64,000 nucleotides of DNA from Janthinobacterium sp. UMAB-56 (lineage in GTDB: Bacteria > Pseudomonadota > Gammaproteobacteria > Burkholderiales > Burkholderiaceae_D): NCBI RefSeq assembly GCF_900095265.1, contig NZ_LT607654.1, forward strand, positions 8,110-72,109, written 5' to 3'. The position numbers were made by a program, and so were the translations under genes. The notes beneath the pieces are model-generated. The model did not search any database. It worked only from the letters and a program-made list of their open reading frames with translations, and had not been told where the DNA came from. This document shows positions 1 through 64,000 of the stretch, in pieces; the first letter of the stretch is position 1; every line of letters starts with the position of its first letter.

Positions 1-59
1 AGGCCCGGCCCCAGCTTGCCCAGCCAGGTGTCGGATTGGGTGGGCTCGTCGCTATGCAT
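1..59 (-). CDS. 5' end of an unidentified gene (partial)
   Basis: An ATG at position 59 on the minus strand opens a frame that runs off the window edge (first residues MHSDEPTQSDTWLGKLGPG). It begins 7 bases after the stop of the catalase-family gene, and GGGCACC upstream gives only a weak ribosome site. The tight spacing suggests it is co-transcribed with that gene. Nineteen residues are too few to name a family. Confidence 0.45.
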   Translation of the reverse strand, partial: MHSDEPTQSDTWLGKLGPG

Positions 60-65
60 GGTGCC

Positions 66-1190
66 CTATCTGACAGGGAAATCGTCGAGATTGCGCGGTT
101 CACGGGCGATGCTGCCCGTGCGCTCGAAGCGGAAGCGGGCCGACATCGCGTAAGCGGCCTTGCGCACGCGCATAATGGAACCGAGGGGGCGGTGCGCCAG
201 CACGCCATGCCAGGGGCTGAACGCCATGCCGTCATCGACCGCGCGCGACAAGGCTTCGCTCCAGCCCGCCTGTGGCTGGGCCGTGATGCGCGCCACGGGC
301 AGATACGGGCTGTCTTCTTCCGGCCAGGCGACGGAAGCGTCTTCCAGTGGCATGCTGTCGATGTCGCGGCACAGCTGGACGCGCACTTCCCAGGTGGCCG
401 CATGGCGGGCAAAGTAGGCGACGACGGCGTCGCGCAAGCCGTTGGGCTTGCCGTCCAGGTCGACGGGCGCAGCTTTCAGGGCGGCAAGTTCCGGCGACAC
501 GGGCACCAGCGCCACCTTGGCCATGTAAGTGCCATACAAAACGGGCGCCTGGCTGTAGTAGGTTTCGCCCAGCACATGGGTTTGCGGATGGCCGCCCAGG
601 CTTTTCAGGGTGCCGCTTTCGCCGCCCACGGCTTCGAGCGCCTTTTCCGCCCCTTGCAGTACGCTCGACAGCGCCTGCTTCAGGCGCGGTACTTTATCCG
701 TGGTGCTGGCCAACAGCTTCAAGCTGCCGAGGAACTTTTTCGCGCTGGGCGCCAGGAAGGCAGGGCCGTTGACGAGCACGAAATCCTGCGTGCTGGCGGG
801 CTCCGTGCCATCGTCCGGTTGCAGGCTGGACAGCTGCATGCCCGGCACGCCGATCACCTTGATGGCCATGCCGCGCGGCACGGACACCTTGTCGTCGAGC
901 ATGTCGCCGGGGATAGTGGAGATGCGCATGACTACATCGTAACTGCCCGGCGTGGCGAACAGGCCTTGCGCCAGTTCGGGCGCCAGGCCATCGAGCACCT
1001 GCAGGCGGGCGCGCAGCAAGCCATGGCTTTTCGCATGCACGCTGCGCGTGGCATGGCCCGAGTCGGCACAGGTGGTGGCGGAAATGCCATGCAGGGTCTG
1101 CAGCAACTGCGCGCAAGTCTCCTGCTCGCCTTCCTCTTCAAACTCGTAGCGTGGCTCGTAGGGCAGGGGCGGGCGTGGAATGTCGGACAT
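66..1190 (-). CDS. Catalase-family (heme) protein
   Basis: About 374 residues, resembling the small catalase-like proteins that keep the catalase fold without the long C-terminal domains of classical catalases. Visible family features are the N-terminal stretch around SGHATRSVHAKSHGLLRA, PRGMAIKVIGV, and TQDFVLVNGPAF in mid protein. The longer frame reaches 1265, but I chose the ATG at 1190 (MSDIPRPP) because AAGGAAAAG lies just upstream. Members are thought to bind heme and act on peroxides or organic hydroperoxides; the substrate cannot be read here. It is followed within 7 bases by another gene start, suggesting an operon. The family is recognised from memory of the fold and motifs, not by alignment. 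Confidence 0.75.
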   Translation of the reverse strand: MSDIPRPPLPYEPRYEFEEEGEQETCAQLLQTLHGISATTCADSGHATRSVHAKSHGLLRARLQVLDGLAPELAQGLFATPGSYDVVMRISTIPGDMLDDKVSVPRGMAIKVIGVPGMQLSSLQPDDGTEPASTQDFVLVNGPAFLAPSAKKFLGSLKLLASTTDKVPRLKQALSSVLQGAEKALEAVGGESGTLKSLGGHPQTHVLGETYYSQAPVLYGTYMAKVALVPVSPELAALKAAPVDLDGKPNGLRDAVVAYFARHAATWEVRVQLCRDIDSMPLEDASVAWPEEDSPYLPVARITAQPQAGWSEALSRAVDDGMAFSPWHGVLAHRPLGSIMRVRKAAYAMSARFRFERTGSIAREPRNLDDFPVR

Positions 1191-1334
1191 GGCTTTTCCT
1201 TGTGATGGGGGTGTGTGCACCATCATTGCCGCCAACGCCACATTCTTCTGTTTGCTGGCATACACAGGCCCCTAAATACCAGGTGACGGCAGTGGCGTGC
1301 TGATCATTTACAGTGGAAACTCATGTGTGGCAGC

Positions 1335-2246
1335 CTACAAGCTGGCCATGATCCGCTCGCGCAGCCAGCGGTGCGCCGGGTCCAGGTGCATGCGCTCGTG
1401 CCAGACCATCGCCATTTCGTAATCGGGCAAGCGGATCGGCGGCTCCCACGTACGCAGCGCGCCCAGGGCGTTCTTCAGCAGGCGCGATGGCATCAGGGCC
1501 ACCATATCGGACGCCGCCAGCAAGTGCGGCACGATGAGAAAATGCGGCACGGACAACACCACTTTGCGCGCTCGTCCCCGTTGTTCGATTGCCGTATCGA
1601 CATTGCTGCGGAAACCGCCGCCATTCGGTGAGACGACGATGAATTCCAGCGCGCAGAACTGGTCGAGGTCGGGCGGCGATTGCAGCAGCGGATGGTCGTG
1701 GCGCGCCGCCAGCACGTAGTGTTCGGTGAACAGCGTGCGGTGGCGCAAGCCGGCCGGCGCTTCTTCCTGCGCCAAGAAACCCAGGTCGACCTGGCCGCTT
1801 TCCAGGTCTTGCGCCATGCGCGCCGGCACGGCTTCGAACACGGCCATGCGCGACAAGGGCGCCTGCGCGCGCAGGGCAGGTAGCATAGGCAGCAGGATCG
1901 CATATTCGGTGGCGTCGGCCGCCGCCAGATTCCAGCGCACCTCGGCCGTGCCTGGATCGAACGCCGATTCCGGCTGCAAGACTTGCTCCAACTGGGCCAG
2001 CACGGCTTGCAGGGGCGCCAGCAAGGCCAGCGCGCGCGCCGTGGGCAACATGCCGCGCGGGCCGGGCAACAGCAGCGGATCGTCGAAGGCCGCGCGCAGC
2101 TTGCCCAACTGCACGCTGACGGACGGCTGGCTCAGGTGCAGCCGCGCCGCCGCCCGCGTGACGTTGCGTTCAATCAGCAGCGCGTTCAGGGTCAGCAGCA
2201 GGTTCAAGTCCAGCTTATGTAGATCCAGCTTATGCAAATTGTTCAT
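1335..2246 (-). CDS. LysR-family transcriptional regulator
   Basis: 303 residues with an N-terminal winged helix-turn-helix (about residues 10-70; NLLLTLNALLIERNVTRAAARLHLSQPSVS) and a C-terminal substrate-binding domain. The profile resembles the NodD/NahR-like branch (LDLNLLLTLNALL, DLGFL, late HERMHLDPAHRWLRE). The start has AAGGTATAGCC upstream. It is divergent from the amidase gene, and the 98-bp gap must hold both promoters, so the amidase is the likely target. The effector is unknown. Confidence 0.9.
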   Translation of the reverse strand: MNNLHKLDLHKLDLNLLLTLNALLIERNVTRAAARLHLSQPSVSVQLGKLRAAFDDPLLLPGPRGMLPTARALALLAPLQAVLAQLEQVLQPESAFDPGTAEVRWNLAAADATEYAILLPMLPALRAQAPLSRMAVFEAVPARMAQDLESGQVDLGFLAQEEAPAGLRHRTLFTEHYVLAARHDHPLLQSPPDLDQFCALEFIVVSPNGGGFRSNVDTAIEQRGRARKVVLSVPHFLIVPHLLAASDMVALMPSRLLKNALGALRTWEPPIRLPDYEMAMVWHERMHLDPAHRWLRERIMASL

Positions 2247-2302
2247 GGCTATACCTTGTATATCAACTATTCATTTCCACTATGATAGCGCAAGCCCTAC
2301 AG

Positions 2303-2343
2303 TAGTTCCTGTGATTTCCACTCTTCAAATTTTACAGGAACTA
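2303..2343 (+). promoter_or_regulatory. Inverted repeat covering the amidase ribosome-binding site
   Basis: TAGTTCCTGT (2303-2312) and ACAGGAACTA (2334-2343) are perfect 10-bp complements separated by 21 bases. The right arm contains the AGGAA Shine-Dalgarno of the amidase whose ATG follows at 2345. It could be a regulator operator in DNA or an mRNA hairpin that hides the ribosome site. Confidence 0.6.
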
Positions 2344-2344
2344 A

Positions 2345-3784
2345 ATGATGCAACTCCATGAATATTCAAGCTTTGATGGTCTAGGACTGGCCCAGTTGCT
2401 GCGTACTGGCGCCGTCTCGGCCGCCGAATTGCACGATGCAGCCGTGCGCGCTTGCGCCGCCGTCAACCCCCAACTCAACGCGGTGGTCGAACTGTGGCCA
2501 GTCGATTTGTCGCAGGTGGACGGTGCCGCGCCGTTCGCCGGCGTGCCGTTTTTGATCAAGGACATCGCCGTCACGATGGCGGGCCAGCGCAGCGAAGCGG
2601 GCAGCCGCCTGGGCGCCGGCCATGTGGCCGCCCTGGACTCCCACCTGATGACGCAGTTCCGCCAGGCGGGGTTGCTAACGTTTGGCCGCACCAGCACGCC
2701 GGAAATGGCCTTTGCCACCACCACCGAGCCCGTGCTGTACGGCGCCACGCGCAATCCCTGGAACGTCAGCATGAGCGCGGGCGGCTCCAGCGGCGGCGCG
2801 GCCGCAGCCGTGGCGGCCGGCATCGTGCCGCTTGCCCATGCGACGGACGCGGCCGGTTCCATCCGCGTGCCGGCCGCCTCGACGGGCCTGTTCGGCTTCA
2901 AGCCCAGCCGTGGCCGGGTGTCGAACGGCCCCGCCATGGACGAGATATTCAGCGGCCTGGGCGTGCAACTGGGCGTGAGCCGCACGGTGCGCGACAGCGC
3001 CGCCTTGCTCGATTGCGTGCAGGGCGTGATGGCGGGTGAAGCGTATGTGACGGCCGCGCCTGGCCACAGCTGGCTATCGCAGGTCAGCCGGGAACCGGGA
3101 CGGCTGCGCATCGCCGTGCAGCGCATGGCCTTCAATGGCGCCCATCCCGTGCCCTCTATCGATGCCGCGCTGGACGCCAGCGTACGCCTGCTGGAGAGCC
3201 TGGGCCACCATGTGGAAGACGTGCAGGGGTCGCTGGGCGTGTCGTGGCAAGCGTTCGTGCACGCGAATGCCAGCATCTGGTGCGCCAACCTGGTGCCGTG
3301 GATAGACGCCCTGGCGCAGGAAAGCGGGCGCGGCGTGTCGCTCGATACCCTGGAACCGGCGACCCTGGCCTGCTACCGCCATGGCAAAACGGTCTCGGCA
3401 GTTGATTTCGTCGCCGCGCTCGACGTGCGCAATAGCGTCACGCGACAGGCCGGCGCTTTGTTTGGCCAGTACGACGTGCTGCTCACTCCCACCATGCCGG
3501 ACTTGCCATGGGCGCTGGGGCGCTACGGCGAGGACCAGGACAAGCTCGATGGGCTGGGCTGGACGGCGCGCCTGTTCGAGCACTCGCCCTACACGCCGCT
3601 GGCAAACGTGGCAGGACTGCCGGCCATGTCCGTGCCGCTGGCCATGTCGGAGGATGGCATGCCGATCGGCATGCAGTTCATGGCGGGCTATGGTCAGGAT
3701 GGAACGCTGCTGCGCCTGGCGGGTCAGTTGGAGCGGGCGGCACCATGGGGGCAGCGTTGCCCGCCCGTATGGGCCGGTCATTAA
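2345..3784 (+). CDS. Amidase (amidase-signature family)
   Basis: 479 residues, full family length. The Ser-cisSer-Lys triad is visible: K72 in FLIKD, cis-Ser S148 in GGSSGG, and nucleophile S172 in DAAGSIR, with the usual 24-residue gap between the serines. Such enzymes hydrolyse carboxamides to acid and ammonia in the cytoplasm; the exact substrate cannot be inferred. Transcribed divergently from a LysR regulator, which is the likely controller. The 5' leader contains a long inverted repeat spanning the AGGAA ribosome site. It converges on the DUF2061 gene 10 bases downstream. Confidence 0.9.
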   Translation: MMQLHEYSSFDGLGLAQLLRTGAVSAAELHDAAVRACAAVNPQLNAVVELWPVDLSQVDGAAPFAGVPFLIKDIAVTMAGQRSEAGSRLGAGHVAALDSHLMTQFRQAGLLTFGRTSTPEMAFATTTEPVLYGATRNPWNVSMSAGGSSGGAAAAVAAGIVPLAHATDAAGSIRVPAASTGLFGFKPSRGRVSNGPAMDEIFSGLGVQLGVSRTVRDSAALLDCVQGVMAGEAYVTAAPGHSWLSQVSREPGRLRIAVQRMAFNGAHPVPSIDAALDASVRLLESLGHHVEDVQGSLGVSWQAFVHANASIWCANLVPWIDALAQESGRGVSLDTLEPATLACYRHGKTVSAVDFVAALDVRNSVTRQAGALFGQYDVLLTPTMPDLPWALGRYGEDQDKLDGLGWTARLFEHSPYTPLANVAGLPAMSVPLAMSEDGMPIGMQFMAGYGQDGTLLRLAGQLERAAPWGQRCPPVWAGH

Positions 3785-3794
3785 GAAGGGTGGA

Positions 3795-4217
3795 TTACAG
3801 GGCGGCGGGGAGGGCCGCGTGCCGGTTTTCCAGGCGGAAACGGGCTTTTTCCCACAGCCGGTCATGGAAGGGCAGCAAGATCACATTGCAGATCGGCTCG
3901 ACCACGGCCAGCAAGCCGCCGAAGGCCATGGAGCCCGTGGCCCAGTACATGACGCCGAAGGCCACGCCCATGTGCAAGGCCGTCTGGCTGAGCTTTTCGC
4001 CAGCCAGCGCGGCAAACCCCAGACGGCTGGCGGCGTGGCGGCGGCGAATCGCGTGCCAGGCTTTCTCGTGCTGCGGCAACAGGGCCACGTTGATGATCGG
4101 TTCGAGGATGGCGGCCAAGCCACCGAGTGCCAGCGAACCCGTCAGCAAATAGGCGAGGCCGAAGGCGATCGACATATGCGTGCCAACCTGGCTGAATGTT
4201 TTGATGGCGGTGAACAA
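3795..4217 (-). CDS. DUF2061 family membrane protein, duplicated domain
   Basis: 140 residues made of two tandem copies of the same roughly 60-residue unit. Copy one has TFSQVGTHMSIAFGLAYLLTGSLALGG and then EPIINVALLPQHEKAW; copy two has KLSQTALHMGVAFGVMYWATGSMAFGG and EPICNVILLPFHDRLW. Each copy carries two hydrophobic segments, so about four membrane helices are expected. The DUF2061 family is common in proteobacteria and has no established function. A Fur-like sequence lies just upstream, which would link it to iron if real. AAAGGAGC precedes the start. Confidence 0.8.
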   Translation of the reverse strand: MFTAIKTFSQVGTHMSIAFGLAYLLTGSLALGGLAAILEPIINVALLPQHEKAWHAIRRRHAASRLGFAALAGEKLSQTALHMGVAFGVMYWATGSMAFGGLLAVVEPICNVILLPFHDRLWEKARFRLENRHAALPAAL

Positions 4218-4260
4218 GGGATGCTCCTTTCTGTAGAATGCGCTTATCCTTGATTTAGAT

Positions 4261-4279
4261 AGTAACGATTCTCATTTAC
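4261..4279 (-). promoter_or_regulatory. Possible Fur box upstream of the DUF2061 gene
   Basis: Read on the minus strand, GTAAATGAGAATCGTTACT matches 13 of 19 positions of the Fur consensus with an intact AATGA-AATC core. It lies about 45 bases before the DUF2061 start. It is a sequence match only. Confidence 0.4.
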
Positions 4280-4305
4280 AAAAGGAAGTAAAATATTCCA
4301 ACTGA

Positions 4306-4328
4306 ATCAATAGTGGCAAACTATTGAT
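4306..4328. repeat. Perfect 9-bp inverted repeat
   Basis: ATCAATAGT and ACTATTGAT flank the 5-base loop GGCAA. It lies between the stop of the frameshifted membrane gene and the DUF2061 promoter region. No T-run follows on either strand, so it is either an operator or a weak terminator. Confidence 0.5.
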
Positions 4329-4338
4329 AATCCGTATG

Positions 4339-5069
4339 TCATTGCCGCGGCGCCAAACCCCGCAGCAATAGCCACAGGCCAGTGAGCGGATAGACCAGGC
4401 CCAAGGGCAACAGCAAGGAGTGCATGACGTCCAGGCCAAACAGTTCGCGCGCCACGGCGATCCACTGCAGCACGCCAGCCAGCATGCCGGCCAGGGCCAG
4501 CAGGGGCGGAATCGCCCGAGCGCGGTACAACAGCAGGTACATCAGGGCCACGCCCATTCCGCCCAGCAGCTTGTCGGGAAAGTGCACGCCGTTGCGCAGG
4601 CCCGCCAGCAGGGCGCGCGCCGGCTCATAGGCATGACCGTCTGCGCCAGAAGCGAGGAAGGCGACACTCAGGCTGCGCATCGCCAGCACCAGCGTCCCTT
4701 CGAACAGGCTGGTCGCCAGCACCGCCGCTAGCAGCGCCACGTAGCAGCGGCTCAGCAGGGGGTGCTGTTCGCCATACAGGCCGCGCAGGGCTGCCGCGAT
4801 GGCCAGCCCGATCAAGGCCGTGAGCAGCCCGAGCAGTACGATCAGCCCCACCTGTAGCGGCATGCCGGCTGCCCGCAACAGGAAGCCTGGCGCGGCGAAC
4901 ACCTGTGCCTGCAGTTGGAAATTCGAGCCGATGCCCAGGCCGAAGGTGAGCAGCAGAGCAGGCCCAGGCCCAGCAAACGTCCCGTCGTGGCGGCGTTGTC
5001 ATGCATGGCAGCGGTGTCGTCCATGGGGATTGCGTGCAGCGTGGTGGCGGCGGAAATGTTCTGCTTCAT
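4339..5069 (-). pseudogene. DUF4386-like membrane protein, split by a frameshift
   Basis: The downstream frame (4339-4902 and a little upstream) encodes several hydrophobic helices typical of DUF4386 proteins (PLQVGLIVLLGLLTALIGLA, then LLAAVLATSLFEGTLVLAM). It has no credible start. An ATG at 5069 opens another frame (MKQNISAATTLHAIPMDD ... GRLLGLGLL) that naturally continues into the first only after a one-base shift near 4951-4970, in a CTGCTCTGCTGCTC tract; the repaired join would read GLLLLTFGLGIGSNF. Either the gene is broken or this is a sequencing error in a repetitive tract. Function unknown; the family call is from hydrophobicity pattern. Confidence 0.6.
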
Positions 5070-5235
5070 CGGTTTACCTTTATCGGATTGGCAATTAGCG
5101 GCCCATGCAGGACCTGAGCGCGCAGTGTCGGCAAACGGGGGCGCTGCGGCAAGCCCGATCCGACGCGTCACGCGCACGGGGTGGCGAAGCGCGCCCGAAC
5201 ACGACGAGTGACGCGGGCCTTGGCGCGCCCGAGGT

Positions 5236-6015
5236 CTATTCCGCCTTGAACAGGTGGAGGAAGGTGCGGCTGACCGGCAGCACTTCCGGCCGGTGTTTCA
5301 ATGTCAGTTCGCCCGTTTCGTGGGCGCCGCGCACAACCTGGCGAACGGCATGCAGGTTGACGACCTCGGTCCGGTGGATCTGCTGGAACTGTTCTGCATC
5401 AAGCTGTACCAGCAATTCCTTGAGGGTGTTGCGCAGCAGTGCCTCTGTAGGCTTGCCGCCATCGCGCCACGCAACCAGCGTGTACTTGTCGTCGGATTTC
5501 AAATAGTCGACGTCATCGACTGGTATCAGCCGCACGGCCTGTCCTACGGAGGCGCGCAGCCAGCGCAGCGGCGCCTGCGCTGGTGCCTGCTTGGCCTGCA
5601 GGTAGCTTGCCAGTTGCTGCAACAACGTTTCGCTGGCCACGCCTGGCAGGGCCGCCGCCGCGCGTTCGCGCACGCGCGTCACGGTCCCGGCGAGGCGGCC
5701 CAGTTGCACTGGCTTGACGAGGTAGTCGAGCGCGCCCTGCTCGAAGGCCCGCACTGCGTACTGGTCGTAAGCGGTGACAAAGACCAGGTGGGCGCGGCGG
5801 CCGATCTGGCTGGCCACGTCGACGCCGGACAGGCCCGGCATGTGCACGTCGAGGAAGCAGACCGCCGGCTGGTGCCGTTCGAACAGCGCGAGCGCCTCCG
5901 GTCCGTTGCGCGCTTCGGCCACCACCAGCAGCTCCGGCCAGCACTCGGCCAACTGGCGCCGCAGGTTGGCCCGCAGCAAAGGTTCATCGTCGGCAATGAG
6001 GGCAGTCAGTGTCAT
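5236..6015 (-). CDS. LytTR-family response regulator
   Basis: 259 residues: receiver domain (1-120) with acidic pocket ADDE at 8-11, phospho-acceptor D56 in CFLDVHMPG and the Lys of YLVKP, followed by a LytTR DNA-binding domain (about 155-255; LIPVDDVDYLKSDDKYTLV, IHRTEVVNL). AlgR/LytR type. I chose the ATG at 6015 because it overlaps the sensor-kinase stop as ATGA; an upstream ATG at 6030 is also open. Partner of the histidine kinase immediately upstream. Regulated genes are not evident; LytTR regulators often control cell-surface or autolysis functions. Confidence 0.93.
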   Translation of the reverse strand: MTLTALIADDEPLLRANLRRQLAECWPELLVVAEARNGPEALALFERHQPAVCFLDVHMPGLSGVDVASQIGRRAHLVFVTAYDQYAVRAFEQGALDYLVKPVQLGRLAGTVTRVRERAAAALPGVASETLLQQLASYLQAKQAPAQAPLRWLRASVGQAVRLIPVDDVDYLKSDDKYTLVAWRDGGKPTEALLRNTLKELLVQLDAEQFQQIHRTEVVNLHAVRQVVRGAHETGELTLKHRPEVLPVSRTFLHLFKAE

Positions 6016-7067
6016 GACCATGCAGGGCACTCTATGGAAACACGGAAACCGTGGGGAGCCAGTTCGCTGATGCGCAAGGCCGCTTCGCCGCCAAACATCA
6101 GTGCCAACCGTTCGCGCAGGCTACCCAGTCCCGTGCCGAGGCCGGGGCTGCCCGCTTGCAGGCCTACTCCGGTATCGCTCACCTCGATATGGCAGCGGCC
6201 ACTGAGCTCGCTGATGCGTACGTCGATGCGCCCGCCGTTCATGCCGGGATCGATACCATGGCGCACCGCATTCTCGACCAGGGTCATCAGGGTCATGGGC
6301 GGGCATTGCAGTCTTTCGCAGCCTGGCGCGACGGTGATCGAGAACTGCAGACGGTCAGGCATGCGCAGCTGCATCAGCACCAGATAGGCGTTCACCATCT
6401 CCAGTTCCTGCTCCAGGCGCGTGGCCGACTCGTTCAGGCGCGGCACGGCAGCCCGCAGATAGGTCACCAGGTGCGCCAGGACGGGCGCCGCATGGCTGGA
6501 CCCCGCATCGAGCAGCGCTTGCAGGCTGGCCAGCGTATTGAACAAAAAATGCGGCTGGACCTGGGCCTGCAGCAGCCACACGCGTGCATCGTGGGCCTGG
6601 CGCTCCAGTTCGCCGCGCCTGCGCTCGGCCTCGCGCACGCAGGCGTCGCGCTGGCGCAGCAGGGCAGCCATCGCTGTCCATGGCCCGAGCAACAGGCCCA
6701 GGAAACTAAGCGCGACGTAACTCTGCAGCCTCTCCGGCACCTGCCAGAACGGCGGCGCACCGGCCTGGGTATTGAGCAAATACAGACTGGCCAGGGTCAG
6801 CACGATCGCCAGGGCCACGCCAAGCACCTGCAAGACCCAATGCGCCAGCCAGGCGGGCAGCCGGCGCGGCCAGCGCTCGAACAATCCATAGGCCAGCAGC
6901 GCCGCCAGCGCCGGCAGGAAAACCGCCATGACCAGGTAGCTTAACGGGTCCTCCCAGGACAGGGAAAACAGGGCGAATTCAAATAGCGCAGCCAGCCCGG
7001 CCACGCACAATCGTCGCGCGGACAGGCAGGTTCGCAGGCCATCGATGGCGCAGCGTAGTGTGGACAT
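6012..7067 (-). CDS. LytS/YehU-type sensor histidine kinase
   Basis: Sensor with four to five predicted membrane helices in the first 150 residues, then a His_kinase (PF06580-type) dimerisation segment with QAQVQPHFLFNTLASLQ, where the phosphorylated His is HFLFN, and a HATPase domain (NAVRHGIDP, DTGVGL, GTGLGSLRERL). The open frame reaches 7232, but the first 55 residues are rich in Arg/Ala and unlikely; ATGs at 7094 and 7067 are the plausible starts and neither has a strong ribosome site. Translationally coupled with the LytTR regulator by ATGA. Confidence 0.88.
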   Translation of the reverse strand: MSTLRCAIDGLRTCLSARRLCVAGLAALFEFALFSLSWEDPLSYLVMAVFLPALAALLAYGLFERWPRRLPAWLAHWVLQVLGVALAIVLTLASLYLLNTQAGAPPFWQVPERLQSYVALSFLGLLLGPWTAMAALLRQRDACVREAERRRGELERQAHDARVWLLQAQVQPHFLFNTLASLQALLDAGSSHAAPVLAHLVTYLRAAVPRLNESATRLEQELEMVNAYLVLMQLRMPDRLQFSITVAPGCERLQCPPMTLMTLVENAVRHGIDPGMNGGRIDVRISELSGRCHIEVSDTGVGLQAGSPGLGTGLGSLRERLALMFGGEAALRISELAPHGFRVSIECPAWS

Positions 7068-7369
7068 GAATGTGACGGCCCCAGGAATTGCCATAAGAGC
7101 AGCAGAATAGGGCAAAGCCACGCGGGCGGCAATAGCGGCGGGCGCGAAGCGCGCTTTCCGGGGCACCAGCGACGCCCTGCGAGGCCGGGCCGCGCTAGCG
7201 CCACGAACGGTGCGCGAGCGCTTGGCCATCATGACGCCGGTTCAGGACATGCCGCGCCGGCCCGGAAAAATAGTCATTGTCGCCGCTACCCCAGCCGATT
7301 GACCAGGACATTGCTCTGCGCGTGCACGGCTAAGGCCGCAGCGGCGTGGTGGTGCCGCACTTGAACAAG

Positions 7370-7771
7370 TCAGCGTATTGCCGTCGCCTGAGACCAGACA
7401 GCTTGCCAGCGCCCATCGCGCCATTCATAGCTATCCATATGCCAGTAGCGGGCGCGCGGCACGGGGTGGCTAGCGAAGACGATCTCCAGTTGCGCTTGGT
7501 AACGCAGGACGGCGGCCGTGCCGTACAGGCGCACGCTGATCGCTTCCGGCACCCAGCTCACATAGCGCATCTGGCCGGAGGCGATGGCGCCCAGATATTG
7601 TTCCCGTGACAGCATGCTGCCGAGGGGCGTGACGAGTTGGAAGTCAGCGGCGTGCAGAGCGCGCGCCGCTTCCGTGTCGGCGGCCACGAGGGCGCGCAAA
7701 CGGCTGCGTTCCGTTTGGCGCAGCAATTCCATCTGCTGTTCTTCAGTGAGTGCGGCATTGAAATGACTCAT
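7370..7771 (-). CDS. NTF2-like / DUF4440 protein
   Basis: 133 residues from the ATG at 7771, which has AGGAACGC upstream; the frame extends to 7801 without a better start. The pattern is that of the SnoaL/NTF2-like fold: an N-terminal helix pair (RLRALVAADTEAARALHAADFQLVTPLG), then alternating strands ending YEWRDGRWQAVWSQAT. Members range from small-molecule isomerases to non-enzymatic binding proteins, so no reaction is assigned. It is divergent from a TetR gene and shares its operator region, so it is the probable target of that repressor. Confidence 0.7.
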   Translation of the reverse strand: MSHFNAALTEEQQMELLRQTERSRLRALVAADTEAARALHAADFQLVTPLGSMLSREQYLGAIASGQMRYVSWVPEAISVRLYGTAAVLRYQAQLEIVFASHPVPRARYWHMDSYEWRDGRWQAVWSQATAIR

Positions 7772-7784
7772 TGCGTTCCTGTTC

Positions 7785-7858
7785 TTGACGGTAAATGACA
7801 CTTTGACGGTTTTTGTCTATAAGTCATGTTGACACTATATATTCAAACTGTCAACATG
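7785..7858. promoter_or_regulatory. Shared operator/promoter region of the TetR and NTF2-like genes
   Basis: A perfect 10-bp inverted repeat, CATGTTGACA (7825-7834) and TGTCAACATG (7849-7858) with a 14-base AT-rich spacer, ends five bases before the TetR start. Two direct copies of TTGACGGT (7785-7792 and 7803-7810) lie between it and the divergent gene. Both arms contain a TTGACA hexamer, so repressor binding would occlude a promoter in each direction. Confidence 0.6.
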
Positions 7859-7863
7859 CCCGC

Positions 7864-8448
7864 ATGTCACTCCACACTCTCAAAATCCAACGGATACTCG
7901 ATGCGGCGCTGGCCGTGTTTTGCCGCTACGGCTATCGCAAGACGTCCATGCTCGACATCGCGCAGGCGGCGGATATGTCGCGCGCCGCGCTGTACCTGCA
8001 CTTCAAGAACAAGGAGGACGTGTTTCGCGCCGGCTCCGAACGGGCCCATGCCACCGTCATGGCGCAAGTGGCCGAGGCGCTGGCCGAGCCCGGCCCCGTC
8101 TTCACGCGCATTGAAGCGGCGCTGCTGGCATTCCAGCTAGGCTTGATGGCGGAAATTTCGGCCAGTGCCCATGGACAGGAATTGTTCGATGCCAATATGA
8201 CCCTGGCTGCCGACATCACCTTGACCGCGCGGGCTACGCTGGTGGCATCGCTGGCCGGCGCACTGGAGCAAGCCGAAGCGGCGGGCGATATCGCTCTGCG
8301 CCGAGCGGACGCGACTGCTGCGCAAGTGGCCGGCTTGCTGGTAGCCACCATGGATGGCATCAAGCACACGCAAGGGGGAGGTGAGGCGCTGCGCGAGGGC
8401 ATGGCGCTGCACATGCGTTTGCTGGGAGCCGCGCTGCTGCGCATGTGA
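7864..8448 (+). CDS. TetR-family transcriptional regulator
   Basis: 194 residues from MSLHTLKIQ. The N-terminal helix-turn-helix spans about residues 10-55 (ILDAALAVFCRYGYRKTSMLDIAQAADMSRAALYLHFKNKEDVF), followed by an all-helical ligand-binding domain. The longer frame starting at 7813 would run through the operator palindrome and is rejected. Likely autorepressor and repressor of the divergent NTF2-like gene. The inducer is unknown. Confidence 0.9.
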   Translation: MSLHTLKIQRILDAALAVFCRYGYRKTSMLDIAQAADMSRAALYLHFKNKEDVFRAGSERAHATVMAQVAEALAEPGPVFTRIEAALLAFQLGLMAEISASAHGQELFDANMTLAADITLTARATLVASLAGALEQAEAAGDIALRRADATAAQVAGLLVATMDGIKHTQGGGEALREGMALHMRLLGAALLRM

Positions 8449-8484
8449 GCATCGTGGCTCCCATGCGCAGTCGGGCCAGGGCTG

Positions 8485-9843
8485 CTACGGCAGGGTCTTC
8501 AGCACCGTCTTGGTTGGCACGGAGAAGTTATAACCATCGTGGCGGTCCCAGTTGATCGACCACGTCATCACGCCGCGGAAGTCCGGGTAGGCCTGCTGCG
8601 GCTTGATGGTGCCGCAGTTGAGCAGGCGCGTCAGGCAATTCAGGGCGTTGCTGACGTCGGCATTCGTCGTAAAGCCCGAGCCGGCCGAGCTGCGGCCCGA
8701 TGGCACGCCAAAGCCCACCTGATCCGGGCGCAGGCCGGCGAAGGTGTTGCCGCCATAATTAAACCCTTCGATCAGCATGCGTGCCGTGGCCACCAACTGG
8801 TCTGCCGAGCCGGCCTTGATGGCCCCCGTGGCGTAGGGTGTATAGATATCGCCATTGTTGTAATACTGCGGATGCAGCACCGTCAACTCGGAGCGCAAAG
8901 CGTTGATGATGGGAATATAGGCGCCCCAGATGCTGCCATAGCTCGTGTATCCCCCTTCCACATACACCCATTCCGGCGCCATCGACAGGTAAAAGCCGTT
9001 GCCAACCTTGGTTTTCAGGTTTTTCACGGCGATCGGCAAATAGGTCTGGATAGCCGCGCCTTGCGCCACGCCATTTTCCAGGTCAAGGTCGATGCCGTCG
9101 AAACCGTATTTCGTGATAATGGCGTACAGGCTGTTGGTGAAATTCGTCGCCTCGGCCGTGTTGCCGACGGAAACGGAGCCGTTTTGCCCGCCCAGCGACA
9201 GGATGACTTTCTTGCCTTTCGCCCGCTTGGCGGCCACGTCGGCGATGAACTGCGCCTCCGTGCCCGCGCCCGGATCGATGGTCAGGCTGACATTGCCGCC
9301 GCCCGCGTTGTCGCCGAACGAGACGACGATCACATCCCAGTCATCGCTGACCTGGCTGATCGGATAGGTGGCGCCGCTGGGGTTGGTGAAATTGTGCCAG
9401 TAGCCGATCAGCGCGTGCTTTGCCAATCCCGTGGGCGTTGGTGTCGGTGTCGGCGTTGGTGTCGGTGTCGGTGTCGGTGTCGGCGTTGGCGTCGGGGTGG
9501 GAGTCGGCGTAGGTGTTGGGGTGGGCGTCGGGGTAGGAGTCGGCGTGCCGCAGTCTCCCACTGCCGTCCAGGGCTGGCCACTGCCGGCGCCGCCGCTGCT
9601 GGTCGACGGGTTATTGCCTTGCGTCCACCAGTTGGCCGTGTAATTGACGTTGTTGTAGCTGGCCTTGCCGCCACCGTTGTAGGCGGTGCCGCTATTCCAC
9701 GGCATGTAGCAGGCCACTGCTGTGGTTGCGCCGGCCAGCAGCTGGCTCGCGCCTGCGCCAGATCCGTCGCCGCTGCCACCACAGGCGGCCAGCGTACAGC
9801 CGAAGAGGGTAAGGATGAGGGTATTCATGACTGTCCGGTTCAC
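8485..9843 (-). CDS. Secreted GH18 chitinase, lipoprotein
   Basis: About 452 residues. A lipoprotein signal peptide ends in the lipobox LAAC; then comes a chitin-binding module of the CBM5/12 kind (YNGGGKASYNNVNYTANWWTQG), a linker of roughly 19 Thr-Pro repeats (about 9430-9546), and a GH18 barrel with the catalytic signature DGIDLDLEN, whose Glu is the acid/base. It hydrolyses beta-1,4-GlcNAc polymers outside the cell. The start I prefer is GTG at 9843, six bases after AAGGAG; ATGs at 9849 and 9870 are in frame. It converges on the TetR gene. Confidence 0.9.
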   Translation of the reverse strand: MNRTVMNTLILTLFGCTLAACGGSGDGSGAGASQLLAGATTAVACYMPWNSGTAYNGGGKASYNNVNYTANWWTQGNNPSTSSGGAGSGQPWTAVGDCGTPTPTPTPTPTPTPTPTPTPTPTPTPTPTPTPTPTPTPTGLAKHALIGYWHNFTNPSGATYPISQVSDDWDVIVVSFGDNAGGGNVSLTIDPGAGTEAQFIADVAAKRAKGKKVILSLGGQNGSVSVGNTAEATNFTNSLYAIITKYGFDGIDLDLENGVAQGAAIQTYLPIAVKNLKTKVGNGFYLSMAPEWVYVEGGYTSYGSIWGAYIPIINALRSELTVLHPQYYNNGDIYTPYATGAIKAGSADQLVATARMLIEGFNYGGNTFAGLRPDQVGFGVPSGRSSAGSGFTTNADVSNALNCLTRLLNCGTIKPQQAYPDFRGVMTWSINWDRHDGYNFSVPTKTVLKTLP

Positions 9844-10051
9844 TTGCATCTCCTTGTCTATTTTTTTCATGGCCGGCCGGCTGGACACCGTCCGATTTTT
9901 CAGAGTGCAAGCATTGCAGGTGGTAGTCAACTGGTTTTATTCTTTGCGCAAGCCAACAATACCAGTTTCGGCATTAGCCCATCAATCAAGCGTTGCGGGC
10001 CATACCAGTTTCAATTTTGCCGTGTGCTGGTATGGTGCCGGGAGCAGGGCG

Positions 10052-10059
10052 GGGAAGGG
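10052..10059 (+). other. KOPS-like FtsK-orienting octamer (GGGNAGGG)
   Basis: GGGAAGGG on the plus strand, pointing at the dif-like site 0.9 kb away. Other plus-strand copies left of dif are at 1161-1168 and 3807-3814. Copies seen right of dif (32451-32458, 35438-35445, 55889-55896) are on the minus strand, giving the expected convergence. The scan was by eye and may be incomplete. Confidence 0.4.
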
Positions 10060-10214
10060 AGGTGGACGCCAGGCAAGTCTTGCGGCGGCGACGGCGATAC
10101 AAAACGCTGGGCCGGCACGCATCACCGGTTTTTGCTTTTTCAAGCGCACCGTGTTCCTTTCCTCAAAGAAAACCTGTAACTTCCTGCATGGCAGCGTACC
10201 CTGACGAAAGCGAG

Positions 10215-10856
10215 ATGATGAAAAAGATATTGATACTGGGCGCAGGCGGACAGGTAGCGCAGTGGGTCATCCGCACCTTCGCGGGCCGTGACAACATCGC
10301 CTTGACGCTGTTGTTGCGCAATCCCGGCAAGCTGCCCACGCCAGTCCCGTCCAACGGTACCGTGCTGCCTGGCGACGTACTGGACCAATCAATGCTGCGG
10401 CAAATGATGCCCGGACACGACCTGGTCTACGCCAATCTGGTGGGCGACGACATGGAAGATCAGGCCAACAGCATCATTGCCGCCATGCGGGCTTCCGGTG
10501 TCGAGCGCCTGGTTTTCGTGCTATCGATGGGCATCTACGATGAAGTGCCCGGCAAATTCGGCGAGTGGAACAACGCCAGGCTGGCGGAACACCTGAAACC
10601 ATTCCGCCGCGCCGCCGACGCCATCGAGGCGTCGGGCCTGGCATACACCATCGTGCGTCCAGCCTGGATGACGGACGAAGACGAAGTCGACTACGAACTG
10701 ACGACGCGCCACGCGCCATTCAAAGGTACCGTAGTGTCGCGCAGGAGCGTGGCAGACCTGATCGCCAGCATCATCGAAGCGCCACACTTGCACCAGCACG
10801 CCAACCTGGGCGTAAACAAACCGAACACGGACGGGGACAAGCCGTATTTCATGTAA
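10215..10856 (+). CDS. NAD(P)-binding Rossmann protein (atypical SDR, NmrA-like)
   Basis: 213 residues with a glycine-rich nucleotide motif at the N terminus (KKILILGAGGQVAQWVI) and the usual pattern of NAD(P)H-binding flavin-reductase-like or NmrA-like SDRs (VERLVFVLSMGIYDE, YTIVRPAWMTD). No classical YxxxK pair is obvious, so it may be a redox-sensing or non-classical reductase. ATG 10215 and ATG 10218 are both possible, with GAAAGCGAG upstream; the frame is open back to 9993 but that stretch lacks coding character. It is the last gene before the dif-like site. Confidence 0.8.
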   Translation: MMKKILILGAGGQVAQWVIRTFAGRDNIALTLLLRNPGKLPTPVPSNGTVLPGDVLDQSMLRQMMPGHDLVYANLVGDDMEDQANSIIAAMRASGVERLVFVLSMGIYDEVPGKFGEWNNARLAEHLKPFRRAADAIEASGLAYTIVRPAWMTDEDEVDYELTTRHAPFKGTVVSRRSVADLIASIIEAPHLHQHANLGVNKPNTDGDKPYFM

Positions 10857-10944
10857 GCAGCGGCGACCGCGGCGCCCAGATGGGGAAAATCGCATTTGCG
10901 ATTGGGGAGTTGGCCAAATGGCGGTTTTTTCAAATTCATCCATA

Positions 10945-10972
10945 ACTTCGCATAATTTATATTATGTCAAAT
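10945..10972 (+). other. dif: dif-like XerC/XerD recombination site
   Basis: XerC arm ACTTCGCATAA (10945-10955), central hexamer TTTATA (10956-10961), XerD arm TTATGTCAAAT (10962-10972). Against the E. coli dif site the arms match 8/11 and 10/11 and the centre 5/6, 23 of 28 overall, with exact spacing. The central CATAAT-TTAT-ATTATG dyad is perfect. It is intergenic, at the edge of an AT-rich island. Confidence 0.85.
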
Positions 10973-11076
10973 TGAGGGCGGAGGTTAGCAGTACTTCTAG
11001 TTATCCAGATAGCCAGTCAATTCGATCAAAATACCATCGACTGGCGCGTTCACATTCACATCAATCCAAGCAATAT

Positions 11077-12789
11077 CTACGGCGGCGTGCCACTATTCGG
11101 CGCTACAGGATCGAGTTCAAGATAGACATATTGCGGTTCACGTCTCAACCCTTCGGCCAGATATGTTTTAACAATTCTCTTGTGGTCCGGATCGTAAGTT
11201 ATCCCTCCCATCAGACATGCTTCACCTACCCTAAAGTTATAGTTGTGAAGCTCAATATAGTATTTTTTGGTCCATGCAAGGACTACTTTTTGAAGAGCGC
11301 GACTCGATTTTCCTTGATTGTCATTCCTCTCCTTCAAGCCCATTACGTTAAGACAGAATCCCAGAATTCTTGCTCCTTGAAAGTTTGCAAATTTATTCAT
11401 TCTCAAGATTTCTTCATAGAGAAGCCTGCGAGCCTTAAATTGCACTATCCGTCCAGCATGATTAGCTAGCCTGGTCGAACCGAAGATATTAGTCCAGACG
11501 GTGTTGTGTTGGACTAACCAGCACTCCCAAACGGGAGTTGCAACCGAAGAAGCCGCAAGTACTACCTCAAAAATCATACTCGCGAGATGATCGTAAAGAC
11601 TCTCGTTATATGGCTGGTTCCCTCTAACGCGTAAATATCGGCGATCAGGAACATCTTTCTCCTCTAGAATATTAACCGCATCATTAATAAAATCTACGAC
11701 GACACGCAACTGCGCCATAGCGTCGTTATCCCAGGAAATATTCGGCACTCCGTTTAGTTTGTAGATTTCAGCGCCAACATTCTCGATATTCTTCATGGCT
11801 CGATACAGGGTAAAAGAGTGCCCAACAGACCCTGCTTCGACAAAACTGCGGAAAGCCATTAGCACAATCCTGCTGTAAGCTCCCCATTGTGAAGCGTCCC
11901 ACTTCGAGCTGCTTGGGAACGCTGGATCTAGCATGGTGTCGACTACCTCGATCATGTGATAATTCGAAAACATCGCTTGGCTAAGTGGTTTATGGTAACC
12001 CATTAGACCCGATTCGTATCCCTCTGCTTCGTGAAATAGAAAGGAGTTTTTATTCAAAATTGCCTCGTTAACGATGTTTCTCGCAAAAATACCCAATTGA
12101 ATATCGTACTTTTCCGCAAAACTCATTTCCTGAAATATGGCCATCAACGTCCCAGGTGACGATTCGACAATAACCCTACACAGTCTTTTGTCTGCAATCA
12201 ATAACAAAAGATCATTCGCATACCTCGCCACCTTTGGTGGAATCCTCTTTTTTTCGTCCGATTGTGAGCGGTATCTACTAAGTGTGATGGAATCGCACGC
12301 ATGATGCACAATAGATTTAACCGAGTAGGTCAATTCGTCGGCGATTACCGCCAAATCATTTGAAGATCCCTTAAGAACAAAGTGATACAGTGTTTTCGCA
12401 TATCGTTCGGCGTTAAATCTGCTATATGTTGAAGGCTGAATGAACGCGAACCATGCCCAAGCAAGAAATGTTAAGAGAAACAGTGCGCCAAGAAGTGCTT
12501 GCCATGACGCTGGCGTAAGCAATGTCCCGTGTGGCACCAGCCATTGCTCCGCACGCCAGAGATCGGTAAGAAGGGTAAGAACCCCTACTCCGGCTACAAC
12601 AGAGAACGTCACACTCTGGAGAGGTATGGGTGCTGTCCGGACTCGGAATTGATAGCGAACGTCCGCAATGGTCCATGCGAGCACCATTAGGGCAAGGGCC
12701 GCGAGGAATTCCGAGAACCCGAAAAACTTCTGTCCACTGGCATCGAGCGGGATAAAACATACGAATCCAAAACAAGTCTCGACAGTCAC
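11077..12789 (-). CDS. Membrane-anchored protein of unknown function, AT-rich island
   Basis: 570 residues, not recognised. The first 130 residues hold three hydrophobic segments (SEFLAALALMVLAWTIADV, SVVAGVGVLTLLTDLW, LLGALFLLTFLAWAWFAFI); the remaining 440 residues are predicted cytosolic and mostly helical, with no P-loop, nuclease or protease motif that I can identify. GC content and codon use are clearly lower than the surrounding genes, pointing to horizontal acquisition. It lies just beside the dif-like site with its 3' end toward dif. The start is uncertain; AGGAGACGTAGG precedes the frame start. Defence or other accessory function is possible but unsupported by motif. Confidence 0.75.
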   Translation of the reverse strand: MTVETCFGFVCFIPLDASGQKFFGFSEFLAALALMVLAWTIADVRYQFRVRTAPIPLQSVTFSVVAGVGVLTLLTDLWRAEQWLVPHGTLLTPASWQALLGALFLLTFLAWAWFAFIQPSTYSRFNAERYAKTLYHFVLKGSSNDLAVIADELTYSVKSIVHHACDSITLSRYRSQSDEKKRIPPKVARYANDLLLLIADKRLCRVIVESSPGTLMAIFQEMSFAEKYDIQLGIFARNIVNEAILNKNSFLFHEAEGYESGLMGYHKPLSQAMFSNYHMIEVVDTMLDPAFPSSSKWDASQWGAYSRIVLMAFRSFVEAGSVGHSFTLYRAMKNIENVGAEIYKLNGVPNISWDNDAMAQLRVVVDFINDAVNILEEKDVPDRRYLRVRGNQPYNESLYDHLASMIFEVVLAASSVATPVWECWLVQHNTVWTNIFGSTRLANHAGRIVQFKARRLLYEEILRMNKFANFQGARILGFCLNVMGLKERNDNQGKSSRALQKVVLAWTKKYYIELHNYNFRVGEACLMGGITYDPDHKRIVKTYLAEGLRREPQYVYLELDPVAPNSGTPP

Positions 12790-12979
12790 CTACGTCTCCT
12801 AATCTCTTGCTGATCTTCGGTTGCCGATGCCATGGGATGGCCATCAGAAAACAATCAGTTTACTACTTTATCGATACATATAATCTATAAAAGATAGGAA
12901 TTCTCGCCATATGCGCATGGTTTTTAGATGATACTAAAAAAAAGCAACATGGGTATCTAACTTAAATTACCGCAAAAAT

Positions 12980-13261
12980 CTATAAATCAAAGTCTCCACG
13001 TTTTGCTCGCTCACAAATTTTATGACACCTAAACTCGTCCTTAAAACATCGTTCACAAATACGTAAACGCAGACAATATCGAGCCTGCTGCACAGCCCAT
13101 TTTGGCACCCCTAGCATGTACATGAAATCACCAAGCATTCTGGTACGGTTGACCGCCCGCCAGTTTGTCCGCCTGGAATTCCGAATAATCCAGTATTGAT
13201 TGCGAAACTCATCCTGGATCTGTTCAAGTATCCGCAGTGAATTATCATCAAAATTTGCCAT
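12980..13261 (-). CDS. Small Cys-rich protein, unknown
   Basis: 93 residues from the ATG at 13261, with GGAGGGACGTG upstream; the frame is open to 13348. The C-terminal part contains five cysteines in the pattern CX5CX2CX6CX3C (about residues 62-82), which could bind zinc. The N-terminal half is charged and helical. It lies 190 bases upstream of the 570-aa membrane protein on the same strand and shares its low GC content, so the two may be one transferred unit. No family recognised. Confidence 0.6.
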   Translation of the reverse strand: MANFDDNSLRILEQIQDEFRNQYWIIRNSRRTNWRAVNRTRMLGDFMYMLGVPKWAVQQARYCLRLRICERCFKDEFRCHKICERAKRGDFDL

Positions 13262-13570
13262 ATCACGTCCCTCCTCCCCATCAATTCCAGCATGTTTTCT
13301 CTGTAGGTCAACGTCACCATGCGATCCGCACCGATTTGCTTGCAGCAAAGACGCACATTTTTCTTTGCGCGCCAGCCTGCATCGTCGTCATTCGTCTCGC
13401 GCTGGCTCGATTCACCGCGTCGACCACGCGACAGAGCCAGTGAACAACTCCCTTTTATTTCAAATGATACAAACATGCTACAAAGCTGTTCAATAGTTTC
13501 GCGGATTCCTGCCGTTTACCTATGCAAGGCATGAACAACAAAGTTCTGCCGCACCAACAGGAGAGATCGT
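13262..13570. other. Intergenic stretch at the island's right edge
   Basis: Roughly 300 bases between divergently oriented genes. Only short unconvincing frames are present. It probably holds the promoters of the Cys-rich gene and of the EF-hand gene. AGGAGA at 13560 is the ribosome site of the latter. I found no second dif-like site here. Confidence 0.5.
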
Positions 13571-14149
13571 ATGGCAGGAATATCAGCAGTCAGCGGCGGT
13601 GCGGGATTTATCCCTACGCAAAGCAAAAAAGACGCCACCAGCGCGGCGAGTTCGGCAGAGCAAAAGATCGCCGCGCCGTTAAGCGAGCCGCCGCAGGGTG
13701 CCAATGCGGAAGTCGCTGGCGCGACCGCCAGTAAGGCGCCGAACGGCGCGGCAGCGTTGTCGAACACGCTGCAGAGCCAGTACGACGCCTCGCGCGTAGA
13801 CACGTCGGCTGTCGATGGACGCGCCGCTAAGACTGAGACCGGCAGCACCGACACTGCCAATGCTGGCGGTACCAAACAGGCCGGAGCGGCCGACGCGTCG
13901 GCCGTCAGCAATGACGCCAGCCTCACCGCCACGGCGAATTCCAGCAAGACTTACGAAGCTGAAGACAAGAACGAAAACGGCGATGTCACCGAGCAGGAGC
14001 GCGCGGACTACAAGGAAACCAACGCCTATCTCAACAAGCATCCCGAAGCCGCTGCCAACGCAAAAATCAAGGTCGCTGTCGATTCCTACGTGAAAGGCGC
14101 GGCATCCTTCGCCGAACCACCACAGTCCGCCATTGCGACACAGGCCTGA
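13571..14149 (+). CDS. Low-complexity Ala/Ser/Thr-rich protein with one EF-hand loop
   Basis: 192 residues, mostly disordered and rich in Ala, Ser, Thr and Gly, with no signal peptide and no membrane helix. Residues 132-143 (DKNENGDVTEQE) form a canonical 12-residue EF-hand loop: acidic or amide ligands at positions 1, 3 and 5, Gly at 6, an aliphatic at 8 and Glu at 12, so calcium binding is plausible. The start has AGGAGA six bases upstream. It lies 66 bases before a two-component operon on the same strand and may be its target or partner. Family not recognised. Confidence 0.75.
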   Translation: MAGISAVSGGAGFIPTQSKKDATSAASSAEQKIAAPLSEPPQGANAEVAGATASKAPNGAAALSNTLQSQYDASRVDTSAVDGRAAKTETGSTDTANAGGTKQAGAADASAVSNDASLTATANSSKTYEAEDKNENGDVTEQERADYKETNAYLNKHPEAAANAKIKVAVDSYVKGAASFAEPPQSAIATQA

Positions 14150-14215
14150 TACTACAGTGGTAGGAATCAGTTAAACTGTTCCCGCTTGCCGTTTCGTTCC
14201 TGTTTCAAGTAGACC

Positions 14216-14950
14216 ATGCCAACAACTGCCGAAGTGCTCATCGTCGACGATGATCCCGATATCTGTACCCTGCTAGTCGCCTATCTGGGTGATTTCGGCA
14301 TCCGCGCCCAAGCGGTCCATGACGGCACCGCGATGCGCTCGTCTCTTGCCCGGCAGCGCTTCGACATCATCATCTTGGATTTGATGTTGCCGGGTGAAGA
14401 TGGACTGTCTCTGTGTCACAGCATCCGCTTCCTGTCTGATATTCCCATACTTATGCTCACGGCGCGGGGCGAACGCGGCGACAAGGTGGCCGGACTGGAG
14501 GCTGGCGCCGACGATTACGTGATTAAACCGTTCGACCCGCGCGAACTGGTGGCGCGACTGCACACAATCTTGCGGCGCATTCGTGGCCGCGGCGTGGGAG
14601 CGCCGCCGACGCTAGAGCGGAGGCCGCCGCCGGCCAACGACATCTGCTTCGGTGGCTGGCGGCTGAACCGCGCCACTCGCGAACTGACCTCGCCCGCGCA
14701 GTTGCTGATCCCCCTGTCCTACGGTGAATTCCGGCTGTTGTCTGCGTTCATCGAGAAGCCGCAAAGTGTCCTCAGCCGTAGCTATCTGTTGAGTGCGGCG
14801 CGCGGGCGCAGCATGGAGGCGTACGACCGAACCATCGACTTGCTGGTGTCTCGGCTGCGCCAGAAACTCGAAACCGACAGCACGGCCAAGCCACTGTTGC
14901 GCACCATCCGCGGCGAGGGTTATCTGCTCGACGTGGCATTCGAAGCATGA
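14216..14950 (+). CDS. OmpR/PhoB-family response regulator
   Basis: 244 residues. The receiver domain carries the acidic pair DDD at 11-13, phospho-acceptor D55 in IIILDLMLPGEDG, and the Lys in DYVIKPFDPREL. It is followed by a winged-helix DNA-binding domain (about 145-240; LIPLSYGEFRLLSAFIEKP, RTIRGEGYLLDV). It overlaps the next gene as ATGA, indicating translational coupling with its sensor kinase. The targets are not shown by the sequence. Confidence 0.94.
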   Translation: MPTTAEVLIVDDDPDICTLLVAYLGDFGIRAQAVHDGTAMRSSLARQRFDIIILDLMLPGEDGLSLCHSIRFLSDIPILMLTARGERGDKVAGLEAGADDYVIKPFDPRELVARLHTILRRIRGRGVGAPPTLERRPPPANDICFGGWRLNRATRELTSPAQLLIPLSYGEFRLLSAFIEKPQSVLSRSYLLSAARGRSMEAYDRTIDLLVSRLRQKLETDSTAKPLLRTIRGEGYLLDVAFEA

Positions 14951-15939
14951 GGTTCAAGTTCGTAGACACGCTGTTCTCTCGCCTGTTCGCCTTGGCAGTC
15001 AGCGCCATCGTGGCTAGTCACGCCATCGGCTTTGGCCTGTTTTTCATGCTCTATCACGACACGGCTCGCTGCCACCCGCAGCCGCCGGTGGGCGGCGTGG
15101 TCATTGGACTCGTCACGGAGTTGTTGGCACTGGCCACAGCCGCCTGGCTGGGCGCGCGCAGCATCGCACGTCCGATCCAGCAATTGGCGGTCGCCGCAGT
15201 TGAGCTCGGCAACGACGTGAACCGCTCGGCCCTGACGGAAAGCGGCCCTGTCGAGGCGCAGTTGGCGGCGCGCGCTTTCAACCGCATGCAATCCGATCTG
15301 CGCCAGCAACTGGCTGCCCGCGGCCACTTTCTCGCCGCCGTTTCGCACGACCTGCGCACCCCGCTGACGCGTATACGGCTGCGCGTCGAACAGTTGGCCG
15401 AGCCCAATGTGCGCGCCCAACTGCACGCCGATGCCACCGAGATGGCCGCCATGCTCGACGCCACACTGGAGTATCTGCGCGGCGAAGCGGCCGTCGAGGT
15501 CCCGGCCATGCTCGATGTGCAAGCCCTGGTGAGTTCAATGGTTGAAGATTATCAGGAGCAGGGACACGCCATCGAATGCGCAGGCGTAGTCGCACCCATT
15601 CTGGCCCAGCCGATCGCATTGCGGCGCGCCCTGGCCAATTTGATGGAAAATGCGCTGCGTTACGGCGGAATGACGAAGGTTGAGTGTGCCATGCACCCAT
15701 CCGGACTGTCCATCACGATCCACGACCAGGGCCCAGGCATTCCGGCCGCCGAACTGAGCGCCGTCATGCAGCCGTTCTACCGCCTGGAGTCGTCGCGTAA
15801 CAAAGCCAGTGGTGGCGTGGGCCTCGGATTATCCATCGCGCGCGAAGCCATTGAGAAACAAGGCGGCACGCTCACCTTATACAACGCCCCCGAAGGCGGC
15901 CTGGTCGCCACAGTGCTGTTGCGACCGAACAAATGTTGA
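14947..15939 (+). CDS. HAMP-containing sensor histidine kinase with minimal periplasmic region
   Basis: 330 residues: helix 1 (about 12-36), a very short extracytoplasmic loop (YHDTARCHPQPP), helix 2 (about 48-67), HAMP, a HisKA domain with phospho-His in AVSHDLRTPLTRIRLRVEQL, and a HATPase domain (NLMENALRYGG, DQGPGIP, GGVGLGLSIAREA). The architecture is EnvZ-like. The loop is too small for a ligand-binding fold, so the kinase probably senses the membrane or metal/protein contacts through the single Cys/His-containing loop. It is coupled to the response regulator by ATGA. Confidence 0.92.
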   Translation: MRFKFVDTLFSRLFALAVSAIVASHAIGFGLFFMLYHDTARCHPQPPVGGVVIGLVTELLALATAAWLGARSIARPIQQLAVAAVELGNDVNRSALTESGPVEAQLAARAFNRMQSDLRQQLAARGHFLAAVSHDLRTPLTRIRLRVEQLAEPNVRAQLHADATEMAAMLDATLEYLRGEAAVEVPAMLDVQALVSSMVEDYQEQGHAIECAGVVAPILAQPIALRRALANLMENALRYGGMTKVECAMHPSGLSITIHDQGPGIPAAELSAVMQPFYRLESSRNKASGGVGLGLSIAREAIEKQGGTLTLYNAPEGGLVATVLLRPNKC

Positions 15940-16065
15940 GCGGCGCCAGCCTGATCCAGGCGCTGTTCCCTGTCATCGCCCTGGCGGATCAATCCACCAG
16001 ACATTACCCGATACTTTTACATCAGGGCGTTGCCGGCTCGCTTCGTATCTGGCATCCCGCGTTTT

Positions 16066-16485
16066 CTATCGAGAACCTAATCGCTCTGCAACAGTGAAAA
16101 TCCCCATGCCGGCGAGCATGGCGACGAAGAGAATGAGCGGCTTCACCCCTCCCGCCGCGAGCGACGCCAGCACCGGACCGGGACAATAGCCAGCCAGTCC
16201 CCAGCCGGCACCAAAGGCCAGGCCACCGAGGACCAGGCGCCGGTCGATTTGCGTAGAAGTCGGCAAGCGCATCGCATCGCCCAACAGGCTGCGCTCCCTG
16301 CGCGACGCGAAACGGAATGCCACGAAGCCCACGCCTATCGCGCCGCCCATGACGAGGCCCAGCGAGGGATCCCAATGACCAGCGAGATCGAGGAAAGCAA
16401 GCACTTTCGATGGATCCGTCATCCCTGAGACGATCAGTCCGATACCAAAGACCAGGCCGACCAGGCCCGCAACTATATTTTTCAT
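16066..16485 (-). CDS. YeeE/YedE-family transporter, C-terminal half
   Basis: 139 residues with four hydrophobic segments and the family motif GLAGYCPGPVLASL. Together with the gene immediately upstream it corresponds to one full YeeE/YedE (TsuA-like) transporter, a family that moves sulfur compounds such as thiosulfate; the split pair is known as PmpA/PmpB in BigR-type sulfide operons. The ATG at 16485 (MKNIVAGLVG) was chosen over the open frame reaching 16662, which is a shadow of the upstream gene. It is the last gene of the minus-strand sulfur operon. Confidence 0.85.
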   Translation of the reverse strand: MKNIVAGLVGLVFGIGLIVSGMTDPSKVLAFLDLAGHWDPSLGLVMGGAIGVGFVAFRFASRRERSLLGDAMRLPTSTQIDRRLVLGGLAFGAGWGLAGYCPGPVLASLAAGGVKPLILFVAMLAGMGIFTVAERLGSR

Positions 16486-16495
16486 GAGCTTTACC

Positions 16496-16927
16496 TTAAG
16501 CGATGACGTGGCGGACCACAAAGACAGTGGCGAAGCCGGCTGCCATGAATGCGACGGTGGCCACCAGTGAGCGTGGCGACAGGCGGGACAAGCCACACAC
16601 GCCATGTCCGCTGGTACAGCCTGAACCGTAGCGCGTCCCCGCTCCAACGAGCAGGCCGGCAACGATCAAGGTGGGGATATCAGCGTCTACCCGTACTGCT
16701 GGCAGCGTCACCACTGCGCCATAGACCAAGGGCGCGCCCACCAGGCCGGCAAGGAAGGCCAGGCGCCAGGCGACGTCGCCTTTCGGCCATTCCAGCAGGC
16801 CGCCAAGAATGCCGCTAATGCCGGCAATACGACCATTCAACAGGACAAACGCCGCAGCCGACAAGCCGATCAGCATCCCTCCAGCCAACGAGGCCCAGGG
16901 CGTAAAATTATTCCAGTCTATCTCCAC
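16496..16927 (-). CDS. YeeE/YedE-family transporter, N-terminal half
   Basis: 143 residues with four membrane helices and the hallmark [15 protein letters not shown], whose cysteines line the substrate path in this family. The start is GTG at 16927, with GGAG seven bases upstream. It lies 10 bases before its partner half. Linked by context to sulfide and sulfane-sulfur metabolism; likely import or export of a small sulfur species such as thiosulfate. Confidence 0.88.
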
Positions 16928-16979
16928 GTTACTTCTCCAAGTCTGATGTGATGTACATGCCTTGCCAACTTACAGCTAT

Positions 16980-17336
16980 TCAAGCGGCGTTGGAAAATTC
17001 GTCGAACGCCGCCAAGGCATTGGCGCAGTACATTGCCGACGGCCCGCCGCCCATATAGATGGCCATGCCCAGGGTTTCCTCGAATTCCGCCCGGCTGGCG
17101 CCCAGTTTCACCAGCGCCTGGACATGAAATCCTATGCAGGCATCGCAATGGGCCGCGATGCCCAGGGCGAGCGCGATGAATTCCTTGGTTTTCCTGTCCA
17201 GCGCCCCATCGCGCGTGGCCGCCCGCGCCAGATCGCCGAAGCCTTTCATCACGTCGGGAATATCCGTGCGCAGGGTCGCCAGTTGTTGTGTTACCGATTG
17301 CGTCAATGCGCGGTAGCCGCTTGCTTGCATCGTCAT
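16980..17336 (-). CDS. Carboxymuconolactone decarboxylase-family (AhpD-like) protein
   Basis: 118 residues with the CxxC active-site motif in AHCDACIGFHV, typical of AhpD-like alkylhydroperoxidases, and the conserved EFEETLGMAIYMGGGPS. The start at 17336 has a GGAGACGG ribosome site. In this operon it probably handles a redox or persulfide reaction through the CxxC pair, though that is inference from the neighbours. Member of the DUF2892-CMD-YeeE-YedE operon. Confidence 0.88.
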   Translation of the reverse strand: MTMQASGYRALTQSVTQQLATLRTDIPDVMKGFGDLARAATRDGALDRKTKEFIALALGIAAHCDACIGFHVQALVKLGASRAEFEETLGMAIYMGGGPSAMYCANALAAFDEFSNAA

Positions 17337-17358
17337 GTTTCCGTCTCCGTTCTCTGCT

Positions 17359-17550
17359 TTATTTTTTCGCCGCACAGGTACGTATGCCAAACGGCAAATA
17401 CGCGGGACAGAAGCGGAAAATGCCTGTCGCCAAGGGGATCACGCCTAGCCAGCCCCATACGCCGATGGCACCAGCCAGTGTGGCGGCGATCAGGCCCAAG
17501 CCCAACAGTATGCGGATGGCCCGATCGGTATTGCCGACATTCGCGTTCAT
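17359..17550 (-). CDS. DUF2892 (YgaP-type) inner-membrane protein
   Basis: 63 residues: N-terminal MNANVGNTDRAIRILLG, two hydrophobic segments, and the conserved CPAYLPFGIRTC near the end with two cysteines. DUF2892 is the membrane part of the rhodanese YgaP in E. coli and is common in sulfur operons. It is the first gene of the minus-strand sulfur operon, preceded by GAGGAG and by a sigma-54-type promoter 83 bases upstream. Confidence 0.9.
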   Translation of the reverse strand: MNANVGNTDRAIRILLGLGLIAATLAGAIGVWGWLGVIPLATGIFRFCPAYLPFGIRTCAAKK

Positions 17551-17632
17551 GGTCTTGCTCCTCTATGGTTAATCGTTGCGATGAAAAAACGCTAAACAGC
17601 CACGTTTGTGGTTCCCGTCATGTTTGATAGAC

Positions 17633-17647
17633 GCATATTTCATGCCA
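17633..17647 (-). promoter_or_regulatory. Sigma-54 (-24/-12) promoter of the DUF2892-YeeE operon
   Basis: On the minus strand TGGCATGAAATATGC has GG and GC separated by exactly 10 bases, as required for -24/-12 elements. It lies 83 bases before the DUF2892 start and downstream of the activator-type repeats at 17710-17766. Confidence 0.65.
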
Positions 17648-17709
17648 GCAAGATGCAAAGTAAATAAAGGCGATAAAACAGGGACTTAGGGCGAGGCGAC
17701 CAGCGGCGA

Positions 17710-17766
17710 TACGCTGCCAGTCGCTTCGCGGCACTGCCACACTGCCACGCTGGCAGCAAGCGTATG
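17710..17766. promoter_or_regulatory. Candidate FisR binding repeats for the minus-strand operon
   Basis: Contains the palindrome CTGCCA-CGC-TGGCAG (17742-17756), two tandem ACTGCCAC copies, and outer arms that read ATACGCTGCCAG and its imperfect complement. The same CACTGCCA/TGGCAGTG words occur before the persulfide dioxygenase promoter, which marks them as a shared activator site. Confidence 0.6.
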
Positions 17767-17797
17767 ACAGTGCGCGCGACCTTGTCTTTTCGTCGTG

Positions 17798-19123
17798 CTA
17801 GGCGATGCCCAGCGCTTTCAGGCGGCGGTACAAGGTGCGTTCGCTGATGCCCAGGTATGCTGCCAGTTCCTTGCGCGTTCCGCCAAAGCTGGCGTGCACC
17901 TCGGCCAACGGCGCGCCAACAGCGCTCGGCGGCATGCCTGGCGCGGCGCCCTGCTCCACCGGTGCCGCCAATAGCTGCTCGACGCGGATCACGCCGTCAT
18001 CGGCATACAGGCTGGCCCTTTCCAGCACGTTGCGCAGCTCGCGGATATTGCCCGGCCATGCGCGCTGCTGCAGCTGCGCCATGGCTTCCGCGTCTATCGT
18101 CAGCGTGCGCTTGCCCCCTGCCGCGCGGCGCAGAAAGGACTGCACCAGCAGCGCAATGTCTTCCGGCCGCTGGCGTAGCGGCGGCAGGGCAATGGGAAAG
18201 GCGCTGATACGGTAATACAGGTCTTGCCGGAATTCACCCCGCGCCATCATGGTTTCCAGCGATTTATGGGTGGCGGCGACCAGGCGGAAATTCGCGTGTT
18301 GGGTCTCGACACTGCCGACGCGCCGGAAAGTGCCCGACTCAATCAGGCGCAGCAGCTTGACTTGCATGGAAAGCGGCACGTCGCCGATTTCATCGAGGAA
18401 CAGGGTGCCGCCCTGCGCCGTGTCGACCAGCCCCGGCTTGCGCGAGGTCGCGCCTGTAAAGGCGCCCTTTTCGTGTCCGAACAATTCACTTTCAAACAGC
18501 GTTTCAGTCAGGCCCGAGCAATCGACGACGACGAATGGCCCTGCAGCCCGGTCGCTGGTTTCATGGACGGCGCGTGCAAACAGTTCCTTGCCAGTTCCTG
18601 ACTCCCCTAGCAGCAGCACCGACAGCATCGAGGGCGCGACCCGCTGCAATGCGGCCAGCACCCGGTTAAACGCGGCAGAGCAGCCAACCAGACCTTCCTC
18701 GCTCGGCTTGGCCGAAGCGCTGCGCACCACTTCCAGCCGCTCGACATAGGCGGTGATGGTGCCGCCGGCATCGAAGATGGGACGCAGTTCGACGGCGACG
18801 TGTTCAGGCCCGCGCGGCGTATGGTGTATGTGCAGCACACGGTCAGGTCCGCGCAGTTCCTGCGCCTTCTTCATGGGGCAATGTTCACCGGCCTGGTCGC
18901 AAGGGGCATCGTAATGATGCGAGATGCGATAGCACTTTTGTCCGATCACCGACTGCTCGATGCTGCCAAATTGTCGCCGGTAAGCCACGTTTGCGGCCAG
19001 GATGTTGTATGCGGGATCGAGCACGATCATCGGTTGCATCTCGTGTTCCAGGAACGAGACCAGGGATTGCATCATAGGCTCGCCGGGGGACGGTTTGATG
19101 TGTATGACAGGTGACGTTGGCAT
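17798..19123 (-). CDS. fisR: Sigma-54-dependent activator, FisR-type sulfane-sulfur sensor
   Basis: 441 residues: an N-terminal PAS-like sensor, an AAA+ domain with Walker A GESGTGKE, the sigma-54 loop GAFTGA and Walker [12 protein letters not shown], then a Fis-type helix-turn-helix at the end ([26 protein letters not shown]). In the sensor, cysteines 64, 75 and 82 have the same 11- and 7-residue spacing as C53, C64 and C71 of Cupriavidus FisR, which react with sulfane sulfur. GAGGAG precedes the start. It lies between two operons with -24/-12 promoters and is the likely activator of both. Confidence 0.9.
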
Positions 19124-19157
19124 GTTGGCTCCTCATTGTATGACCATACTGTCGCAG

Positions 19158-19197
19158 CACTGCCAATGCGTCAAGTGGCAGTGCCAGCGGCAGTGCC
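19158..19197. promoter_or_regulatory. Candidate FisR binding repeats upstream of the persulfide dioxygenase
   Basis: CACTGCCA (19158-19165) and TGGCAGTG (19176-19183) are perfect complements 10 bases apart. A further GGCAGTGCC follows at 19189-19197. They are about 100 bases upstream of the -24 element, a normal distance for an enhancer-binding protein. Confidence 0.65.
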
Positions 19198-19292
19198 AAA
19201 CAGGGACAGCGCATGTCTGCGATACGGCGCCACTGGCGGTAAAAATGAATGAAATCAGGCATTTGCGAAACATGGCTAGCCTCCTTGCGTAC

Positions 19293-19307
19293 TGGCACAG
19301 GTCTTGC
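19293..19307 (+). promoter_or_regulatory. Sigma-54 (-24/-12) promoter of the pdo-sqr operon
   Basis: TGGCACAGGTCTTGC is an essentially perfect -24/-12 promoter (TGGCAC-N5-TTGC). It lies 57 bases before the dioxygenase ATG. Confidence 0.9.
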
Positions 19308-19363
19308 GTTACCTGCTGAACCGCAGGCACGCCAGGTTTGCATATTCAGGAGAGAGTCGCATC

Positions 19364-20245
19364 ATGAGCAACACGCTACCGCAGATAGAGGGTTTCTTCG
19401 ACCCGGCCACCAGCACCGTCAGCTATCTGGTGCTCGATCCGGCGACGCGCCGTTGCGCATTGATCGATAGCGTGCTGGACTATGACCCGAAGTCGGGCCG
19501 CACCAGCACTGCCTCGGCCGACCGCCTGCTTGCCCGCGTTGCGGCCTTGGATGCCGAGGTCGAATGGATACTGGAAACCCATGTGCACGCGGATCATTTG
19601 ACGGCCGCGCCCTACCTGAAGGATAAAGTGGGCGGCAAGATCGGCATCGGACAGCATATCGCCACGGTGCAGCAGGTTTTCGGCACGCTGTTTCACGCCG
19701 GCGACGACATGGCGCGCGACGGCAGCCAGTTCGATCATCTGTTTGCCGATGACGAGATGTTTGCCGTCGGCGCGCTGCACTGCCGCGCCCTGCACACGCC
19801 GGGCCATACACCGGCCTGCATGACTTATGTCGTCAGCGGCGCTGGGCACAGCGCCGCCTTTGTCGGCGATACGCTGTTCATGCCTGACTATGGCACGGCA
19901 CGCTGCGATTTTCCCGGTGGCGATGCGCGCACCCTCTTCCACTCCATCAACAAAGTACTGAGCTTGCCGGAAAACACCCTGCTCTATATGTGTCACGACT
20001 ACCAGCCGGGCGGCCGCGACGTACGCTATGTCTGTACTGTCGGCGAGGAGCGCACCGGCAATATCCATGTCCGCAACGGTATCAGCGAAGAAGAGTTTGT
20101 TGCCATGCGTACCAGGCGCGATGCCTCACTGGACATGCCGACCCTGATACTGCCATCGGTGCAAGTCAATATGCGCGCCGGGCATTTGCCTGAGCCTGAG
20201 GCGAACGGCATACGCTATCTGAAAATACCGCTCAACGCCGTCTGA
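19364..20245 (+). CDS. pdo: Persulfide dioxygenase (ETHE1/Blh metallo-beta-lactamase fold)
   Basis: 293 residues. The metal site begins HVHADHLTA (H73, H75, D77, H78) and continues with HTPGHTPAC and FVGDTLF; the two aspartate/histidine sets that bind mononuclear iron in ETHE1-type enzymes are present. It oxidises glutathione persulfide to sulfite and glutathione with oxygen. ATG 19364 was chosen with AGGAGA upstream; the frame opens at 19304 but that part overlaps the promoter. First gene of the FisR-controlled operon, followed by SQR and a sulfite exporter, giving sulfide to persulfide to sulfite to export. Confidence 0.93.
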   Translation: MSNTLPQIEGFFDPATSTVSYLVLDPATRRCALIDSVLDYDPKSGRTSTASADRLLARVAALDAEVEWILETHVHADHLTAAPYLKDKVGGKIGIGQHIATVQQVFGTLFHAGDDMARDGSQFDHLFADDEMFAVGALHCRALHTPGHTPACMTYVVSGAGHSAAFVGDTLFMPDYGTARCDFPGGDARTLFHSINKVLSLPENTLLYMCHDYQPGGRDVRYVCTVGEERTGNIHVRNGISEEEFVAMRTRRDASLDMPTLILPSVQVNMRAGHLPEPEANGIRYLKIPLNAV

Positions 20246-20276
20246 AACAGACAGCACAGACTGAAGCGAAAACAAT

Positions 20277-21947
20277 ATGCACATTCATCCACTGGCGCCG
20301 GGGCTGTCCGTATCGGCGCAAATCCTGCCGCACGAGCTTGCCGCGCTCAAGGAGGCGGGCTATCAAACGATCATCTGCAATCGTCCCGATGGCGAGGGCG
20401 GCGACCAGCCATTGTTTGCCGAGATCGAGCGGGCGGCCGTGGCATTGGGCATGCGCGCCCATTACCTGCCGGCCGAGCCGGGCAAGGTTAGCGATGAACA
20501 GGGCATCGCCTTTGGCGAACTGATGGCTCAGCTACCGAAGCCGGTACTCGCGTATTGCCGGACGGGCATGCGCTCGACCACGATGTGGGCACTGTCGCAG
20601 GCGAATCAACAGACGCTTCCACACATCATCGAGGCGGCGAAAAAGGCAGGCTTCGATATGCAAGGCGTAGTGCGGCGCATCCTCAATCATGGCCGCACGC
20701 CGCTGGATGTCGCCGAAGTGGCGCACGCCGTGGTCATCATCGGCGGCGGCGCCGCCGGCATCGCCACCGCATCGAGCCTGTTGGCGCGCTGCCCCGATCT
20801 CGACGTCGCCATCATCGACCCTGCCGACGTGCATTACTACCAGCCCGGCTGGACCCTGGTTGGGGCCGGTGTCTTCGATGCCCCGCAAACTGCGCATACC
20901 ATGGCATCGACCATTCCCCGTGGCGCACACTGGATCAAGTCCGCCGTGGCGGCATTTGAACCCGAGCGCAACGCCGTCATTCTCGATGGCTGCAGAATCG
21001 TGCGGTATGAACAACTGGTCATTTGTCCCGGCCTGAAGCTAGACTGGCATGCGATCGACGGCTTGCACGAGACCTTGGGGCGCAATGGCGTCACCTCCAA
21101 CTATCTGTACCATCTTGCGCCGTACACCTGGCAACTGGTACAGGAACTGCGCGCCGGCCGGGCAATTTTCACCCAGCCGCCGATGCCGATCAAATGCGCC
21201 GGTGCGCCACAAAAAGCGATGTACCTGTCTGCCGATCACTGGAAGCGCCATGGCGTGCTGGAGCAGATAAAGGTCGAATTCTGCAGTGCTGGCGCCGTGC
21301 TGTTCGGCGTGGCCGATTACGTGCCGGCGCTGATGGAATACATAGATGCTTACGCCGTTGATCTCAATTTCGGCCAGACGCTGGTCAGCGTGAACGGGCC
21401 CGCCAGGATGGCCACCTTCAGTGGCACAGGCACCGACGGCAAGCAGCAACTGCTTGAACGCCCGTTCGATCTGCTGCACGTCGTGCCACCCCAGGTGGCG
21501 CCGGACTTCATTCGTGTCAGCGCCCTGGCCGACGCCGCAGGGTGGCTGGACGTCGATCCCGCGACGTTGCAGCATAAGGTGTGGGGCAATATTCATGCGC
21601 TGGGCGATGTCGCCAACACGAGCAACGCCAAAACGGCAGCGGCGGCGCGCAAACAGGGGCCCGTCGTGGCCCACAATGTGCTGGCCGCAATGGGCAAGGC
21701 GGCGGGCAGCGCCCATTACGACGGTTACGGCTCCTGCCCGCTGACTGTCGAGCGCGGCAAGATCGTGCTGGCGGAATTTACCTATGGCGGCAAGCTTGCG
21801 CCCAGCTTTCCGGCCTGGCTCATCGACGGCACGCGGCCCTCGCGTCTGGCCTGGCTGCTCAAGGAGCGCATCCTGCCGCCGCTGTATTGGCGGGGCATGC
21901 TGAAGGGGCGCGAATGGCTGGCGCAACCTGAAGTGGCCGATCGATGA
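20277..21947 (+). CDS. sqr: DUF442 phosphatase-like domain fused to sulfide:quinone oxidoreductase
   Basis: 556 residues. Residues 1-110 are the DUF442/TIGR01244 protein-tyrosine-phosphatase-like domain with the signature CRTGMR (C94, R99). From 150 onward is a flavoprotein with GGGAAG (156-161), SQR motif PIKCAGAPQKAMY (C307) and a second conserved-looking cysteine C250 in VICPGL. It should oxidise sulfide to persulfide and pass electrons to quinone. The cysteine that follows GD in human SQOR is V445 here (GDVANTSNAKT), so the reaction cysteines may differ. Same operon as pdo. Confidence 0.9.
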   Translation: MHIHPLAPGLSVSAQILPHELAALKEAGYQTIICNRPDGEGGDQPLFAEIERAAVALGMRAHYLPAEPGKVSDEQGIAFGELMAQLPKPVLAYCRTGMRSTTMWALSQANQQTLPHIIEAAKKAGFDMQGVVRRILNHGRTPLDVAEVAHAVVIIGGGAAGIATASSLLARCPDLDVAIIDPADVHYYQPGWTLVGAGVFDAPQTAHTMASTIPRGAHWIKSAVAAFEPERNAVILDGCRIVRYEQLVICPGLKLDWHAIDGLHETLGRNGVTSNYLYHLAPYTWQLVQELRAGRAIFTQPPMPIKCAGAPQKAMYLSADHWKRHGVLEQIKVEFCSAGAVLFGVADYVPALMEYIDAYAVDLNFGQTLVSVNGPARMATFSGTGTDGKQQLLERPFDLLHVVPPQVAPDFIRVSALADAAGWLDVDPATLQHKVWGNIHALGDVANTSNAKTAAAARKQGPVVAHNVLAAMGKAAGSAHYDGYGSCPLTVERGKIVLAEFTYGGKLAPSFPAWLIDGTRPSRLAWLLKERILPPLYWRGMLKGREWLAQPEVADR

Positions 21948-21975
21948 CTGCGATTGTCTACATCAAGGACCGAGC

Positions 21976-22782
21976 ATGACCGTCATCGTGCTGCTCGGCT
22001 TTACAGTCGGCATTATCCTCGCGCTGACCGGTGCCGGTGGCGGCATCCTTGCCGTACCCTTGCTGGTGTTTGGCGCCGGCTTGAGCATGGCGCAGGCTGG
22101 CCCGATCGGCTTGCTGGCGGTCGGCCTGGCGGCGGCCCTGGGCGCGGTGATGGGCCTGAAGAACGGGACGGTACGCTACAAGGCGGCCATGCTCATCGCT
22201 GGCGCGGGCATCATCTGCTCCCCTTTCGGCTTGTGGCTGGCACAGCGCAGTCCGAACCGGCCCCTGGCGATCCTGTTTTCCCTCGTGCTGCTTTACGTTT
22301 CCCTGCGCGTCTACCTGCGCGCCACCGCCGGCCCCGCCGACACTGCCGACACTGCAGGGAAAGCGCAACGCATGCCGCCCTGCCAACTCGACGCCAGGCG
22401 CGGAAAATTACATTGGACGGCCCCTTGCGCCAGGGCGCTGGCCCTGGCGGGAGTGCTTGCGGGCGTCTTGTCCGGCTTGCTGGGTGTGGGCGGAGGCTTC
22501 GTGATGGTACCGGCATTGCAACGCTACACGGATTTGACGATGCAATCCATCGTCGCCACCTCGCTGGCGGTCATTGCGCTGGTATCGCTTGCAGGCGTCG
22601 TCGCCAGTACAGCGTCCGGTCATTTGCAATGGGCCATTGCCCTGCCTTTCGCCCTTGGTTCCCTGGCGGGCATGACGGGTGGCCGGATGCTCGCCTCCAG
22701 GTTGCCGGCGCAGCAACTGCAAAAAACGTTTGCGATTGTTTCCACAGTGGCCGCGCTGGCACTGTTTATCAAGGCCATCTGA
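21976..22782 (+). CDS. TauE/SafE-family sulfite/sulfonate exporter
   Basis: 268 residues, eight predicted membrane helices, with the paired family motifs LTGAGGGILAVPLLVFG near the start and GLLGVGGGFVMVPAL in the second half. This family exports sulfite, sulfoacetate or related anions. Placed last in the pdo-sqr operon, it fits removal of sulfite made by the persulfide dioxygenase. ATG 21976 is 28 bases after the SQR stop. Confidence 0.9.
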   Translation: MTVIVLLGFTVGIILALTGAGGGILAVPLLVFGAGLSMAQAGPIGLLAVGLAAALGAVMGLKNGTVRYKAAMLIAGAGIICSPFGLWLAQRSPNRPLAILFSLVLLYVSLRVYLRATAGPADTADTAGKAQRMPPCQLDARRGKLHWTAPCARALALAGVLAGVLSGLLGVGGGFVMVPALQRYTDLTMQSIVATSLAVIALVSLAGVVASTASGHLQWAIALPFALGSLAGMTGGRMLASRLPAQQLQKTFAIVSTVAALALFIKAI

Positions 22783-23084
22783 TGATATGCAAGTGTACGC
22801 TCAGAGTGCGCAGGATCGGCCAGTATTTGCGTCAGCACATTGCCGCTTCAGCTACTTAATGATTGTCATTTGATGACTCTTCCGTCGCTCTTGCCGCCAG
22901 ACAATAGGTCTTATATGGCCAGGAAACAAGCGCGGCGGCACATTGTGTGCATGTTTTTGCAAAAAAATTGATCTCACGATGGTAGACCCGCGAATAGCCG
23001 GATTTTTCATCGTGCGAGGCCGGGCAGCTAAGTATGATGTCAGCATGAACTGCCATGCTCAGGTGGTTACAAGGAGAGCAAGCG
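22783..23084. other. Intergenic region with a Fur-like site
   Basis: No gene. Holds a candidate Fur box and the promoter of the flavin electron-transfer operon. AAGGAGAG at 23071 is the ribosome site of the first gene. Confidence 0.55.
22855..22873 (+). promoter_or_regulatory. Possible Fur box before the PepSY/DUF2271/ApbE operon
   Basis: The core AATGATTGTCATT matches 11 of 13 central positions of the Fur consensus; 12 of 19 overall. Overlapping dyads TGA-ttg-TCA and GTCAT-ttg-ATGAC strengthen it. It lies 212 bases upstream of the first gene, so it may not be the operator itself. Confidence 0.4.
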
Positions 23085-23447
23085 ATGTTCCTAGCACGCA
23101 CATGCATGGTGCTGTCTGCCCTGGTTTTCAGCGGCGTGGCCAGTGCAGAGGTCAATTGCACGGATCCCATCGGTGACTGGAAACCTCGCGAGCAATTGCA
23201 ACGGGAAGCCGAACAGCGCGGCTGGATAGTCCAGCGCATCAAGATCGATGATGGCTGCTACGAACTCAGGGCCATTGATCGCAACGGCAATAAAATCAAG
23301 GCCAAGTACTCGCCGGCGTCGCTGCGCATGCGCAGCCTGGCGGTGAACTTCGGCAATGACGGCGATACCTCCGACTACCTCGGCCCTGTACCGCTGGCTC
23401 CCGTCAGCCGGCCCGCAAGTCCTACATCCCAAGGGGAAAAAAAATGA
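23085..23447 (+). CDS. Periplasmic PepSY-domain protein
   Basis: 120 residues: a signal peptide (MFLARTCMVLSALVFSGVASA), then a PepSY-like unit (GDWKPREQLQREAEQRGWIVQRIKIDDGCYELRAIDR) and a Pro-rich tail. The start at 23085 has AAGGAGAG; an upstream in-frame ATG at 23055 lacks one. PepSY units here often partner with extracytoplasmic redox proteins. It overlaps the next start by 4 bases (ATGA), so it is coupled to the DUF2271 gene. Confidence 0.85.
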   Translation: MFLARTCMVLSALVFSGVASAEVNCTDPIGDWKPREQLQREAEQRGWIVQRIKIDDGCYELRAIDRNGNKIKAKYSPASLRMRSLAVNFGNDGDTSDYLGPVPLAPVSRPASPTSQGEKK

Positions 23448-23914
23448 AAAACATGACCGTCTACGCCTGCCTTGCAGGTGCATTGGCGTTGCCAAGTTTC
23501 GTCCAAGCGCGTCCCGTCGTACTCACTGCGCAACTGAAGAACTACGCCGGCAACGGCGCGTACCTGGCGGTGTATGTCACGGATGGCGCCGGCAAATACA
23601 AGAAAACGCTTTGGATAGCTGGAAAGAAAACGAAGTATTACAAGCACCTGAGTGACTGGGCACGCGGTAGCGGCTTGAATGCGCGCGAATTTGACGGGGT
23701 CAGCGGAGCGAGCGTCGGCAGCGGCAAAACCCTCAAGGTGACGGTCGAACTGGCAGACAGCCTGATTGATGCCGGCTACGAGATCCGGGTTGACAGCGCG
23801 GCTGAGGATGGACGCGATAACCCGGCCGACGTGCGGGTGCCTTTGAGCAAAACGGGAGCAGGCAAACCCGTCGGTGGACGCGGCTACGTCAAGTCCTTCA
23901 CTTACGACATGTAG
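23444..23914 (+). CDS. DUF2271 periplasmic protein, candidate flavinylated electron carrier
   Basis: 156 residues with a signal peptide (MKNMTVYACLAGALALPSFVQA) and a DUF2271 domain. Residues 84-90 read DGVSGAS, fitting the ApbE target pattern D-x-x-S/T-G-A-S/T, so S87 is the expected FMN attachment site. Extracytoplasmic flavinyl transfer systems with DUF2271, PepSY and ApbE are a described theme. It lies between the PepSY protein and a PepSY-flavodoxin reductase, with ApbE as the last gene of the same operon. Confidence 0.85.
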   Translation: MKNMTVYACLAGALALPSFVQARPVVLTAQLKNYAGNGAYLAVYVTDGAGKYKKTLWIAGKKTKYYKHLSDWARGSGLNAREFDGVSGASVGSGKTLKVTVELADSLIDAGYEIRVDSAAEDGRDNPADVRVPLSKTGAGKPVGGRGYVKSFTYDM

Positions 23915-23925
23915 CCACCGCCCGC

Positions 23926-26145
23926 ATGTTGCGACAGATACATTCGTTCGCTGGCCTGATCAGCGCCCTGCTGCTGATCGTCATCGGCTTGACGGGCGCG
24001 GTGCTGTCGACCACTCCCGTGCTCGACCGGCTGGCGACCAGCATGCCGGCCGGCGTCAGCGTTGCCGAACTTGCTGGCCGGGTGGCGCGCCACTATCCGG
24101 GAGCCGAGCAGATCCAGCGCACGGCCTCCGGAACCATCATCGTCTATTACAGCACCGGCGACATCTCGGGCGTGGACCGCGTCGATCCGTCCAGCGGCAA
24201 GGCGATCGCGCCCTATGCGCCGCCGGCATACGCGCGCTGGTTCAAGGAATTGCACAGGTCACTATTGCTCGACACGCCAGGTAGCGCCGCTGTCGGCATC
24301 ACCGCCCTGCTGATGCTGCTGGTCTCAAGCTCAGGCCTATTCCTGCTGGTCAAGCGGGTGGGCGGTTGGCGCCAGCTGGCACGTCCATTGCATGGCAACC
24401 GCAGCCAGCGCTGGCACGCTGCGGTGGCCCGTCTCGCGCTCGCCGGTCTGCTGCTGTCTGCCTTGACCGGCAGCTATATGTCGGCGGCGACCTTCGCCCT
24501 CATTTCCGATGGCAGCCAGGATGAACCCGATATACCCGCCGCCACGTCCGGCGGAGCGCCGCTGCCCGCTGCCCGCTTGCCAGCCTTGCTGGCCACGCGA
24601 CTGGAAGACCTGCGCGAGCTTTCCTTTCCACTTGCCGGGGATCGCAGCGCCGTCTATACCTTGCGCACCCGGCAAGGCGACGCCTATGTCGACCAGTCCA
24701 GCGGCGCGCTGCTGGCCTTCCGCGCGCACAGCAATGTCCGGGAAGCCTTTGAACTGATCTACCAGTTGCATACGGGCGAAGGCCTGTGGTGGCTGGGGCT
24801 GGCGCTCGGCCTGAGTGCGCTCGGCGCGCCATGGCTGGCGCTGACCGGCATTGTCGTATGGTGGCAGCGGCTGCGGGCCAAACCGCGCATCGCCAATAAC
24901 TGCGCCCCGGCTTCGGCCGACACCGTGATACTGGTGGGTAGCGAAAACAACAGTAGCTGGGGCTTTGCTCGCGTGCTGCACGAAGCATTGCGTCAGGCCG
25001 GCCAACGCGTCCACACGGCGCCGATGAACCAGTTCTCGTCGCGCTACGCTAGCGCGCGCCAGTTGTTCATCCTGACGGCGACCTATGGCGATGGCGATGC
25101 CCCCGCCTCCGCCACGCACTTCCTGGCCAATTTGGCCGGCATGGCCCCCAAGCACGCGGCAAGTTATGCTGTGCTCGGTTTCGGCGACCGCCAGTTTCCC
25201 ACCTTCTGCCAGTTCGCACAGGAGGTCGACGCGGCGATGGCGGCGCGCGGATGGCGGCGCTTGATTGAGCTGGCCATGATCGATCGCCAGTCACCCCAGG
25301 AATTCGCGCGCTGGGGAAGCAAGCTTGGCACGCTGCTCGGCCACGAGCTCGTGCTTGAATATGCCCCGGAACATCCGCACACGCATACATTGCAGCTGCG
25401 CGAGCGTATCGCCTACGGCGAGGAGGAGCACGACCCCACTGTCGTGCTGCGCTTTATTGCGGCCCCGTTGCCGGCCACTGCCGGATGGCTGGCAAGCCGG
25501 CTTGTCCCCCATCGACTGCCGCGCTTCGAGGCCGGCGACCTGGCTGGCATCATGGCGCCCGGCAGTTCCATGCCGCGCTTCTATTCGCTGGCGAGCGGAT
25601 CGAGTGACGGCGTGCTGGAAATCTGCGTGCGCAAGCAGCCTGGGGGCCTGTGTTCTAGCTACCTGTACGACTTGCTGCCGGGTGCCAGCATCGAGGCCTT
25701 TGTCCAGCCCAATCCGCAATTTCGTCCGGCCCTGGGCAAGGCGCCCGTCATCCTGATCGGAGCCGGTACCGGGATCGGGCCGCTTGCCGGATTCATACGC
25801 AACAATACGGGCAAACATCCGATGTACTTGTATTGGGGCGGGCGCCCCCCCGCCTCCGATTTTCTGTATGAACCCGAACTGCGCAACTATCTGGCCGACC
25901 GCAGGCTGACACAGCTGCATACGGCCTTCTCCAGAGTCGAGAATGGCGTCCGCGTGCAAACCCGGCTGATGGAGGACGCTGACCATATGCGTCGCCTGAT
26001 TGCGGACGATGGCCAGGTGCTCGTCTGCGGCAGCCGCGCCATGGCAGCCAGCGTCAGGCAGGCGCTGGACCAGATACTCGCACCACTCAAGCTCGACGTG
26101 GCGGCGCTGCGGGACAAGGGAAGGTATCGTGAAGACGTCTTTTGA
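23926..26145 (+). CDS. PepSY-membrane/flavodoxin/FNR fusion reductase
   Basis: 739 residues. An N-terminal membrane part with PepSY-associated helices (about 1-330: helix LLLIVIGLTGAVLST; others near 125-145, 165-185 and 290-310); then a flavodoxin domain from about 335 (VILVGSENNSSWGFARVL, ILTATYGDGDAP); then a ferredoxin-NADP reductase/sulfite-reductase-alpha-like module (FYSLASGSSDGVLEICVRKQPGG, VILIGAGTGIGPLAGFIR, VLVCGSRAMAASVRQAL). It should take electrons from NAD(P)H in the cytoplasm across the membrane. Its likely acceptor is the flavinylated DUF2271 protein. Confidence 0.9.
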   Translation: MLRQIHSFAGLISALLLIVIGLTGAVLSTTPVLDRLATSMPAGVSVAELAGRVARHYPGAEQIQRTASGTIIVYYSTGDISGVDRVDPSSGKAIAPYAPPAYARWFKELHRSLLLDTPGSAAVGITALLMLLVSSSGLFLLVKRVGGWRQLARPLHGNRSQRWHAAVARLALAGLLLSALTGSYMSAATFALISDGSQDEPDIPAATSGGAPLPAARLPALLATRLEDLRELSFPLAGDRSAVYTLRTRQGDAYVDQSSGALLAFRAHSNVREAFELIYQLHTGEGLWWLGLALGLSALGAPWLALTGIVVWWQRLRAKPRIANNCAPASADTVILVGSENNSSWGFARVLHEALRQAGQRVHTAPMNQFSSRYASARQLFILTATYGDGDAPASATHFLANLAGMAPKHAASYAVLGFGDRQFPTFCQFAQEVDAAMAARGWRRLIELAMIDRQSPQEFARWGSKLGTLLGHELVLEYAPEHPHTHTLQLRERIAYGEEEHDPTVVLRFIAAPLPATAGWLASRLVPHRLPRFEAGDLAGIMAPGSSMPRFYSLASGSSDGVLEICVRKQPGGLCSSYLYDLLPGASIEAFVQPNPQFRPALGKAPVILIGAGTGIGPLAGFIRNNTGKHPMYLYWGGRPPASDFLYEPELRNYLADRRLTQLHTAFSRVENGVRVQTRLMEDADHMRRLIADDGQVLVCGSRAMAASVRQALDQILAPLKLDVAALRDKGRYREDVF

Positions 26146-27085
26146 GCATGCGCTGCAGCGCTACAGCCTGAATGGCGCAACCATGGGCGGCCGCTATACG
26201 GCCATATTCTATGCGACCGGGCAGGCAGACGTGGCCGCCATCGGCGCCAGCCTGTACGCCGCAGTCGACAGGGTCGACCGGCAGATGTCGACCTGGAATG
26301 CCGCCTCGGACCTTAGTCGCCTGAACGCAGCGCCGGAGAATACCTGGCTTGCTGTGCCGCAGGAGCTGGCACTGGTGCTGGCTGCGGGCCTGCAGGTCAG
26401 CCGCGAATCGGGCGGCGCCTTCGACATGGCGGTTGGCCAGCTAGTGGAGGATTGGGGCTTCGGGCCGTCGCAAGGCAGGCCATCGCCGCAGATCGCAGCA
26501 CAGCATGGCAAGGCATACCACCCGGCCACCGACGCATTGGACGTGGATCTGGCAGGCCGGCAGGTGCGCAAGCGCGCGCCGCTGATGCTCGACCTGTCGG
26601 GCATCGCCAAGGGTTTTGGCGTCGACCAGCTGGCGCATTGCCTCGATGGCTGGGGCATCGACAGTTACCTGGTCGGTATCGATGGAGAAATGCGGGCGCG
26701 CTCGAGCAGGCCCGATGGCAAGGCATGGAGCGTGGCGATAGAAAAGCCGACGCCTGGCATCCGTGAAATCGGTGGCGTGATGGAACTGCACGACATGGCC
26801 ATCGCCACCTCGGGCGACTATCGCCGCTGGGTGGAAATCGACGGAACGCGGCATGCGCACACCATGCATCCGGCCTTGCGTCTACCGGTATCGAACCGCC
26901 TCGCAGCCGCTACCGTGCTCGCCCCCAGCTGCATGCTGGCCGATGCCTGGGCCACGGCGTTCATGGTCCTGGGCGACGCCGAGGGTGTCGCGCTGGCCAG
27001 CAAACGAGGCATGGACGTGCTATTCGTCCTGCGCCACGGCGCCGCACTCGAAGAAATTCTGCTCGTCGACGGGAAGATTGCCTGA
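26129..27085 (+). CDS. apbE: FAD:protein FMN transferase
   Basis: 318 residues from a GTG at 26129, overlapping the reductase stop by 17 bases, with GGGAAGG upstream. Family motifs include GATMGGRYTAIFY, DRQMSTWNAASDLSRLN, SGGAFDMAVGQLVEDWGFG, DLSGIAKGFGVDQLA, and late DAWATAFMVLG. It transfers FMN from FAD to Ser/Thr of target proteins. No signal peptide is evident in this start, so export of enzyme or substrate is unresolved. The DUF2271 protein in the same operon is the likely substrate. Confidence 0.92.
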   Translation: MKTSFEHALQRYSLNGATMGGRYTAIFYATGQADVAAIGASLYAAVDRVDRQMSTWNAASDLSRLNAAPENTWLAVPQELALVLAAGLQVSRESGGAFDMAVGQLVEDWGFGPSQGRPSPQIAAQHGKAYHPATDALDVDLAGRQVRKRAPLMLDLSGIAKGFGVDQLAHCLDGWGIDSYLVGIDGEMRARSSRPDGKAWSVAIEKPTPGIREIGGVMELHDMAIATSGDYRRWVEIDGTRHAHTMHPALRLPVSNRLAAATVLAPSCMLADAWATAFMVLGDAEGVALASKRGMDVLFVLRHGAALEEILLVDGKIA

Positions 27086-27101
27086 CCTGAAGGGGCGTGC
27101 G

Positions 27102-29651
27102 TCAAGGCGCCGCCGCCACGCCGCTTAGCCAGCGCCATTTCGGTAGGCCCCACTTGACGCATTCGAACCAGATGATGCCTAGCGCAGCGACCAGCGCGCA
27201 CTGCAGCAGCAGCGCAATGCTCGGCAGCGCGAAGGCAAACAGTTCGCGGATGGCCGCCACGCCGAGCACCAGCAAGAGCAACAGCGAGGCCGCCAAGCTG
27301 ATCCATGCGAATGCCCGGTTCGATTTCAGTCCCCTCCTCCATGACGGCTGGGTCCATTGGCGATTGACATAGATCAGTCCAAGGTTCGAGGCCACAAGGC
27401 TGAGGAAGGTCGTCGTGCGCGCCAGCTCATCGGAATTGCCCGTCCACCGCACGAACACGTAGAAGCCGACCAGCATGGCCAATAATCCTGCCCCCTGCAG
27501 CAAGCCGCGCAGCAGTATTTCACGGTCGAACAAATGCATGTCCGGCCTTCTGGGCTTGCGCACCATGGCATCGGCTTCGATGGGCTCGGCCTCGAACACG
27601 ATCGAGCAGGCGGGGTCGATCACCATTTGCAGGAACAGGATGTGCACGGGCATCAGGAGCATGGGCCAGCCCAGCAGCACGGGCAGGATGGACAGGCCGA
27701 CGATGGGCACATGCACCGCCACGATGAAGACGATGGCCTTGCGCAGATTGGCGAACAGGCGGCGGCCATGTTGCACTGCCAGCAGCAGCGAGGAAAAGTC
27801 GTCCTTGAGCAACACCAGCGCCGCCGCTTCACGCGCGACGTCGGTGCCACGGGCGCCCATGGCCACGCCGATGTTGGCCGCCTTTAATGCGGGCGCGTCG
27901 TTGACGCCATCGCCCGTCATGGCGACGATATCGCCACGGCTGCGGAACGCTTGCACCAGACGCAACTTCTGCTCCGGCGCGATGCGGCAGAAAATATCCG
28001 TATCCGCCAGGCGCGCCTGCAGTGTCGCGTCGTCCAGTGCTGCCAGTTCCGTGCCGGACAGCAAACCGCCTTGCGCGCCGGCGATACCGGCCTGCTGCGC
28101 GATGGCCCGCGCCGTGGCGGGATGGTCGCCCGTGATCATCACCACGCTTATCCCCGCCGCGTGGCATTGCGCCACCGCATCGGGAACTTCCGGCCGCACC
28201 GGATCATGCAAGCCTAGCAGCCCGAGAAATTCAAATGCAAAGACATGCTGGTTGTCAGGCAATGGTGGCGCAGCAAAGGTGGCGCAGGCGACGCCGATCA
28301 CGCGCAAGCCGCCGTCTGCCATGGACTGCACCTGCGCGGCGATGGCAGCGGCGCGCGTCGGCGTCAGATGGCACAGGTCGACGATGGCCTCGGGCGCACC
28401 CTTCGCCGCCACCAGCAACTCGGATTGGTCCGGCGATTGCCACACCCGCGACATGGCCAGCATTTCCCGCGACAGCGGATAATCGTCGATCAGCCGCCAG
28501 TCGGCATGCAGGTGTTCCGTATTCGCCAGCAAGCGGGCGCCAGTCTGGCCGATGGCCGATTCCATGGGGTCAAACGCCCGCCGATGGCTGGCCAGGACGG
28601 CATATTCGAGCAGGCCGTGCAGTTCCTCCTGCAAGGACCCGGCCTGACTGCCTTGAGCATCATAGGCGCAGGCCTCCGACCACAGTCGGGCCACGTCCAT
28701 GCGGTTGGCTGTCAGCGTGCCCGTCTTGTCAACGCACAGCACCGTCGTCGCGCCCAGCAATTCGATCGCCGGTATGCTGCGCGCCAGTATGCTTTCGCGG
28801 CCCAGGCGCCAGGCCCCCAAGCCCAGGAAAAGCGTCAATATCACCGGCAATTCTTCTGGCAGGATCGCCATGGCCAGGGTCAGCCCGGCCAGCAGGCCTT
28901 GCAGGGCGTCGCCGCGCAGCCACCAATACAGCAGTGCCAGGCCTGCGGCGAGACACAAGCCGCCGATGGCGACGTTCCTGACGACGCGGCGCGTTTCCGA
29001 TTGTATCGGTGTCAGCTCGCTGCCCATGGTGGCAAGCGAGGCGCCGATGCGGCCGAGCGCGCTATGCGGGCCGGTAGCGACCACCAGGCCGCTCGCCGTG
29101 CCTTGCGTGATCAGGGTGCCGGAATACACCAGGCAGTCCGGACTGGCGCCAGTATCGCCACAGCCATGCTTGACGACCGGCACGGACTCGCCCGTGAGCA
29201 TGGACTCATCGGCCGTCAAATTCGAGGTGCTCAGCAGTTCCATATCGGCGGGAACGCGGTCGCCCTCGGCAAGCAGCACCAGGTCTCCCAGCACCAGTTC
29301 CCGGCCGGCGATGCGTTCCTGTTTCCCATCGCGTATCACCAGCGCGCGTGGACAGGAAAGGTCGCCAAGCGCCTGCAACGAGCGTTCCGTGCGTCTGCGC
29401 TGAAAAAAAGTGAAGCCCATGACGATGCAAACAAAGCCCAGCAGCATCAGCGCTTCATTGCGATCGCCCAGCAGCAGATAGATGACGCCGCAGGCCACCA
29501 GCAGCAAGAACATCGGTTCGGAGACGACATCGAGCAGCAAACGCCCGGCACTCAAGGGACGCGAGGCGGGCAAGGCATTCGGCCCATTTTGCTGCAACCT
29601 TTCAGCGGCCTGCGCGGCTGTCAGTCCCTCACTGTTCTGCGGCTGCGTCAT
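27102..29651 (-). CDS. P-type cation-transporting ATPase (P2-like)
   Basis: 849 residues, full length, starting at the ATG at 29651 (MTQPQNSEGLTAAQAAERL). It has the cation-ATPase N-terminal segment, the actuator motif TGES, PEELPV in M4, the phosphorylation loop CVDKTGTLT, and hinge TGDGVNDAPAL. About ten membrane helices. The PEELPV (not PEGLPV) and HAD arrangement match bacterial calcium/manganese-like P2 pumps; the transported ion cannot be fixed from the sequence. It converges on apbE. Confidence 0.9.
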   Translation of the reverse strand: MTQPQNSEGLTAAQAAERLQQNGPNALPASRPLSAGRLLLDVVSEPMFLLLVACGVIYLLLGDRNEALMLLGFVCIVMGFTFFQRRRTERSLQALGDLSCPRALVIRDGKQERIAGRELVLGDLVLLAEGDRVPADMELLSTSNLTADESMLTGESVPVVKHGCGDTGASPDCLVYSGTLITQGTASGLVVATGPHSALGRIGASLATMGSELTPIQSETRRVVRNVAIGGLCLAAGLALLYWWLRGDALQGLLAGLTLAMAILPEELPVILTLFLGLGAWRLGRESILARSIPAIELLGATTVLCVDKTGTLTANRMDVARLWSEACAYDAQGSQAGSLQEELHGLLEYAVLASHRRAFDPMESAIGQTGARLLANTEHLHADWRLIDDYPLSREMLAMSRVWQSPDQSELLVAAKGAPEAIVDLCHLTPTRAAAIAAQVQSMADGGLRVIGVACATFAAPPLPDNQHVFAFEFLGLLGLHDPVRPEVPDAVAQCHAAGISVVMITGDHPATARAIAQQAGIAGAQGGLLSGTELAALDDATLQARLADTDIFCRIAPEQKLRLVQAFRSRGDIVAMTGDGVNDAPALKAANIGVAMGARGTDVAREAAALVLLKDDFSSLLLAVQHGRRLFANLRKAIVFIVAVHVPIVGLSILPVLLGWPMLLMPVHILFLQMVIDPACSIVFEAEPIEADAMVRKPRRPDMHLFDREILLRGLLQGAGLLAMLVGFYVFVRWTGNSDELARTTTFLSLVASNLGLIYVNRQWTQPSWRRGLKSNRAFAWISLAASLLLLLVLGVAAIRELFAFALPSIALLLQCALVAALGIIWFECVKWGLPKWRWLSGVAAAP

Positions 29652-29775
29652 GACAGCGATCCTTTTCCTGCGTGGCAAAGCGTGGTGGAGTTCAGGATGG
29701 GGGAATGAAGCCGCCGTCGCTGACCTGATCAGCGCAGATTGTCATATTAGCATTCATTGCGATTGTTCCGCGCAC

Positions 29776-30429
29776 TCAAGGTGCATTGCGTTGCGACGGG
29801 TCGCGCAGGAATGCCGGCGTTGCTGGCGTCACGCCGGAATGCTCGCGCTCCCCTCTGGCGGCGGCCGCCCACCACAGCAACTGCGCAAAGGTGCGTTGCA
29901 TATAAGCGATCCAGCGCATGCCGTCCACCTCTGCGGCAAAGCTGCCATCGGCGGTAAAAACAGTGTGCGCGGCCGGAATATGGATCATGGCTGATACCGG
30001 CAAGCAGCCCAGCTCGGACAGAAAAGCGCGCATGCCCACCGCCGCCCTCACGCCACCCCACTGGCCCGCCGAATAGGTGACGATGGCGCTGGGCTTGTAG
30101 GCAAACAGGGAACTGCCAAAATGATTCAGCAAATGCGCCAGTGCCGGACTCATGGAATGATTGTATTCGGGACTGACCATCACATAGCCATCGGCACTGG
30201 CTATCTCGCTGGCCAGATGCTCTAACGGCAGGGGGGCGCGCCCTTGCGCATAGGCAAAGTGCGGCTTGAACACCTCTCCCAAAGCGTAATCGAGTGGATC
30301 GATGAGCACCACTTCGGTGCCATCGTGGCCGCACTGCGCCGCGCAGGCCCTGGCGACGCGTTCGCCCAGGCGCGCCGGCCGGGGCGGCGTGCTGGTACGT
30401 ATCGATCCGAGAAACAGCAGGATTTTCAT
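29776..30429 (-). CDS. NADPH-dependent FMN reductase-family protein
   Basis: 217 residues from MKILLFLGSIR; the phosphate-binding loop GSIRTSTPP and SPEYNHSMSPALAHLLNHF, QWGGVRAAVGMRAFL are the flavodoxin-like FMN-reductase signatures (ArsH/YieF-like group). It reduces flavin or quinones with NADPH. It lies 92 bases before the arsB stop, on the same strand as the ars genes and downstream, so it may have been part of that operon. The substrate is unknown. Confidence 0.85.
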   Translation of the reverse strand: MKILLFLGSIRTSTPPRPARLGERVARACAAQCGHDGTEVVLIDPLDYALGEVFKPHFAYAQGRAPLPLEHLASEIASADGYVMVSPEYNHSMSPALAHLLNHFGSSLFAYKPSAIVTYSAGQWGGVRAAVGMRAFLSELGCLPVSAMIHIPAAHTVFTADGSFAAEVDGMRWIAYMQRTFAQLLWWAAAARGEREHSGVTPATPAFLRDPSQRNAP

Positions 30430-30520
30430 GTTGGCCTTTCCAGCCACGAGCTAGCCTACGTTAGCGTGCAGTGACGGCCCGGCCATCGGACCATCGGGAT
30501 AGTCATGCAGAATCCCTGGC

Positions 30521-31804
30521 TTAATAGCTGAGGCGTATTGCCAGCGCCGCCAGGGTCACGAGCAACACGGGCAAGGTGAGGACGATGCCGACGCGGAAGT
30601 AATAACCCCAGGAGATGTGAATCTTCTTACTCTCGAGGACATGCAGCCACAGCAGGGTCGCCAGACTGCCGATCGGGGTAATCTTCGGCCCCAGGTCGCT
30701 GCCTATGACATTGGCATAAATCATCGCTTCGCGCACGGCACCCTGCGCCGTCGTCGGATCGATCGACAAGGCACCGATCAGCACTGTAGGCATATTGTTC
30801 ATGATCGAGGACAACACGGCCGTCAACACGCCGGTGCCCATGGCCGCGCCCCATACGCCATATTGCGCAAAGTGATTCAGCACGCCAGTCAGGTAGCCGG
30901 TCAAGCCCGCATTGCGCAAGCCGTAGACGACCAGGTACATGCCCAGGGAAAAGACGACGATTTGCCATGGCGCATTGCGGATGACTTCGCGCGTGGCGAT
31001 CACATGGCCTTTGGCGGCGACAGCCAATAACAGTGCAGCGCCGACGGCGGCCACGGCACTGATTGGCACGCCCCTACTCTCCAGCCAGAAAAAGCCGATC
31101 AGCAGCAGCGCCAGGACCAGCCAGCCGGCTTTGAACGTGGCCATGTCGCGGATAGCGGCGCCGGGGCGCTTGAGTTGGGAGGCATCATAGTCTTGCGGAA
31201 TGTCCTTGCGGAAAAACCACATCAATGCAAGCAGAGTCGCCGTCACCGCCACCGCGTTGACCGGCACCATCACGGCCGCATATTCGGCAAAGCCGATCTT
31301 GAAGTAGTCGGCCGAGACGATATTGACCAGGTTCGACACCACCAGCGGCAAACTGGCCGTGTCGGCGATAAAGCCTGCGGCCATCACGAAGGCCAATGTC
31401 GCCCTGGCTGAAAACTTCAGTTCGAGCAACATGGCGATCACAATGGGCGTCAGTATCAGCGCCGCGCCATCGTTGGCAAACAGTGCGGCGACGGCGGCGC
31501 CCAGCAGGACCAGCAAGACAAACAGCTTGCGGCCGCTGCCGCCGCCCCAGCGGGCCACGTGCAGTGCGGCCCACTCGAAGAAGCCGGCCTTGTCAAGCAG
31601 CAAGCTGATGATGATGACGGCGATGAACGTGCCGGTGGCATTCCAGACGATGTGCCAGACGACAGGAATGTCGGATAACTGGATGACGCCTGCCAGTAGC
31701 GCCACTGCGGCGCCGATGGCAGCGCTCCAGCCTATGCCCAGTCCGCGTGGCTGCCAGATAACAAAGATCAGGGTGGCCAGAAAAATCAGGACAGCGGTCA
31801 ACAT
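30521..31804 (-). CDS. arsB: Arsenite efflux membrane protein
   Basis: 427 residues with about 12 membrane helices, ion-transporter superfamily ArsB; typical segments are [40 protein letters not shown] and [13 protein letters not shown]. It exports arsenite or antimonite, coupled to ions or with ArsA. No arsA is present. The ATG at 31804 overlaps the end of an arsC remnant. Upstream arsC and arsR are decayed, so regulation of arsB is doubtful though the gene itself is intact. Confidence 0.92.
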
Positions 31805-32049
31805 GCAAGCGCCTCCTTGAGTGCTGCCGGGGCCAAGCCCCTGGAAACCCCGAAAGCGGCGTCCTGTGCCGCGCCCGTCGCCGTCACATGGCCGCGCTCG
31901 CCCACACCCCTGCGGCTAAGGCGCACTGGGCGCGGGTGGGCCGGGGACCTCTCGCCGCCTCGGTACCGCACCCCGGCAGCCTGTTGAAAAGTCGCTTCTG
32001 CCTGGATGGCGCGGCAAGAGTTTCCAGTAGGCAAGAAAAGAACGTTCAT
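31798..32049 (-). pseudogene. arsC: Decayed thioredoxin-type arsC remnant
   Basis: 83 codons. The N terminus MNVLFLPTGNSCRAIQAEATFQQ matches low-molecular-weight-phosphatase/ArsC enzymes (expected FLCTGNSCRS), but the nucleophilic cysteine is Pro. The sequence then loses similarity and stops overlapping the arsB ATG, about half the normal length. The ATG overlaps the arsR-remnant stop as ATGA, reflecting the ancestral coupling. Confidence 0.65.
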
Positions 32050-32353
32050 GAAATTGTCGCAAGATAGGGAACATAAAGCATACCCTTCAACTGAGGGTAC
32101 GTCGCGGCGCTTGTATACGCGACGGCGCTTTTTCCGATGGCGTTGGGCTCCCGCCTGATCGCGTCTTTTTTCCGGCATGTGCAGTGGCAGGCTGACAGTG
32201 AAATGCAGGGGACGATGGCGCAATGCCAAGATGTTCGGCAATCTTCACTGCCGCCATGCCTTGCGGTCCGCTCCGCACAAGCAAACGAAAGACGGCCAAG
32301 CGGGATTCCTGCGCAAGTGCCGCCAACGCGGCAATAACATTCCTGGTTTCCAT
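32046..32353 (-). pseudogene. arsR: Frameshifted arsR repressor
   Basis: The N-terminal winged-helix (METRNVIAALAALAQESRLAVFRLL, KIAEHLGIAPS) is clear in one frame. The remaining family-like residues (AVAYTSA, YPQLKGMLYV) are in another frame, ending at TGA 32046 that overlaps the arsC remnant. The middle around 32130-32220 does not align in any single frame. No longer a functional repressor by this reading. Confidence 0.6.
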
Positions 32354-32693
32354 CCACACCCCATTTATTCAATACTTCAATAATAATCGAATTATAAAAT
32401 TAATGGAAGCCTGTTTTTGTACTGATATACAGCGTGCAAGCCGCTGCCATCCCTTCCCTACATGTTGAGGTGGATCAGTCAAATTTTGCATTGTGTGCAG
32501 CAAAATATGAACATTCGCAAGTCGCTGTTCAGCTGGCCTTGCGCGTCGTCAACGGTGGCCTGAAAGTGGGCGACATGGACAGTGCGTGGCCAGGGGACTG
32601 TACGCCAAGCAGGCCTCCGGCCAGCCGGCCCAGTCCCCGTCCCCGACCCCGTCCCCTTTTACCGCTGCCCGGCACCTTCAATTTTGATGTCGG
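32354..32693. other. Intergenic region
   Basis: About 340 bases upstream of the ars remnant and downstream of the YCII gene. The only frames are short and lack coding character. One KOPS-like octamer lies at 32451-32458. Confidence 0.4.
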
Positions 32694-32981
32694 TCAGGTA
32701 AGAATGGCCTCGACACCAACGCCAAACTTGGTCGGATTAAATTCAATGACTTGATAGCTTGCGATCTGCTCGCGATAGAAAGGATCTTCTGCAAGCACGC
32801 CATCGAGTTCTTCCCGGCTCAAGCCTTTCACGAGGATGACACCTCCTGTGCGCGGCATCTGGGGACCAGAAGCTAGAAAAATACCCGCAGCATAATGGCG
32901 ATCAAGAAACCGCCGATGCTCTTCAAGGTGAGCCTCGATGGCTGCCAGCGGTTGAACGTAATGCAAAAGGACAATGTACAT
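32694..32981 (-). CDS. YCII-related domain protein
   Basis: 95 residues, the typical YCII length. Motifs HRRFLDRHYAAGIFLASGPQMPRTGGVIL and EDPFYREQIASYQVIEF are characteristic. The His/Asp pair (H near 29, D in the middle) is thought to form an active site in this ferredoxin-like fold. The reaction is unknown. No obvious partner genes. Confidence 0.85.
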   Translation of the reverse strand: MYIVLLHYVQPLAAIEAHLEEHRRFLDRHYAAGIFLASGPQMPRTGGVILVKGLSREELDGVLAEDPFYREQIASYQVIEFNPTKFGVGVEAILT

Positions 32982-33184
32982 AAGGCTCCAATATTGTCAA
33001 AACTCATGGCTATGATAAGCAATCAAGAATGACATCTCAAGCGCTATTGTCGAGAGTCGCAAACCCTTGATTTCCCGTATTGCAGCAGATGACCGGGCAG
33101 ACCTATCGAAAACCGCGTTCTCAATCAGAGGCAGACGACAGACGGGCACGCCTCCCGTGTGCGCCCGTGCAAGCCCGTGCGCCG

Positions 33185-33213
33185 TTGACACCCCGCACGG
33201 TCTGTCCTATAGT
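33185..33213 (+). promoter_or_regulatory. Strong sigma-70 promoter of the FTR1 gene
   Basis: TTGACA (33185-33190), a 17-base spacer and TATAGT (33208-33213). The transcript would begin near 33220, just before the Fur box. Confidence 0.8.
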
Positions 33214-33232
33214 CGCCGGGTTAGTTATAAAT

Positions 33233-33251
33233 GAGAATGAGAATCATGTTC
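33233..33251 (+). promoter_or_regulatory. Fur box overlapping the FTR1 start
   Basis: GAGAATGAGAATCATGTTC matches 15 of 19 positions of the Fur consensus. It overlaps the ATG at 33246 and follows the -10 box by about 20 bases, a position for blocking initiation or elongation. Confidence 0.75.
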
Positions 33252-35189
33252 AACCCTATCAAGAAATGGCTCGTATGCCTTCCTCTCGTGGCCGCCAGCC
33301 TGTTGCTGGCCGGCGGCGCGCAGGCGCAAGTGGCCGACCAGAGCGCCGGCGCCAAGCAATTGTGGCAATTGATTGACTATGTTGCCGTCGATTACAGCGG
33401 CGCCGTCGAGCATGGCAAGGTGGTCAGCGAAGCCGAATATGCGGAAATGCTCGACTTCACGGACAACGCAACGACGCAGATCGGCGCCCTGCGCGCCCAC
33501 GCGTCGCAGGCTGCCATCGCCGCCGCCATCGCCGAGCTGCGCGCGGCCGTCGTCGCCAAGGCGGATGGCGCGGAAGTCAAGCGCCTGGCGCACCATGCGA
33601 ATGGCTTGCTGATTGCCGCCTATCCGATTCCCGTGGCGCCGAAAGTGTTGCCCAAGCTGGCGCGCGGCGCGGCCCTTTACGCGGCCCAGTGCGCTTCTTG
33701 CCACGGCGTGGCCGGCGGCGGCGATGGTCCGCTGGCGGCCAGCCTGGAACCGAAACCGATCGCCTTCACGGACGGCGAACGGGCGCAGTCGCGCAGCCTG
33801 ATGGCGCTGTACCAGGTCATTTCGCAAGGCGTGGCCGGCACCTCGATGGCCAGTTTCGGCCAGCTGTCCGACAGCGAGCGCTGGGACCTGGCGTTCTATA
33901 TTGGCGGCATGTCGCACGACGCTGCCGCTAGCGCGCACGGCGAAAAACTGTGGCAGGACGATCCACGGGCCAAGCAACTGTACGCGGACCTGGCCGCCGT
34001 GACGACCCTGACGCAGGAAGCGGCTGCCGCCAAGTTGGGAGCGGACGCGGCGCAAGCCTTGACGGCATATTTGCGCAGCCATCCGGGCCAGGCCGAAGCG
34101 CACAAGCCGGCCGGCCTGGCCCTGTCGCGTCTGCGCTTGGCTGAAAGCCTTGCTGCCGTGCACGCGGGTGACCGCGCGGGTGCCACGCGCCTGGGCCTGT
34201 CGGCCTACCTGGACGGCTTCGAGCCGATCGAGCCGATGGTCGGCGCGCGCAATAAATCCCTGCTGCTGGCCGTGGAAAACGCCATGCTGGCTTACCGCTC
34301 CGCCGTTGCCAGGGGCACGGTGGCCGACGCCGACGCGGCGGGCGAAAAACTGCAACAACTGTTTAGCCATGTGGAAGCGGAACTGGGCGACGCCAAGGCC
34401 GAGCCGATGACAACCTTTATCGGCGCCCTGACGATCTTGCTGCGCGAAGGCGTGGAAGCGCTGCTGATCGTGATCGGCATCATCGCCTTCCTGCGCAAGG
34501 CCAAGCGCAACGATGTGCTGCCCTATGTGCACGGCGGCTGGATAGGCGCGCTGGTGGCGGGCGGCCTGACGTGGGTGGCGGCAACGTACCTGGTCACCAT
34601 CAGCGGCGCCAGCCGTGAAGTGAGCGAAGGCCTTGGTTCCGTGTTCGCGGCCTTGGTCCTGCTCAGCGTGGGCCTGTGGATGCACCAGAAGAGCAGCGCC
34701 GGGCGCTGGCAAGAGTATTTGCACGAGAAACTCACGGCGGCGATGAGCCGACGTTCCGCCTGGGGACTGTTCGCCCTGGCCTTCATCGCGGTCTACCGCG
34801 AAGTCTTTGAAACCGTACTGTTCTATTCCGCCCTGGCGGCAGACGGCAATGGCGGCGCCCTGCTGGGTGGCTTCGTGGTGGCCGTCGTGCTGCTGGTCGT
34901 GATCGCCTGGGCCTTGCTGCGCACCAGCGCGCGCATGCCGATTGGCAAGTTCTTCTCGCTGACGTCCGCCTTCGTGGCCGTGCTGGCCGTGATCCTGATG
35001 GGCAAAGGCGTGGCCGCGCTGCAAGAGGCTGGCTGGGTGGGCGTGACCCCGGTCGACTTCCTGCGCATCGATCTGCTGGGCATCCTGCCCACGGCGGAAA
35101 CCTTGCTGGCGCAGGCGACCATCTTGCTCATCATCATCGCCGGCTATGGCTGGAACCGCGTTGCGGCAGGCAGGGGCAAGCTGGCCTGA
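33246..35189 (+). CDS. Cytochrome c / FTR1 iron permease fusion
   Basis: About 647 residues. A signal peptide ends near AQAQV; a c-type heme site CASCH sits in the N-terminal periplasmic half (the MSRxxxFGQL axial region follows); the C-terminal half is an FTR1 permease with REGVEALL and YREVFETVLF, the two REXXE-type iron-binding helices, over seven membrane helices. Such fusions import ferrous iron after oxidation at the periplasmic face. ATG 33246 was chosen; ATG 33231 also opens the frame. Fur control is supported by the upstream box. Confidence 0.9.
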   Translation: MFNPIKKWLVCLPLVAASLLLAGGAQAQVADQSAGAKQLWQLIDYVAVDYSGAVEHGKVVSEAEYAEMLDFTDNATTQIGALRAHASQAAIAAAIAELRAAVVAKADGAEVKRLAHHANGLLIAAYPIPVAPKVLPKLARGAALYAAQCASCHGVAGGGDGPLAASLEPKPIAFTDGERAQSRSLMALYQVISQGVAGTSMASFGQLSDSERWDLAFYIGGMSHDAAASAHGEKLWQDDPRAKQLYADLAAVTTLTQEAAAAKLGADAAQALTAYLRSHPGQAEAHKPAGLALSRLRLAESLAAVHAGDRAGATRLGLSAYLDGFEPIEPMVGARNKSLLLAVENAMLAYRSAVARGTVADADAAGEKLQQLFSHVEAELGDAKAEPMTTFIGALTILLREGVEALLIVIGIIAFLRKAKRNDVLPYVHGGWIGALVAGGLTWVAATYLVTISGASREVSEGLGSVFAALVLLSVGLWMHQKSSAGRWQEYLHEKLTAAMSRRSAWGLFALAFIAVYREVFETVLFYSALAADGNGGALLGGFVVAVVLLVVIAWALLRTSARMPIGKFFSLTSAFVAVLAVILMGKGVAALQEAGWVGVTPVDFLRIDLLGILPTAETLLAQATILLIIIAGYGWNRVAAGRGKLA

Positions 35190-35223
35190 GCCTGAGCCTG
35201 AGCCTTTGGCGTGCCGGCAGGCT

Positions 35224-35263
35224 AACCGCCCCCGATAGCTGCAGACAGCTGTCGGGGGCGGTT
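35224..35263. terminator. Long hairpin after the FTR1 gene
   Basis: AACCGCCCCCGA pairs with TCGGGGGCGGTT over 12 perfect bases, extended inward by AGCTG/CAGCT around a CAGA loop, about 18 pairs including one G-U. There is no T-run on either strand, so it is either a terminator helped by other factors or an mRNA-stabilising structure. Three copies of GCCTGA precede it at 35187-35205. Confidence 0.55.
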
Positions 35264-35306
35264 ACATTGCGGCTAGTGATCGTGCAAAGTCGCTTGATGT
35301 CTTCGT

Positions 35307-35720
35307 GTGGCTGCGCACTCTTATCCCTGCCAGCCAGATTTCACACACATCGATGCCGGCGATGACAGCTTGCCGCAGCCGCAGTGGCTGGAACGCTGGC
35401 GCGAGCAGGGCCAGAAGGGCTTTCAGTTCATCAACTCCCCTGCCCCGCAGCGCCTGCTGGACGCGGGCGTCGACGTGCACAATCTGACAGACGTCGTGCA
35501 TGACACGCTGGAAGAATGCGACCCGGCTGGCCGCAATGGCTGGCCCCGCTCACTGGAATTGCGCCAGTTCGGAGCCTTGCCGAGCGAGCTGCGGGCGCAG
35601 ATCAGGAATTGGCTGGCAGAAAAAGCGTGGTCTCAGGCGGCCGTCCTGTGCAGGCCCGCCTTGGACGGCGGGCTGGCGCACTATCTGGCGCGCCAGCTGC
35701 TGCAGCTTGCCTTACCAATA
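35307..35720 (+). pseudogene. Remnant of an unidentified protein gene
   Basis: The plus-strand frame from GTG 35307 looks coding for about 135 residues (HIDAGDDSLPQPQWLERW, DVHNLTDVVHDTLEECDPAG, SLELRQFGALPSELRAQI), then runs without a stop into the antisense of the transporter gene to 36602. A stop in another frame lies at 35719. The simplest reading is a gene whose end was cut or frameshifted where the transporter begins. No family recognised. Confidence 0.4.
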
Positions 35721-37217
35721 ACCGAGCACCTTCCACCAGGTCGTGCCGATGATGGCAAAGATCAGCAATTCCACCACGCACATGATGAAGCCGACTCTCC
35801 ACCAGTTGCCCATCGTCACGAAACCGCTGCCGAAGATGATGGGCGAGGTACCCGTCGCATAGTGCGTCAGGGTCATCATGATGGCCGAGCCGGCCGTCAT
35901 CATCAGCATGAAGGGCACGTGGTATGCGGACGGAATCAGGTGCATGCCCACCGTCAGGAAGGCCAGCAGCATGGCGCTGATGTGGGCCGTCGTGCTGGCA
36001 AAGAAATAATGCGAGAAGACGAACACCAGCACCAGGACGGCGGCGATCGGCAGCCAGTCCATGCCGCTGGCGACGATGGCCGCATTCATGCCGGACGAGA
36101 ACCAGGCGATCACGCCCGTCTTGTTCAACTGCTCGGCCATCATGACCAGGGCGCCGAACCAAACGAGGGTATCCCAGGCGCTCTTTTCCGACAGCACGTC
36201 ATCCCAGTCGATGGTACCGGTGATGATCAGCACGAACAAGCCGACGAAGGCCACCACCGTCGCATCAAGCGAAAACGCGGGGCCGAACAGCATGGCAGGC
36301 ACGTTGGCCCACAGCAAGAGCAGCAAGGCGAAGGTGCCCAGCATGACTTTTTCCGGCGGCGACAGCGGACCCATGCTTTTCAGCTCCGCCTTGGCGTAGG
36401 TGACGGCGTCCGGCGTGGCTTTCAGTTCCGGCGGCGAGAGCCAGTAGATAATCAGGGGCATCACCAGCAGGCACACCAGGCCTGGCAGCAGCATGCACAG
36501 GGCCCAGGTGGTCCACGTCAGGTGGAAACTCTGGCCGCTGGCCTTGGCCACGAAGTCGACCACCAGGGGATTCGGCGCCGTGGCTGTCAGGAACATGGCT
36601 GAAGTGATGGGGTTGGCGTGGTAATTGACGAGGGCAAGGTACGTTCCCACTTTACCTTGCGTGCCCTTGGCCGGGTCCGAATCGAAGGCGTTGGCGATCG
36701 ATTTCATGACGGGGTGGACGATGCCGCCGCCGCGTGCCGTATTACTCGGCGTAAAGGGCGCCAGCACCAGTTCGCAAATTGCCAGGCCGTAGCCGATGCC
36801 CATGGTGCGCTTGCCCAGCAGGGAGATGAACAGCAGGCCGATGCGGCTGCCCAAGCCTGTCTTTTTCAGGCCGCGCGAAATCAGAATCGCCACGACAATC
36901 AGCCAGATCAATGGATTCGAGAAACTGCTGAGCGCATCCGTGATCGCGCCCTTGGACGAGGTCGACGTCACTTGTGACAATGACACGATGACGATCGCCA
37001 TCATGGCCATCACGCCGATCGGCATGACTTTCAGAATGATCGCCAGGATGGTGGTGAGGAAAATCGCCACCAGCCCCCAGGCCTTGGGCGTCAAGCCGTC
37101 CGGCGCCGGCAGCAATAGCATGCTCACCAGCAAGGCCGTGCAGATCAGGGCGGGGACGAGGCGGAAGGGGACGGCTTCCTTGAAATGCAGGAACATGTCG
37201 CGCACTGTTTTGTACAT
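35712..37217 (-). CDS. DASS-family sodium/dicarboxylate symporter
   Basis: 501 residues with about 12 membrane helices. The CitT/SLC13-type family is shown by SNTARGGGIVHPV, NPITSAMFLTATAPNPLVVDF and the C-terminal TGTSPIIFGSGFVTMGNWWRVGF. It would take up 2-oxoglutarate, malate or a similar dicarboxylate, or exchange it with tartrate. ATG 37217 with GAAAGG upstream; the frame is open to 37907 as a shadow of the next gene. Confidence 0.9.
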   Translation of the reverse strand: MYKTVRDMFLHFKEAVPFRLVPALICTALLVSMLLLPAPDGLTPKAWGLVAIFLTTILAIILKVMPIGVMAMMAIVIVSLSQVTSTSSKGAITDALSSFSNPLIWLIVVAILISRGLKKTGLGSRIGLLFISLLGKRTMGIGYGLAICELVLAPFTPSNTARGGGIVHPVMKSIANAFDSDPAKGTQGKVGTYLALVNYHANPITSAMFLTATAPNPLVVDFVAKASGQSFHLTWTTWALCMLLPGLVCLLVMPLIIYWLSPPELKATPDAVTYAKAELKSMGPLSPPEKVMLGTFALLLLLWANVPAMLFGPAFSLDATVVAFVGLFVLIITGTIDWDDVLSEKSAWDTLVWFGALVMMAEQLNKTGVIAWFSSGMNAAIVASGMDWLPIAAVLVLVFVFSHYFFASTTAHISAMLLAFLTVGMHLIPSAYHVPFMLMMTAGSAIMMTLTHYATGTSPIIFGSGFVTMGNWWRVGFIMCVVELLIFAIIGTTWWKVLGYW

Positions 37218-37463
37218 CTTTATTACCTTTCGCTGTGGGTCAGGCATCCTGGCGGTCGGAATCGTGCACGCAGATTCCTGGGCTGGCAGGCACAAGAAGC
37301 GCGCCTGCTGGATGACAGATGCCCAACAATTCTGTTCGGAAATATCATACACGCAAGGCGGCCCGTCCCCGGTGCCATTCGGCGCGGCATTCCCTGCAAT
37401 TGCAAAATCGTTGACCTGCGAGCGACATGTGTCGCATAATCGCCCCTCATGTCGCCTAAGCCA

Positions 37464-38609
37464 ATGAGGAAGCCATTGCAAGCACGCAACCATCATATCG
37501 ACGCCCTGCGCGGCGTGGCCATCCTGTGCGTGCTGCTGCTGCACTTTGCCCTCGCCTACGGCCTGAAGAACAGCCCGCTCGAAATCCTGCCCTCCTGGCT
37601 GCTGCGTGCCGCCTATCAGGGCAATTACGGCGTGACCATGTTTTTCGTTATTTCCGGCTACCTGATCACCTCGACTTCGCTGCACCGCTGGGGCGACCTG
37701 GCGCGCATCGACCTGGCGGCGTTCTACCTCTACCGCATCGCCCGCCTGCTGCCATCGCTGCTGCTGGCCCTGTCCATCATCGTGCTGCTGGGCGTGCTGG
37801 ACGTGCCCTTCTTTGCCAATTCGGACGGCGGCAAGGACTTGCCAGCCAGCTATTTCATCATCGCCATCGCTTCCGTGCTGACCTTCTGGCACAACGTGCT
37901 GATGCAAAGCGCCGGCTATTTTAATTACTGCCTGAACGTGTACTGGTCGCTATCGGTCGAGGAAATGTTTTACTTGCTGCTGCCGTTGTCGTGCCGCATC
38001 CTGCGCCGGCGCCACTGGATCATGCTGCTGTGCGGCGCTGCCATCGTGGCCGGGCCCGCCTACCGCAGCCTCCATGCAGACAACGAGATTGACTTCATGT
38101 ACGGCTACCTTGCCTGTTTCGACGCCATCGCCATCGGCTGCCTGACGGCCCTGCTGACGCAACATTGGCAGCCGGGGCCGCGCGTCGGGCAACTCTTGCG
38201 CTGGGCAGCGGGCCTGGTCGTGGCGGCCCTGTACGTGCGCGGCATCGGCGGACATGAAGTCTTTGGCTTCAGCGCGATCGCGCTGGCCAGCGCCGCCTTC
38301 ATCGTGGGCGCCACGGCCGGACAGGGCCACCCAGGCCCGCTGCAATGGCTGGGACGGCACAGCTATGAGCTGTACCTGTTCCATATCATCGTGCTGGCCA
38401 CCATGCGCAATCTGGTCGACAAGGCGGGCCTGGGCTACGCGGAGCGCCTGCCGTGGCTGGCGCTCTTCCTGGCTGCGACCGCGCTGGCGGCCGCCGTCGT
38501 CGCCCGCTGGGTGTCCGAACCGGCCAATACCACCTTGCGCCGTCGCTTCCGGGGCGCCGCCACGGCCGCGTCTGCAAGCGCGGGCCGCAGCCCTGGAGCG
38601 GCCCCTTGA
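37464..38609 (+). CDS. Acyltransferase-3 family membrane protein
   Basis: 381 residues with about ten membrane helices. N-terminal motif HHIDALRGVAILCVLLLHF, including the conserved catalytic His in RNHHIDALRGVAI/LHF, and FFVISGYLI typical of OafA-like acyltransferases, which acetylate cell-surface polysaccharides. An upstream in-frame ATG at 37449 is also possible. No polysaccharide genes adjoin it, so the substrate is unknown. Divergent from the DASS symporter. Confidence 0.88.
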   Translation: MRKPLQARNHHIDALRGVAILCVLLLHFALAYGLKNSPLEILPSWLLRAAYQGNYGVTMFFVISGYLITSTSLHRWGDLARIDLAAFYLYRIARLLPSLLLALSIIVLLGVLDVPFFANSDGGKDLPASYFIIAIASVLTFWHNVLMQSAGYFNYCLNVYWSLSVEEMFYLLLPLSCRILRRRHWIMLLCGAAIVAGPAYRSLHADNEIDFMYGYLACFDAIAIGCLTALLTQHWQPGPRVGQLLRWAAGLVVAALYVRGIGGHEVFGFSAIALASAAFIVGATAGQGHPGPLQWLGRHSYELYLFHIIVLATMRNLVDKAGLGYAERLPWLALFLAATALAAAVVARWVSEPANTTLRRRFRGAATAASASAGRSPGAAP

Positions 38610-38842
38610 AAAGTGAGCCAGGTCAAGCGCGCGCATCTCCACGGCCCGTTTTCCGGGCAAATTCCAGCCCGTTCTTGCCATCCGCACTATAATGTCGGCA
38701 CCGCGTGCGGCAGCAATGGCGGCGATAGACGGTAACAATTTCATGTGCAGGCCGGTACAATAGCGTCTGGGCCTCCACAGGGTTTCACTTTTGCCAGCAG
38801 TTGCCAGCAACTAACCATTTTTTTGACCAGCCAACAAACACT

Positions 38843-39616
38843 ATGAGTTCGATGAATGAAGAGCGCGTATTAAGCGTGCACCACTGGACGGATACCCTGT
38901 TCTCCTTTACCACCACGCGCGACCCGTCGCTGCGTTTCTCGAATGGCCATTTCACCATGATCGGCCTGCGCGTCGATGGCAAGCCTTTGCTGCGCGCCTA
39001 CAGTATCGCCAGCGCCAATTACGAAGACCATCTGGAATTTTTCAGCATCAAGGTGCCGGGCGGCCCCCTGACGTCGCGTTTGCAACACTTGCAAGTGGGC
39101 GATACCGTCATCGTCGGCCGCAAGCCGACGGGCACTCTGGTGTCCGACTACCTGCTGCCAGGCAAGCGCCTGTACATGCTGTCGACGGGCACGGGCCTGG
39201 CGCCTTTCCTCAGCATCGTGCGCGATCCCGACATCTACGAGCGCTTCGACCAACTGATCCTCGTGCATGGCGTGCGCCAGGTCGACGAACTGGCCTACCA
39301 AGAGCTGCTGGAAGAACACCTGCCGAAGCATGAATTCCTGGGCGAAATGGTCAGCGACAAGCTGCGCTACTACCCGACCGTGACGCGCGAAGACTTCCGC
39401 AACATGGGCCGTATTACGGCACTGATCGAGAACGGCAAGCTGGCCGCAGACCTGGGCTTGCCGGAGCTGAACCCGGCCGAAGACCGCGTGATGATCTGCG
39501 GCAGCTCGGACATGCTGCGCGACCTGAAAGAAATGCTGGAAGCGCGTGGTTTCAAGGAAGGTAATACCTCGACGCCTGGCGACTTCGTGGTCGAGCGCGC
39601 GTTCGCCGAGAAGTAA
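38843..39616 (+). CDS. fpr: Ferredoxin--NADP reductase
   Basis: 257 residues from MSSMNEERVLSVHHW. FAD-binding RAYSIAS, NADP-binding STGTGLAPFLSIVRDP and MICGSSDMLRDL, and a Phe/Glu-Lys-rich end (VVERAFAEK) identify the bacterial subclass-I FPR, which passes electrons between NADPH and ferredoxin or flavodoxin in stress defence. The frame starts at 38801 but the upstream residues are unlike the family. A rho-independent terminator follows. Confidence 0.93.
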   Translation: MSSMNEERVLSVHHWTDTLFSFTTTRDPSLRFSNGHFTMIGLRVDGKPLLRAYSIASANYEDHLEFFSIKVPGGPLTSRLQHLQVGDTVIVGRKPTGTLVSDYLLPGKRLYMLSTGTGLAPFLSIVRDPDIYERFDQLILVHGVRQVDELAYQELLEEHLPKHEFLGEMVSDKLRYYPTVTREDFRNMGRITALIENGKLAADLGLPELNPAEDRVMICGSSDMLRDLKEMLEARGFKEGNTSTPGDFVVERAFAEK

Positions 39617-39632
39617 TCCGCATCGCCCCTGA

Positions 39633-39674
39633 GGCCCGGTGCCGCTGCTTCCTGCGGCGGCAGCGGGCCTTTTT
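39633..39674 (+). terminator. Rho-independent terminator of fpr
   Basis: GGCCCG...CGGGCC with an inner GCCGC/GCGGC stem and a TTTTT run after 39669, 17 bases after the fpr stop. Confidence 0.8.
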
Positions 39675-39949
39675 CATTGGTGCTTCAACGGCCTGGCTGC
39701 GCGCGCCGTTTGTTCCAGATCAACATGACAATTTCAGCACCGCTCCTGTCGCACGCGGCATGGCCCGCGTGAATGCGGCTGTAGCCAACTTCCTGCCCAT
39801 GCTCGGAAAGGATCAGCAGCGAAGCGGCGCGTACCCTCATTTCACCTGCGCTCCTGACAGAAATTGTCAGTACTCTTTAGTATGCTTTCGGCACCAGCAG
39901 GCTAGCCAGCCTGCAATAATAATCCCTCCAACTGCGACAGGACTTATTC

Positions 39950-40531
39950 ATGACACGTGCCATCACCATTCTGACCGAGAACTTTGCCGATTGGGAAACC
40001 GCCCTGATCAATTCCACGGCGCGCCTGTACTACGGCTTTTACACGCAGTTCGCCACCCCGGGCGGCTTGCCCGTCACCTCGTCCGGCGGCATGTTGGTCA
40101 CGCCACAACTGGCGCTGGAAGATATTGCGCTCGATGATCTCGACTTGCTGATGGTGTGTGGCGGCAGCCACTGGCAAAGCGGCAAGGCTCCCGACCTGGG
40201 CCCCTTGCTGCGCGCCGCGCGCGACAAGGGTGTGGTGCTGGCCGGCATTTGCGACGGCACGCGCGTGCTGGCGCAGGCAGGCGTGCTCGACACTGTGCGC
40301 CACACCTCCAATTGCGCCGACAACCTCAGTAAGGTCGGCTATGCGGGTGCCGCCCTGTACCAGGACGTGCCCTGGGCTGTGGCCGACCAGCGCATCATCA
40401 CGGCGCCAGGCACGGCGCCCGTCACCTTCACAAAGGAAGTCTTGCGCGCCCTGGGCATAGACGACGAAAATCTGGCCGCCTACCTGGCCTTGCATGGGGC
40501 CGAGCACGGCAAGGCTACGGCAGCCCGCTAG
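39950..40531 (+). CDS. DJ-1/PfpI-family protein
   Basis: 193 residues, class-I glutamine-amidotransferase-like fold. The nucleophile elbow is AGICDGTRVLA with the conserved Cys; HTSN follows, a motif of the DJ-1/PfpI branch. The family covers chaperones, proteases and glyoxalases, so no reaction is given. It converges with the serine hydrolase; their stop codons overlap by 4 bases. Confidence 0.85.
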   Translation: MTRAITILTENFADWETALINSTARLYYGFYTQFATPGGLPVTSSGGMLVTPQLALEDIALDDLDLLMVCGGSHWQSGKAPDLGPLLRAARDKGVVLAGICDGTRVLAQAGVLDTVRHTSNCADNLSKVGYAGAALYQDVPWAVADQRIITAPGTAPVTFTKEVLRALGIDDENLAAYLALHGAEHGKATAAR

Positions 40532-42003
40532 TCAGCGCCCAGCACCCGCAAGCGCGCCACGGCATGCTTGTTGCCCGGGTCGAGTTCCAGCGAACGGCGG
40601 TAATGCGTGACGGCCAGCGACTTTGCGCCGTCCGCCTCGTACGCTTCGGCCAGGCTGTCGTAGCCATTCGCGCCTTGCGGATACAGCTGCACACCCAACT
40701 GGAAGACGGCAATAGCCTGTTTCGGCTGCTGCCGGCCCAGCAGGCGATAGCCCCAGGCATTCAAGTCGCCTTCGGTGGGCGCCGACAGCCCATGCTGGTG
40801 CCGGATGGCAACCAGTTTCTGCTCCAGTCCGTCGAAACCGCCGCTGGACGTGCTTTGCCGCAGCAGGTGCGCGGCATACGCACCGCCGCGCTGCTGGCGC
40901 AGGGCGGGAATGTAAAAGCCGGCGATGCTATCGATCAACTGTTCCGGTTGGCCGCCGGCCAGGTTGCTCAGGATGATGACGGCCAGGTCATCGTCCGGAT
41001 ACACATAAAAGGCCGAGCGGGCACCGCCGATGCCAGCCACGGCGCGGTGGCCATCGCGGCCGATGGTGGGCCAGCCCAGCGCCCACGGCGCCGGCTTGCC
41101 GTCATTCAAGCTGGTCGGCTGCCATAGCCGTGCCACGCGGGCGGGCGCCAGCAAGCGCCCCGCTTGCAGCGCGATGAGCCAGTTCGCCAGTTCGTCCACA
41201 TTGCTGTTGATGCCGGCACCGGCGCGCAAGAACACGGGGAAATCTTCGATGACGTTGCGGTAGCCCTTGCCGCCCCGGTCCAGCACGTAAGAACTGGCCT
41301 TGTTGGCGACCACGTCCTTCGCATCGCCAAAGCCGCTGTGCGGCATGCCCGCCACGTCAAACTGCCGGTGCTGGACAAAGGTGGTGAAGGGCTGGCCGCC
41401 TTGCAGCTCGATCAATTTCGCCAGCAACACATAATTGGTCTGGTTGTAGCGGTAGCGCTCGCCTGGCTGGGCTTCCACAGGCAGCACCTGCACGGCGGTC
41501 CACGCCGCGTCGGCGTCATCCGGCTGCGGCCCCACCAGCTTGCCGCTGCGCTGGTCCAGCACATCGGGCAAGCCCGAGGTATGGTTGAGCAATTGCGTCA
41601 CTGTCACGCCTTGCCAGGCTGCTGGCAGCCCCGTCAGATACCGGTCGATGGGCGCCGCCAGGTCGATCTTGCCCTGCTGTACCAGCTGCATCACGGCCAC
41701 GCCCGCAAACGCTTTCGTCGCCGAATTGATGGAAAACAGGCTGGCGTCCGTCACAGGCACCCGGTATTGCAGGCTGGCCAGGCCAAAATTGCGTTTTAGT
41801 ACGACCTTGCCACGCTGTATTACGGCCAGTTGCAATCCTGGAATCTGGCGCTCCTGCATTTCGCTGCGCACGAAGGCGGCAATCTCCTGTTCCACGCGCG
41901 ACGCCTGCGACTGGCTGGTCGGGGCGGCAGCGGCGGCAATGACGCCAGCGGGGACGGCGGCAAACGCCATGAGAAGCAGGACGGATGGGAGGCGTGGGTT
42001 CAA
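40528..42003 (-). CDS. Secreted beta-lactamase-like serine hydrolase with C-terminal repeat domain
   Basis: 491 residues with a signal peptide (MNPRLPSVLLLMAFAAVPAGVIA). A class-C beta-lactamase fold: SxxK as SATK, YxN as YNQTN, and a late HxG-type site. The last 110 residues look like a TPR-type helical tail (GDLNAWGYRLLGRQQPKQAIAVFQLGVQLYPQGANGYDSLAEAY). Such proteins are esterases or D-aminopeptidases more often than antibiotic-degrading enzymes. Periplasmic or extracellular. Confidence 0.85.
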   Translation of the reverse strand: MNPRLPSVLLLMAFAAVPAGVIAAAAAPTSQSQASRVEQEIAAFVRSEMQERQIPGLQLAVIQRGKVVLKRNFGLASLQYRVPVTDASLFSINSATKAFAGVAVMQLVQQGKIDLAAPIDRYLTGLPAAWQGVTVTQLLNHTSGLPDVLDQRSGKLVGPQPDDADAAWTAVQVLPVEAQPGERYRYNQTNYVLLAKLIELQGGQPFTTFVQHRQFDVAGMPHSGFGDAKDVVANKASSYVLDRGGKGYRNVIEDFPVFLRAGAGINSNVDELANWLIALQAGRLLAPARVARLWQPTSLNDGKPAPWALGWPTIGRDGHRAVAGIGGARSAFYVYPDDDLAVIILSNLAGGQPEQLIDSIAGFYIPALRQQRGGAYAAHLLRQSTSSGGFDGLEQKLVAIRHQHGLSAPTEGDLNAWGYRLLGRQQPKQAIAVFQLGVQLYPQGANGYDSLAEAYEADGAKSLAVTHYRRSLELDPGNKHAVARLRVLGAD

Positions 42004-42088
42004 GATGCAGCTTTCGACAGTTGAAAACGGAATCGCAGCATCCCATACCTATTTGTCAACGTCAACGACAATCTTGCCGGTTATACAC

Positions 42089-42418
42089 TTACTCGTCCAG
42101 CCACACGTCTTCATAGCCTTCCCTGTCGAGGATAAACTTGGCGCCGCTGGGCAAAGCCAGGTAATCGACCACCTGCGGCAGCATCTCGTGCAGGTGCTCG
42201 GCATGCAGGGCCTGGTAAAAGCCGCTTGCATCGTCGTGTTCGCCACAGTGGATGAACCAGCTGATGGTGCCGTTTTCCGGTAGCACGATGCGCGTGCCGT
42301 AGATGGGCGACTGCGCCAGGCTGCCGATGGCCAGTGCCACCATGGGCTCCGGCGCCTGCGCCGGAAAGCCGAATCTGTCGCAGATGCGCTGTTGTGTTTC
42401 GCTGATCAGTTCAGTCAT
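42089..42418 (-). CDS. Imm33-like (DUF2185) immunity-type protein
   Basis: 109 residues from the ATG at 42418. The C-terminal pattern FHCGEH(D)D...FYQALHAEHL...LPQVVDYLALPSGAKFILDREGYEDVWLDE is characteristic of Imm33/DUF2185. In other genomes such proteins neutralise polymorphic toxins. No toxin gene is in the window; it follows a 126-residue gene of unknown family by 7 bases. The function here is inferred by family only. Confidence 0.65.
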   Translation of the reverse strand: MTELISETQQRICDRFGFPAQAPEPMVALAIGSLAQSPIYGTRIVLPENGTISWFIHCGEHDDASGFYQALHAEHLHEMLPQVVDYLALPSGAKFILDREGYEDVWLDE

Positions 42419-42425
42419 GCTGTTC

Positions 42426-42806
42426 TCAGGAGCCGATGTATCGATAATGGAGGCGCAGTGCGCCATCGTGGCCGGACATTTCCAGGTGCAAGGTCGCTTC
42501 GCCTGGCTTGCCATCGGCCAGCATGATGCATTCCAGGCCCAGCGGTCCGGCATCGGTGGCATACACATCGACGGCGGGACGCCCGCCCTTGCCTGGCACG
42601 AAGGCGAGTGCCAGCGGCGCCAGGGACAGCGCCTGGTTCGCCGCAAAATAGCTGTCAAGCATGTCGACGACCTCCCCGGCAACGCCCGGCGACAAGCACC
42701 AGTCGCGTTGCAGCGCAACAGGATCGCGCAGGTCCAGCGTTTGCACGAAGGCTGCCGCCTGCGCGTACGCCTGTTGCCGCAGGCTATCGCTAACGCTCAT
42801 TTCCAT
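42426..42806 (-). CDS. Unknown small protein paired with the Imm33-like gene
   Basis: 126 residues from ATG 42806 (GGAG seven bases upstream); M at 42800 also possible. Mixed alpha/beta, no signal peptide, no recognisable motif. Seven bases separate it from the Imm33-like gene on the same strand, so the two are probably one operon. It could be another immunity-type protein or a short effector partner. Family not recognised. Confidence 0.6.
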   Translation of the reverse strand: MEMSVSDSLRQQAYAQAAAFVQTLDLRDPVALQRDWCLSPGVAGEVVDMLDSYFAANQALSLAPLALAFVPGKGGRPAVDVYATDAGPLGLECIMLADGKPGEATLHLEMSGHDGALRLHYRYIGS

Positions 42807-42930
42807 CCTGCATCTCCTCTCTTGTGAACAAGCGCCATTATAGTGTGCGACCTGGTGGGTGGGCCACTGTCGCACTGTCGCCATCACAGCAGTTGCATGA
42901 CAGTACGGCAACCATATAGAGTAGGCCACA

Positions 42931-43332
42931 ATGAAAAAAACCTACCACGGCAGTTGCCACTGCGGCAGCGTACGCTTCGCAGCCGAGATCGACCTGGCTG
43001 CCGCGACCCTGCGCTGCAATTGCTCGTATTGCCTGAAAATACGCTGCTGGGCCAGCCTTGTGCCGCCCACGGCCTTCCGCCTGCTGACCGGCGAAGCGGC
43101 CTTGAGCGAATATCGCTTCGGCGCCGGGCGCGAACGCCACTATTTTTGCCGCCACTGCGGCGTGCGGCCGTTCGGGCGCGGCGATTCGCCCCGCAGCGGC
43201 CCGTTTGTCGGCATCGGTGTCAACTGCCTCGACGACGCGTCGGTGGACGAACTGGCCCGGGTGCCCGTCACCTTCGTCGATGGCTGGCATGACGACTGGG
43301 ACAGGCCGCCACAGGAAACGCGGCATCTGTAA
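42931..43332 (+). CDS. GFA-family (CENP-V/glutathione-dependent formaldehyde-activating) protein
   Basis: 133 residues with the zinc-binding set CHCGSV, CNCSYC and CRHCGVRPF. The family folds as a beta-tent that binds zinc and glutathione; the reaction of most members is unknown. ATG at 42931 with AGTAGG upstream. Divergent from the small paired genes. Confidence 0.88.
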   Translation: MKKTYHGSCHCGSVRFAAEIDLAAATLRCNCSYCLKIRCWASLVPPTAFRLLTGEAALSEYRFGAGRERHYFCRHCGVRPFGRGDSPRSGPFVGIGVNCLDDASVDELARVPVTFVDGWHDDWDRPPQETRHL

Positions 43333-43396
43333 ATAATGTCATGTAGAAATGGTTATCACGCACCACGGAGTTTTCCTACGTGGCGACAGGGAGTGT

Positions 43397-43532
43397 CCCT
43401 ATGGTTAAGCCAGCGTCCGACAGCGAGAATGGGCGTAACGGTGACACGTGGCGCCGGAGGCCAGGCAGGAGCATCTTTAATCCATCCTTACGCCAACCTT
43501 GGTGCGGATGATGACGCAGACTAACCATAGGG
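43397..43532 (+). repeat. Long-range inverted repeat in the leader of the disordered-protein gene
   Basis: CCCTATGGTTA (43397-43407) and TAACCATAGGG (43522-43532) are perfect 11-bp complements. A nested GGCGTAA/TTACGCC pair and small local hairpins fold between them. The whole may form a multi-stem leader RNA ending ten bases before the start codon. Confidence 0.55.
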
Positions 43533-43541
43533 GTAACGATC

Positions 43542-43853
43542 ATGACTTCAAACAGCGACGACAAAAGCGGTAAGCAGTCGGACAAACAGCAAGCGGACAA
43601 CCAGCAGTCGGACAAGCAGTCCGGCACCCGCCAGTCATCGGAGCGACTCCCGGGAGGCAAGCAAGAGCAGCATGATGACGCAGGCCGCCAAAGCAACAAG
43701 AATGACGGCGACAAGCAATCCGGTTCGCAACAATCGGGACTAGGCAGGAACGCCAGCGAACAATCGGGTTCCGGCACCGGTTCGCGTAGCGGCGCGCATG
43801 AGAAGCCTATGGAAACGGGACGTCAAAGTCACAAAAATGATGACAAATCCTGA
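43542..43853 (+). CDS. Small intrinsically disordered hydrophilic protein
   Basis: 103 residues built mostly from Ser, Gln, Asp, Lys and Gly (SGKQSDKQQADNQQSDKQSG), with no signal peptide and no hydrophobic core. Repetition of (S/Q)DKQ and related motifs. Such proteins can act as stress protectants, but nothing in the sequence proves that. AGGGG lies upstream of ATG 43542. The 136-base leader is highly structured. No family recognised. Confidence 0.7.
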   Translation: MTSNSDDKSGKQSDKQQADNQQSDKQSGTRQSSERLPGGKQEQHDDAGRQSNKNDGDKQSGSQQSGLGRNASEQSGSGTGSRSGAHEKPMETGRQSHKNDDKS

Positions 43854-43901
43854 TCGCCAGGTCGTGTGATTGCCGGCAAATATGCCGGGACTCCGCTGCA
43901 G

Positions 43902-43936
43902 CATGGGCCGGTACGCCAGTACCGTGTCGGCCCATG
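43902..43936. repeat. Hairpin with nested dyads after the disordered-protein gene
   Basis: CATGGGCCG (43902-43910) pairs with CGGCCCATG (43928-43936); inside it CGGTAC-GCCA-GTACCG (43909-43924) also pairs. A CCGGCA-aata-TGCCGG hairpin lies just upstream. Possibly a terminator without a T-run. Confidence 0.5.
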
Positions 43937-44034
43937 ATGACTGCACGGCCAGGCCCGCCCTTTCATGAACGGTGCTACAGGCGACGTGCGAAAGGCCGTT
44001 GTCTGGATCGGCATTCTGGGCGATAATTACGCCC

Positions 44035-44283
44035 ATGAACGATACCACTACCTTACCCCCATTGCCCGATCGCCTGTCGATCGACCCTAGCAGCCCCTAC
44101 CACGTTGCAGCCGTGTTCGAGAACGACGTCGGCATCCGCTTCAACGACAAGGAACGTCTTGACGTGGAAGAATATTGCATCAGCGAACGCTGGATCAAGG
44201 TCGCTTCCACCAAGTCGCTGGACCGCCGCGGCCGTCCGCTGCAGATCAAGCTGAAGGGCAAAGTCGAAGCGTTTTACCGCTAA
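44035..44283 (+). CDS. DUF3297 family protein
   Basis: 82 residues, the usual size, starting MNDTTTLPPLPDRLSIDPSSP. Motifs VGIRFNDKERLDVEEYCISE and RRGRPLQIKLKGKVEAFYR match DUF3297, whose role is unknown. The open frame reaches 43972, but the family start is at 44035. A good rho-independent terminator follows within 22 bases, so it is monocistronic or the end of a unit. Confidence 0.88.
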   Translation: MNDTTTLPPLPDRLSIDPSSPYHVAAVFENDVGIRFNDKERLDVEEYCISERWIKVASTKSLDRRGRPLQIKLKGKVEAFYR

Positions 44284-44304
44284 GCAACACATGTAATGTC
44301 ATCG

Positions 44305-44329
44305 AGGCCGATTTCCATCGGCCTTTTTT
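44305..44329 (+). terminator. Rho-independent terminator
   Basis: AGGCCGAT-TTCC-ATCGGCCT followed by a T-run, 22 bases after the DUF3297 stop. It also lies before the converging lipoprotein gene. Confidence 0.9.
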
Positions 44330-44361
44330 ACGTCTGCCAGTATTGCTCAGCCACGTAGCGA

Positions 44362-45015
44362 TCAAGCCGCCGGCGGCGGCTGGAAGGCGCAAAAGCCCGG
44401 CCACTGGTCGCGGCTGTCGCACACTTTCAGGCAGCCTTTATTATCCTTGAACGTGGCGACAACCTTGATGGGGAAGCCATATTTTGGCGTGGTGGCCAGG
44501 AAGGCGGACGGGCAGCTTTTCTCGTTGCTGAAGCGGAAAGTGATCTCTTCGCGGCGGTCCTTGCGTGCAAATTCCAGCATGAAGGTTTCATTGCTGTTCC
44601 ATTGCGCCTTGCCAGGCACGCGGAAGCGGTAGCGCGGACTGCCCGGCTGCTGGCCTTCGAGTTTCAGGCCGAAGACGCGGCTGCTGGCCGTGGCCGTCTC
44701 GACCTTGGCAAGCGGATACGCGATGGCAAAGATATACGTACCGGCAAAACCCTGGTCGAAGCCGAGTCCCTTCTGGTAGAACGGCACGACGATATGCGGC
44801 GCGCCCGAGTATTCCAGGCTGCCATCGGCACGGGCCGAGCTGCGCGACGTCAGCTTGTCATCGGGCGCTTGCCCGAAGACCACGTCCAGTTCCAGCAAGG
44901 CTTGTTGCTTGTCGATATCTTGTGCCAGATAATCCTTGGGGAACATTTCGCCGTGCACGCAGCCGGCCAGCAAGGAGGCGGCGAGGCAGCCGGCGAGGAG
45001 TTTGGGTCTTGTCAT
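44362..45015 (-). CDS. Lipoprotein of unknown function
   Basis: 217 residues from MTRPKLLAGCLAAS; the lipobox LLAGC marks lipid attachment after the signal peptide. The body has several beta-type segments (VETATASSRVFGLKLEGQ, RYRFRVPGKAQW) and three cysteines near the end. It overlaps the upstream secreted protein gene (ATGA-type junction at 45012-45015), so both are translated together. No family recognised. Confidence 0.7.
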   Translation of the reverse strand: MTRPKLLAGCLAASLLAGCVHGEMFPKDYLAQDIDKQQALLELDVVFGQAPDDKLTSRSSARADGSLEYSGAPHIVVPFYQKGLGFDQGFAGTYIFAIAYPLAKVETATASSRVFGLKLEGQQPGSPRYRFRVPGKAQWNSNETFMLEFARKDRREEITFRFSNEKSCPSAFLATTPKYGFPIKVVATFKDNKGCLKVCDSRDQWPGFCAFQPPPAA

Positions 45016-45872
45016 GGCTGTTTTCCTTCTGGCGGCGTGGAACTGAGGCCCAGCCCCGTCACTTGCCAGCCATTCTTGCCTTGTTTCCATTGAAATTGCT
45101 GGCCGAACCAGGCCAGTTCCAGCTCGCGCCGGATGCGGTTCGAATCCGTGCGGCCCTGGCGCGCCTTGATGGCGGCGCCCGCCTGTTGGGAAGCGGCCTC
45201 CGAGATCGGTTTCAGCCACCGCTGATACGTGTCGGGCGGCAAGGCCAGCACGCCGGCGACGCCATCGTCCCGCGTGGCGACGATGATTTGCAATTTGCTC
45301 AACTTCCTGGCGAGGTAGGCGCCGCGCCGCCCGTCGGGCGACACGGAGACCAGCATGGCGGGCGCGTAATCGCCAGTGACGCTACCAGGCACGTCAAACC
45401 ACAGCAATTCGCCGGTGCCCGTATCGAGCGCGCGGCCGTCGCGGGCAAACAGCAGCACCTCGCTGCGGCCCGGCTGCGGCACGCCCCATTCGGGGTCGCG
45501 CTCCGTGCGCACCATGCTGTCGCGCTGCATGGGACTGATGGGGCGCATCAGCGGCTCGCCATTTTGCACGCCGATGAGTATCGTGCCCTGGCCCGTGTAG
45601 CCCTTGCTAAACGCCAGCAGCATGGGCTGGCCTTCGCGCGTCGCTTTCAGCGGGCGCACTTCCACCACTTCGCGGGCGCCGCCGGGCCAATAGCCGTGCT
45701 GGCGGAAAGACAAGGTGACGAGCGAGTCGTGACGGTCGTTGGTGACGGCGAAGTCGCCGTATTGTTTCGTCACCGGCACATACGGCGCTTGCGCCTGCGC
45801 GGCGGGCCAGATGGCGGCAAGCAGGCTGGCTGCAAGCGCCAGGCGGTGCAGGCGGAAAGAAAGGGACAGCAT
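45012..45872 (-). CDS. Secreted protein of unknown function
   Basis: 286 residues from ATG 45872 with AGGATGCC upstream; signal peptide MLSLSFRLHRLALAASLLAAIWPAAQA. The rest looks like beta-rich repeats, with no known motif I can name. Coupled by ATGA to the lipoprotein gene downstream, suggesting the two act in the envelope together. An alternative start exists at 45914. Confidence 0.7.
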   Translation of the reverse strand: MLSLSFRLHRLALAASLLAAIWPAAQAQAPYVPVTKQYGDFAVTNDRHDSLVTLSFRQHGYWPGGAREVVEVRPLKATREGQPMLLAFSKGYTGQGTILIGVQNGEPLMRPISPMQRDSMVRTERDPEWGVPQPGRSEVLLFARDGRALDTGTGELLWFDVPGSVTGDYAPAMLVSVSPDGRRGAYLARKLSKLQIIVATRDDGVAGVLALPPDTYQRWLKPISEAASQQAGAAIKARQGRTDSNRIRRELELAWFGQQFQWKQGKNGWQVTGLGLSSTPPEGKQP

Positions 45873-45953
45873 GGCATCCTGTAAAGGTCGCACTGAGCGA
45901 AGGATGAACATCATAAACGATTCATTCCCAGCAACACTGTCCGATAGAAAACC

Positions 45954-46784
45954 TCAATGCCGCTGGATTTCGATCAGCTCGATTTCGAACAGCTTGGGCC
46001 ACAGCTTGCCCGTGACAAACAAGCGCTTGCCGCGCGCATCCCAGGCGATACCGTTCAGCACGGCATCGGGATTGGCGGTGCCGCGCTGTGCGGGCGGCAG
46101 CAAGCCCGTCAGGTCGATCCAGCCGATCACTCTACCGCTGGCCGGGTCAATGCGGGCGATCACGTCAGTGCCCCACACATTGGCAAACAGTTCGCCGTCG
46201 ACCATTTCCAGCTCGTTCAGGCGCTCGATGGGGCGGCCTTCCCCCTTCACGTCGAAACGGCGCACTTCCACCAGGGTTTTCGGATTGAGCACGCGGATGG
46301 CAGCGCTGCCGTCGCTCATGTAGACGAATTTGCCATCGCTGGCCAGGCCCCAGCCTTCGCCCTGGTAGCGAAAGGTCCGCTTGAGTTTGAAGGTTTTCTG
46401 GTCGAACACATAACCGGTCTGCGAAATCCAGGTCAAGGCAAGGATCTCATCGCCCACGTCCGTGATGCCTTCGCCGAATACTTTTTTATCAAACATGCTT
46501 TTTTGCAGCACTTTACCCGTCGTCAACTCCACCTTGCGCAGCGAGGACTGGCCGTTCTGGCCCGTGCTTTCATACAGATGGCCATCCTTGAACAGCAAAC
46601 CCTGCGTGAAAGCCTGTGGGTCGTGCGGATAGCTATTCTTGACGAAATAGCCATACACGGGAATGGCGGCCTGGGCGTAGCCCATTTCGCTCATCAGGCC
46701 CACGGTGCATAACAATCCCAGCAGCAGCGAGCCGGCGCTGCGTTTGATTTTGGCTGTAACCTTGGCGTTGACGTTGATGTTCAT
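45954..46784 (-). CDS. Glutaminyl-peptide cyclotransferase
   Basis: 276 residues with an N-terminal membrane/signal segment (RSAGSLLLGLLCTVGLMSEMGYAQA). The family pattern is FTQGLLFKDGHLYESTGQNGQSSLR, FGEGITDVGDEILALTW, EGWGLASDGKFVYMSDGS and LNELEMVDGELFANVWGTDVIARI, the five-bladed-propeller (plant-type) glutaminyl cyclase. It converts N-terminal Gln of secreted peptides or proteins to pyroglutamate. Start MNINVNAK at 46784. Confidence 0.92.
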   Translation of the reverse strand: MNINVNAKVTAKIKRSAGSLLLGLLCTVGLMSEMGYAQAAIPVYGYFVKNSYPHDPQAFTQGLLFKDGHLYESTGQNGQSSLRKVELTTGKVLQKSMFDKKVFGEGITDVGDEILALTWISQTGYVFDQKTFKLKRTFRYQGEGWGLASDGKFVYMSDGSAAIRVLNPKTLVEVRRFDVKGEGRPIERLNELEMVDGELFANVWGTDVIARIDPASGRVIGWIDLTGLLPPAQRGTANPDAVLNGIAWDARGKRLFVTGKLWPKLFEIELIEIQRH

Positions 46785-46810
46785 CTGGTCGGGCGGAAGT
46801 GGAGGACTGC

Positions 46811-47719
46811 CTATTGTAATCGCGCGGCGTCCACCATGTGCGTCCTGACGAGGTCAAGCCAGGCCCGCGCGGCGAACGACAGCCGACCGCCTCGGCGCCA
46901 GGCCAGCATCAGATTCCACTCCACGGGCGGGCCGGCCAGGGGAATCACGGCAAACTGCGCTGGATCGAGCGTGTCGCAATACATCTTTGGCAGCAGGCAA
47001 ATGCCGACGCCCAGCCGCACCAGCGAGGCAATGAAATCCCACTGGCCGCTGCGGCCCGTGATGCGCGGCGCGAAGCCGGCCCGCTGGCAGGCAGCGTGCA
47101 CGATGTCGTTGAGGGCGAAAGCGGCGCCATAAAAGATGAAGGGGCTGTCGGCCAGCTCGGCGAGGGCCACCGAGGAGCGCCCCTGCCATGGAGAAGCGGG
47201 AGCAGCAAGCAGGCACAGGGGCGAGCGCACGAGGGGCAAGGCTTCGAAATCCTGCCAGGTGGCTGCATTGCCCGGGTAATCGAGCATGGTGCCCAGTTCC
47301 ACCGTGCCGTTGCGCAAGTCGCGCTCGATGGCTTGCGTGCCGCTCTCGTACATTTTCAGTTCGATGCCCGGATAGCGCTGGTGGTATTCGGCCAGCCACG
47401 GCGCCAGGGTGGAATGGGTCTGCGGCGACACGCCGACGCGCAATTCTCCCCGTTCCAGCTCTTGCAGGTCGCGCAACTCCACCTTCAGTTCCGCATGCAG
47501 GGCCAGCAGTTCATGCGCGCGCGACAGCACCACCTTGCCCGCGTCCGTCAGCGTAAAGCGCTTGCCCGCGCGGTCCAGCAAGGCCAGGTCGAGCGACTGT
47601 TCCAGCTGGGCGATCATCTTGCTGACGGTGGGTTGCGTCACGTGCAGCCTGGCGGCGGCGCGCGTAAAACTGTTCTGTTCGACCACTTCGACGAAGTAGC
47701 GCAGGGAGCGGATATCCAT
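46811..47719 (-). CDS. cidR: LysR-family regulator of the CidA/LrgB genes
   Basis: 302 residues from MDIRSLRYFVEVVEQ (47719; ATG at 47731 also possible). N-terminal LysR winged helix, then a LysR substrate domain (DSPFIFYGAAFALNDI, WDFIASLVRLGVGICLLPK). It is divergent from the cidA-lrgB pair 69 bases away. In other bacteria a LysR regulator (CidR) controls this pair in response to acetate; that link is by analogy. Confidence 0.9.
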   Translation of the reverse strand: MDIRSLRYFVEVVEQNSFTRAAARLHVTQPTVSKMIAQLEQSLDLALLDRAGKRFTLTDAGKVVLSRAHELLALHAELKVELRDLQELERGELRVGVSPQTHSTLAPWLAEYHQRYPGIELKMYESGTQAIERDLRNGTVELGTMLDYPGNAATWQDFEALPLVRSPLCLLAAPASPWQGRSSVALAELADSPFIFYGAAFALNDIVHAACQRAGFAPRITGRSGQWDFIASLVRLGVGICLLPKMYCDTLDPAQFAVIPLAGPPVEWNLMLAWRRGGRLSFAARAWLDLVRTHMVDAARLQ

Positions 47720-47788
47720 GATGCATTCCAAAATCGAATGATAATCATAAGTTTAAGTCATTTTATCTTTTGATGTGTAGTCTCTACA

Positions 47789-48292
47789 ATGAAAACCTCC
47801 CCAGCCGCTAGAAAGCCCGCCGTGAAAGCCCCAGCCTTGCCGCATGCCATCCATTCCGCCGCTCTGCCTGCCATCCCTGCCTGGCGCCAGCCCGCGCAGA
47901 CTGTGTGGCAGGTGGGCATCTTGATTGCCGCCTGGTGGCTGGCCGACGAAGCCGCCTCCGCCCTGCACTTGCCGTTTTCCGGCGGCGTAGTGGGCTTGTT
48001 CGTGCTGGTGGCCCTGCTGCTGTCAGGCTGGGTGCGGCCCGCCGCCATCGAACTGGGCGCGAACTGGCTGCTGGCCAATATGCTGCTGTTCTTTATTCCG
48101 CTGGTCGTATCCGTGGTGCAATTTACACAGCTATTGAAATCGCAGGGCGTGATGCTGTTCGTGAATATCGGCCTGGGCTTTGCCTGCGTGATGCTGGCCA
48201 CGGCGTTGACGGTGGAATGGGTGTGCCGATATGAGCGCAAGCTGCGCCTGCAAAAACTCGTGCGCCAGCGCACAGCCAGGGCGGCAGCATGA
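47789..48292 (+). CDS. CidA/LrgA-family holin-like membrane protein
   Basis: 167 residues; an unusually long, basic N-terminal tail, then helices in VWQVGILIAAWWLADEAASALHLPFSGGVVGLFVLVALLLSG and ANMLLFFIPLVVSVVQF. The CidA/LrgA family resembles holins and is linked to membrane permeability and programmed lysis, or to pyruvate/3-hydroxypropionate efflux in some bacteria. ATGA overlap with lrgB indicates coupling. Confidence 0.9.
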   Translation: MKTSPAARKPAVKAPALPHAIHSAALPAIPAWRQPAQTVWQVGILIAAWWLADEAASALHLPFSGGVVGLFVLVALLLSGWVRPAAIELGANWLLANMLLFFIPLVVSVVQFTQLLKSQGVMLFVNIGLGFACVMLATALTVEWVCRYERKLRLQKLVRQRTARAAA

Positions 48293-48978
48293 GCACTTTG
48301 GTCCTGTCCCTGCTGTTTTTGCTGCTGACCCTGGTGCTCTTCTATGCCAACCAGGCAGTGCACCGCCGCCACCCGCATTTTTTACTGACGCCCGCCATCT
48401 GCACCTCGGCGCTATTGATCGTCATCGTGCAAGCCACCTCGACGCCGTTCGCCACCTATTTCGGCGAGACGCGCTGGCTGCCGTGGCTGCTGGGCCCGGC
48501 CACCATCGCCTTCGCGCTGCCCATCTTCCAGGAGCGCAAGCTGATTCGCAAGCACTGGCTGGCCTTGTCGCTGGGCAGCTGCGCCGGCATCGTCGCCTCC
48601 GTGGCCGCCACCCTGCTGCTGGACCGCTTGTTGGGCGTGCATGGTGACATGGCGCGCAGCTTGCTGGCCCGTTCCGTCTCGACGCCATTCGCGCTGGAAG
48701 CGTCGCGCCACATGGGCGGCTCGGCACAGCTGACGGGGATTTTTGTCGTAATGACGGGCTTGTTCGGCTTGATGCTGGGCAAACCCTTGTTAAAACTGCT
48801 GCCCTTGCGCATGCGCATCGCCCGTGGCGCGCCGTATGGCGCGGCGGCGCACGGCTTCGGTCTGTCCGTGGCGCGCCGCGTGGGCACCGAAGAAGGCGCC
48901 GTGGCCAGCCTGACGATGATTTTCTCGGGCGTCGTGACGGTGCTGCTGGCGCCGCTGCTGGGGCATCTTCTGGGCTAG
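48289..48978 (+). CDS. lrgB: LrgB-family membrane protein
   Basis: 229 residues with about seven helices and the LrgB core (TRWLPWLLGPATIAFALPIFQ, LARSVSTPFALEAS, GTEEGAVASLTMIFSGVVTVLLAPLL). Partner of the CidA/LrgA protein directly upstream. The two together form the cid/lrg module, controlled by the divergent LysR gene. Confidence 0.92.
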   Translation: MSTLVLSLLFLLLTLVLFYANQAVHRRHPHFLLTPAICTSALLIVIVQATSTPFATYFGETRWLPWLLGPATIAFALPIFQERKLIRKHWLALSLGSCAGIVASVAATLLLDRLLGVHGDMARSLLARSVSTPFALEASRHMGGSAQLTGIFVVMTGLFGLMLGKPLLKLLPLRMRIARGAPYGAAAHGFGLSVARRVGTEEGAVASLTMIFSGVVTVLLAPLLGHLLG

Positions 48979-49658
48979 CGGTCCGCATGCAGCGCCTGCA
49001 TGCCATGCACGATCAGGTCGATTCCCGCCAGAAAATCCTCCTGGTCGTCGTGCGCGCGCAACTGCCCCGCCACCTTGCGGGCAAACGGAAATGCCTGCGC
49101 ATCGAGGCGTGACCACGCGCCCGCCATGCTGTCGAGGAAATGCGCACGCTCCAGGCCCTTTTCCCTGGCGATGACGGCATTGGCCGCATTTTGTCCGCTC
49201 ACGCCCAGCAAATAGTTCAACAAGGTGCATGCCGCCAGCCATTGCCTGTGCTGCGGCACGCCCAGGGCATCCACTTGCTGGCCCAGTCGTTCCAGAATGC
49301 GCACGGTGGGCAGCTGGCCCGGCGCGCGCGACAGGGCCGAGCCCAGCCACGGATGCGCATCCATCGCCTCGAACATGGTCAGCGCCACGGCGCGTATGCC
49401 CGCCTGCGGCGTAGCGCCAAACGGGGCGGCCTGCATGGCGCGGGCGACGATGGCGTCGCTGGCGGCCGTGAACAAATCATCCTTGTCGGCCACGTGCCAG
49501 TAGATGGCACCCGCGCCCGTCGCCAGACGCGCGGCCAGGGCGCGGAAGGTCAGGCCGCCCTCGCCGGCCGTATCGAGCAAGGCAATGGCGGCATCGATGA
49601 TGGTGTCGCGCGTCAGAGCATCGGCGCGTCGTGGTGGGTACGCTACAGTATTGGGCAT
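48975..49658 (-). CDS. TetR-family regulator, divergent from a TetX-like monooxygenase
   Basis: 227 residues. Helix-turn-helix in DTIIDAAIALLDTAGEGGLTFRALAARLATGAGAIYWHVADKDDLF, the form of TetR(A)-like and TetR-C regulators. Its stop overlaps lrgB convergently by 4 bases. A promoter with an adjacent palindrome lies between it and the monooxygenase, so it is the likely repressor. Inducer unknown. Confidence 0.9.
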   Translation of the reverse strand: MPNTVAYPPRRADALTRDTIIDAAIALLDTAGEGGLTFRALAARLATGAGAIYWHVADKDDLFTAASDAIVARAMQAAPFGATPQAGIRAVALTMFEAMDAHPWLGSALSRAPGQLPTVRILERLGQQVDALGVPQHRQWLAACTLLNYLLGVSGQNAANAVIAREKGLERAHFLDSMAGAWSRLDAQAFPFARKVAGQLRAHDDQEDFLAGIDLIVHGMQALHADR

Positions 49659-49666
49659 CGCTTATC

Positions 49667-49715
49667 TTGACACAGATGCCAGCTTGCCGCAAAATTCTTG
49701 TGGAACGCTGTTCCA
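49667..49715 (+). promoter_or_regulatory. Promoter and operator between the TetR and monooxygenase genes
   Basis: TTGACA (49667-49672), a 17-base spacer and CAAAAT (49690-49695) form a plus-strand promoter. The palindrome TGGAAC-GCT-GTTCCA (49701-49715) sits at the expected start of transcription, a good site for the divergent TetR repressor. Confidence 0.65.
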
Positions 49716-49748
49716 ATAACATTTTGAAAACGACCTTCAAGGATGACC

Positions 49749-50891
49749 ATGCATATCGCCATCATCGGCGCAGGCCTGGGCGGGCTGATGCTCGCCCGCG
49801 TGCTGCACGTCCAAGGCATCGCCGCAACCGTGTACGAGGCCGATGCGTCACCGCAGGCGCGCCGCCAGGGTGGCCTGCTCGATATCCACGAGGAAAGCGG
49901 CCAGCAAGCGCTGCGGGCGGCTGGCCTGCATGACGCCTTCCGCGCACTCATCCATGCGGGCGGCGAGGCCAGCCGCGTGCTCGACCTGCACGGCACCGTT
50001 TTGCTCGAAGAGGGGGGCGATGGCACCGCTGGCCGTCCGGAAGTGGCGCGCGGAGAACTGCGCCGCATCCTGCTCGATGCCTTGCCTGACGGGTGCGTGC
50101 GCTGGGGCCATAAATTGACCAGCGTCGCAACGATGGGCGGCGGCCAACACATGCTGAGCTTTGCAAATGGCGCCACGGCAACGAGCAACCTGCTGGTGGG
50201 CGCGGACGGCGCCTGGTCCAGGGTGCGGCCCCTGCTCTCAAGCGCGCAGCCCGGGTACAGCGGCATTGTCTTCATCGAAACGTATCTGTTCGACAGCGAC
50301 CGTCGCCACCTGGCCAGCGCGCAAGCCGTGGGCGCGGGCGCCCTGTTCGCGCTGGCGCCGGGAAAAGGCATCCTGGCGCACCGGGAAGCCGATGGCGTGC
50401 TGCATGCGTATGTGGCCTTGAGCAAGCCGGAAGAATGGCTGGCCGGCATTGATTTTGCCGATCCCGCCGCCGCCCGGGCTTGCATCGCCGCGCAATTTTC
50501 CGGGTGGGCGCCCGCGCTGACGGCCCTGATCACGGACGCGGACACGCCGCCCGTGCCACGCCCCGTGCATCTGCTGCCCGTTGACCACCGCTGGCAACGC
50601 GTGTCGGGCGTGACCTTGCTGGGAGACGCTGCTCATTTGATGGCGCCGGTCGGCGAAGGCGCCAACCTGGCCATGCTCGATGGCGCCGAGCTGGCGCAGG
50701 CGCTTGCCACGCAGCCGGGCGACGTCGACGCGGCCCTGCTGGCGTATGAAGCGGCGCTGTTTGCGCGCAGCAGCGTGGCCGCAGCGGAGTCCAAGCGCAT
50801 CCTGCACCTGTGCGTTGGCGACGAGGCGCCGCACAGCCTAGTCCGGTTCTTTGCCGGCATTCAAGACGAAGGCCCGGCGCGGGAAGTGTAA
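49749..50891 (+). CDS. TetX-like FAD-dependent monooxygenase
   Basis: 380 residues from MHIAIIGAGLGGL with AAGGA five bases upstream. GxGxxG at the N terminus, GGLLDIHEESGQQALRAAGL, GELRRILLDALP and LLGDAAHLMAPVGEGANLAMLDGAELA place it in the PHBH/TetX flavin monooxygenase group, close in layout to the tetracycline-inactivating TetX. Whether it acts on tetracyclines or on another aromatic compound cannot be decided from sequence. Regulated by the divergent TetR gene on inference. Confidence 0.85.
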   Translation: MHIAIIGAGLGGLMLARVLHVQGIAATVYEADASPQARRQGGLLDIHEESGQQALRAAGLHDAFRALIHAGGEASRVLDLHGTVLLEEGGDGTAGRPEVARGELRRILLDALPDGCVRWGHKLTSVATMGGGQHMLSFANGATATSNLLVGADGAWSRVRPLLSSAQPGYSGIVFIETYLFDSDRRHLASAQAVGAGALFALAPGKGILAHREADGVLHAYVALSKPEEWLAGIDFADPAAARACIAAQFSGWAPALTALITDADTPPVPRPVHLLPVDHRWQRVSGVTLLGDAAHLMAPVGEGANLAMLDGAELAQALATQPGDVDAALLAYEAALFARSSVAAAESKRILHLCVGDEAPHSLVRFFAGIQDEGPAREV

Positions 50892-50983
50892 GAGGCAGCG
50901 GTGAGGCGCGGCACCAAAGCCCCACGCCAGCGGCCTTTATCGGGGATAATACGCATTTCCCCATTCCAAGCAGCCGCGCCACG

Positions 50984-52075
50984 ATGAAATACCCTGCAGT
51001 CCTGCCTTTCAGCGACATCCTGTCCCGCTTGCACGCGTTCGATGCCATCATCGACGTGCGCAGCCCGTCCGAGTTCGCGGAAGACCACTTGCCGGGCGCC
51101 ATCAACCTGCCTGTGCTCGATGACGAGCAGCGTGTGCGCGTGGGCACTTTATACAAACAGACCAGCGCCTTCGAAGCGAAGAAACTGGGTGCGGCGCTGA
51201 TCGCGAAAAATATCGCGCGGCATATCGAAGAAGGTTTTCTTGCTCATCCGCATTCATGGTCTCCGCTCGTCTATTGCTGGCGCGGCGGCAACCGCAGCGG
51301 CGCCATGGCGCATATTCTGGCGCGCATCGGCTGGCCCGTCACTCAGCTCGACGGCGGCTACAAGGAATACCGGCGCCATGTGAATACCGAACTGGCTACC
51401 CTGCCCGAACGCTTCGACTTTATCAATGTGCTGTGCGGTCCCACGGGCAGCGGCAAGAGCCGCTTGCTGCAGGTGCTCGACAAACAAGGCGCGCAAGTGA
51501 TCGACCTGGAAGACCTGGCGGCCCATCGCGGCTCCGTGCTGGGCGGCTTGCCAGACGCGGACCAGCCCTCGCAAAAAGCGTTTGAAAGCGCGTTGTGGCA
51601 GCAACTGCGCCATTTCGACCCGCAGCTCCCCGTGTTCATCGAGTCCGAAAGCAAGAAAGTGGGCCGTTTGCGCGTGCCCGATGCGCTGATGGACAAGATG
51701 CGCGCGGCCGACTGCACCGACGTGCGCCTCGCCACCGACCAGCGCGTGCAATTGCTGATGCAAGACTATGAACATTTCGTCGGCGACGCGCAGCGCCTGA
51801 ATGTGCAGCTGGCGCTGTTGACGCAGCTGCATGGCAAGGAGAAAATTGCCCACTGGCAGCAACTGGCCACAGCGGGCCGCATGGCCGAGCTCGTGGAAGC
51901 GTTGCTGGTGCAACATTACGACCCCGTGTACCGGCAATCGATCGCCCGCAACTTCAGCCGCTACGCGCAGGCCACGCCGCTGGTCTTGCCCGATATTTCA
52001 GAACATGCCTTCGAGCAAGCCGCGCGCGCATTATGTGCTATCGTCGGCCAACCCCGTACCGCCAGTGCCGCGTGA
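50984..52075 (+). CDS. mnmH: tRNA 2-selenouridine synthase
   Basis: 363 residues: an N-terminal rhodanese domain with active-site C98 in YCWRGGNRSG, and a P-loop domain with GPTGSGKS and SESKKVGRLRVP. It replaces the sulfur of 2-thiouridine in tRNA wobble positions with selenium, using selenophosphate from SelD. The ATG at 50984 was chosen; the frame is open upstream to 50810. Followed 45 bases later by selD. Confidence 0.95.
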   Translation: MKYPAVLPFSDILSRLHAFDAIIDVRSPSEFAEDHLPGAINLPVLDDEQRVRVGTLYKQTSAFEAKKLGAALIAKNIARHIEEGFLAHPHSWSPLVYCWRGGNRSGAMAHILARIGWPVTQLDGGYKEYRRHVNTELATLPERFDFINVLCGPTGSGKSRLLQVLDKQGAQVIDLEDLAAHRGSVLGGLPDADQPSQKAFESALWQQLRHFDPQLPVFIESESKKVGRLRVPDALMDKMRAADCTDVRLATDQRVQLLMQDYEHFVGDAQRLNVQLALLTQLHGKEKIAHWQQLATAGRMAELVEALLVQHYDPVYRQSIARNFSRYAQATPLVLPDISEHAFEQAARALCAIVGQPRTASAA

Positions 52076-52120
52076 TGCCTGGCTTGCCACCTAATTACTT
52101 AATTCAGCAGGATGACGACC

Positions 52121-53185
52121 ATGTCCGATAGCGCAGCAACACCAGATACACCGATCCGATTGACCGAATTTGCCCATGGCGGCGGATGCGGCTGCAAAAT
52201 TGCGCCCGGCGTGCTGGCCGACATTTTAAAAGGCAGCGGTGGCTTTCCCCTGCCGAAGGAATTGCTGGTCGGCATAGAAACCTCCGATGACGCGGCCGTC
52301 TACCAGCTCAACGACGAGCAGGCGCTGATCGCCACCACGGATTTCTTCATGCCCATTGTCGATGACCCGTTCGACTTTGGCCGCATCGCCGCCACCAACG
52401 CCATTTCCGACGTGTACGCCATGGGTGGAACGCCCATCATGGCGCTGGCCCTGGTGGGCATGCCAATCAATAAATTGCCAGTGGAAACCATCGGCCGCAT
52501 ATTAAAAGGTGGCGAAACTATCTGTGCCCAGGCCGGCATCCCCATCGCGGGTGGCCACACCATCGACTCCGTCGAACCGATCTACGGCCTGGTCGTGCTG
52601 GGCCTGGTGCATCCCTCGCAAGTCAAACGCAACGCGGGCGCACGCACCGGCGACAAACTGGTGCTGGGCAAACCGATCGGCGTGGGCATTTTGTCCGCCG
52701 CGCTGAAGAAAAATGCGCTGGACGCGGAAGGCTACGCTTCTCTGATCGATAACACCACCAAATTGAATACCCCGGGCAAGAAACTGGCCCTGCTGGACGG
52801 CGTGCATGCGCTGACGGACGTGACGGGCTTCGGCTTGCTGGGCCACACGCTGGAACTGGCGCGCGGCGCGAAGTTGCAGGCGCGCATCGCCATGCACGAT
52901 GTGCCGCTGCTGCCGCAGGTGCAGCAACTGGCGCAGAATGGAAACATCACGGGCGCCTCCAGCCGCAACTGGCAGGGCTACGGCGCGCAAGTGGCGCTGG
53001 ACGACAGCCTCAGCGCCATCGACAAGGCGATCCTGACGGATCCGCAAACGGCCGGCCCCCTGCTGGTGGCTTGCGCGCCGGAAGCCGTCGAGCAAGTGCT
53101 GGCGATTTTCCGCGCCGAAGGCTTTGGCGACGCCGTCGTCATCGGCGAGATGTTGGAAGGCACGACCGGGGTTTCCGTAATCTAA
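52121..53185 (+). CDS. selD: Selenide, water dikinase (selenophosphate synthase)
   Basis: 354 residues. Active-site region GGCGCKIAP with C23 and K26 in place of E. coli C17/K20, thus the cysteine form without selenocysteine. ATP-binding ETSDDAAVYQL and TDFFMPIVDDPFDFG follow. It makes selenophosphate from selenide and ATP. ATG 52121 has AGGA eight bases upstream; ATG 52112 is also in frame. Its stop overlaps an ATG of the next frame. Confidence 0.95.
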   Translation: MSDSAATPDTPIRLTEFAHGGGCGCKIAPGVLADILKGSGGFPLPKELLVGIETSDDAAVYQLNDEQALIATTDFFMPIVDDPFDFGRIAATNAISDVYAMGGTPIMALALVGMPINKLPVETIGRILKGGETICAQAGIPIAGGHTIDSVEPIYGLVVLGLVHPSQVKRNAGARTGDKLVLGKPIGVGILSAALKKNALDAEGYASLIDNTTKLNTPGKKLALLDGVHALTDVTGFGLLGHTLELARGAKLQARIAMHDVPLLPQVQQLAQNGNITGASSRNWQGYGAQVALDDSLSAIDKAILTDPQTAGPLLVACAPEAVEQVLAIFRAEGFGDAVVIGEMLEGTTGVSVI

Positions 53186-53211
53186 TGAATATTTTTTGCA
53201 AAGGCAGTCCC

Positions 53212-54090
53212 ATGACCATGTTCTCCAACTCATCGAACAAGTTTCCCGCCATCCTGGCCACCGTCGCCGCCACCCTGGCCATCCACAGCGGCCTGGCGCA
53301 AGCCCAGCAAGTGCTGCGCGTGTCCGCCATTCCCGACGAAGCGCCGACAGAATTGCAGCGCAAGTTCAAGCCGCTGGGCAGCTATCTGGAGAAAAAGCTG
53401 GGCATGAAGGTGGAATTTACGCCCGTCACCGATTACGCGGCCTCCGTGGAAGGCTTGATCAACCACAAGCTGGACATGGTCTGGTTCGGCGGTTTTACCT
53501 TCGTGCAAGCGAACGTGCGCAGCGGCGGCAAGATCGTGCCCCTGGTACAGCGCGAAGAAGACACGAAATTCCGCTCGGTGTTCGTCACCACCAGCAAGGA
53601 CATCAATCAGTTGTCCGACTTGAAAGGCAAGAATTTCACGTTCGGCTCGGAATCGTCGACCTCCGGCCACTTGATGCCGCGTTACTACTTGCTGGCCGCC
53701 AAGATCAATCCGGACACGGACATGAAGCGCATCGCGTTTTCCGGCGCGCATGACGCCACCGTGGCGGCCGTTGCCGGCGGCAAGGTCGATGCGGGCACCT
53801 TGAACATTTCCGTGTGGGAAAAGCTGGTCGAAGCGAAAAAGGTTGACCCAAGCAAGGTGCGCGTGTTCTACACGACGCCCGGCTACTACGATTACAACTG
53901 GAGCGTGCGCGCCGACATGAACCCTGTCATGCGCCAGAAGCTGACGGACGCCTTCCTGGCGCTGGACCCTTCCACGCCGGAAGGCAAGGAAATCCTCGAC
54001 CTGCAGCGCGCCACCAAGTTCATCCCGACTAAGGCCGAGAACTACAAGGATATCGAAGCGGCTGCGCGCGACGCGAAGCTGTTGAAATAA
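53212..54090 (+). CDS. Phosphonate-type ABC substrate-binding protein, putative selenate importer
   Basis: 292 residues with a signal peptide (MTMFSNSSNKFPAILATVAATLAIHSGLAQA) and a PhnD/PtxB-like fold (FKPLGSYLEKKLGMKVEFTPVTDYAASVEGL, DMVWFGGFTFVQAN, FTFGSESSTSGHLMPRYYLL). Proteins of this kind next to selD and mnmH are annotated as putative selenate-binding proteins. ATG 53212 with AAAGG seven bases upstream. First gene of a four-gene ABC system; a repeat separates it from the ATPase gene. Confidence 0.88.
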   Translation: MTMFSNSSNKFPAILATVAATLAIHSGLAQAQQVLRVSAIPDEAPTELQRKFKPLGSYLEKKLGMKVEFTPVTDYAASVEGLINHKLDMVWFGGFTFVQANVRSGGKIVPLVQREEDTKFRSVFVTTSKDINQLSDLKGKNFTFGSESSTSGHLMPRYYLLAAKINPDTDMKRIAFSGAHDATVAAVAGGKVDAGTLNISVWEKLVEAKKVDPSKVRVFYTTPGYYDYNWSVRADMNPVMRQKLTDAFLALDPSTPEGKEILDLQRATKFIPTKAENYKDIEAAARDAKLLK

Positions 54091-54114
54091 TTTCCTCGTA
54101 TTCAGCATCAATCA

Positions 54115-54194
54115 GGGGTCAGACGGTGGCGCCGAGTCCCGCGCGGGGAATACGTCCCAATGGGACGTATTCCGATCACGAAGCGACTGACCCC
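54115..54194. repeat. Nested palindromic repeat element (REP/MITE-like)
   Basis: Outer arms GGGGTCAG (54115-54122) and CTGACCCC (54187-54194); inner arms GGAATACGTCCC (54147-54158) and GGGACGTATTCC (54162-54173) around AAT, both perfect. It lies between genes of one operon. The design fits a mobile or extragenic palindromic element; other copies must be sought in the genome. Confidence 0.7.
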
Positions 54195-54220
54195 AGCCCT
54201 CATTTGCAACGAAACATCGC

Positions 54221-55033
54221 ATGACATTCCAACTCCACAAGGTCAGCGTCCACCACGCGGGCGCCGCCGGCAATGCGCTGGCCCTGCGCGACCTGGACCT
54301 GGTCGTGGCCCAGGGCGAACAGATCGCCCTGATCGGCCCCTCGGGCGCCGGCAAGACCAGCTTGCTGCATACGCTGGCCTGCGCGCTGCGCCCAGCGTCG
54401 GGCAGCTTGAACATACTCGGCAGTTCTCCCTGGCAGATCGGCAGCGCCGAGCGTCACGCCTTGCGCGCGCGCCTGTTCCTGGCGCCGCAAACGCCGCCCC
54501 TGCCGCCGCGCCAACGGGTCGTCAACGCCGTGCTGGCGGGCCGCTTGCCGCAATGGAGCGTGTGGACCGCCATCCGCTCCCTGCTGGCGCCCGTCGACCC
54601 GCGCGCCGCGTGGGAGGCTTTAGGCAAGTTCAACCTGCAAGATAAATTGTATGCGCGGGTCGACCGCCTGTCCGGCGGCGAACGCCAGCGCTGCGGCATG
54701 GCCCGCGCCCTCGTGTCGAATGCACAAGTGTTCCTCGTCGATGAACCTCTGTCGGCGCTCGACCCCACGCTGGCTTTGCAGACGATTGAGGTGCTGCAAG
54801 CGGAGGCGCGCGCGCGCAAGGCTACCTTGATTTGCAGCCTGCACCAGGTCGAGATCGCCCGCGCCTGCTTCACGCGCATCGTCGCGCTGCGCGATGGCAA
54901 GATCGTCTTCGACTTGCCCAGCGCAGAGGTCAGCGACGTCATGATAGCGCAGTTGTACCGCAACAAGGCCGATGCCGCACCGCAGTTCGAGGCGGTGGAA
55001 GCGAACCTGGACGCGGCGAGGCCCCTTTGCTGA
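54221..55033 (+). CDS. ABC transporter ATP-binding protein (PhnC-like, selenate system)
   Basis: 270 residues with Walker A GPSGAGKT, signature LSGGERQRCGMARAL, Walker B VFLVDEPLSALDP and switch His in LICSLHQVE. It matches the phosphate/phosphonate ABC ATPase group. It drives the two permeases that follow. Its stop overlaps the next start by 7 bases. Confidence 0.93.
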   Translation: MTFQLHKVSVHHAGAAGNALALRDLDLVVAQGEQIALIGPSGAGKTSLLHTLACALRPASGSLNILGSSPWQIGSAERHALRARLFLAPQTPPLPPRQRVVNAVLAGRLPQWSVWTAIRSLLAPVDPRAAWEALGKFNLQDKLYARVDRLSGGERQRCGMARALVSNAQVFLVDEPLSALDPTLALQTIEVLQAEARARKATLICSLHQVEIARACFTRIVALRDGKIVFDLPSAEVSDVMIAQLYRNKADAAPQFEAVEANLDAARPLC

Positions 55034-55863
55034 AGAGCGCCCACGCCGCGCTGCCGCGCGACCCTGCCTGGCGCGGCCGCCTGATCGGCGCCGCCATCCT
55101 CCTCATCGTGCTGTGGCCGATGCTGGTGCAGGCCGAATTCAAACCATGGATTTTATTCGATGCGCAAAGCCTGGCGGCCACCTGGCAATTCCTGGCCAGC
55201 TTCGTGCCACCGGCCCACTCGCTGGAATTCCTGCAACTGGTGGCCATTTCCAGCTGGGAAACCATCGCCATGGCGACGGCCGGCATGGCGCTGGCCATGC
55301 TGGGTGCGATTCCCCTGACCCTGCTGGTGACGGAGCGCCTGTCGATTTCGCGCATCGGCTCTGGCCAGGTGTCGCCGCTGGCCGCCAGCGTGCGCCACGC
55401 TGTCCGTGCGCTGCTGGTGCTGCTGCGCAGCGTGCCGGAACTGGTCTGGGCCTTGTTATTGGTGCGCATCGTGGGCCTGGGGCCGACGGCCGGCGTGATC
55501 GCCATCGCCCTCACCTATTGCGGCATGCTGGGCAAGGTGTATGCGGAAATCCTCGAATCATCGGATGCGTCGGCCTGCAATGCCTTGTTGCACAACGGCA
55601 GCGGCCGCTTGCAAGCCCTGTTGTTCGGCGCCTTGCCCGAGTCGGCCGCCGAACTGGTGTCGTACACGATATACCGCTGGGAATGCGCGATCCGCGGCTC
55701 CGTCGTCATGGGCTTTGTCGGCGCGGGCGGCCTGGGCCAGCGCATGGATGAATCGATGAAGATGATGGCGGGCAATGAGCTGGCCACCATGCTGATGGTC
55801 TTCGTGCTGCTGGTGGCGGGCGCCGATGCGGTCTCGGCCATGCTGCGCCGGAGGCTGGCATGA
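55027..55863 (+). CDS. ABC transporter permease (first)
   Basis: About 278 residues with six membrane helices, PhnE-type (SSWETIAMATAGMALAMLGAIPLTLLVTERL; the EAA-type loop near YTIYRWECAIRGSVVMGFVGAGGLG). No ATG near the start; TTG at 55027 (or CTG 55030) overlaps the ATPase stop, so an alternative start is likely. Part of the putative selenate importer. Confidence 0.88.
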   Translation: MLKSAHAALPRDPAWRGRLIGAAILLIVLWPMLVQAEFKPWILFDAQSLAATWQFLASFVPPAHSLEFLQLVAISSWETIAMATAGMALAMLGAIPLTLLVTERLSISRIGSGQVSPLAASVRHAVRALLVLLRSVPELVWALLLVRIVGLGPTAGVIAIALTYCGMLGKVYAEILESSDASACNALLHNGSGRLQALLFGALPESAAELVSYTIYRWECAIRGSVVMGFVGAGGLGQRMDESMKMMAGNELATMLMVFVLLVAGADAVSAMLRRRLA

Positions 55864-56660
55864 AGCAAGAGTCCACGTTTCTGCCCATCCCTGCCCCAGT
55901 GCGCTGGTCGACCTGGGCCTTGCTGGCCGCCTTGCTGCTGCTGGTCATCGCCAGCTTTGCCAGCCTGCACCTGAAATGGGGCGAGTTCTTCAGCGCCGAT
56001 GCAGTACGTACGAGCGCCGATTTCCTGCACGGTTTCGCCCCGCCTGAACTGGCGCCCAACTTTTTGATGAAGGTCGGCGTCGCCACCTTCGAAACGCTGG
56101 CCATGTCGGCCATCGGCACGCTCATTGCCGCACTCCTGGGTGCACTGCTGGCGCTGCCTGCCAGCGGCCGCTTCGGTAAGCTGGCGCGCAATGCCACGCG
56201 CGCCATCTTGAACGTGCTGCGCTCGATCCCGGAGCTGGTGTGGGCCTCGATTCTGCTGATCGCCGCCGGCCTGGGGCCGTTCGCGGGCACGCTGGCGCTG
56301 GCGCTGCACACCGTGGGTGTGCTGGGGCGATTGTTTGCCGATGCCTTCGAGAATTGTCCGCCCTTGCCTGCCGCGACTTTGCGCATCAATGGCGCCCGAC
56401 CCGCAGTGGCTTTCCTGTATGCGACCTTGCCGCAATGCAGCCCGCAGATGATGTCCTACACCTTGTACCGCTGGGAAAACAATATCCGCGCCGCCGCCAT
56501 CCTCGGCGTCGTCGGTGCGGGCGGCCTGGGGCAGATGCTGAAATACCATTTGTCGCTGTTTCAGATGCCAAGCGCCGCCACCGTCATTGTCGCCATGCTG
56601 TTGATGGTGGCCGCCGTCGATGGCCTCAGCTATGTGCTGCGCCGGGCCATGACACGTTAA
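55860..56660 (+). CDS. ABC transporter permease (second)
   Basis: 266 residues with about six helices and the same PhnE-like loop (YTLYRWENNIRAAAILGVVGAGGLGQML). ATGA overlap with the first permease. The two permeases form the channel of the putative selenate ABC importer. Confidence 0.9.
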   Translation: MKQESTFLPIPAPVRWSTWALLAALLLLVIASFASLHLKWGEFFSADAVRTSADFLHGFAPPELAPNFLMKVGVATFETLAMSAIGTLIAALLGALLALPASGRFGKLARNATRAILNVLRSIPELVWASILLIAAGLGPFAGTLALALHTVGVLGRLFADAFENCPPLPAATLRINGARPAVAFLYATLPQCSPQMMSYTLYRWENNIRAAAILGVVGAGGLGQMLKYHLSLFQMPSAATVIVAMLLMVAAVDGLSYVLRRAMTR

Positions 56661-56685
56661 CGTTTACTTTTCACAAGGAGCTCCC

Positions 56686-57051
56686 ATGGTAGGCTGGTGG
56701 ACCATCATCTCGACACAAACGCCCGAACAACTGGCCGATATGACGAAAGTCAACAAGGAAGCGTTCCTGGCCACTTGGGAAGCGGGCCTGTTCGGCGCGG
56801 ACTGGATCGCGCAATTGTGTGTGCAAGGGAAGGCGACCCAGCTGGCGTTCAACGGCTTTCCCAACCGCTACACGGCCCAGCTAGAGGTCATCGCGCCCCT
56901 GCTGCTGGCGGGCATTGCCGAGGCGCAAGATGGTGAGTTTCCACAAGATGAGCTCACGGGCTGGCCCGGCAGCATCAGTGTGCACGGGGAGCGTATCGCC
57001 GCCTGCGCGCCGGGACAACTGTTGACGATTGAAGTGTGGGACCAATCTTAA
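56686..57051 (+). CDS. Unknown 121-residue protein at the end of the selenium operon
   Basis: 121 residues, cytosolic, no signal peptide, Trp-rich start (MVGWWTIISTQTPEQLADM) and C-terminal GWPGSISVHGERIAACAPGQLLTIEVWDQS. AAGGAG lies seven bases upstream of the ATG. It is 25 bases after the last permease and probably co-transcribed. No family recognised. Confidence 0.75.
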   Translation: MVGWWTIISTQTPEQLADMTKVNKEAFLATWEAGLFGADWIAQLCVQGKATQLAFNGFPNRYTAQLEVIAPLLLAGIAEAQDGEFPQDELTGWPGSISVHGERIAACAPGQLLTIEVWDQS

Positions 57052-57141
57052 GTTGCGCGCAATCAATACCATGGCAGCGATGCTGTTAATATTGCCAAAT
57101 ACATTCGTCGCCTGCCTTGTCGCGTAAGGAATCCTGAAGGT

Positions 57142-57636
57142 TTGAACAATATTATCATCCGCCCCACCCTCGTCGCCGACTGGCCTGCGCTGAAAGCCAC
57201 GCGCCTGGCCGCCCTGCTCGACGCCCCCACGGCCTTCGGCGCCAGCCACGCCAGCGCGGCCAGCCTTTCCGATGCCGACTGGCAGCAGCGCGCCGTCAGC
57301 ACGCCACAGCGCACGTTTTTCCTCGCCTTTGATGGTGCTCTGGCCATCGGCCTCGCCGCGCAAGTAGTGGCCAACGATGGTGTATGCCACCTGATCGCCA
57401 TGTGGGTAGCCCCCCCCTATCGGGGCATGGCCGTGGCACAGGGCCTGGTCGATGCCGTGAAACAATGTGCCGTCGGCAACGGCCACGCGCGCCTGGTGCT
57501 CGACGTGGCATCCGAAAATGCACGCGCGGCCGCGTTTTACGAGAAACAAGGCTTTGTCTTTTTACCGGAATGGGAAGCGCTGGAAAGCCATCCGCATATC
57601 CGGGTGCAGAAGATGGAGTGGCGGGCACCTGCATAG
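57142..57636 (+). CDS. GNAT-family N-acetyltransferase
   Basis: 164 residues with the acetyl-CoA-binding pattern (LIAMWVAPPYRGMAVAQGLVDAV, then LDVASENARAAAFYEKQGFV). TTG at 57142 is the apparent start (reads MNNIIIRPT); AAGG just upstream. The acceptor is unknown. Confidence 0.85.
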   Translation: MNNIIIRPTLVADWPALKATRLAALLDAPTAFGASHASAASLSDADWQQRAVSTPQRTFFLAFDGALAIGLAAQVVANDGVCHLIAMWVAPPYRGMAVAQGLVDAVKQCAVGNGHARLVLDVASENARAAAFYEKQGFVFLPEWEALESHPHIRVQKMEWRAPA

Positions 57637-57662
57637 CTAAAACATGTGAAAGATGAAACGCG

Positions 57663-57971
57663 ATGCGACGAGCTATTGCGACACTCCTGATACTCGGTGC
57701 CCTTGTTGGAAAAGTGAACGCGGAGAATATTCCAGATAGCGTACTTGCATACGCCAGTGCTTACGCTCAGACACAGGCGGCGGACAAGCAACTGCCCGCC
57801 TCGCCCACGCCGCCAGTTGAATACGCGCAGTCGTTCTTGCGGGGCTTGATTCATCCAACGGGCCGCTTATTGACGCAATCGGCACCTAGGCGTGATGCCT
57901 ACACGAATGCTCAACGCTATTGGCGCGACCATCCGTCCGAACGGGCCAGCATCATGGCAGGCTATGGCTAG
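57663..57971 (+). CDS. Small secreted protein, unknown
   Basis: 102 residues with a signal peptide (MRRAIATLLILGALVGKVNA). The mature part ends AQRYWRDHPSERASIMAGYG, and lacks cysteines. Family not recognised. A remnant of a similar-looking gene follows it directly. Confidence 0.6.
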   Translation: MRRAIATLLILGALVGKVNAENIPDSVLAYASAYAQTQAADKQLPASPTPPVEYAQSFLRGLIHPTGRLLTQSAPRRDAYTNAQRYWRDHPSERASIMAGYG

Positions 57972-58136
57972 CGTGCCATCGAGTGCGATGGCGTCTGGTC
58001 GCGGGGCTTTGAAAGGAGCAGTCTCGCGTGCATATAGTCGCTTATCCCGGTCCCGAAGATCATTATGGCCATCTGGGCAGGTTGGAACACGAGGTGTTAG
58101 TCGTCTCGGCTAACGCCGCGAAAACCGCAGTTCATT
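57972..58136 (+). pseudogene. Frameshifted remnant of a small protein gene
   Basis: One frame encodes ECDGVWSRGFERSSLACI up to a stop; the next frame then encodes HIVAYPGPEDHYGHLGRLEHEVLVV up to the stop at 58136. Together they resemble one small beta-rich protein (G-W-x-GFE-S followed by YGHLG) broken by a shift near 58035. No start is visible in the first frame. Confidence 0.35.
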
Positions 58137-58284
58137 GATGGCAAATCCGGAAAACAGCGATTTCAAGCATTCCATTCGTCCGAATTGACACTCTGTCTTA
58201 AAAACCTCCTGGCGCGTCTGTCTTTTTCTATACTCGTGCCAAGGTTGACGTGACAAGCAATGACTTGAGAGGCAAATAAATAAG

Positions 58285-59028
58285 ATGAATATGCGCGCGA
58301 TAGCGGCTCTTCTGCTGTGCTTATATGGCGCTGCAGTACAGGCCCGGGCGGACACCGCGCCAGCCATGGAACCATCCGCACTGGATGCGGCGGCGTCCGT
58401 TGATGTCAAAGGCATGCGGGACCCGGACTGGAAACCCTACAGTGCCATGCTCAAGGGCGTCAAACGCTACGAAGAAAAGCATGCTCTGGCGCCTGGCGCG
58501 CAGCTGCGCTTCATCCTGCAGCCACGCCATGCCGATGTCGACATGCACGCCATCGCGCTCAGGCTGGAAAGCGACGAGGCGGGTATGCCAATACCGCTGG
58601 GGGAACGCAATATCTTCAGCTTGCCCGTCGAACTGGGCCCTCTGTATGAAAAGGCCGAGCTGACCCTGAACCGCAAGGCGGGGTCGGTCCGGTGGCTTCC
58701 CTACGTCAGGAGTGCCGCGACCAGCGACACGATCCGCCGCCTGGGCGACCTGCGGCTGACCTGCGAAGTCCATTGGGCCATCGACAAGGAGACCTTGCCT
58801 TTTGCGATGCGCACCGCGATGGGCGCTTTGGGTGGGCCGTGCAATTTCGTCTCGCAAAAGGGAACCTACAGCTTTGCCGAAGCGCGGCGCATCGTTGCTG
58901 CGACGATCAGCTTCGACGGAAAAAGCGCGCCCGTACCCTTCAGCGGCTTCTCGTTCACGCCGCCATTGCGGGAGCAGGACTGGAGCGATGACAGTACGAT
59001 CGAACTGACATTCGAAAACGCGAAGTAA
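58285..59028 (+). CDS. Secreted protein of unknown function
   Basis: 247 residues with a signal peptide (MNMRAIAALLLCLYGAAVQARA). The mature protein is beta-rich, with one cysteine pair (C160, C186 region) likely to form a disulfide in the periplasm (LTCEVHWAIDK, GGPCNFVSQ). No recognised family. It is 224 bases upstream of the diguanylate cyclase, in the same direction, but a separate promoter is likely. Confidence 0.7.
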   Translation: MNMRAIAALLLCLYGAAVQARADTAPAMEPSALDAAASVDVKGMRDPDWKPYSAMLKGVKRYEEKHALAPGAQLRFILQPRHADVDMHAIALRLESDEAGMPIPLGERNIFSLPVELGPLYEKAELTLNRKAGSVRWLPYVRSAATSDTIRRLGDLRLTCEVHWAIDKETLPFAMRTAMGALGGPCNFVSQKGTYSFAEARRIVAATISFDGKSAPVPFSGFSFTPPLREQDWSDDSTIELTFENAK

Positions 59029-59217
59029 GGCAATGTATTCCTGGCGGCATGGCATCAACTCGCGTGCCATCGGCCTTTTCATCTGCAAAATAGCGAATGC
59101 GCGTCAGGCGACGGCGGGCTTGATATATCGGACTTTGATGTTGGCGATGGTGTTTATTACCAACTAAATATTTTCTCGTTACGATGTGTGAATATCGGAT
59201 GCGCTATTTAGTGCAAA

Positions 59218-59241
59218 CTCCTGTACATATAAAATCAGGAG
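59218..59241 (+). promoter_or_regulatory. Hairpin covering the diguanylate cyclase ribosome site
   Basis: CTCCTG (59218-59223) pairs with CAGGAG (59236-59241) around a 12-base AT-rich loop. CAGGAG is the Shine-Dalgarno of the gene at 59249. Confidence 0.45.
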
Positions 59242-59248
59242 CTAGTCC

Positions 59249-60853
59249 ATGGCCCGTACAAACAGTCTGCCCGCGCGTCTGTTGGACTCAAGCTTCCAGC
59301 GCTTTTCCTTGTTGCCGCTGATGATCACCTTCGTCGTCTTGGTTTGCCTGTCGATTCTTGCGACTCAATTCTGGATGAGCTTGCGCGCAAGAGAGGTGCA
59401 ACTGAGTGAAGGTGCAGCGGCGAGCGCCAACCTGGCTCAGTCCGTTGCTCAGCACGCATACGACACGATCAAGGAGGCCGACACCTTGCTGGTTGGGCTG
59501 GTTGAGCGCATAGAAACGGACGGCGTCTCAAATCTGGAGCTTTCGCGTATTCATAAATTGCTCGTTACACGCGTGAGCGAGTTGCCGCAGTTGCATGGGA
59601 TATTCATCTATGCAAAGGATGGCAGTTGGCTGGTCAATTCCCAGGATGTTCTTTTGAAGAATCTGAATAATTCGGATAGAGATTACTTCAAATACCATCA
59701 ATATAATAGTGATCGCGGCCCGCATATAGGGCCGCCTGTGCGTAGCAGATCAACAGGCACCTGGATTATTACGGTGTCGCGCCGGATCAATCTTCCCGAC
59801 GGGAGTTTCGGCGGGGTTGCTCTTGCAACAATTGATATGCAATATTTTAAGTATTATTACAATAAGTTTTCCATAGGCGATCAGGGTGCTATTTTCATTG
59901 CCAATAGCAATGGTGTACTTTTATTGAGAAGACCATTTGATGAAAAGGCCCTGGGAAAGGACATATCAAAGTTGCCCGTATTTGATATCTATTTACCCAA
60001 GGGACCGACTGGAACGGCTGTCATAAAATCGGGTCAGGATGGTGTGACACGAATTAATAGTTATAGAAGAATCGATAAGTATCCATTGGTGGTTTCTGCC
60101 GCGCTGGCAAAAGATGAGGTTTTAGCAAATTGGCGCGCTGATGCCTATTTCCATTTTATGGTAGGCGGGATGTTGGTAGTGCTCATTGCCTTTCTAGGCT
60201 ATCGTATGGTGAGACAGATCAATCGCCAATCGCAAGCTGAACAAGAACTCATACTCGCCGGCATTGAATTGGAAGGAATAAATGAAACTTTGTCGCGACT
60301 TGCGAGCCAGGATGGACTGACAGGACTCGCGAATCGGCGTCATTTTGATGAATCACTGATGGGCGAGTTTAATCGCGCGCGGCGCGGCGAAAGCTTGCTA
60401 GGATTAGTGATGATTGATGTTGATTATTTTAAGCAGTATAACGATATCTATGGTCATGTAGCCGGCGACGAGTGCTTAAGAAAAATTGGCAAGGTGGTGA
60501 CCTACAGCATGCGCAGGCCTGGGGATCTTGCAGCTCGCTACGGCGGTGAAGAGATGGTGGTTTTACTGCCAGGAACCGATCTCGCCGGTACATTGGCCGT
60601 TGCAGAGAATATTCGTTTAGCCATTCAATCTTTGGAGATTGAACACGCCGGAAATCCTCTTGGTGTTGTGACAGTAAGTATCGGCGTCGAAGCCTTTTCT
60701 CCAATTCACCTGGAAAACCAAGCGATTGAGCTGGTCGAGGCCGCTGACAAAGCCTTGTACAAAGCGAAAGAGTCTGGACGAAATCAGGTTTGCCATGCCT
60801 TTTCTTGCCAGGCAGAGACAATGAGAGAAAGCCTCCCGGCTTTGCATGGATAA
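59249..60853 (+). CDS. Membrane diguanylate cyclase with extracytoplasmic sensor
   Basis: 534 residues. An N-terminal helix (about 22-42), a dCache-type periplasmic sensor of about 240 residues, a second helix (about 300-325), then a GGDEF domain with RYGGEEMVVLLPG (the GGEEM active-site variant). DGLTGLANRRHFDE marks the domain start. It makes cyclic-di-GMP from two GTP. The gene is more AT-rich than its neighbours and uses unlike codons. No I-site RxxD directly before GGEEM was seen. Confidence 0.92.
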   Translation: MARTNSLPARLLDSSFQRFSLLPLMITFVVLVCLSILATQFWMSLRAREVQLSEGAAASANLAQSVAQHAYDTIKEADTLLVGLVERIETDGVSNLELSRIHKLLVTRVSELPQLHGIFIYAKDGSWLVNSQDVLLKNLNNSDRDYFKYHQYNSDRGPHIGPPVRSRSTGTWIITVSRRINLPDGSFGGVALATIDMQYFKYYYNKFSIGDQGAIFIANSNGVLLLRRPFDEKALGKDISKLPVFDIYLPKGPTGTAVIKSGQDGVTRINSYRRIDKYPLVVSAALAKDEVLANWRADAYFHFMVGGMLVVLIAFLGYRMVRQINRQSQAEQELILAGIELEGINETLSRLASQDGLTGLANRRHFDESLMGEFNRARRGESLLGLVMIDVDYFKQYNDIYGHVAGDECLRKIGKVVTYSMRRPGDLAARYGGEEMVVLLPGTDLAGTLAVAENIRLAIQSLEIEHAGNPLGVVTVSIGVEAFSPIHLENQAIELVEAADKALYKAKESGRNQVCHAFSCQAETMRESLPALHG

Positions 60854-60942
60854 CCTTGTCATCAACTGTACGGCGTCGCTCAGTTCGCCGAGCGTTGTTT
60901 CACACCCTTGACCGACCAGGGTTTTCGACCTGCCGCTGAGAC

Positions 60943-61479
60943 TCATTTGACCCGCTGCTTCTCCAGCTTGCGCGCCAGGGTGCGCCGGTGCATGCCCAGG
61001 CGGCGGGCAGTTTCCGAGATATTGAAATCCGTCTCGGCCAGCATTTCGTGGATGCGTTCCCATTCCAGGGTCTTGATGTTGGTGGCGCGGTTGCTCAGTT
61101 CGATGTCGGCGTTGCCGGCCACGTGGCCGAAGGCCGCTTCGATGTCGTCCGTGTTCGACGGTTTCGCCAGGTACTGGCAGGCGCCCAGCTTGATCGCTTC
61201 GACGGCCGTGCCGATACTGGCGTAGCCGGTCAGCACGACAATCAGCATTTCCGGGTCGTGCTGGTGCAGCATCTGCACGCAAGCCAGGCCGGACGTATTG
61301 CCATTGAGCTTCAAATCGACGACGGCGAAGTCGGGACAATGCTGTTCCAGCAAGGCGCTCGCTTCATCGAAATTGGTGGCCAGCAGGACTTGGTAGCCGC
61401 GCCGTTCGAACGAGCGGCCCAGGGTGCGGGCAAACGCGGCGTCGTCTTCCACGATCAGTAACAGACGGTCATCCTGCAT
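60943..61479 (-). CDS. regA: RegA/ActR-type response regulator
   Basis: 178 residues: receiver domain with phospho-acceptor D55 (FAVVDLKLNG), then a short Fis-type helix-turn-helix (ISETARRLGMHRRTLARKLEK) with the conserved end. This is the PrrA/RegA/ActR/RoxR pattern. It overlaps the sensor kinase gene. RegBA-type systems respond to respiratory redox state and control terminal oxidases; here cyo genes and SURF1 lie next to it. Confidence 0.93.
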   Translation of the reverse strand: MQDDRLLLIVEDDAAFARTLGRSFERRGYQVLLATNFDEASALLEQHCPDFAVVDLKLNGNTSGLACVQMLHQHDPEMLIVVLTGYASIGTAVEAIKLGACQYLAKPSNTDDIEAAFGHVAGNADIELSNRATNIKTLEWERIHEMLAETDFNISETARRLGMHRRTLARKLEKQRVK

Positions 61480-62818
61480 GGTGGTCGCTTTCTCTTTCCA
61501 GTTTGATGGCCGCCAGCGGCAAGGCCAGGTGCACCACCGCCCCGCCCTGCACGCGGTTGCGTGCCGTCACCGTGCCGCCCAGGGTACGCGCAACATTCAC
61601 CACCAGGAACAGTCCCAGGCCGCCGCCGGGCTTGCCCTTGCTGCTTTGATACGGTTTGCCCAGGTGCGTCAACATCGATGGCTCGAAGCCGGGGCCGGCA
61701 TCGGTAATGACCAGGTGCAAGGCATCGGCTTCGCGCGTGGCTTCGAAGCGCAGCCAGTCGGGCGACGCTTCCAGTGCATTGTCGAGCACATTACAGATGG
61801 TTTGTTTCAGGGTCGAATCGAAAACCACCGGGACATCGTGCTCGATGCGGTTATCGTACTCGAAACCCTGGATGGGGCGACTGACGCGCCACTCGTCGAC
61901 CAGGTCGTTGAGGAAGGTGTTGATCGTCGTCTTCACCGACGATTCGCCGCGCGCCTCGCCCGCCGACAGCAAAATGCCGCTGACGATGCTCTTGCAGCGC
62001 TGCAACTGCGCCTGCATTTCCGTGATTTCTTCCAGCAATTCGCTATTCTTGCTCAGTTCCGGCATGCGGCGCCAGTCGCCGAGGATGACGGAAAGGGTTG
62101 CCAGTGGCGTGCCCAGCTCGTGCGCGGCGCCCGAAGCCAGCAAGCCCATGCGGATGATGTGCTCTTCTTCCGCCGCGCGCTGGCGCAAGTCGGCCACCTT
62201 GGCGTCGCCGGCGCGTTGGTTGCGGTTGATGCGCGTAATGAACACTACCAGCAAGGCGGCGTTCAGGATGAAACAGATCAGCAGGCCTTGCACGTACAGG
62301 CTGGAAAAGCCCCGCTCGGGGTCGATCGGCAAGGTCAAGGGGCCGGGCAGCAAGGCCAGGCCGGCCAGGCACAGGCTGGTGATGGCCACCATGATCCAGG
62401 TCGACCACACTTCCAGGAGGACGGCGCTGAGGATGACTTGTAATAAGTACAGGAAGGCAAACGGGTTGCTGATGCCGCCGCTCAGGTAGAGCTGGGCCGT
62501 CAGCACGGTCACGTCGACCAGCAAGGCGAGGAACAGGGCCGTATTGGAGACGGGCTGGCGTTCGTGCCAGCGCAGCAGGCTGGCTAAGTTGAAAGCGATG
62601 AGGCAGGACAACACCTCGAGCATATAGGGCACGGGCAAGGCGATGCTCAGCCCCACGCCCACGCCAAAGATCGTGCTGATCTGGCCGATCACGGCCAGCC
62701 AGCGCAACTGGATCAGCAGCTTCATGTTCTGGTGGCCGGCCGGATGTTCCATCTCGGCCGCCACCGCACCGCGCTCCAGGACTTCGCGGTTGGGCAGGAT
62801 TTCAATCCTGCCCGGCAT
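61469..62818 (-). CDS. regB: RegB/PrrB-type redox-sensing histidine kinase
   Basis: 449 residues from ATG 62818 (AGGAAAG upstream; 62845 is also in frame). Six helices, the quinone-site motif GGISNPF (about residues 114-120), the phospho-His box HELGTPLATL, a redox cysteine in QLQRCKSIVSG, and a HATPase domain (NVLDNALEASP, GGGLGLFLVVN). RegB senses ubiquinone redox state through these sites. Overlaps SURF1 upstream and RegA downstream. Confidence 0.93.
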   Translation of the reverse strand: MPGRIEILPNREVLERGAVAAEMEHPAGHQNMKLLIQLRWLAVIGQISTIFGVGVGLSIALPVPYMLEVLSCLIAFNLASLLRWHERQPVSNTALFLALLVDVTVLTAQLYLSGGISNPFAFLYLLQVILSAVLLEVWSTWIMVAITSLCLAGLALLPGPLTLPIDPERGFSSLYVQGLLICFILNAALLVVFITRINRNQRAGDAKVADLRQRAAEEEHIIRMGLLASGAAHELGTPLATLSVILGDWRRMPELSKNSELLEEITEMQAQLQRCKSIVSGILLSAGEARGESSVKTTINTFLNDLVDEWRVSRPIQGFEYDNRIEHDVPVVFDSTLKQTICNVLDNALEASPDWLRFEATREADALHLVITDAGPGFEPSMLTHLGKPYQSSKGKPGGGLGLFLVVNVARTLGGTVTARNRVQGGAVVHLALPLAAIKLERESDHHAG

Positions 62819-63635
62819 GGTCGCTTTCCTGGCGCTGGGCGCCACGGGCGCGGCGGCGCTTGTCCTCGCGCACGAGCCACCACGTGATACCGGCCACCAT
62901 CAGGGCCAGCGCAAACCACGTCAACGCATACACGAGGTGGTTGTTATGGAAGGAAATGACGGTCAGTCCGCCAACAGGCGCGTCGCTGGCCGTTTCCGAC
63001 TTTTCCTTCGCATCGACGAAATATGGCGCCACGTTGCTCAGCATGTGCGAGGCGCCGATGGCGGCCACGTCGCGCGAATACCAGTGCTGCGTGGCAGGAC
63101 TGTTTTCACGCAGGAAACCGCCGCCCGTCTCGCTGATGCGCAGCAAGCCTTCGATGTGCACAACGCCGGCCGGGGTGCTGGCGGCGATGCTGGCACGCTT
63201 GGGCACGAAGCCACGGTTGACCAGCACGGTGCTGCCATCGGCCAGGCGCAAGGGCGTCACCAGCCAATAGCCGCTGCCCAGTGCTGTCGTTGCCTGCACC
63301 AGGGTATTGAAAATGGGGAGATACGTACCGGAGAGTCGCACATGGCGGTATTCATCCGTTTGTGGCGTAATGCTGGCCCAGGCTGCGGGTCCAGGTGCGT
63401 CCGTTGCGGGCGCATGTACGCGTTGTTCGACGCGCTCGATCAGGTCAAGCTTCCAGAACAGGCGCTTGACTTGCCAGGTGCCCAGGGCACAGAAACCGGC
63501 AAATAAGATCCCCGCCAGCAAGGCCAATGCAATGATTGAATAATGCACAGCCATGCCGCGTGGGCCTGGCGCGGCATCTTGCGATGCAGCGCCAGGGGCG
63601 CGCCCGGTCTTGCTTGGGCGCGGTTGACTCATCAT
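62802..63635 (-). CDS. SURF1-family cytochrome oxidase assembly protein
   Basis: 277 residues. An N-terminal helix and a C-terminal helix (YALTWFALALMVAGITWWLV), with the family motifs LGTWQVKRLFWKLDLIE, YRHVRLSGTYLP and VLVNRGFVP. It helps insert heme into terminal oxidases. It lies between cyoD and regB, supporting the respiratory theme of this end of the window. A basic, Pro-rich N-terminal extension precedes the first helix. Confidence 0.93.
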   Translation of the reverse strand: MMSQPRPSKTGRAPGAASQDAAPGPRGMAVHYSIIALALLAGILFAGFCALGTWQVKRLFWKLDLIERVEQRVHAPATDAPGPAAWASITPQTDEYRHVRLSGTYLPIFNTLVQATTALGSGYWLVTPLRLADGSTVLVNRGFVPKRASIAASTPAGVVHIEGLLRISETGGGFLRENSPATQHWYSRDVAAIGASHMLSNVAPYFVDAKEKSETASDAPVGGLTVISFHNNHLVYALTWFALALMVAGITWWLVREDKRRRARGAQRQESDHAGQD

Positions 63636-64000
63636 GGAGCCGTTTTCGTATGCATGTATTCAGGCATCAGATCCGGCATCATGTTGTGGTTCATGTGGTA
63701 CATCACCCACAGGGAACCGGCCATGGCAATGCCCACGATCATGATGGTGAAGATCAGCGCCATCATGTTCCAGCCACCTTCGGACTTGGTGTTCATGTGC
63801 AGGAAGTACACCATGTGCACCACCACTTGAACCGCCGCGAACGCCAGCAGGACCAGGCCCATGGTGCCCGAGTTGGTGATGGCTTTCGTCATCACCAGCC
63901 AGAATGGAATGGCCGTCAGGATCACCGACAGGATGAAGCCGATGGCGTAGCTTTTCAGGCTGCCATGATCGTGCTGGTCATGGTGGTGGCTATCGCCGTG
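63632..64000 (-). CDS. cyoD: Cytochrome bo3 ubiquinol oxidase subunit IV, 5' partial
   Basis: The readable part is a His-rich N-terminal stretch (SHHHDQHDHGSLKSY) running off the window, then three helices (AIGFILSVILTAIPFWLVM, GLVLLAFAAVQVVVHMVYFLHM, WNMMALIFTIMIVGIAMAGSLWVMY). This matches CyoD, the small structural subunit of the quinol oxidase. Its stop overlaps the SURF1 start by 4 bases. The rest of cyoABC would lie beyond the window. Confidence 0.9.
   Translation of the reverse strand, partial: HGDSHHHDQHDHGSLKSYAIGFILSVILTAIPFWLVMTKAITNSGTMGLVLLAFAAVQVVVHMVYFLHMNTKSEGGWNMMALIFTIMIVGIAMAGSLWVMYHMNHNMMPDLMPEYMHTKTAP

Follow-up and report, generated by a model that had tools for sequence, protein, structure and literature searches.

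The window analysed here is a stretch of 64,000 nucleotides from the draft genome of a Janthinobacterium strain (G000:C4:8110-72109). At positions 10945-10972 it holds a 28-bp site with the 11-6-11 layout of a dif site (Table 1). The site agrees with the dif of E. coli at 23 of 28 bases, with 5 mismatches, its XerD arm doing so at 10 of 11, and the inner dyad CATAA/TTATG is perfect. It lies between genes, after the end of a gene for an NAD(P)-binding protein at 10856 and before the next credible gene, on the minus strand at 11077-12789. Shorter mechanical open reading frames run across the site and have no support. The first-pass annotation had listed the same layout, the same agreement with E. 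coli, the perfect dyad and the intergenic position, and re-reading the bases confirmed all of them. On the right, the site directly adjoins the flank that empty dif sites of the genus have, in which the block TACTTTTAGT is found 18-19 bases right of dif at 10 of 40 loci. Farther right follow a low-GC gene for a protein of 570 aa, matching a phage family of unknown function (phrog_25374), a gene for 122 aa, and, about 2.3 kb from dif, a decayed inovirus fragment. No homologue of the 570-aa gene was found around the other 39 dif sites of the genus (in sequence extending at most 13 kb rightward, and less at contig ends), a tblastn search of its protein against phage records gave no match, and neither this gene nor the 122-aa gene obtained anything from PADLOC, NCBIfam or Pfam.

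Table 1. Features at and around the dif site, in window coordinates
Feature	Position	Strand	Basis
Left neighbour, NAD(P)-binding protein (PF13460)	10218..10856	+	Pfam
XerC-binding arm of dif, ACTTCGCATAA	10945..10955	+	sequence comparison
Central hexamer of dif, TTTATA	10956..10961	+	sequence comparison
XerD-binding arm of dif, TTATGTCAAAT	10962..10972	+	10/11 to E. coli
Right flank of empty dif, TGAGGGCGGAGGTTAGCAGTACTTCTAGT...	10973..11005	+	comparison of 40 loci
Accessory gene, 570 aa, low GC	11077..12789	-	phage family phrog_25374 match, 2e-88
Small gene, 122 aa	12980..13348	-	30% over 83 aligned positions to the G005 gene beside the inovirus Rep
Decayed inovirus-type Rep fragment, 48 aa	13286..13429	-	67% identical to the G005 inovirus Rep

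Within the window, the next-best match to the 28-mer has 10 mismatches, its own reverse complement set aside. In the whole genome (6.1 Mb in 82 unordered contigs) the site is the sole match to the dif pattern used, at up to three mismatches, and sites within five mismatches of E. coli dif are expected by chance about 0.0002 times (6.1 Mb, both strands, base composition of 62.5% GC). All 40 genomes of the genus carry TTCGCATAA and the central hexamer at dif, and each of them, the strain's own genome included, has one dif match at up to two mismatches, with zero matches to a reversed control pattern. A looser pattern, allowing three mismatches, gave a second, poorer dif-like match on another contig of one relative, G006; this site, TTCGCATAATTAACATTATGTCAATT at G006:C39:11328-11353, could be that of a plasmid or another element. 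The exact 28-mer occurs in 12 stretches of a species-level genome collection, which come from nine Janthinobacterium isolates, one Janthinobacterium MAG, one Duganella and one Burkholderiales MAG.

The first-pass annotation had held that the window probably spans the replication terminus and had named two tests that could refute the placement, a second, better dif match at the skew shift elsewhere on the same replicon and a skew maximum far away. The genome holds no second match at up to three mismatches, and the cumulative GC-skew maximum of the 506,659-base contig C4 falls at window position 10266, 0.7 kb from dif, so that neither test refutes it. The skew of the strain's own genome was followed over this one contig, with 19 kb of it left of dif, and is +0.0195 left and -0.0203 right of the site. 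The motif GGGNAGGG, which we take to be the KOPS of E. coli and which may not be that of Janthinobacterium, occurs four times forward and never in reverse left of dif, and 8 times forward and 81 times in reverse right of it; 85 of these 93 copies point toward dif. The relative G001, a single contig of 6,313,111 bases with its dif at 3,529,222, was sampled in 20 stretches of 20 kb. Its skew changes sign between the two samples that meet at dif. All ten samples from 0.64 Mb up to dif have positive skew, and of the nine samples after dif, which reach to 5.76 Mb and include the first 20 kb of the contig, eight are negative and the one at 5.12 Mb is +0.005; the sample at 0.32 Mb is negative. With that sample (2:0) excluded, GGGNAGGG counts in G001 are 25 forward and 4 reverse before dif, and 4 and 30 after it.

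The genome also encodes the expected proteins, namely an XerC-type recombinase (329 bits, just below the curated cut-off of 335), XerD (361.6 bits, above the cut-off of 329.6) and two FtsK-gamma domains. The second of these domains (G000:C9:53350-53532) may belong to a mobile element, as a tyrosine recombinase match lies close by at C9:55471. If the site works like that of E. coli, XerC would occupy its left arm and XerD its right arm. FtsK, steered by GGGNAGGG motifs pointing at dif from both sides, would activate XerD there at division, and chromosome dimers would be resolved, as the anatomy of the site suggests. The single match, the neighbouring skew maximum and the polar motifs bear out the earlier placement, and the site is very probably the chromosomal dif at the replication terminus of a Janthinobacterium-type strain. 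Comparison with listed dif sites, also proposed in the first pass, agrees: published beta-proteobacterial sites (Thiobacillus ACTTCGCATAATGT..., Bordetella AATTCGCATAATGTATATTATGTAAAGT; PMC2731167, in excerpt) are nearly identical to that of the window. With E. coli and other beta-proteobacteria it shares the 11-6-11 layout, the conserved XerD arm, the intergenic position, the occurrence once per chromosome and the location at the skew shift (PMC2731167 and PMC3025954, in excerpt); it differs from E. coli dif in 5 of 28 bases, and its TTTATA centre is found in all 40 genus genomes.

About a quarter of proteobacterial dif sites are described as lying beside mobility genes (PMC2731167, in the part available), and several relatives of the strain carry prophages at theirs. 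We oriented all 40 genus loci and read the bases around dif. The exact 17-base half-site made of the central hexamer and the XerD arm, TTTATATTATGTNAAAY, occurs once in 36 of the 40 genomes and twice in four (G005, G006, G008 and, on another contig, G037), and G018 is the only genome with two copies of the exact XerC-plus-central half, TTCGCATAATTTATA. The inovirus of G005 lies between dif and a second half-site, GGTGCAGACTC-TTTATA-TTATGTCAAAT, 8.6 kb right of dif, where GGTGCAGACTC replaces the XerC arm and the native right flank of empty dif follows. The insert has Pfam matches for a filamentous-phage-type Rep (PF23343), a Secretin, a Zot-type assembly ATPase and a helix-turn-helix regulator, and the 3' end of the regulator gene runs into the half-site. 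The second half-sites of G006 and G008 lie 10.7 kb and 11.0 kb right of dif, respectively, and belong to prophages of another kind. That of G008 encodes a coat protein matching PM2 P2 (PF18628, 3.2e-30; PF25513, 2.9e-9), a GPA-type Rep (PF05840, 6.3e-75) and a P-loop protein whose one Pfam match is weak (AAA_22, 0.0053, below the cut-off). The P-loop protein has homologues in G006 and G018, and both the coat and the P-loop proteins of G006 are close homologues of those of G008. G018 shows the mirror order: after the native left flank come the XerC arm, the hexamer TTTATA and, as a degenerate arm, GAGTGTAGTGC; 10.8 kb with the coat and P-loop genes follow, and the full dif stands last. PF18628 is matched in four of the 40 genus genomes, these three and G037, in which coat gene, half-site and dif lie on three separate short contigs. 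Inoviruses of the genus are not generally at dif, since among 16 matches to Zot-type genes (PF05707) in 11 of the 40 genomes the sole one seen near dif is that of G005; the others are on contigs other than that of dif (G006, G007, G014, G021, G025, G026) or far from it (G012, G018, G030, G034).

The first 24 kb of the window were compared with 20 of the 39 other genus loci. The left flank is, in part of the relatives, similar through dif inclusive: similarity spans dif and breaks off no more than one base from its end in five loci (L090, L091, L092, L093, L104), ends within three bases of the dif end in three (L095, L099, L103) and continues for 13-48 bases past dif in three more (L087, L097, L101). 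Five loci (L088, L089, L096, L102, L106) are without a similar left flank, and four (L094, L098, L100, L105) match only farther left and not up to dif. The sequences of L090, L091, L103, L105 and L106 become similar to the window again from about window 12980-13030, at distances from their dif of 1.4 to 11.4 kb. Judged from these alignments, the right side of dif is a hot spot. Two short sequences on this side may be mentioned. The tailless-prophage end sequence GAGTGCAGAATCAA occurs, at up to three mismatches, within the first 60 bp right of dif at 10 of 40 loci; since a coat gene is still present on that side in no genome but G006 and G008, the other eight may be remnants of deleted prophages. 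TTATGTAAAAC, a second XerD-arm-like sequence preceded by TTTTTACGAAA, lies 94 bp right of the dif start in L092 and L093, within the end nearest to dif of the tailless prophages that G006 and G008 carry; Xer might use it as an accessory binding site.

The first-pass annotation had further suggested that accessory DNA can enter here by Xer-mediated integration. For relatives this holds, on the evidence of their junction sequences; in the window itself, where no half-site is left, Xer entry is no more than suggested, by an old inovirus remnant. Homologues of the 122-aa gene and of the Rep remnant occur right of dif at 11 of 40 loci, the window included, and an inovirus therefore probably lay right of dif in an ancestor. 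The accessory DNA of the window could thus have entered by Xer recombination at dif, as an old inovirus with its cargo, and could have lost its far half-site since. The small gene and the Rep remnant stand 2.0-2.5 kb right of dif, and the G005 inovirus, likewise right of dif, lies between two Xer half-sites. However, a second half-site of central hexamer and XerD arm, the expected mark of an IMEX, is absent from the window, and the right flank of empty sites still adjoins dif. We give this history slightly less than an even chance. A sequence near window 13456, TTATTTCAAAT, was considered as a half-site and rejected as too weak, having one mismatch to the XerD arm and lacking a matching central hexamer.

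We searched PF18628 in 294 genomes of the window's family, drawn evenly from a larger group. It gave 20 matches in 19 of the 294 genomes, all 19 above the cut-off, and no match in 14 control genomes; G037, matched in the genus search and not in the family search, was evidently outside the 294. A dif match with up to three mismatches, called by sequence alone, is present in all 19 genomes. In 19 of the 20 cases the coat gene and dif share a contig, separated by 2,980 to 6,198 bp, with a median of 5,098 bp. Chance would put about 0.3% of hits this near dif in a 5-Mb genome, and we give no formal probability because the genomes are not independent. The exception is G149, with its coat gene on C56, no convincing half-site near that gene, and a dif candidate (2 mismatches) on a different contig of 5.7 kb. 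In all 16 cases outside the genus of the window, a second half-site is found on the far side of the coat gene, at 9.1-12.2 kb from dif. Compared with 17 bases of the respective dif, these far half-sites have no mismatch in eight cases, one in four, two in two and three in two; simulated regions of the same first-order make-up gave up to three mismatches in 7 of 640 and up to one in 0 of 640. A second dif-like match in G051 is its half-site. Together with G006, G008 and G018, every one of the 19 tailless elements located on the same contig as dif ends in a half-site. The chromosomal dif is thus likely to be the nearly exclusive home of PM2-like tailless prophages in this family.

The half-sites are of two mirror-image forms. 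In 12 of the 19 elements, which lie left of dif, the XerC side is kept at both ends, within 0-3 mismatches, and the far XerD arm is degenerate; the other seven lie right of dif and retain the XerD side, and their far XerC arm is the degenerate one. The degenerate arms retain a likeness to the proper arm, at 4.75 of 11 bases for XerD arms against 3.13 when shuffled (reached by 1 of 5000 shuffles, n = 12) and at 3.86 against 2.72 for XerC arms (reached by 115 of 5000, n = 7). Each of the 12 left elements has its coat gene on the strand of dif, and each of the seven right ones has it on the other strand. Since the strand of the coat gene switches with the side, the whole element is inverted, and the same phage end would meet the degenerate arm in both forms. 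On a tree of the coat proteins (20 rows, with G149 unlabelled, and with the start codons of G006 and G018 probably too far upstream), polarity requires at least five changes, which is equally the least forced by well-supported branches. Shuffled labels require 5.9 on average, and 157 and 153 of 500 shuffles were as low as five, so that polarity is not clustered and the tree gives no sign of its long inheritance. One genome, G077, has two tailless prophages flanking a single dif (G077:C2, 352894), one of each polarity, and both forms can therefore coexist at one site.

In the 19 tailless elements and the G005 inovirus alike, the junction sequences place the insertion exactly at dif, with the full dif kept and a modified half-site at the far end. 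Such junctions could arise if the attP of these phages, which have no evident integrase, consisted of the central hexamer and one good Xer arm. A single crossover between dif and attP by the host Xer recombinases would then keep dif intact where the good arm lies and produce a crippled half-site at the other end of the prophage, and lysogeny would be stable because the far site has one poor arm. The combined reading, in which the nearly exclusive use of dif reflects phages without an evident integrase that hijack XerC/XerD through a one-arm attP and have switched arms five times or more, with the prophage turned round at every switch, seems to us probable, though with appreciable room for doubt. 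The competing account is that the tailless prophages of the family are placed by an integrase aiming at dif, their own or that of a neighbour, and not by the host XerC/XerD. The tailless prophages of marine Vibrio at dif regularly carry integrase genes, and their authors leave the question open in the part of PMC11630473 available. Here, the left element of G077 gave a weak match to an XerC/XerD profile (E 0.0018), the one such case in 19 elements, and tyrosine-integrase matches lie just outside three elements, some 50 bp past the far half-site of G274 (G274:C32:448012) and about 1.3 kb beyond dif in G255 (G255:C1:1264807) and G279 (G279:C79:279159). Against this, the other 18 elements have no match to that profile at E up to 1, the profile being built from two sequences, the strain's own XerC and XerD, and not sensitive, and among the tyrosine-integrase (PF00589) matches listed for the 19 genomes (to about E 8e-10) none lies inside an element by its coordinates. 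Five of the seven right-side elements were scanned 11 bases too far into the half-site, which left the scan unaffected. We consider placement by such an integrase unlikely.

Our main reading, to which we assign a probability of about 0.95, is that the site is the chromosomal dif, that phages which lack an evident integrase also land there, and that the dif of the window is unoccupied; it carries no such prophage. That the 28-mer is a pseudo-dif, the attachment site of an integrated Xer-exploiting element, is extremely improbable, for although dif sites in the family often abut prophages and accessory DNA lies right of this one, the genome has no other full site, and the 28-mer stands at the skew maximum amid polar motifs, with a left flank that relatives share at their single sites and a right flank like that of empty sites.

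The site of TLC-phi combines a good XerC side and central region with a degenerate XerD side, and that of the gonococcal island is homologous to dif in its XerC side and central region (PMC5357621, in excerpt). The XerC-intact form of the TLC-phi kind of IMEX is that of 12 of our 19 tailless elements, whereas the other seven and the G005 inovirus are mirrored, with a good XerD and a degenerate XerC arm. The presumptive PM2 site quoted in the available part of PMC9966536 looks XerD-intact. Among tailless phages, NO16 of Vibrio is linked to dif and has a double-jelly-roll coat protein and a packaging ATPase (PMC9966536, in excerpt); tailless and filamentous prophages of Vibrio occupy the chromosomal dif, most of the tailless ones using integrases (PMC9966536 and PMC11630473, both in excerpt); and Jorvik of Rhodobacter has a dif-like attachment site and sits in a RuBisCO operon (PMC10589892, in excerpt). 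The elements described here share dif-like attachment sites with all of these, the double-jelly-roll coat with NO16 and the chromosomal dif with the Vibrio prophages. Unlike the Vibrio tailless prophages and Jorvik, they have their hosts in the window's family, are at dif in 19 of 20 cases, contain no evident integrase and use both arm polarities. They are probably of the same kind as clade D of the Vinavirales, prophages mainly of Betaproteobacteria, to which an integration site is added here; a 2022 survey calls the integration mechanisms of Vinavirales prophages other than HGV-2 unclear (PMC9502842, in the part available).

Our literature searches found no paper joining 'Janthinobacterium' and 'dif site', and, within the text that was available, none with both arm polarities in one tailless lineage; nor did we find there in print the near-exclusive use of dif by the PM2-like prophages of this family or the repeated switch of attP polarity. 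The dif of the window is ordinary and by itself a matter of routine annotation, yet it anchors the terminus of a genome that exists in draft form only. What is of interest is the link to tailless prophages. The use of host recombinases by tailless prophages at dif is left open by a 2024 paper (PMC11630473, in the part available), and 19 of 20 cases here are at dif, for the most part with no evident integrase inside the element. If our interpretation is true, a single phage lineage holds IMEX of two mirror-image types, and these should differ in the starting recombinase and in the treatment of the crippled far site by FtsK. The two forms of attachment site lend themselves naturally to a comparison of which recombinase, XerC or XerD, starts integration, and of why the elements escape removal by FtsK-activated recombination.

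Two other parts of the window deserve mention. The gene at 8485-9930, left of dif, is chitinase-like (GH18) and encodes a CBM5/12 module as well as a long (PT)n linker. GC is low a second time, at about 49-53%, over 58001-61000, where the skew has the opposite sign; this stretch includes, at 59249-60853, the gene of a membrane protein that we named by eye as GGDEF-type.
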